From Parasitella parasitica (lineage: Eukaryota; Mucoromycota; Mucoromycetes; Mucorales; Mucoraceae), in contig MU619244.1 in the NCBI GenBank assembly GCA_025201805.1, positions 354,889 to 383,199 on the forward strand: a stretch of 28,311 bases of DNA. Direction: 5' to 3'. Under the pieces are notes generated by a model. The model made no database searches. It saw only the letters and a list, made by a program, of their open reading frames with translations, and was not told the origin of the DNA. How positions within the stretch are numbered: the stretch's first letter is position 1; every line of letters starts with the position of its first letter. Positions 1 through 28,311 of this stretch are shown piece by piece. A program made the translations under genes and the position numbers.

Positions 1-1
1 A

Positions 2-622
2 GATACTGGGCTGCGTCGTCGTGAGTTATCCACAAAGTCTTACCGTAGGCTGTGCAGTCCGTCGATAACTGAAAAACCGCTTCTCCCGCTCCCTTTCAGC
101 CCTCATATTCCAGTGAATTGGTTTGATTTCTGGCTACTGCCGATATCTCATTCCTATCGCAATATTTGGTATCGCTTTCTGCACCAGAAAATTCCTCACA
201 AATCGCTTCTTCATCGTTTTGTTCCTGCTTTCTTCCCGACTTCTGCTTGCGTCCTCTGCTCTCACCCTGACGACACTCTGGATCATTTCCTTTTCTCGTG
301 TCCCGTCAAACTATCAGTATGGCATACGATTCAATATCGTCACCTCCCATTCCTTTCCAATCCTTGGACCTCTTTTGATCTCCATCTACTCCTCACTACT
401 GTTCGCTTTTCAACTGATTTTCCTTCATCAGCGCTCCTCGTAATCGCGGCCACACTGGAGTCTATTTGGATTTCTCATTGGTCTTTTGTCTTTTCTGACA
501 CCCCTTTTACCTTGGACTCTGTACTTTCGCTTGTGGAAACAAAGATCCTCAAGTATCAACAAGAGACTTTCATTGCAGCTGGAATTCCTCATTGTCCTCC
601 GCCGTTCTTTTCTGTGAATTAG
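2..622 (+). mobile_element. LINE (non-LTR retrotransposon) ORF2, C-terminal end with zf-RVT zinc knuckle, cut by the window edge
   Basis: An open frame enters from the left edge at base 2 and runs to the stop at 620-622, about 206 codons. The part seen lies downstream of a reverse transcriptase: an LSTKSYRRL stretch followed by a basic/aromatic segment and a CCHC knuckle, C-x2-C-x8-H-x4-C (ACVLC ... DHFLFSC). That is the zinc-binding region known at the C-terminus of LINE ORF2 proteins in fungi and plants. No RT or endonuclease motif is inside the window, so it cannot be said whether the element is complete. The frame has no internal stop. The 3' flank (about 670-700) has an A-rich run that could be the LINE tail. 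In the cell such a protein copies element RNA into DNA at a nicked target. Assignment to LINE is fairly sure; the clade is not decided. Confidence 0.8.
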
Positions 623-849
623 CTCTGCTTTTTCTTTTACCTTCTAGTCCACCAACAATCTTCAAAACGTAAAACATCCAGAAAAAAAAAAAAATTATAT
701 AATGCAAAAGCCCAAAAACATCAAATAATGCAAACGACCTAAAAAACTCGATCCTCCTCCCCCTCATCTAGCAAAACAGAAAACCCCAAAAACACATTTG
801 TGACCTTTCAATTAACTGTTCACTCAATAAAATACGAGACCTAGTCTCC
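623..849. other. Intergenic, A-rich tail of LINE fragment
   Basis: No gene is seen here. A run of 14 A at about 681-694 and A-rich sequence to about 800 follow the LINE stop codon and may be its degenerated poly(A)-type tail. Confidence 0.4.
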
Positions 850-1919
850 TTATAAACAAAAATTCTCTGTTAAGGTATAAATAGGAATGAGTAACTGGTT
901 AAGAAATGTATTTAATGCAAGAGCACATACAACTAAAGATATAACTGTTGCTAAATAGTCAGCAACTGACGCTCCCTCTTGATCATTATTGGGAATTCTG
1001 ACTTCCCTTAGGACTGAACTAACAGTAACACCAGCAATGAACTTTGTAGCCGCGATTTGAAGCGTAAGCTTATTGAATTGGCATGTTACGGCAGTGATAT
1101 GCTCAATACATTCATTGTACGGCAAGAGAGATACCCAGTAGTTCAATGCTTGCTCTCTTAAATATCTGGTCTTTTTGATGTCTTTTGAAGCACGTTCATT
1201 AGGCTTGTCTTCACAATAAAAAGCATCGTTTAGACCACTACTGTTCGTAAAAATGAAATCAAGCCTGACATTTTTTGTGTTTGCATCTAGAAGACCCATT
1301 TTTCGTAACGACTTAACAATTGAAGAGTGACATTCAGATCTGTAAGAGAAAAGAAGAAAGTTAGAATAACTATCTTAATGATACACATTCGTCTAAGCTA
1401 ATTTCCTTTGACACTCATTGATATACAAAAAATGAGATATAGGATTATTGCTTTACGTCTGATATCACTATATTTCATACCTTCTTGTTTCATAGCCTGC
1501 TTTTCCATTGAATATAAAATCAAAAAGATCTCCGTATACGTTCACACGATACTAATCTTCATTATGATGACCATTTAAGATATTACGATGCCAGAGGTTA
1601 CATCTAACATGAAAAAGTAAAACTATCAGTAGATAGCTTACAAAAGTCAATAAATTAACAATACTTACAGCTTTTGCACCGCCAATTTGATATACGGGAG
1701 TTCTGAATCATTACAGAACGGATCAATTTTGTCAACGGATTGGTATAGATCTTTCTTTGTGCGGCAATTGCTGATGACATTTAAAACATTGTACTCTTCA
1801 TTCTTCAGTGTCATTGGCAGCGAAAGACGATAGTGTTGGCAAATACCATCAACCACAGCTCATAATCGTTTGGGAATTATTGATGTTCGTGTCAAGTCCA
1901 ATACGGCATTAGTACCACT
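850..1919 (-). pseudogene. Decaying two-exon gene with PD-(D/E)XK nuclease-like motif, Mucorales-type hypothetical family
   Basis: Two minus-strand exons join in frame: upstream exon to 1669, intron 1340-1668 (GTAAGT donor, TTACAG acceptor, 329 nt, long for this window), then 850-1339. The junction reads KLAVQKL-SECHSS. After the splice comes RLDFIF ... FYCEDKP, that is D-x(n)-E-D-K, the core pattern of the PD-(D/E)XK nuclease fold, followed by helices and a hydrophobic C-terminus. I infer a nuclease-like fold; the biochemical role is unknown. The upstream exon is open only from 1859. An in-frame TGA at 1860-1862 interrupts a frame that otherwise continues to about 1919 (GTNAVLDLTRTSIIPKRL before the stop), and no convincing ATG precedes the exon. 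The outer transposon starts 15 bp further upstream, so the 5' part may have been separated by insertion. Alternatively 1859 is just after a splice site (TATGAG). Confidence 0.5.
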
Positions 1920-1934
1920 GTTCTAACATGATTA

Positions 1935-1961
1935 ATAGAGACCTTGCTAGGTTATAAATTT
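1935..1961 (+). repeat. Left terminal inverted repeat of outer transposon
   Basis: It begins ATAGAGACCTTGCTAGG and is preceded by TA at 1933-1934. It is the reverse complement of 4933-4959 with a perfect 25-bp core. Confidence 0.65.
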
Positions 1962-2290
1962 TTCAGATTTCTAAAACAGTACGATTTGTGTAATACCTGT
2001 ACTACGACAAGTTCTTTATAGAAATTACGTGAATTGGAAAGAAACTTGTAAAATTTTGTGCATGTCATAATTATTACATTTTTTCCCCGTTATCAATACA
2101 CAAAGCAAAATAATTACTAAAAATATGGACTACACTACTATTGAAAATGATTTGATCCTTTTAATACATGCTAGAAGCATGCGTGAATCTACCAAAAGAC
2201 AAAGAGTAAAGTATTGAGCGTTTAATTTTGGAGGGATTGACAGATCAAAACCGCCTACGGCCTCTTCTTGGTTCGTTGAGCAAATGATTG

Positions 2291-2542
2291 CTATAACAAT
2301 CCAGTAAAGTCATCACCTCTTCTTTCAATGACTGGACTAGGTGAAGTAAAGACGGGAGTCTTCATTGTCCTAATATTATTAATACTGTCATTTCCTTTGT
2401 CTTTATCCTTTGTCTTCTCGCTGTGATGAATTTCTCCTTCCAAAGACATCTTCTGCAACATCTTAGCGGCATCCTCTTTATCTTTCAACCCTTGAGCTCT
2501 CTTGCTTTTGTGCGCGGCAGCAGCGCCTTTATCATCGCTTCT
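2291..2542 (-). pseudogene. Unassigned charged ORF remnant inside the outer transposon
   Basis: A minus-strand frame runs from just after a TAG (2543-2545) to the stop at 2291-2293, 83 codons. It is Ala/Lys/Glu-rich in its first half (AAAAHKSKRAQGLKDKED) and Thr/Pro/Asp-rich at the end. The TAG could instead be a splice acceptor (CATGTAG), and a plausible upstream coding segment (TPEMDEAARKAW, about 2600-2640) with a GTAAAT donor lies nearby, but I could not join the two in one frame. Further upstream (about 2650-3000) short open stretches also look coding (RCINVERCMDKH). I read this as a decayed gene of the outer element. It resembles no family I can name. Confidence 0.35.
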
Positions 2543-3150
2543 CTACATGAGAATGTGAAAATTACTGTATCGTCTTATTTGTTAACATCGCATTTACCAC
2601 CTCCAAGCTTTGCGAGCTGCTTCATCCATCTCAGGAGTAGAGTTACCACTACTTGACTTGTTGTTCTAAGTTTTTCCGTAAAGGTGCTCATCAATTTTTT
2701 ACACCTTTCTTGAACAGCTTGTCTCTTTAGACTATTTGGTCACTATCTATACTGTTCACATCCTCAGCAACCTTCTCCCGTTGTTGTATTTGTTCACCGT
2801 GGACTACACGACGTGGTCGAAATTTCACATAAGCCCGAAGCAGCTCTAGTGTCGTTGTGCTTGTCCATACACCTCTCTACATTAATGCAACGAGGAGTCT
2901 TGTTTGCCTTCACTGTTGTTATCAACACATGGCTACTGGTTCCTGATCTTTGACGTTTTCTTCTGCCATCAGTTTCATTATGTTGAGGGTCTATTCAATA
3001 AAACTTGCTTTTGTTTTGTTCATTTTAGGGCACATATTGTTGATTTTTGCTTTTAGTAGAGAAAAGACGGCTTGAATACAATTTTTCATCAAAATTTTGG
3101 CCTAAACCCAAAATTTTATAAATTGCAACATTTCATACCATTTTGTTATA

Positions 3151-3313
3151 CACCTTTTCTCAAAATGATGTCGCACAATAAAAATTTAAGTTGTCGCACT
3201 TTTTTGAAAAAAGATGACGTATTTCCGAGAAAAAAAGTGTCGCACTTTCAAGAAAAAATATGTCGCAATTTTCAGAAAAAAGATGTCGCATTTTCAGGGA
3301 AAAAGATGGCGCA
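3151..3313 (+). repeat. Left TIR: seven units at exact 23-bp spacing
   Basis: TGTCGCA or a near copy starts at 3169, 3192, 3215 (TGACGTA), 3238, 3261, 3284 and 3307 (TGGCGCA), each exactly 23 bp after the last, separated by T-rich/A-rich spacers. The arm ends 12 bp before the transposase stop codon. Confidence 0.9.
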
Positions 3314-3324
3314 TCGCATTTTTA

Positions 3325-4644
3325 TTAAATAGGAAGACAATTCAAACAGTCATCAAAACGTCTCACAGAATAACGAGCGAAGCCTTCGAAGGATGATGGC
3401 AATACACCGTTGCAAGCATCGCCAATCTTAGCAGGAAGCGTGTCTTTCTTGAGAATAAACTCCCTTTTAACACCACTCTTGACAACTGACCAAAATTGTT
3501 CGATTGGATTTAGCTCAGGAGAGTAGGGTGGTAAATAGATACATTTATACCCACGAGACTCAATAGCAACTCTAATCAACTTAGATGTGTGGATGGGAGC
3601 ATTGTCCATCAACAAGTAGTGGCCCTTCATTTCAGGATATTTATCCATCTCTTCGAGAATATCATCAATAAACCTCAGGTAATGGTTAGTTATGGTTCCT
3701 TTTGTTTGTGCTTTAGCCCCTCCTGCTAGCTTTCGTTTTTTGGAAGGGGGTATAGGCTTTCTCAAACAAACCTTGATCAAGCCTTTACTTGATATAGCAC
3801 CCAAGATTGAAATCAAGTTTGCTCTTGCCGTAAGTACCTTCACAATAGCTGGCTCTCCCTTCGGGGCCCATCCCTGAGTTCTTCTCAAATTTGCATTAAA
3901 TCCTGCCTCATCAATGAAGACACAGTTACTCATGTAGTCTACGCCCATATTCTTCATCTCCTCCACCCATTTCTTTCTCGCCTGAATCCTCTCTGGAGTG
4001 TTTCGCTCTAAAGGCTCCAGTTGCACTTTCTTCAAACTTAAAATCCAAAGATCATTCAAATAACGATACAGTGTGGGTTTCGAAAGCGATAAACCCTCAA
4101 AAGTACTAGTCAATCGATCAAGTAGCTGGTCAGCTGTGGCGGTTGGCTGCTTGTAATAAAACTCTGTAACAGCGTTCCTCGTTGCTTCTGCCAATTCACC
4201 TTCTGCTTCAATAATTCTTGGTCGGCCAATAATTTTGAACAAAGAGTCTGGGTCTTTCTTCCAGGTACTATACCACCGTTGTAAACTTCTTGGTTCTAAA
4301 CCCAAATCCAGAGCGACTGCTCTAGCGCTATTCTTTGGGTGTATATCAACCAAGTGAACGGCATGTGCCTTAACTTCATTACTGACTCGTTTGTTCTTGA
4401 TAATGTTATTTTTTGCCTCTTTGGAATCAGTTTTTTTATTTTTGGTAGCTTTGTGTTCCAAAAAGGTTGAATCCTGATCAACTTCCATCATCCCTTTCTC
4501 TCTAGCCTCGATATAAGCGCTATAGGATGCAAGTTCCTCTAACTTGTACGGATCATCATTCCCAGTGATATCCATTGGGTCATTTCCATCCTCATCCAGG
4601 ACATTTCCTTGTCCATCCTCAAAATAAAATGAATAGCTCATCAT
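3325..4644 (-). CDS. Tc1/mariner (IS630-like) transposase, DD34E
   Basis: This single-exon gene encodes 439 residues and starts at the first of two tandem ATG codons (4644). A poorly conserved acidic N-terminus (1-60) is followed by a helix-turn-helix region (about 80-135: VKAHAVHLVD ... SLQRWY), an AT-hook-like GRPR (140-143) and a second HTH-like stretch (about 165-200: TADQLLDRL ... KPTLYRYL). The DDE_3 catalytic domain follows: D245 in FIDEAGF, D347 in LLMDNAPIH, and E382 in SPELNPIEQFW, with 34 residues between the last two, hence DD34E. The enzyme cuts at the TIR ends and inserts at TA. All catalytic residues are present and the frame is intact, so activity is plausible. Its stop lies almost against the left TIR. 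The family call is secure. Confidence 0.95.
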   Translation of the reverse strand: MMSYSFYFEDGQGNVLDEDGNDPMDITGNDDPYKLEELASYSAYIEAREKGMMEVDQDSTFLEHKATKNKKTDSKEAKNNIIKNKRVSNEVKAHAVHLVDIHPKNSARAVALDLGLEPRSLQRWYSTWKKDPDSLFKIIGRPRIIEAEGELAEATRNAVTEFYYKQPTATADQLLDRLTSTFEGLSLSKPTLYRYLNDLWILSLKKVQLEPLERNTPERIQARKKWVEEMKNMGVDYMSNCVFIDEAGFNANLRRTQGWAPKGEPAIVKVLTARANLISILGAISSKGLIKVCLRKPIPPSKKRKLAGGAKAQTKGTITNHYLRFIDDILEEMDKYPEMKGHYLLMDNAPIHTSKLIRVAIESRGYKCIYLPPYSPELNPIEQFWSVVKSGVKREFILKKDTLPAKIGDACNGVLPSSFEGFARYSVRRFDDCLNCLPI

Positions 4645-4682
4645 TGTAAATGTACTTCAAGAAAAAAAAGTACTGAAATTTA

Positions 4683-4846
4683 GGCGACATCTTTTTCCCC
4701 TAAAAATGCGACATCTTTTTTCTGAAAAGTGCGACATATTTTTTCTTGAAAGTGCGACACTTTTTTTCTCGGAAATACGTCATCTTTTTTCAAAAAAGTG
4801 CGACAACTTAAATTTTTATTGTGCGACATCATTTTGAGAAAAGGTG
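4683..4846 (-). repeat. Right TIR: mirrored 23-bp repeat array
   Basis: TGCGACA-type units start at 4822, 4799, 4776 (TACGTCA), 4753, 4730, 4707 and 4683 (GGCGACA). Spacing is 23 bp throughout except the innermost (24 bp, one-base indel). It is the inverse of the left TIR. Confidence 0.9.
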
Positions 4847-4932
4847 TAATATCCTACTTTCTTTAAATGGCAATGTTACATTTTTTTTACAAAAATGGCA
4901 TGATTTTTACAAAAATATTGTAAAAATTTCAA

Positions 4933-4959
4933 ATATTTATAACCTAGCAAGGTCTCTAT
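4933..4959 (-). repeat. Right terminal inverted repeat of outer transposon
   Basis: It is the inverted copy of 1935-1961 and is followed by TA (4960-4961). Confidence 0.65.
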
Positions 4960-4961
4960 TA

Positions 4962-5344
4962 AATGAGTCTTTAGTTAATCTAACTGAATCGCTTTTCAAG
5001 CTGCTTGCTTTCTACTGATATTCCGTAATTCTATTATAAAGCACGTAGAAAATAACACCGAAGATAGTCAAAAGCAAACATAGAAAGGTAAAATATAAAA
5101 TTTATATGTCTGGAAGGATGATGGATCTCTCGCCTTTGTAAGTTGTACATCGCGGCCGTGTATCGTTGTTCCCTCACTGCACAGGTATCTCATTTTTGCG
5201 GAAACTATTCGGGAGGCATTATCTTTGCATATGTCTGGGAGTAGACCTTCAGCTTAAATGAGGGAATGCCTTAACTTCCTGACTTTTTTTTTTTCTTTTT
5301 CTCTCTAATGTCATTGACTAATACTTTCCGTCGATGTACCACGA
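4962..5344. other. Intergenic, no gene seen
   Basis: This is AT-rich sequence without a supported gene. The first about 90 bp on the minus strand can be read as a short open stretch and may be the detached 5' flank of the gene now at 850-1919, but the frame does not join cleanly. Confidence 0.3.
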
Positions 5345-5953
5345 CTACTCTAACATTCTTGGTAATGAATGTGCAAATAATGAGCCTATATAGGTAATTC
5401 TGGTAGCGTATTCCACCAAGTTGTCAATTGATTTCATGAATGTTGTATTTGTGCATGTGATTTTAAGTGAAGACTTGATGGTGAAAGCTTCTATCTCTTC
5501 GTCATCATTGTGTTGAACCACCTTCTTTTCTTTTCGATGTGGACAGAGTTTACTGGTAGACCTTGCATGATCTGTCTTTTTACATGAAGGACACAGCATT
5601 GGTTTGTTGGATTTGTTTTGTTTCTTGAACTCCTCTAAAGCAACTTTTTTGTCTTCTTTCTGTTGGACTTTCTTAGATAAAGTAAGAGTTTTGCTGGAAG
5701 AAGAACTTATATCAATAAATGAGCTAGCAGTCTTTTCTGTTGAGCTAGAAGCCTTTGCTGTTGAACTCGAAGCATCGTTGGTGGTGGGAATGCCTGGTGT
5801 TGTCAAATCATCCTCCTCTTTTTGGTGATTCAAATCTGCACCTAAAACATAGTAAGACATATATTCTTTTCACAATGTATGTGTTAGATATTTACTTCTT
5901 ATAGCTCTCTTTCCTTTCCTATCTAGTGGATCGTCTTTATGTTTACGCTTCAT
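5345..5953 (-). CDS. Zinc-knuckle protein of a Mucorales repeat-associated family, possibly 3'-truncated
   Basis: There are two exons: 5896-5953 and 5345-5841, with a 54-nt intron (5842-5895, GTAAATATC donor, TTTTAG acceptor). The spliced frame starts MKRKHKDDPLDRKGKR and continues into SADLNHQKEEDD, giving about 184 residues. A Ser/Thr-rich disordered region (about 30-80) is followed by CPSCKKTDHARSTSKLCPHR, a C-x2-C-x4-H-x8-C knuckle, and then by NLVEYATRITYIGSLFAHSL, a helix I recall as conserved in many anonymous Mucorales ORFs, often next to mobile elements. The protein stops soon after this helix, so it may be truncated. The function is unknown; nucleic-acid binding is inferred from the knuckle only. 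Confidence 0.6.
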
Positions 5954-7199
5954 ATATGTGTGAGGAGTAAATTCAGGAAAGAAAAAGAAGGGATGAACTT
6001 ACAACATTCTGTGATGTATTATGTTGAATTTGAAAAATTAGGCTCAATACAAAATCTCAAAGTGCATTACGATCAACACAGTGGATACTCGAAAAAAAAA
6101 AGGGTATAGTGTATAAAGTTTAACTATCTATACAAACTTTATTAACATTTTCTAAAATGGCCAGTATTTCTGTCCTGAATGCTCATATTAATGTTAGAAG
6201 TGTGAGGTTTATAGTATAAAATATATAAATGTGGGTTGAATAAAAGTAGTGAGCACCAGCTCCTGTTTTGAAAGTAGAACGACTTTGCATAAAGAAGAAA
6301 AGAGAAGAGTAAAATAGTAAAAGAGAATACAATCGATGGAAGAGCCAAGGGAGTAATTCAAAGAGCTTCAGAGACAAAAAAGCAAAGCAACAGTTAGCAA
6401 GCAGAGACAATTACCAAAAAAGCAGACAAAACATTTCCGGGTTGTAAATAAAAGGGGGTGCTTTAAATGGCTTTTTTTTTTACTACCCGAAAATTTTTTG
6501 TCTGCTTTTTTGGAAGTGCTAATTTGAGACGAAAATTTTAGTCATTTTCTTTGGAAATTTTGATATGATATTTGGTCAAAAGTAGTTAAGGGTGTGTAAT
6601 ATCTAAAATTATGTAATTGCGGTTTTCTGGAATAATATGAAATTCGAACTTGATAAAAGTATTTATACTGTCTCAAATGTAGGGAAATATTCAGTTATTA
6701 CCTTCTGAATTAGGAAGGTTTTCGACTTTTTTGCATTTTTAATTGAAGGAAATATAATATTTTTATTTCTAAAAATATTTTTTTTAGTTATGATACTGTT
6801 TGATATTCGATTATAATGATATGCTTTGGTTATTCGGTTACATATACAGTATTTGATATGATTAAGAAGGACCTTGATACCAGAAAGGTAATGGTAGCTA
6901 CGCACCAGCCTTTGTTTACAGTTAGGCAATCATCTTTAAACACTTAGAAAATTATCCAACACAAATTTCAATATAGCTTTTTCAACATGACGGCCAAATT
7001 TGGCTTCCTTGCAATCTTATTTTACTTTTTGTTAAATATAGCACCCTGTTTACCTGGTCCGTTGGAGACCGTTTTTATTTATTTGGAGGTATTTTGGAAA
7101 TTAGCATCTCCACGGAGATGCTCTAACCAAATCATTATCACAATTGACAAAAAAAAAGAAATTTAGACGCAACGTCTCACGTTAGTTAATAAATTTGAG
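5954..7199. other. Gene-free AT-rich stretch with a foldback repeat
   Basis: No convincing exon is seen on either strand. It holds the hairpin at 6413-6515 and a short palindrome AGCATCTCC-AC-GGAGATGCT at 7105-7124. The remaining short ORFs lack family similarity and are AT-driven. Confidence 0.5.
6413..6515. repeat. Inverted repeat / foldback element, about 40-bp arms
   Basis: ACCAAAAAAGCAGACAAAA...CGGGTTGTAAATAAAAG (6413-6453) is matched, inverted, by 6470-6513 (TACTACCCG ... GTCTGCTTTTTTGG) with a few mismatches and about 16 nt between the arms. No ORF is associated with it. It could be a MITE remnant or a solo foldback. Confidence 0.6.
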
Positions 7200-7204
7200 A
7201 AAAA
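7200..7204 (-). terminator. RNA polymerase III terminator of tRNA-Arg
   Basis: A run of five T on the minus strand begins two bases after the discriminator base, as needed for Pol III release. Confidence 0.75.
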
Positions 7205-7205
7205 T

Positions 7206-7278
7206 TGAGGCTACCAGGGGTCGAACCTGGAATCTCCTGATTCGTAGTCAGACGCCTTATCCATTGGGCCATAGCCCC
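7206..7278 (-). tRNA. tRNA-Arg (anticodon ACG)
   Basis: A 73-nt cloverleaf without intron. The acceptor stem GGGGCTA pairs with TAGCCTC (one G-U), discriminator A. The D arm is GCCC-AATGGATA-AGGC, the anticodon stem TCTGA/TCAGG (one G-U) with loop CTACGAA giving anticodon ACG (decodes CGU, and CGC/CGA after A34-to-inosine editing). The T arm is CCAGG-TTCGACC-CCTGG. Internal A box (TGGCCCAATGG) and B box (GGTTCGACCCC) are present. The 3' CCA is not encoded, as usual in eukaryotes. Confidence 0.97.
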
Positions 7279-7643
7279 TCACTTAATTTATAACATTTGA
7301 AGTTTTTATATAGTGCAATTACTATACGTTTTATATCCAGTCACGTGATTTCGCTAATTTTGGTTGAAGTAATCATCATTACTCTGTACTATTTCTTGGC
7401 ACCATAGAAACTCAAGTATTTGTCATCTCATGTTATGTGACTCTAGTAAAGAAGCTTCTTTATTATATTACATGGTACGAGAATAATGTTGTGGCACTCC
7501 ATCGAATAGTTGATCTAGTATGGTAAAAGGATTAACGATTGAAACAAGTTACTAGCAGATTTTAAAACATGGTAGTAATGCAAATGATTTAAAAAAACAA
7601 TTTTATGTAGTACCGTATAGCAGACTTGGAGGGGTAAATAGAA
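7279..7643. other. Intergenic between tRNA-Arg and SNX3 3' end
   Basis: No gene is seen. It holds the tRNA upstream flank and the SNX3 3' UTR. A CACGTG box occurs near 7342. Confidence 0.5.
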
Positions 7644-8295
7644 TTAATAGTTATAGTTATCACGAGAAAAGTTTGGGTCTTGAATAAAAGCAGCAAGTAC
7701 TTTACTACCAGTTTGCAATAAAGGATGCCCAGCAACACTATATTGAACAATCATATTCAGTCTATAGATCTATAACACCCTCAAACAAACCTACATTTGT
7801 AAAAATCTCTCTAAACCCTCTCTGCGTTGTTCAATAACACCATCATTAAATCTTTTCGTGAATACCTTTCCTGGTAAAGGAGGGATGTTGACTCTTGTTG
7901 ATTCACGTTCCAAAACATCTCTGAACCATTCAAAATCACTATATCTTCTGCGAACCGCAGACTGCTTCAACTTGAAAGCTGGGATGTTTGTCTATACTAT
8001 CATAAGTATATTCGAATTTAACGAGAATTTTCTCAAAAGATTTACCCTACAAATGATTTCATAATCGGTGTACATTTTACGATCGAAACCTATAAAAATT
8101 GATTACATATTAATACGTTTACACCGTTGTTTCTTGGCAACAGGATTAAAAATACAAACCATGTGTTTGAGGATTTTTGACTTCAATTTCTAAAAAATTC
8201 TCAGGGATACCATACCGTTCCTCGATTGTTTGGTCTCGGGTTGATGCCCCTGTCATAGTCTGAAAAGACTGAAATTTATGTTGACCTGTTGACAT
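7644..8295 (-). CDS. SNX3: Sorting nexin SNX3/Grd19, PX-domain retromer adaptor
   Basis: Four exons, 8160-8295, 8046-8089, 7795-7991 and 7644-7737, with introns of 70, 54 and 57 nt, give 156 residues, close to the usual 160 or so. The start [11 protein letters not shown] leads into [15 protein letters not shown] and the PX core [19 protein letters not shown]. The phosphoinositide-binding motif [10 protein letters not shown] (about 74-83) follows, then the loop [10 protein letters not shown] and the [13 protein letters not shown] helix, ending [20 protein letters not shown]. All junctions preserve the frame. SNX3/Grd19 binds PI3P on early endosomes and helps retromer recycle cargo such as Golgi proteins and iron transporters. 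The arginine and tyrosine residues needed for PI3P binding are present. It lies head-to-tail 143 bp downstream of TRM1 with its own start. Confidence 0.96.
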
Positions 8296-8438
8296 GTTTT
8301 TTGTTGAAGATAGAAAAAAGAAACGTAAAGAAACAGAGAAAAAAAAATGAAAAAGTGAAGACGAGAGAGATTATGGACAAGACGGGATTTGAAAAATCAA
8401 ACAGCATTATTAGGATGGCTCGATTTTATTACAAACTA

Positions 8439-10223
8439 TTAGAAGACCTGTTCATCAGTTTTTCTCTTTTGACCAGCTCTAGCTTTAGGGCCCCAGTTAG
8501 TGGTTGGGTTAATCTGGTAACGCACTAAATGTTCAGATTTGGACTCGGCTATCGCCTTGGGATGCCTTGTGAAATCAACGTCAATTGTAGATTCTTTGGC
8601 AAGAATCGTTCTCGCAGGTGAGTTTTCTGCAATGTTATCCATCACAACAGGATTCTTCTTGACCCAAGCTCTCATGATATCCCAAACAACAGTCGATGGA
8701 GCATCGGTTTTAATAGACTGCTTACCAGCATGGGATGCAGACACTTGATAACCAGCATTTAAAATAGCAGAAAAAAGATCTACAATGGGGATACTATTAC
8801 AATGGAGAGTACCACACAACCTTCCTAATGTCCAATAAAAGGGGACATGGATTTCTTCCTTGATAACCGATAACATGCCTCTCATACGTTTAGCAGTACC
8901 ATAGTTTGATTCGTTTTCCTCTACATGTTTCAGCATCTTGACTACAAATTCATCATCGTGGATTTTATCACCCCAAATGGGGCCACCAATATGATGTGTG
9001 TTGTTACAGTTTTCACAAAGACTGTTAACAGAGGGACCAGTAGCAAGAGTATACTTTTCACCACCATTGTCTTTTACACTCATTCTACCAAGGGATTGTG
9101 TAGAATAAGCATGGCAGCCTAGGCATTCGTAAACAATCGCCATTTTGCTGGCAGACTTTTTGACTTCTTTGGGAGATGTATACACACGGACAAATACTCG
9201 CAAGTAGAAATCGATGCTACAAGATACAAGGGGAACGATGTGGCGCTTATAACGACCAGCTGAAGTTTGCAGCATTTGCAAGACTAAACGAAGTGCCATT
9301 TCGTGAGGGAACATGTACTTCAATGGCATACCACCATATTTGCCGAAACTTTTTTTTTTTAAAAAAAAAAAAGGTTGGTAAAATATCATCATATCAAGGC
9401 AGCTACATCTTACCAAGTTTCCGGATGCATAGAGCCAGCAAGAATAGCTAGATCAGTACAAGTAACACATAATAAACCACCTTCCGCGACAGCTTGAACG
9501 GCGCCGTCGACAAAAGGTGCAGCACTTCCATAAGGATCCAAATCAACAACATCAAACTTTTTATCAGTACCAACACAATCATACATGACACGCATAGCAT
9601 CTCCATGATTAGGCTTTACTAAATCCTCAGTCAATCCATTGTATTTCACGTTGCGTTTGATAGCCTCCATTGCGTCCAATTCGATATCGTTACAAACTAC
9701 TTGTTTCAATCTAGGAATTTCTTTGGCATAGCGGATAGACCTCAGACCGCTGGCAGCAAGTGCTTCAAGGATTACCAAATCATTGGAAGTTTTAACATGA
9801 TCCAAAGACTAACGACTAGTTTAATAATTTTTGGCAGTTTTTGATCCCACTCGTTTGTTGCTAACCTTTTGCAATTTCTCGATAGATTCCTCGTCTAAAT
9901 CAACGCTTAATCACTATTTTACAGCCCAAAAATATCACGCAAATACCTTTAGCATTTGCAAGCTTTTTCTCAATACGATTAGCTTTTTCTTGATTGTAAA
10001 TCTCACTCCAGGTACGGATGGCAGCAATCGACATGTCACGATTAAATTGTTGGACAGGATTATAGAAGACTTCATTTTTCTTTGGGAAAAGGATTGTAGC
10101 TTTTCCTTCTGTCACGGTGTTGTATTGAGTGATATCAATTTCATTAGTTGCTGAAGACATTGCTTTGAGAGTGTTATATCCAATGGTGCTATTATGAGCA
10201 AGACGAACTAGAGTCCTTTTCAT
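8439..10223 (-). CDS. TRM1: tRNA (guanine26-N2)-dimethyltransferase Trm1
   Basis: Four exons, 9947-10223, 9866-9894 (29-nt microexon), 9414-9808 and 8439-9348, give 536 residues (the yeast enzyme is slightly longer). Introns are 52, 57 and 65 nt. The microexon restores [10 protein letters not shown] before [13 protein letters not shown]-binding motif I is [13 protein letters not shown] (about 117-127), the acidic loop is CNDIELDAM, and catalytic motif IV is [13 protein letters not shown] (DPYG 193-196). The C-terminal domain has two CxxC pairs (YECLGC and LCENC), which bind zinc in this family. The enzyme makes m2,2G at position 26 of cytosolic and mitochondrial tRNAs. The first Met opens a basic, acid-free segment ([20 protein letters not shown]) and a second Met at 22 starts [10 protein letters not shown], which fits the dual mitochondrial/nuclear isoforms known in yeast. 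The start lies 75 bp downstream of the PTRHD1 stop. Confidence 0.96.
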
Positions 10224-10298
10224 ATACACTTGCTTAAAAAACTTTTTTTTTTTATTAATTTGTAGTCCCTCGATTTCCCATCAACGCTTTTGGACTGC

Positions 10299-10857
10299 TT
10301 ATCTGTATAGGGAGCAGGATTTCTTGAAGGCCTCCAAAACTTCTGGGTCTCTGGATCGCAAAGGAGCTGTAGCCAACGCAGTTGCGATATTTTCAGGTTG
10401 TTCAATCCATTTTTTGAACGGGATTTGGTGTTTAGTAAGAACTGTGGCCAGTTTTTCCAATGAACCCTCGTTTTTGGTCTACATTTTCAACTGAGAAAAT
10501 GTCATTACTGTTAGAAATGTAAAACTCTACCTCTAGTACTACTTTGTGCATATTGTCTAAATCTGAAAGATACTCTTTGGTTGACTCATCTTCGCGCGTG
10601 ATGTGCAAAACTGCAGTAGCGGCATGGCAAGCTTGTGTCATTACACTTTTATTGTTGCATATTAGTAAAATGCTTACAACGTCAACCAGGCTTTTTTTTT
10701 TTGTCCAATTTACCTCCCAGTTGGCCATTGAAGCTTCTATAAACGAACGATTTATCATATAGTAACCAGTAAAAATAAATCCAACATCCTTCTATACCTT
10801 TGCAAGATCCTTTCGGACGACAATAAACATGGTCAAGGGTTCTACCACAGCAGCCAT
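10299..10857 (-). CDS. PTRHD1-like protein, peptidyl-tRNA hydrolase 2 (PTH2) family
   Basis: Four exons, 10798-10857, 10714-10736 (23-nt microexon), 10531-10645 and 10299-10478, give 125 residues with introns of 61, 68 and 52 nt. The N-terminus MAAVVEPLTMFIVVRKDL is the first PTH2 strand. The microexon encodes KLQWPTG, and SVMTQACHAATAVLH is the hallmark helix of the family. MHKVVLE and FKKWIEQPENIATALA match human PTRHD1 (C2orf79) closely. PTH2 enzymes cleave peptidyl-tRNA or act as ubiquitin-pathway adaptors; the PTRHD1 branch is poorly characterised and its hydrolase activity is uncertain. The last acceptor is TGTAG before ACC, because the nearer TTCTCAG would run into a stop. The gene shares a 136-bp divergent promoter with the Dad3-like gene. 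Confidence 0.92.
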
Positions 10858-10993
10858 AATCCTCTAGGTTCAATTTAATATGCTAAATGTTTAGAACACA
10901 AAGGAAAAAAAAGGATATTGGATGTCACAGCAATGCCATTCCTTTTAATTCTCGCGTCAGTGTTTACGTGTTTAATATCTCTTTCAAGCTGCA
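10858..10993. promoter_or_regulatory. Bidirectional promoter region between PTRHD1 and DAD3
   Basis: Only 136 bp separate the two divergent start codons, so both promoters must lie here. No clear TATA box is seen; an A-rich stretch lies at about 10902-10913. Confidence 0.55.
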
Positions 10994-11254
10994 ATGAAAA
11001 CTTACGAGGAAGCCATTATATCTGAAACAGAACGTCTCGTAGAGAATATCAAGAAGCTGAATGGACTAGTTGAGAGAGTGAATAATCAAGAAGTGACTCA
11101 TACGATTGAAGTTCTTCGACAAGTTGAACAGAAGATATCACTTGTGGACACCTTTTTCCGGTCATCCATGTACAAGAACAAATTACACGAGAACGAAGAG
11201 ATATTAACAAATAGACCTAGCTTTAAAGATTTGCCAAATAACACTTCTTCATGA
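10994..11254 (+). CDS. DAD3: DASH/DAM1 kinetochore complex subunit Dad3-like
   Basis: A single exon encodes 86 residues, mostly helical. MKTYEEAIISETERLVENIKK starts a coiled coil, and EVLRQVEQKISLVDTFFRSS with MYKNKL resembles the conserved Dad3 C-terminal helix (in yeast [24 protein letters not shown]). The length equals that of typical fungal Dad3 (about 85-95). In ascomycetes DASH forms a ring on microtubules and couples kinetochores to plus ends, and Dad3 is one of its small structural subunits. The tail after about residue 68 is polar and unconserved. The identification rests on pattern and length, so another small coiled-coil protein remains possible. It is convergent with the gene at 11455-12124. 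Confidence 0.65.
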   Translation: MKTYEEAIISETERLVENIKKLNGLVERVNNQEVTHTIEVLRQVEQKISLVDTFFRSSMYKNKLHENEEILTNRPSFKDLPNNTSS

Positions 11255-11454
11255 AAACTACAGAATGATACATAATAATGAAGCAGTAGTGCACCACCCT
11301 TACTTAAAGATATACCAAGTGATGCCAGTACCAGTTCAAGCTAATCAATAAAGTTAAACAATGATATATGGCATTTTAGCTTACAAAAAGCTGTTATTTA
11401 TTTAAGAAAAAGAAACGCATTGACAGAAATATGTAAAGGTTTTCAGAGATGTGT

Positions 11455-12124
11455 TTATTTCTCTTCAGTAGCCTCAGCTTTGTCTTCCTTCTTGTCTTCC
11501 TTCTTTTCGTCCTTGTCTTCTTTCTTTTCGTCCTTCTTGTTCTTAGGGTTTGCAGGAGATTTGCTCCAGTTTTGGGCCTACAGAAAGGAGAAAAAGCTTT
11601 GGTTAATCCTCACGCTGTAGAACGTGTTCAGTGTGTTATATTTACAGCCTGCTTAAAAGCCTATTGTAAAAGAAGAAGGGGTATTAGCGACTGTTTAATA
11701 CCAATGATTTAACAATAAAATTTTTCTCATATTTTGAAAAAAAAAAAAAAAAAAAAAGAAAAATACACGCGAAGTTGTGAAAAAGCGCAACATTCTAGGG
11801 TTAACAAGAATGCTCCCATTCAACACACTGAGAGATGTAGTAAAAGGTTGTCAATTGAGGGTAAAGAAACTTACATCCTTGTGAGTAATACCAGTTTGTT
11901 CTGCCTTAACCTTGGCAAGTTCAGTCTAATAAACCATTTTGATTAATATCAATTGGCCATTAAAAACCTTCCCATATTACCTTCATGAACTTATTGTAAG
12001 GGGACATCTGCTTGGCTATTATCCAAGAGTGGGGAGTTTTTTTTTTAGCGACACGCTTTTTTGGCGTAAAAAGTAGGTTATAATAAAACTTACCAGGCTT
12101 CTTTGTAATCTTCTCTTTGGCCAT
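11455..12124 (-). CDS. Small YABBY/HMG-like chromatin protein with Lys/Asp/Glu tail
   Basis: Five exons, 12094-12124, 11981-12015, 11875-11925, 11646-11660 (a 15-nt microexon, AFKQA) and 11455-11577, give 84 residues. Introns are 78, 55, 214 and 68 nt. The core KQMSPYNKFMK-TELAKVKAEQ-TGITHKD-AFKQAAQNW-SKSPANPKN has the arrangement of the YABBY/HMG-box-like domain found in small fungal proteins (YNxFM, HK, AxxxW, PxNPK). The tail is an alternation of KKDEKKEDKDEKKEDKKEDK, ending EATEEK. I infer a nuclear DNA-binding or architectural role from the family; no specific target is known. The third intron is unusually long and contains a run of 21 A (plus strand, 11737-11757). Confidence 0.85.
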
Positions 12125-13324
12125 TATGATAAAAGTATATTTAGAGTTTTATGGTTTGATAAATGTAGTTTTTAAATAAAAAGAATATGTTTTTTATATA
12201 AAAGATTAACAAGTAAAAAGGAAGATTATATGAAAATTTCTCGTTTTTAACCTTGGCTATTTTAAAAAAAAAAATACAAGCTAATCGTTTTGCCACCAAC
12301 TGGGGAAGTAGCCAATAACCTACGGGTGTTCCCTAAAAGTGAATCTAATTTTTCACAAAAGCCGTCAGTTTATTATGACATGGGAAGTTGGTTCATGCTT
12401 GTGAAAAGGATTTGCACTGCAACACTTGAAGTGACTTAAGGAGTCAATCAGCTTTTTAAAACGCTTGTTACAAACATTCAATATTACTCTCCATGAAAGA
12501 GTATGACTAAACTGAGGCGAAAGCATTGGATGTTGAAATAATTCGGTGGCGAAATATGTTCAGAAGATAAGTATACTTACCTCCCAAGCCGTATTGGAGG
12601 CATTTTAACAGCCCTCGTGTTCAACATAATGTTCCTCTTTATGCTTTTATTATAGATATATCATCATCCCATCTTTTAGGCGTCTAAGACTTTTAGATGT
12701 AAATCTTCTGCTCTCCGAATTACGCCAAATAAACATAACGACAAAGCAGCCACTTTAAATCAAGGCCAAATGTTCATCTCGTCTTTTAGAGAAATATTCT
12801 GTTGTACGTTCAATTTTTTAATCTAAACCTGTAAAACTATATCAATAATGCACACATTTGATTGTAAATGCATAAAAATTGGGTTTTACTGACATGACTA
12901 ATATTGCCTCTTAAGTTCCTGTTAGAGATTGAAAGCCTCCAAATACTATGAAATGGCAACATTGTCTTCACATTTTAAAGTATTGAAAAATTTTCATACC
13001 TGAAGCTTTTCAGGAGACCCGAGATGCTTGCATGATAACAAACCCACACACAGAATTTAAAGCGGGATTTAATTTTTATATAGTTGAGGTTGATGATCAA
13101 TGGTAAAAAAAAGCTGGCAATGATTGGGTATTGTGTTGGTAAGTTGGTAAGTTAGTTCGCAGTCCTAGGGCTTAAAAAGCAAGAATTACTGCTAAAATAA
13201 AAAGTTATCGAGTTACGTTGTACGGTCACATCTATATTGTAAGCATTCAGGGCGAAAAGCCTACTTCTAATCTTTGAGAAATCATTTTTTAAATTATGAT
13301 TTATTACTTCGCCTTTACAAGATA
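12125..13324. other. Gene-free stretch upstream of the YABBY-like gene
   Basis: This is AT-rich sequence with stops in all frames and no exon I can support. The first few hundred bases are the likely promoter of the YABBY-like gene. Confidence 0.5.
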
Positions 13325-13590
13325 TGCTCCGAAGCTGCCATTGCTATTGGCTCAAACAAAGGTGATATAGGTCTGATGCCGAGAATCAAGTTCATCAGCT
13401 TGGTCACCGAAAGATTATGCCCAGTTGACTTTCAAAGGGGTGATTTCCCATAAGATTAGCATTTGGCATGGCCATTAACAAGGCACAAGGTTCAACACTC
13501 AGCTCTGTAAGTTTATATTTGCCATGCCATGTTTTTTGTCATGGTCAACTGTATGTACCTTTGTCCTGTGTCTTGGAAGTTGTTGTCTTC
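13325..13590 (+). pseudogene. Remnant of Helitron/PIF1-type helicase C-terminal end
   Basis: One frame gives SNKGDIGLMPRIKF ... ERLCPVDFQRG. After a one-base frameshift near 13440 it continues as FPIRLAFGMAINKAQGSTL and LYLPCHVFCHGQLYVPLSCV. This is the end of the PIF1-type helicase domain seen in Helitron Rep/helicase proteins, where motif VI normally reads QLYVALSRV. The frameshift and the Cys in place of the arginine-finger Arg make it a pseudogene. No Rep domain or upstream helicase motifs are found in the window. Confidence 0.8.
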
Positions 13591-14390
13591 TGAGAAGTTT
13601 TTGTACAATCCCATTAAATAAATAAGTGCTTGGCATGTAGAATGAGATTTTGCTTATTTTGTTTAATTATCTTTGTGTTAAATGGGAGCCCGCTGCAGGC
13701 GCGAATTGTGCACCCTCCCCCCCCCCCCTTGGAACGAAGGTCGAAAAGATCACCGCGAAGATCGAGTCTTTTTCACCGTTGTTCAGCGAAGACAGCTCGT
13801 ATCTTAGCCACATGATAATGCTACTTATTTGATTTCATATCTAGAGGTATAAAATTTAGTTGAGTAATCTGCGATCAAAAGAAAATGTGTTTCTTGGCTA
13901 AAGTCCATGATCTGTCTAGTCTTACCTAATCAAGACAATTTAATATTGATTTCGATGCAAAATGGAATGTTTTCAACTTACATAGATTAGTAAAAAGTTT
14001 GCAATTCTTTAACTTTTAATTTGAGAAATTGCGTTTTTAATCCGTTTGCCGTGTGGATCTTCTTGAAGAATTGCTGAAAATCGATGATTATTAATCACGC
14101 ATTTTTTTCAGTTAGCAAGTACGAATTCTTGGAAAACATCTTATGCAGTCTTGAGCATTTGAATTGACTAAAAAGGCCATCAACCATACTACGTTAGTTG
14201 TGAAAAGAGGCCCGTTGACCATAATAATCTGATATATGGGCGTTTTGCAAAAACACTCTGGCAGCAGCTGTACAATCAGCAGAGTTTTGGAGTTATGTGT
14301 AGTAATATCTTGGTTGAAGTTTTTACTTTTACCATGCGGCTGCTATTTTTTCCTGTTATGCAGGTAGTACCAAATAGATAACTATATTAA
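13591..14390. other. Gene-free stretch with GC-rich pocket, possible Helitron 3' flank
   Basis: Bases about 13688-13812 are much richer in GC than their surroundings and contain a C run near 13715-13728. An imperfect hairpin (CGAGTCTT ... AAGACAGCTCG, about 13763-13800) is followed by TATCTTAG. Helitrons end in a hairpin plus CTRR, so this could be the element's 3' end, but the fit is loose. The rest holds nothing recognisable. Confidence 0.25.
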
Positions 14391-15350
14391 TCACCAAAAA
14401 CTGCTGAACACAAGAAAAATCTTGAAACACATCAGAACAAGTTTACTGAATGGAAGTATTGCTTCAACATGCTCTGCTAGAGCCACAATTTTTATTTGAG
14501 TGCGTCTTTTGATCAACTTGGAACATTTTTCTGACGTATATGGTATATGGGGGATAATGAACTTTAGATGTACCAAAAACATTTTATACATCAATTAGTG
14601 GAATCGCTTGCTTGTGTTTTTTTTTGTTTTTTTTGTTTTTACAAAAGTCTGTAACATGAGGTGATCTGCAGAGACGAGCTCACTGAAACCAATCAAACCA
14701 ATATTTGTTGCCACTTGGAGATCACAAATCATAGTTGTCTTGCCACCATTCAGATTTTGAGGACAGCAGACAATCTTGCACACGACAGTACTCAAATTTC
14801 ATTTCAAGACACCATTCTTATCACAAACCAGTTGCTTTTCTGTTCTTGGAAGCAGCTGCGATACCTCTTGGTCTAGTTGCATTCATATGCTAACATATCG
14901 TTGCTTGTTGACGCTAATGTTGCAAGAAATTGTTTTAGACTGCGCATGGCTTGCTTGCGAACGTGCCAGGCATTTGTACGCCAGTTTTTAATGAAAAAAA
15001 TCATGTTAGTGGACTTGCAACAAGAACAAACAGTGAGGAAACTGATTTGGCCTCTTTACAAGATGCTGGTGGCACTTCTTTAGCCTCCTTTTTCGTGTCA
15101 CTCTCTCCTTTTGTCGTTGCTTCAATGTCTTTGTGTTTGCTGTCTTCTTTCTACTGGATAACAAGGCGTTGTCCATCAAGTCAGATTTTAATTCATATCT
15201 CAGAATCTTGTCATTCCTACCCTGCTCCAGCTTCTCAAGTGAAATGTCACTATCACTCAAGGCAGCGAGAGATTGGAAGCGGTTTACTGATGAAAAGAGC
15301 GTTTGATTTGAACATCACACGCTGCTTGCAGTAGTAAATATTCCTGGATT
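14391..15350 (-). pseudogene. Unassigned decayed coding-like region
   Basis: Minus-strand open stretches (about 15006-15290, with a Lys/Arg-rich ERVTRKRRLKK segment; 14595-14795; 14391-14594) follow one another in different frames, as in an old transposon gene broken by frameshifts. No conserved motif is recognised, so the family is not named. The region could also be chance open sequence. Confidence 0.25.
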
Positions 15351-16023
15351 CGTCCTTTAGGATACCTTGTCTTCACTTGCGTTATTTTCGATCGGTTTGA
15401 AACTTTGACTAACAGTGCTATCAGTATTGTGGTTCCCAAGCTTCAATGTTTTCTCTTTTCATTAAATGAGCGACCTGTTTCACCCAATTCATTGCTATGA
15501 TGTGCATTTATCTTTTTCTTTCATCACTTCCATGATTTGAAAATAATTCTAGTAGAAATGCATGAGTTATTAAGCGAGTCTTGATTGTTGAGGTGGCCTA
15601 ACCCATGCCTGTTGTAACTGTGCATAGATCTAGAAGAGTTGTACCGTAGTAATGGGATCATTTTTTGGCTTGAATATTTTATATTCAGGTCTTGAATTGA
15701 GGTTTGTTATTGGCCAACAACAGACGCATAGTGTCTTCGACGGATGTCACAGCCAGAAAAACTCGCTATATACTTTATCAAAAAACTTCCTTGCAACAAA
15801 GAAAAATGCACACCAAATACACCATTATGCATTGATTTTTCCCAGTACTAGGGCCGTCCGTACCACATTGGACATCAGAGTAAGTATATCACATAACCAA
15901 GACAACCAGAGTACCAATGAAATCTAAATCTTCAAATGACGCAAATCTGGCTTCACTCACCGCATGTGAGAAAAAAAGGTGATTCAAGCTGAATTCAGTT
16001 TGTCACTCTTTTATTTTCTCGAC
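15351..16023. other. Gene-free stretch upstream of the RING/TRAF gene
   Basis: No gene is supported. It includes a short unremarkable ORF at 15652-15927 and the likely promoter and 5' UTR of the gene starting at 16024. Confidence 0.45.
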
Positions 16024-17423
16024 ATGATGAATGAGTTGGACGTCGACCTGAGAACTATTCGTTTTGTCAATACCATTAATGACAACTTGATATGCTGCAT
16101 ATGCCAAAACCCCTTCATTGACCCAGTTATATCTCGCTGTGGGTAAGTAGTATTGTTGGTGTTTCTTTTTCTGTGGTGTCTGAATGCATTTTTATTAGTC
16201 ATACTTTTTGTCAGCATTGTATTTTCCAAGCATTAGAAGCCTCGTCTGTATGTCCTATCGATAGGGCAGCACTTGAAAAGGACGACCTTGAGCCAGCGGC
16301 CAAGATCATTTGCAACATGGTGAATGAATTGCCTGCATACTGTCCTCGACATGAACAAGGATGTTCTCATATAGGACAGCGACAGTTTATTGAATTACAT
16401 GTAAAAAAAGATTGTGAATACACTGTTGCACCGTGCGAATTAGAGGAATGCAAAGAGTTGTTATTGAAGAAGGATTTGCAAATACATACAGAAACCTGCA
16501 AGTATAGAATTATGGAATGCAATATGTGTAAAAAAAAGCTGCGTGCATTTGAGCTTGATGTAGGCCATTCGCTTCCCATGCATCAGTGCGGACTATAGCT
16601 AATTCAACTTGAATGTAGGATCACTTTAACCTCTGTCCTTCCGAAATCATTACATGCCAGTACTGCGAAACCTCACGCCCGAGATCTGAACACGTTTCAC
16701 ATATCGACGATTGTCCTCAATTCAAAGTGAAGTGCACCCATGAAGAATTTGGGTGTCTCTGGTCAGACCAACGACAAAAATTGCCAGCCCATTTGGCAAC
16801 ATGTCCCTTTGAATCTATCAAAAACTACCTGCGTATACAGAAACAATCTGAAACGATGCTTCTGAACGAACTACGGCATGCGCATCGGGAAAACGAAGCA
16901 TTGAAAAGACAGCAGTCTGAGTCACGACAGCACATTGAGACACTTACACATCGCTTAAATGTGATGTTTCCTGGCCATTTTGTGACAGATCCAGATATAC
17001 CAGAGGAAGCGCTCAATGAATCAGTCTTAGCGGAAAATCAACGCCTGAATAATGAGTTGGAGACATTGTCTGCTAACATTGCTTCTCTGGAATTAAAGCA
17101 AAACATGGCTCTAATGACAGAAACTTTCCGTCTTCAAGAGGAAATGCAGAGTCTGAGAGGGATATGTCATGGGCTTCGAATGCAAATGCATTATATTATG
17201 ATGGATCGCAAGACATCTGCTACTACCAACGCTTCGGCGAGCGGTGCTGCTGGTGGCACTGGAAACACTGCGAGAGGTGGGAGCGATTCTAGTGGGACGA
17301 ATGCAATGAATAGGATGCGGACATGGCTAGGTTTGTGTTATTATCATATTTATCTGTTCAATCTAACTCTATTCGAATTTAGATCCCACTTCGTCTGGCC
17401 CAAAACAAGAAACCAAATTATAA
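16024..17423 (+). CDS. RING finger/TRAF-type zinc finger E3 ubiquitin ligase-like protein
   Basis: Four exons, 16024-16142, 16199-16559, 16619-17330 and 17383-17423, give 410 residues, with introns of 56, 59 and 52 nt (the last has a TCTAAC branch site). A RING-HC domain opens the protein: C24-x2-C27-x11-C39-x-H41-x2-C44-x2-C47-x10-C58-x2-D61, the C3HC3D form seen in TRAF-like ligases. TRAF-type zinc fingers follow (about 85-245; CPRHEQGC, CEYTVAPCELEEC, CNMCKKKL, CQYCETS, CTHEEFGCLW), then a coiled coil (about 250-345) and a Gly/Ser/Ala-rich tail. No TRAF/MATH domain is present. By family it should recruit an E2 and ubiquitylate a partner bound by the zinc fingers or coiled coil; the substrate is unknown. 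ATG at 16024 is followed at once by a second ATG, and either could be used. Confidence 0.93.
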
Positions 17424-17642
17424 GCATATTTTTCGATTTAATTACAAATTACAATTTCTCTTAATCAAATACCCATCAAATAAAGCATTATCCTGTATTA
17501 GTAACATCAAAATACTTGACACTGAACTGTGAAGCAAATGACAATTAAAAGCAGGGTCATCAAGCCACCCCGCAAAATTATCCAGGTCCCAGAATTAAAA
17601 AAAAAGCATGCCTTTCTTTATTTCTATTCCACATACAAATTA

Positions 17643-18608
17643 ATGGCAACTGCAGAAAAAGCTACCCTTGTGTTGGGAGGTGCTGCACTTGGTGTAGTTT
17701 CCTTTGCAGCCTACCAAAAGTTTACACAAAAGCCTGTTGCCGTTCGACCAGCTGTTGTTCCTGTCAGCAAACCTCCACCACCACTACCCACTACTATAGG
17801 CCCATCCGTAGGCAACATGGAAAAAGCCAAAACCATCCTGCCATTCGGCTTTCCCGGGCCTGTCAATGACATTATTTACCGGAGTGCCTATGTTACTTCA
17901 TACAATCGTCGTGATCGTAACCCCAACTGGGTCGCCGAGCATTTGACTGCAGCCAGTCTAAAAAGAGGAGATGATGTAGATCGCCAGAAATCAACATTCA
18001 AAGAAGACGGTCAAATTCCTGCACAATTCCAAGCAAAACTCAATGATTACTTTAGAAGTGGGTTTGATCGTGGTCATATGGTGCCTGCTGCTGATGTTAA
18101 AAATAGCCAAATTTCCATGAACGAAACCTTCTTTTTAACCAATATTGCACCCCAAGTAGGCGAAGGGTTCAACAGAGATTATTGGGCTCATCTCGAGCAC
18201 TTTTGCCGTCAACTTACTACGAAATTCACTGATGTGTACGTATTTACTGGACCCTTGTATTTACCTCACCAGGAAGCAGATGGCAAATTCTATGTCAAAT
18301 ATCAAATGATTGGCAACCCTCCTAACGTTGCCGTGCCAACGCATTTCTACAAGGTCATTTTAACACATCATCAAGGCAAATACAGTGTTGGCGCATTTGT
18401 GTTGCCCAACCAGCCAATTCCTGATCAAACACCTTTGACTGCATTCCAAGTTCCTTTGAATGCTGTCGAAAGAGGCGCTGGACTTACCTTCTTTGACCGC
18501 ATGGATAAGAATGCTTTACCCAACTTGTGTCATGAAACAGAATGTAAACTTGTCATTCGCCAATTTGATAATGCTCAAAAAAATGTACAAAAATTGCCAT
18601 CCAAGTAG
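17643..18608 (+). CDS. NUC1: Mitochondrial nuclease NUC1 (endonuclease G family)
   Basis: A single exon of 321 residues from the ATG at 17643 (yeast Nuc1 is 329). A hydrophobic segment (about 7-25, ATLVLGGAALGVVSFAAY) anchors it to or targets it to mitochondria, followed by a Pro-rich linker (40-55). The DNA/RNA non-specific endonuclease domain carries the DRGHMVPAAD motif (DRGH 142-145, general base H145) and the metal-ligand Asn in FLTNIAPQ (N168). The enzyme degrades DNA and RNA; in fungi it acts in mitochondrial recombination and turnover and in cell death. The frame stays open upstream to 17529 and an in-frame ATG exists at 17538, but the region before 17643 is Lys-rich and unlike the family. 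The stop lies only 19 bp from the stop of the convergent kinesin-like gene. Confidence 0.96.
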   Translation: MATAEKATLVLGGAALGVVSFAAYQKFTQKPVAVRPAVVPVSKPPPPLPTTIGPSVGNMEKAKTILPFGFPGPVNDIIYRSAYVTSYNRRDRNPNWVAEHLTAASLKRGDDVDRQKSTFKEDGQIPAQFQAKLNDYFRSGFDRGHMVPAADVKNSQISMNETFFLTNIAPQVGEGFNRDYWAHLEHFCRQLTTKFTDVYVFTGPLYLPHQEADGKFYVKYQMIGNPPNVAVPTHFYKVILTHHQGKYSVGAFVLPNQPIPDQTPLTAFQVPLNAVERGAGLTFFDRMDKNALPNLCHETECKLVIRQFDNAQKNVQKLPSK

Positions 18609-18627
18609 ATAAAGACTCAACAAGAAA

Positions 18628-21396
18628 CTAAAGACACAAGAATTTACTCTTTTTATTCAACAAGTCTTGTAGCCGTTTTTCGAGAATGGTATTAGCCTTC
18701 TCTGCCTTTTCCCTTCGTCTTTTTTGGAAATCAAGGTCTTTTATGATAATGCTATAATTTTGTTCCATACTTTGCTCTTTGCTTTCTGCAGATTCAATTT
18801 GGTATTCTAGTTTCCTGATGTGGGCTTCATGTGCTCGAACCTGATTCTCTGCAGCTTCAACCTTTTGCTTGTAGGCTTTTAATTGATCTGTTGATGGAGA
18901 AGGGATAGGGGGTAAAGGCTGATTGGGAGGCTCACTAGGCGGGGGCGCATTGAAAGTGATAGAGCGGTACTGGCGTGATTGAGAGGTCGCCGCAGTAGGT
19001 CTACCCTTGCGTGGTTCGATTTGGCGCTCTAGTTGGCCGTTGAGCACTGTAAGATTCATTATATCACACTCCAAAGTCTTTACTTGCTGGGACAAGTGAA
19101 ACCGCTGGGACATCAATTGAGTTTCCAAATCATCTACCCATCGTGCCAATTCCATATTCTCATCTGCTAGATTAGATACTTTCTGCAACACATCCACAGT
19201 ATCGGAGGTTCTCAGTTTTTCTTGCATCCAGTTCATTAATTGAGGCTTCTCGGTAATGGACAATGTATTGAGTGTTTTTCTCTTTCTATAAACGGATTCT
19301 GTCGATGCAATTGATTGTCTGTTTGATGATGGCTTTTTCATTGTTCGCATTTCTTGGCCCATCATCTCTGGATCCCGCTGTACAAGCTGCTGGTATGCTT
19401 CTGCTAGTGCGGATTCTAACTGTTTGGTTTGTTGCGCTTGTGCCTCGTAGTTTTTCTTGAGCTCTCCCCTTTCTTGCTGTAACCGAAGGACATGCTCTTC
19501 AAGATTGACAACTAGACCAGATATATCGCTATCTCTTGCTGCCTTGCGATACACATTGAGCTCATTCTCCAAAGAGTTTACTCTAGCTTCCAAATTTTTT
19601 GCTTTAGCTGATTGAACCAGTGCAGAGTGCCTCCATTTTTCCACTTCGCTATGATGATCTTGTTGTACTTGATTTTTTTCGATACTCCAGTCTTGACTTT
19701 TCAATACTCGAGTATGCTGTGTACTGGGTGCATCACCATCAGGATTTATATCTCTTGTGCCATCTCGCTGCTGCTCAAACTGTCGTCTTATTATTTTTAG
19801 CTCTTCCAATGCGTTCGACACTTCATCATCTTGATACAATGCCAAGTTTTTAACCACCTCCATATTTTTCTCTATTTCGAGTCGTTCCATATCAAGCTTT
19901 TGCATGCCTCGTTGAATATTCATTGTATTGTTGATTGTATTATCTTGCATGTGGTCTAATTTTGACTCCAGTACATCGATGAATGCTGATTGCTTATCGC
20001 TCAACTCCCAAAGCTCCATATTTGTATGTCGTATTGCCACTAGCTCATGCTCTACATGTTCATTGCGTTCTTTGGTTACTGTCATTCGGTTTTCAAGCTC
20101 TTCAATTTGTCGATGAAGATCTGCCAAAACATGCTCCTTTCGATCTTCTGCTATATCCGGCAACGTTACGCTGGTTGAGTGAGATATGGAAGAAAATATG
20201 GAACCATGTTTTGATGATTGTGTGCTGCTAGCTGAATGGGAGCGAAGCAGATTGACTTCGTTAGATAGCTTAACAATCAAGCTTTTTAAATATTCGGGAT
20301 TTTCTTCAGATGCAGTCGCTATAGTTGTGTTTCTTTCATTCGAATTCTGCTTCTTTTTGAGGTTTAGCCGATTAAAAATAGTTGAAGTGTACGTTAAAGT
20401 TTGTTGAAGCTCCAACATCGAATCCAGTGGGGATATACAGCCAATAAATATACATGATTCACTGTTTTCTATCAGTTGAGTGAATGGTAGTTGAGTATTC
20501 TGATTTGTGCAATAAGCTGAAAATTGCATCAATGTTTCGTGAGGACATCCTGACAGATTTATCAAATTGAACTGCGTTGTTTTTAATTGGTCTTTCAAGA
20601 GGATTGAATATATAGATGATGTTCCTCTTGTGTGCTGCTCAGATCCAAGTACATAGTATCTACACGGTAACAATAATTAGTCGTACGTTGCTTGATCATT
20701 CGAGCACACATCACTTACTTCAAAGCGAGGTCTATTGAGTCAATACGGTATGATTTGCGAGGTCTGCTTTGTTCGGCTGATATCAAATCTTGAGTGTGTA
20801 GACCATTAAATTCAATAAATTCAACATATATCTCAAGGTCTGGTAGCTCAAATAACTGTGCAAGTTCCAAAATAATTCGAGTGTCAAATCTATTGTTTAC
20901 TGCCAAAGAGTCCTTGTGTAACTCGTTAATACCCAAACATGATCAAATACTAGTATCTAATTAGCTTACATAGAACAGGATACTGATATCATGGCCTACA
21001 ACATAAATTTTTTGTTAGCATTTTTCAAATGAAACACGTTCAAACGAACATACCTTGAGCAAGGCGATCTGCAGTCGATTTTGGCAATTCATGCAGTAAA
21101 TATTGGTCGTATTGCTCTTTTAATGTGTTGGAATTTAAGACAAGATCAAACGAGAAAACGGGTGTTTTTGGTATATGCAGTTTAACCTGATTGTCCGTGG
21201 ATTCAATTATATGGGGTATAGTTTGTTGCTGTGGTAGCAATGGTAAAATCTGTAATACTGAAGGGAAAAAAGCAATATAGCAGAAAAAAGAGAAGAAAAA
21301 AAAGAGAGAGAGAGAAAAGCATGGCCATATTAGAGACTGAATTAAGCATACACAAACTAACGATTTTTTACCAACTAGAATATTATTTGAGGGCAT
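18628..21396 (-). CDS. Kinesin-like coiled-coil protein with degenerate, P-loop-less motor domain
   Basis: Five exons, 21372-21396, 21054-21257, 20970-20995, 20719-20921 and 18628-20659, give 829 residues. MPSNNILVVLQILPLLP matches the first kinesin motor strand, and FSFDLVLNSNTLKEQYDQYL matches the FxFDxVF region. GHDISILFY (77-85) stands where the P-loop strand should be, but no GxxGxGKT follows. TSSIYSI (166-172) replaces SSRSH and NLINLSG (184-190) replaces LVDLAGSE. LPFTQLIENS ... IFIGCISPLDSMLELQQTLTYTS matches the end of the motor. Long coiled coils fill about 255-820, broken by a Pro-rich linker (about 720-745, PPPSEPP ... PLPPIPSPS). All three nucleotide motifs are altered, so ATPase activity is unlikely. 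The junction after TAT (acceptor AACGAG at 20922) is the least certain; the intron there is 48 nt. Confidence 0.82.
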
Positions 21397-21792
21397 GCTT
21401 CGATTGTTTTTTGATTGAAAGAGAGGAAGGGGTGCTCACTTGTATTTTCTTTTCTTTTATAAGTTTTTTTTTTTTTTGTGTCAATTGATTGTGCTCGACC
21501 CCCTTAAAAAATAGCAGATGTGAAAACAAACAAAAAACAAGTTAAAAGAGAAAAAAAAAAAAGCTTGTATTTCATAATGATGGGTTTAGATGTAAAATGG
21601 TGTATACGGTTGAATCATGAGTGACAATCTCCGTTATTTTGCCCCTAAACCTGGAGACATACTTTTGGTTGGATTGACCCAGCCTTGTTCAATCTATACT
21701 TGGCATAAAAACTCATTTACTCCATAACACGTTTCTCGATTGACACAAGATATCCCAAAAACATGCATCTGATGACCCAGTGGTTTAATCAA
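21397..21792. promoter_or_regulatory. Region between CRD1 3' end and kinesin-like gene start
   Basis: No ORF is supported. It must hold the CRD1 3' UTR and the kinesin-like gene promoter. It contains runs of T (about 21468-21477) and A (about 21551-21563). Confidence 0.4.
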
Positions 21793-22898
21793 TCACTTCA
21801 GAATCCGTACTGCATCCTTTGAAAATAGATAACTGGCACCAGACCAAAGAGTTGTTCCTCCTACAACCCATCTAGGGTGAAAGAATTAGCAGATTATATC
21901 GGGAGGCTGGTCTAGAACTTACTGTAGCGCTGTCATAGCTTCAGCGCTAGGTAGTCCTATGCTAACAGTTGTCAAAGAGAATCCCATTAAAACTAGCTGC
22001 AGTGCAGTGTTGATCTTGCTGATTTGAGTTGGCTTCACTTCTGCCGAAGGTATTGAGCCATCAAAATAGCGTGCGATTGTTTTCTAAAATGATACAGTAA
22101 GCAGCCAAAATGCAGTCTGCATTATTAAAATATACCGGTTCAGGAAGCGAAATGTAGCGATAGTAAAATGCTGATAGGATGAGCCCTGCATCTCTGCCCA
22201 AGATGATGGCAGCTAATGGAACTTTTTCATGTCGGAAAGTTAGTCTTGATAATCAACGAATTTTAGCGAACAAGACCAACCTGGTAGAGTCCCTTCCATG
22301 GCTAATGTCACTGTCATCACTGTCATCAATACTTTATCTGCTAATGGGTCAATGATAGTCCCTAAAAGTGTCTTCATGTTGTATTTTCTCGCTATATGGC
22401 CATCTAGCTTTTTTCAAATGTCAATGATGAAACCTTGTTTGGCCCAGTGCCCAACTCACTAAATCAGTAAAACCGGCCAATGCGAATAACGTCAACGCCC
22501 CATCATAGTTTTGCTGTAAAATCATATACCCCACACATGGCGCTGCAGCTAATCTACCGAATGTCAGTAGATTTGGAATCGTGTATATGTCTTCTTTTAA
22601 TTCCTTTTTGAAGAGCTTTTCATCTTTCTCGTCTTTCATTGGCTTTTTTATATGTGGGTTGGAGTTATAGCAACGTTGTAGAGGTCTAGATGCGTTAATT
22701 CTAATGCAATAGTATAAGTTCAGTATTCCGTCACATTAAAAAAAAACGTATATAATACCTAGAGACATGCTTTGGAAATGCAATAAGTTTCACAAAATTT
22801 GCGTTAAAAGGTCGAGACATTGGCCTTACTGTCAATAGTTTCATTCTTGAGGCCGTGGCAAGCAGGGAGCGCGTTTGTTGATGTTGTAGTCGAAACAT
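21793..22898 (-). CDS. CRD1: Cardiolipin synthase (CDP-alcohol phosphatidyltransferase), mitochondrial
   Basis: Six exons, 22759-22898, 22460-22685, 22281-22407, 22136-22221, 21923-22083 and 21793-21871, give 272 residues (yeast Crd1 is 283). The N-terminus MFRLQHQQTRSLLATASRMK is Arg/Ser-rich without acidic residues, a typical mitochondrial presequence. IYTIPNLLTFGRLAAAPCVG is the conserved first membrane segment. The catalytic signature is complete: D121-x2-D124-G125-x2-A128-R129-x8-G138-x3-D142-x3-D146 (TDLLDGHIAR ... GTIIDPLADK). Further hydrophobic segments include LAAIILGRDAGLILSAFYY and LQLVLMGFSLTTVSIGL. The enzyme joins CDP-diacylglycerol and phosphatidylglycerol to cardiolipin in the inner membrane. 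The signature is split by an intron right after TDL (22408-22459), and the frame is kept. Confidence 0.95.
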
Positions 22899-23244
22899 TC
22901 AGTATAGGTGGTAAGTCTAGCGAGATAGAGCCGTTAAAAAACAATTCCTCTTACAAGCTGTGACGCCCCTTGCAGTACCGTTTTGTTGCTTCTTGTAGAG
23001 CATTTCAAATTAAGCTTGAGATCGACATGCTTACAAAAGCTTCAATGCGTAAAGCACAGTAGGTTGCATATGAGACAAGTTATGCTATTGCTAGGAAATA
23101 AGTGAGGCTCTTTTGCAGATATTTTTGAACATACAAATCGAAATGTAAACTTTATTTGTTTGATGACGATGTGTAAATACAGAGGAGGAAAACAAAAATT
23201 AGGTATTATTGTATGTAAAGTCTTTAATGTGTGCTACATGACAT
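22899..23244. promoter_or_regulatory. CRD1 upstream region and 3' flank of the acidic-protein gene region
   Basis: Both neighbours are on the minus strand, so this 346-bp gap is the CRD1 promoter plus the 3' UTR of the next gene. No further gene or clear motif is seen. Confidence 0.4.
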
Positions 23245-24723
23245 CTAATTTTTTTGTTGGCCTGCAACTGCAGTCGTTGATTTCCAAAACATCCAAGATT
23301 TGCGCTTACTTAGTTTCTTTTCAGTTGTAGGTTTCTTTTCTTGGATGATGGGCAGCTCGGGAGTCTATGATTATTATGCGTTGTTAGTAATCGTGATGTG
23401 AGTACTGCTCCGCAGTTTGCATAGTACCTTCTCGCCGCCGCGTTTGAATAGACTTAAAATCTGTGATTTTCTCTTCGTGAGTCTCTTGTCTTTGTTGAAT
23501 CCAATGACACCTCTGCTCTTGTTTAGAGAGCTTTTGGGGGTAACTATTTCTTCGTCGTTGATGGTAACATCTGTATTGATACTAGTGAAGATACTTTGTG
23601 ATCGAACTGTAGGTGTATCTTCTTTTTCAAATGATGCAGTGCTAGCAAGAGGGGTGTTTTCCTTTTCTATTTGAGCTTGATCAAGATCGTTAGCAAGGAC
23701 GGCAGGAGCAGCTGGGGCATCTTGCTGCTTTGATTGTGTGGTTGCTGCAGCACCATGAATTTCGATGGGATCTTCGACAGTAAAAGCCTTATGGTTCCTC
23801 TCTTCATTATCAGGCAATTGAGAGGCCACCTCTACATCGGTAGAAGCAGCGTGCTCCAGTTCATGAGGTTCTTGTACATTTTTGGCTTCGTTCTCTGTTG
23901 CTTGTTGCACAATATTTCCATATTCCTTTTGGTCAGGTACTTGCTCGTTTTCATGAGAAATTGCCTGCTCATTCTCTTGGAGCTGTTCCTTGGTTTTCGG
24001 CTTTGCTTCGTCTTCAGCAGTAGCAGCGGCGGTGACAATAGTTGCACAATCTTCTTTTTCGTCAACAATCTGCTGCACTGCAGTTGATTGATCCTGGTGA
24101 GTAGTAGATACTTGCTGTTTCTCGGTACTCGAAGGCTCAGACTCGGAGACTACCAAGACAACAGGTTCTTGACTTTGTTTCTTTTCTTGAAGTAAGGGCA
24201 AGTTTTCTGTTTCGACTTTAGGCAAATCAGCCAAAACCTCTTCAGGCACAGGTTCCACACTGATGGCTGGTTGATGCTCCTCAGGAATGACTGATTTCTC
24301 CAATGTGATGACGAGAGGTTGTTCAATTTGGGCTGGAGCGTCTAAAATGACAGCTACAGTGTCAGATTTGACTTCAACATGAGGGGGCTCTTCCAACGTC
24401 TCTTTTACCTCGAGCGACTCGATGACATTCTCAGATGTTGATGCTAATGCTTCCTCAGATGCATTAGACAGGTTAGATGACTCTTCTGTATCTTTGACTT
24501 GAGCGTCTTCCTTCTTGGTCTCCTCGATCTGATACTGTTCCTTGGTAACATCTTGCACGATGGAGCCTGCCAAGACATCAGCTTTATCATTGTTGAGCGC
24601 GTTGACAGGTGTAACGGGCGAAGACTCTTCAGGTGTTGTGGGAATAGCAGGAGGTGTAGTGACGACCTTCTTTTGGTTCTTGCGAGCGCTGGACTTTTTC
24701 CTATTACCTCCTTTCTTGGCCAT
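23245..24723 (-). CDS. Unknown acidic, intrinsically disordered protein with basic ends
   Basis: Two exons, 23428-24723 and 23245-23364, give 471 residues. The 63-nt intron (23365-23427) has a perfect TACTAAC branch site. The start is the ATG at 24723, which opens a strongly basic segment (MAKKGGNRKKSSARKNQKK). Residues about 25-380 are Glu/Gln/Val/Ala/Pro-rich, low in complexity and free of Cys except one, with PEST-like stretches. The last 80 or so residues are basic again: DKRLTKRKSQILSLFKRG, and after the splice TPELPIIQEKK ... KKLSKRKSWMFWKS. The two KRKS motifs look like related short linear motifs. Without splicing the ORF would end in an unrelated tail, and the spliced tail is better. 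I know no family. The basic ends suggest membrane, nucleic-acid or nuclear targeting, but this is inference. Confidence 0.75.
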
Positions 24724-24877
24724 TTCTTTTATGTTAAATGAAAAGGAAAAGAAAGAAAAAAAAAATGAAAATGGTCTTATATGTTGAAACAACAAATGAA
24801 CTACTTTTCTATTTTTTTTAAGGAGTATCATTACTTTATTTATAATTGTATAGGAGCAAATGTTACACATGTTGTAC

Positions 24878-26149
24878 TTAACATGACAAAAATAAACACC
24901 ACACACCGAGTGTAATGATTATATGTAATATTAATTTTGATGGTTGAGATATATTAGTGGTGGCGTCGCTTGCTTTTTTTGCTGTTGCGCTGTCATTTGT
25001 AGAAGTGACCCATGTTGTGGTCCAAAGAACTAAAGGTGATGTGATTAGAAGAAAAAAAAAAAGCGAGTGTTTGGGGAAATTACTCTGATCAATGCTATGA
25101 ATCAACGCATTTTCTGCTATAATGTCTTTGATGATAATGTTTGCTGTATTATTATCAATTGAAACTGTGCAAAGAAGCCCGTTAGTTGCATTAAGATTAA
25201 GCAGAAGTGCACCAACCTTGATTATTATGAATAGTTATATTTGATCCAGCAAAATTTTGCATAGTACTATTAGGCTTCTTCAAGTCGTGGCTGGTATGAA
25301 GTCCTTGAATAGCGTGCACGTTATAAATCATATCATTAATATCGAATCCTAAGGTGCTGGGATCTACAGTGCCAAATGCTTGATTATTTGGCATAAATAA
25401 CGTTACCATCTGCTCAAGTATCAATTATTGATAAATTCTCTTGATTATTATGCGTATATTAGTATATGCTAACCTCGATTGCATTATCACTATTGTTTTT
25501 ATGCTTGTGAATTTGGGAGATCATGTCTTTTGCTTTTGTAAACTTCAAATTTTCGAGCGTCGTCTCTATATCAAGAGGCACAACCAATACTATCAGAGTG
25601 TTAGTGATTCAATACAAGGGGCATAAAGAGGGAGGGATGTGTTTATTCATTGTATTTACTTGAGTCTATAATATGCACAACACTTTGTTGTGAAGGGACT
25701 TGTATAGAGCTTATTACAGCTGCAGATTGCATGTTCCCCGACTCTATTTGTTTCGTGTTTTTGTTATGGTTGGTCCATAGCTTCATGTACGCTGTTGATT
25801 TGTACAGAGATCCGTCGTTCCAACAATTATCCAAGCATAATTGAGGTAAAATGTGATACTTTGTTGTGTTTTGATTTAATAACAATGTTTGATGAAAAGC
25901 ATCATTATGTGGCGCAAACACAGTGATGTTGGTATGATTCTGCAAATACACTCGAGTCTCTGAATCCAATAATGAAGAGAACTTAGAAGTCTCTGGTAAA
26001 TGCGTCAGCAATTCGTACGCATTTAACAGTGGTGTTACAGGATGTTGATTCTGTGCTGTTGATGACAATGCCTGTTGAGCTTGTACGTCAAGAACTCCAA
26101 GCGACAGGCATAAATAACCAACAAGAATGCTGATGATGTTATAAAGCAT
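24878..26149 (-). CDS. Secreted/GPI-anchored protein with two fasciclin (FAS1) domains
   Basis: Five exons, 25660-26149, 25474-25589, 25217-25409, 25084-25164 and 24878-25029, give 343 residues with introns of 70, 64, 52 and 54 nt. A signal peptide (about 1-24, MLYNIISILVGYLCLSLG) leads to a first FAS1 unit with the H1 motif NITVFAPHNDAF and closing SVVHIIDSILVVP. A second FAS1 unit has VTLFMPNNQAFGTVDP and closing ALIHSIDQILW. The C-terminus is a Ser/Thr/Asn stretch then LILHIIITLGVWCLFLSC, fitting a GPI attachment signal. Several N-x-S/T sites occur. FAS1 proteins mediate adhesion at the cell wall or plasma membrane, and in fungi some are vacuolar or surface proteins. All junctions keep the frame and rebuild the family's end-of-domain motif. 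Confidence 0.9.
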
Positions 26150-26952
26150 TTAGCTGTTTATAAAGGAAATAAAGGGATGCGCAATTATCAGAAAGCGAGA
26201 CTATTTATCGCCATTACTTTATGCATATGATCTGCATAACAGGGGCTGTGTGGCATATGCTACATGAGAAAAATAAAGGGAAATGTACTCTATGTATATT
26301 TATTATTTACTGAGGGAAGTCTAAAATCATTTCAATACAAAAAATTGTATATCAAAGAAGCCTGTCGACGTTTAGCAAGAAACTGCAGACATTGCATAGA
26401 AAGTTGGCTGTAGAAGGGAGACGGAATCCTAGTACAGTCTATATATGTCAAACGAATTCACTGTGAATTACTGGTAGTATGACTCGAGTGCTTTGCTATT
26501 AGCCCCTGAAAATTGAAGAGGGATCAACCTTCAGTAATATGTTGACAAATCAGGGCATTTACAGTGTACTCACTAATTTTCCTTAGATACCACACAGAAA
26601 ATGAGAGCATGTATAAATAACAGAAGCTTTAGCATAATAACCTTTCGTATCTCTTTGCATCTTGGTTTATTACACTCACATTGGCATCACCTTTAAATCA
26701 ACTGCCATTATATACTTCTTGCCACACGTTTCGTCAAGTGCAGACACACATGTGCATTTCCCAGTTAAATTCAAATTCTTCAAACCAAGACAATAGTGTT
26801 ATTGTGTTACTGAACTATTTAAACCAGATGAGAAAAAAGAATACTGACAATACAAAATCTTTTTTTTTTTTTTTTTTTTTTAATACACTCTTTCCCTTAT
26901 TGCTTCATTTCGCTTCACTGATTTAAATTTTACTCCATTTTACTTTGCAGAA
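26150..26952. promoter_or_regulatory. Divergent promoter region between the FAS1 and Kre9-like genes
   Basis: These 803 bp hold the 5' regions of two divergent secreted-protein genes. A run of 22 T (26860-26881) lies about 70 bp before the Kre9-like start; poly(dT) tracts commonly keep fungal promoters nucleosome-poor. TTTTACTTTGCAG directly before the ATG could be a 5' UTR intron acceptor. A short ORF at 26681-26926 is low in complexity and not believed. Confidence 0.5.
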
Positions 26953-27459
26953 ATGATTGCTAAACATTTATTACAAGCATTTATTGCAGTCTTTGTATTC
27001 ATTACTGCATGTTCCGCCCAAATTGGCACCCAAGTCAATTTCCCAATCACAAATAGTACAATTGAACCTGGGCAAAAAATCGATATTGCTTATGGGTATC
27101 AAAACATGGGCAATGGTTCTTACGTGGTCGACATTGATCTCTGGCAAGATAATACTCTGACTTTGTTGGCCAAAAATATCGATACAAATGTACCCATTCC
27201 ATCTGGAAACTCAACCGGCACTCAGCTTAACTTCTTCTTGAACTCTACTTATAGTTGGTCTGTCCCCCGTGGATTGAACAAAACTGTTTACTTGACTGTC
27301 ACCACGAAATCAAAGCTTTCATACTCCAGCGTCGATTTAAGTATGCGTTCCCGTGCTATTGTACTTCACGTAAATGCTGGTATTATGAATTCGCCTATGC
27401 AAAAAATTAGTTTGGTCGCATTGTCGATGCTTATTATACGCCTTACTGGAGTTTTCTAA
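26953..27459 (+). CDS. Secreted GPI-anchored protein with Kre9/Knh1-like (Ser-Thr-rich membrane-anchored) domain
   Basis: A single exon encodes 168 residues. The signal peptide (1-22, MIAKHLLQAFIAVFVFITACSA) is followed by QIGTQVNFPITNSTIEPGQKID, which resembles the start of the yeast Kre9/Knh1 N-terminal Ig-like domain (FPxxxSxxxPGxxIxIxY). Strands with WSVPRGLNKTVYLTV and several N-x-S/T glycosylation sites follow. The C-terminus NAGIMNSPMQKISLVALSMLIIRLTGVF fits GPI attachment at N or S before a hydrophobic tail. The family contributes to cell-wall beta-glucan assembly or serves as a wall structural protein; the exact role is not known. Acts outside the plasma membrane. The domain assignment is by pattern and moderate in certainty. 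Confidence 0.75.
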   Translation: MIAKHLLQAFIAVFVFITACSAQIGTQVNFPITNSTIEPGQKIDIAYGYQNMGNGSYVVDIDLWQDNTLTLLAKNIDTNVPIPSGNSTGTQLNFFLNSTYSWSVPRGLNKTVYLTVTTKSKLSYSSVDLSMRSRAIVLHVNAGIMNSPMQKISLVALSMLIIRLTGVF

Positions 27460-28311
27460 TTCTTAGATGTGTTAAATAAAATAAAAATATACTAATAAAT
27501 CCATCATCTATATGGGAGCTCGTAATAAAGTTAATGTTACAATGACAATAATTTCAGTTACACATTTATGTTACACGCGCTCAAGTTACCTGTATTGCCT
27601 CTTTCAAAATTACCAAATAAACGGGCATGATTTAGTGCAGTTCAACCCAAAAAGGTCAATCAAATGGGTAAGCTAACATAAAAATATCAGTCTAAAAAGA
27701 AAGGCCATGAGCTTGGGTCAATTGCAATCACACAGTCAGGTTTGATGAGACAGTGAGTAAAGAATTCGTGAGGGGACCATCAATTTCTATATTAACGACA
27801 GTAGCAAGCTTCTGATACAGTTTTTCTACTTTAAATTCAGACGATGTTAATTTTTTTCTGGACGAATTGAAATTCATATTTAGACAAAAAGCTTACCTAT
27901 TTTGGAAAACAAAATAATTATTTTCAGATAAAAAAGAAATTATTTTAGACGAATCAGAGTTAATTATTGGACCATTATCTTACCTATTGTGGAAAAAGTA
28001 AAAATGGAAATTAGACAATTTAAGTTGGTTTTTGATGGTATTATAGTATGATCATGAATTTACCTTAGAAAAGCAGAAAAACTTGGGTAAAAAGAAAATA
28101 ATGGTTAGGATATTGACTAAAGTTTAGAATGTATATATACTTACATCTGTAAGGAGTATGAGAGAGTTATATCAATCATACGGGTGAGGTGTGTCGCTTA
28201 AATATGTCTGGACGCTCGTTGTTATTGAATACAGCGAAGAGAAAGATGTCCAATATGTTATTTGCAGCCATTATGTCGCGATTCCATACCGTATTACAAG
28301 TGTTTTGCTGA
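27460..28311. other. Gene-free stretch with short tandem repeat
   Basis: Downstream of the Kre9-like gene no gene is supported to the window end. It holds AATAAAATAAAA-type sequence just after the stop (likely poly(A) signal, 27473-27487), the 87-bp tandem duplication, and a 35-codon ORF at 28204-28311 that has no supporting feature. Confidence 0.5.
27861..28034 (+). repeat. Diverged tandem duplication, 87-bp unit
   Basis: GACGAAT at 27861 recurs at 27948, and CTTACCTATTnTGGAAAA at 27892 recurs at 27979, both 87 bp apart. The units are otherwise diverged. A weaker third echo (TTACCTTAGAAAA) occurs near 28060. Confidence 0.55.

What the first reader, a model, noticed from the sequence alone, without database searches (positions are those of the whole stretch)
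3151..4846. Tc1-like transposon whose TIRs are built from seven units phased at exactly 23 bp
In the left TIR, TGTCGCA (or a close variant) starts at 3169, 3192, 3215, 3238, 3261, 3284 and 3307, each 23 bp apart. The right TIR mirrors this (4822, 4799, 4776, 4753, 4730, 4707, 4683). Most Tc1/mariner TIRs carry one or two transposase-binding sites per end, so an array of seven, about two helical turns apart, suggests cooperative multimeric binding or a regulatory array. The transposase is intact (D245, D347, E382; DD34E), so the system may be active.
Basis: partly seen in the sequence, partly recalled or inferred. Interest (0 to 1): 0.75.

Follow-up and report, generated by a model that had tools for sequence, protein, structure and literature searches.

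The report
Jumping gene with 23-base phased ends
A fungal jumping gene has ends built of seven similar short sites spaced 23 bases apart, and distant cousins in the same genome keep nearly that spacing while changing the letters of the sites, which suggests that the transposase lines up along the ends in a regular array.

Summary
The element is 3151-4846 with a TA duplication; two other places in the genome show the matching empty site with one TA. Each TIR (about 163 bp) holds seven TGTCGCA-type cores; 11 of 12 gaps are 23 bp and the innermost right one is 24. The transposase (439 aa, D245/D347/E382, open) is IS630/Tc1-type and resembles the published Mucorales element Tc1-MP1, whose 141-bp TIRs were reported with no array in the text I saw.

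The new part is in the host genome. In 20 relatives with TIRs (about 16 groups; full-length transposases 32-41% identical to this one), 33 of 40 arms have 22 or 23 bp as strongest period. Core letters differ by group: TGTCGCA, TTGGCGCA, TGGCACA, TTGGTGCA, TTGGGACA, TTTGCGG, TTTGACCA and others. Ends of a second tip class agree: 10 of 19 against 16 of 230 control segments, though only 6 of 19 are significant singly.

Best reading: each unit is one site for a two-HTH transposase, stacked head to tail, so that protein contacts fix the spacing while base recognition drifts. Binding was not tested. I call it a new variant of a known kind.

The parts
3149..3150 (.). left copy of the TA target-site duplication
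   Evidence: sequence; empty sites at C226 and C1 carry one TA
4847..4848 (.). right copy of the TA target-site duplication
3151..4846 (-). the element, 1,696 bp; strand is that of the transposase
   Evidence: TIRs, TA duplication, empty sites
3151..3312 (+). left TIR with seven phased units; tip CACCTTTTCTCAAAATGA then first core
4684..4846 (-). right TIR with seven phased units
3169..3313 (+). left core array; 7-bp cores at 3169, 3192, 3215 (TGACGTA), 3238, 3261, 3284, 3307 (TGGCGCA)
4683..4828 (-). right core array; cores at 4822, 4799, 4776 (variant), 4753, 4730, 4707, 4683 (variant; gap of 24)
3325..4644 (-). transposase, 439 aa, single open frame; N-terminal extension 1-83, HTH1 about 89-130, HTH2 about 150-199, RNase H-like domain from about 241; D245, D347, E382

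Best explanation
A cut-and-paste IS630/Tc1-type element of the Mucorales Tc1-MP1 kind. Each 22-23 bp unit is one full binding site for the transposase's two-HTH (paired-like) domain: a G/C-bearing 7-bp core read by the first HTH, and a T-tract/GA/A-tract half on its tip side for the linker and second HTH. Several such sites abut head to tail in each TIR, so that monomers stack in a regular nucleoprotein array that marks the end, adds avidity to a short core, and presents the outermost subunit to the TA-CAC tip for pairing and cleavage. Spacing is set by protein-protein contact and is conserved, while base recognition drifts from family to family. Shown here: anatomy, phase, borders, open transposase, conserved period with changing cores. 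Inferred: which HTH reads which half, occupancy of every unit, cooperativity, role in end recognition.
For: Period 22 or 23 is the top lag in 33 of 40 arms of 20 elements, 31 of 40 arms at P<=0.05. Exact core pairs cluster near 23 bp: TGTCGCA 30 of 31 at 22-24; TGGCACA 25 of 36 at 21-23, control 2; TTGGGACA 8 of 12 at 21-23, control 0. Core letters differ by group while units within an element resemble each other. Second tip class: 10 of 19 against 16 of 230 control segments. The tip - T-run - A-run - TGNNNCA order recurs 42 times, control 0. The model matches Mos1 over both HTHs and the catalytic domain. Purifying selection on the transposase. In Sleeping Beauty the PAI module reads the core of each DR and RED the adjacent part, and PAI also mediates oligomerization (PMC7827188, passages).
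Against: No binding data. Base spacing of 23 bp turns successive sites by about 70 degrees (at 10.5 bp per turn, recalled), so they are not on one face of the helix. Jitter of 21-24 bp occurs inside arrays and some core pairs sit at 15 or 19 bp. ATTTGCG pairs are weak evidence: 5 of 9 at 23, but 6 control matches. Core distance correlates with the DNA-binding domain (rho 0.32) hardly more than with the catalytic domain (0.27), so co-evolution of reader and core is not separated from ancestry. In the second tip class only 6 of 19 ends are significant singly.
Confidence: 0.68

Rival explanations
1. Only the outermost unit serves cleavage; the inner units act as an operator through which the transposase represses its own promoter.
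For: The right array ends about 40 bp upstream of the ATG at 4644. Bari3 transposase lowers expression from its own left TIR in a reporter assay (PMC4120734, passages).
Against: The array is the same in the left TIR, behind the stop codon, and in the gene-less 213-bp element at C28; a pure operator would not need to be mirrored. TIR symmetry could also be kept by gene conversion, so this is not decisive.
Confidence: 0.15
2. The array is a passive relic of tandem duplication or slippage, without function beyond unit 1.
For: Tandem units can arise by slippage; unit number varies between elements.
Against: Spacers after a given unit can be matched across families (AATTTAAG after unit 1 in 4 of 6 arms), so units are old, yet cores are more alike than spacers (478 of 550 against 968 of 1379 comparisons identical; core columns were picked by motif, so only indicative). 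The period is held across about 16 groups.
Confidence: 0.08
3. The repeats act through DNA structure or RNA: A/T tracts that exclude nucleosomes, or TIR hairpin RNA feeding 21-25 nt small RNAs.
For: T- and A-tracts recur in each unit; long TIRs could pair if transcribed (inference).
Against: The G/C core, not the tract, carries most of the information and has family-specific letters.
Confidence: 0.05

Closest known systems
Tc1-MP1 of Mucor piriformis (PMC9977792; section 5 read in full, other passages)
   Same: DD34E, 434 aa against 439, 1,688 bp against 1,696, TIRs of 141 bp (the same length as those of the C127 relative), Mucorales hosts
   Different: No internal array is mentioned: no hit in the main text for tandem, binding site, periodic, subterminal or direct repeat. 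Its supplementary sequence was not seen, so it may have one
Sleeping Beauty IR/DR ends (PMC7827188, passages)
   Same: Several sites per TIR for a two-HTH transposase; core plus flanking half; oligomer assembly
   Different: Two separated DRs per TIR of about 220 bp, not abutting units
Bari1/Bari3 (PMC4120734, passages)
   Same: Three DRs per end; in Bari1 all three are bound by the transposase
   Different: Three sites against seven; a phased contiguous array is not mentioned in the passages seen
Galileo (PMC3688188, abstract and discussion)
   Same: Repeated transposase-binding sites in long TIRs, proposed to supply specificity and higher-order multimers
   Different: P-element superfamily, THAP domain, sites tens to hundreds of bp apart
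Tn7-like ends, ShCAST TnsB (PMC9371665, passages)
   Same: Multiple 22-bp transposase sites per end; the first two overlap by 1 bp
   Different: Four unevenly and asymmetrically placed sites per end; bacterial; other protein architecture
Bacterial IS630 (NCBIfam NF033545)
   Same: Transposase passes the family cutoff (127.3 bits, cutoff 100)
   Different: Bacterial ends were not examined here

Membership tests
IS630-Tc1-mariner group | DDE/D transposase of this fold | tested here: met
   DDE_3, NCBIfam IS630 above cutoff, Mos1 and Sleeping Beauty structural matches
IS630-Tc1-mariner group | TA target-site duplication | tested here: met
   TA on both sides and single TA at two empty sites
Tc1-MP1 clade of Mucorales | DD34E, about 430-440 aa, TIRs of 140-170 bp, Mucorales relatives | tested here: met
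   compared with the text of PMC9977792
Tc1-MP1 clade of Mucorales | Direct sequence similarity to Tc1-MP1 | not tested
   Its sequence was not fetched; the paper lists Parasitella, Rhizopus and Mucor homologs, genera that also appear
Tc1 in the strict (animal) sense, or Gambol | Placement inside that clade on a tree | not tested
   No reference set for Tc1 or Gambol was at hand; sequence hits are to IS630 and weakly to Sleeping Beauty (E 1e-4)
IR/DR group (Sleeping Beauty type) | Two separated direct repeats per TIR, outer and inner | tested here: not met
   Seven contiguous units per TIR
Multi-site transposase-binding ends | Transposase binds each repeat | not testable with these tools
   needs a footprint

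The most novel reading that the evidence does not exclude
A large transposon lineage whose ends are read by a regular transposase stack: the 22-23 bp step is fixed by protein contacts and survives deep divergence, while the cores have split into many private recognition codes, so that a dozen or more families live in one genome without moving each other.
Probability: 0.35. Interest if true: 0.75.

Novelty: new variant of a known kind. Interest (0 to 1): 0.52.

Why it matters
It gives a natural series of about 16 groups in one genome in which site spacing stays and site letters change. That makes two questions testable: how a transposase with a short core finds its own ends, and how new transposon families gain private recognition. 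It would also extend the range of Tc1-type ends from two or three separated sites to many abutting ones.

Tried and rejected
Array peculiar to one copy: rejected. Exactly 23 bp everywhere: rejected. TGGCACA pairs (36): 11 at 23, 5 at 22, 9 at 21, 1 at 20, 6 at 15, 4 elsewhere (18, 27, 33, 35); control 2. TTGGGACA (12): 4 at 23, 3 at 22, 1 at 21, 4 at 19; control 0. ATTTGCG (9): 5 at 23, 4 elsewhere, control 6, so weak.

Specific co-variation of core and DNA-binding domain: 13 elements (3 with partial proteins); rho 0.32 for the DNA-binding domain (Mantel P 0.004), 0.27 for the catalytic domain (P 0.03), 0.47 for the N-terminal extension (55 pairs, P 0.005), so not separable from ancestry. Tip as a 'unit zero': seen in several stacks, not tested, left out of the claim.

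Rows dropped: of 30 transposase loci (L009-L038), 21 had flanking inverted repeats in the stretch held and 9 had none (L011, L024, L026, L032, L033, L035-L038); L037/L038 proved to be arms of one large inverted pair. For one search, L021 was dropped as mirror of L020 and L003 stood for L010. For the pooled unit table 12 of the 19 stacks were used: L016, L017, L025, L030 left out as near copies, L020, L027, L028 because their phase is not comparable; units were chosen by likeness to a named core.

Second tip class: 20 of 38 places were fetched, before any period was computed for them, but I had seen relatives of some: L096 has the tip of L028, and L080, L086, L088, L090 and L093 resemble L029/L034. 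They were made distinct only among themselves, without gaps; L079 and L097 look like one array shifted by a deletion, so a strict count is 9 of 18. Of 10 further tips, all of families already seen, 5 have top lag 22 or 23 and one 44; L104's period comes from another 22-bp tandem repeat further in, and L107 had no tip at the expected place. One search counts only G/C matches, unlike.

Viral contigs: 2 pattern matches, no relative. DNA of other Mucorales could not be reached. Ten paper searches (listings) showed no description of such arrays in Mucorales elements; that library lacks most closed papers. Other papers seen in passages only: PMC7386202, PMC7928374, PMC4905642.

Full report
What is there. 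The window holds a 1,696-bp element at 3151-4846 flanked by TA. Its arms are 98% complementary over 156 bp ungapped and 97.6% over 165 columns with one gap. Two places elsewhere in the genome (C226 and C1) carry the same flanks without the element and with one TA, so borders and duplication are shown. A second copy at C5 (99% over 821 bp) runs into an assembly gap.

The array. Seven cores per arm, TGTCGCA or a variant (4 of 14), lie 23 bp apart; the one exception in 12 gaps is the innermost right gap of 24. Lag 23 is the strongest period in both arms and none of 500 shuffles reaches it. In the 30.7-Mb genome the exact pair of cores at spacings of 17-32 bp occurs 31 times against 1 for the control; 24 of 31 are at 23 bp.

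Relatives. A search found 108 matches in the genome, a lower bound because 96 of 461 candidates were scored. Of 30 loci fetched, 21 had flanking inverted repeats. For 20 elements (L021 left out as mirror of L020; L003 used for L010) the top lag is 22 or 23 in 33 of 40 arms, two more have 45, and 31 of 40 arms reach P<=0.05. The arms without it include both of L003, one of L023, one of L025 and one of L031. Close pairs (L014/L017, L015/L016, L018/L030, L023/L025) leave about 16 groups.

Letters change, phase stays. The stacks show group cores such as TGTCGCA, TTGGCGCA, AGTTCGCA, TGGCACA, TTGGTGCA, TTGGGACA, TGAGACA, TTTGCGG, ATTCGCG, TTTGCCCA, TTTGACCA and TCAAGCA. Units of one element mostly carry its group's core, in both arms. 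Most chains have five to eight units; they run from 3 to 11, the longest taking in weak units beyond the TIR. Pooled over 12 families, the middle core columns lose much of their information (column 6 from 1.76 to 0.45 bits) while C at column 7 stays high (2.33 to 1.85); the spacer has a weak T-tract, GA and A-tract. Those units were chosen by likeness to a named core, which inflates core values; the lag test is free of that choice.

A second tip class. TACAGTGCNTCC has 40 matches (38 places) and 0 control. I fetched 20 of the 38. Of 19 distinct ends, 10 have top lag 22 or 23 against 16 of 230 genomic control segments (Fisher P 1.3e-6); singly, 6 of 19 reach P<=0.05. Two of the 10 (L079, L097) look like one array shifted by a deletion, and several are kin of elements already seen, so this is a partly independent test. 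This class peaks at 22. Of 10 more CAC-type ends, all of families already seen, 5 have top lag 22 or 23, one of them owing to another repeat.

Age of the units. In six arms of the TGTCGCA group, core columns are 87% identical (478 of 550 comparisons) and others 70% (968 of 1379); core columns were picked by motif, so this is indicative only. The spacer after unit 1 keeps AATTTAAG in 4 of 6 arms, so units can be matched by number across families, which speaks against recent tandem duplication.

Mechanism. Sleeping Beauty's PAI module reads the core of each DR and RED the adjacent part (PMC7827188, passages). The same order fits here: tip, T/A-tract half, core. A pattern of tip, T-run, A-run and TGNNNCA has 42 matches and 0 control. 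I infer one transposase per unit, stacked head to tail. A 7-bp core alone is too common in 30.7 Mb to mark an end (inference); repeated sites would supply specificity, as proposed for Galileo (PMC3688188, abstract and discussion). A 213-bp element at C28 consists of two four-core arms (gaps 21, 23, 15) with tips and TA and no gene; it is alone in this search, so it shows that gene-less arrays exist, not that they move.

What is not shown. No binding, cooperativity or activity. Core distance correlates with distance in the DNA-binding domain (0.32), the catalytic domain (0.27) and the N-terminal extension (0.47), so co-evolution is not separated from ancestry. All DNA evidence comes from one genome.

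Known or new. Tc1-MP1 is the published reference for this kind of element: DD34E, 434 aa, 141-bp TIRs (PMC9977792, section 5 read in full). Its main text has no hit for tandem, binding site, periodic, subterminal or direct repeat; its supplementary sequence was not seen. Known relatives with several sites per end have two (Sleeping Beauty) or three (Bari). So the element is a new member of a known clade, and the phased array, spacing kept and letters changed, is a new variant of a known kind of transposon end.

Noticed in passing
G000 C46:210854-217180 (L020, L071, L021): Two identical-looking transposase genes in inverted orientation inside 2.16-kb arms (99.8%) around a 2-kb middle; both outer ends are TACAGTGC tips, as if the pair were one 6.3-kb composite element.
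   Followed up: partly
G000 C128:46182-52771 (L037, L073, L038): 2.4-kb inverted arms (99.9%), each with a 463-aa transposase and a 115-aa ORF without Pfam match, around a 1.8-kb middle with a 239-aa ORF; outer ends read TACTGTTTTTTG with TTTGCG cores about 22 bp apart.
   Followed up: partly
G000 C30:245022-251141 (L023, L072, L025); also C25, C66 and C46:167-177 kb by position: Further transposase pairs in inverted orientation 3-9 kb apart; in C30 the arms are 99.3% identical over 1,490 bp. The C25, C66 and second C46 pairs were seen only as coordinates.
   Followed up: partly
G000 C105:41263-48385 (L075): Matching tips and TIR arms (77% over 125 bp) 7.1 kb apart, with ORFs between that are not transposase, one with a sub-cutoff C2H2 zinc-finger hit: possibly a cargo-bearing element.
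   Followed up: partly
window 3325-4644, residues 1-66: A conserved N-terminal extension (EDGxGNxxDExG, then a predicted strand and a helix 41-66) precedes HTH1 in 11 of the 12 aligned proteins (L037 differs) and is outside the Mos1 match; a candidate contact surface between stacked subunits.
   Followed up: no
G000 C28:206695-206907 (L077) and C92:34675-34939 (L093): Two gene-less miniature elements, 213 bp and 265 bp, made of little but TIR; the C92 one has unlike inner parts (83 of 132 arm positions alike).
   Followed up: partly
L104 (G000 C207:14050-14326): A separate 22-bp tandem repeat, unrelated in sequence to the cores, starts inside the end of a TGTCGCA element.
   Followed up: no
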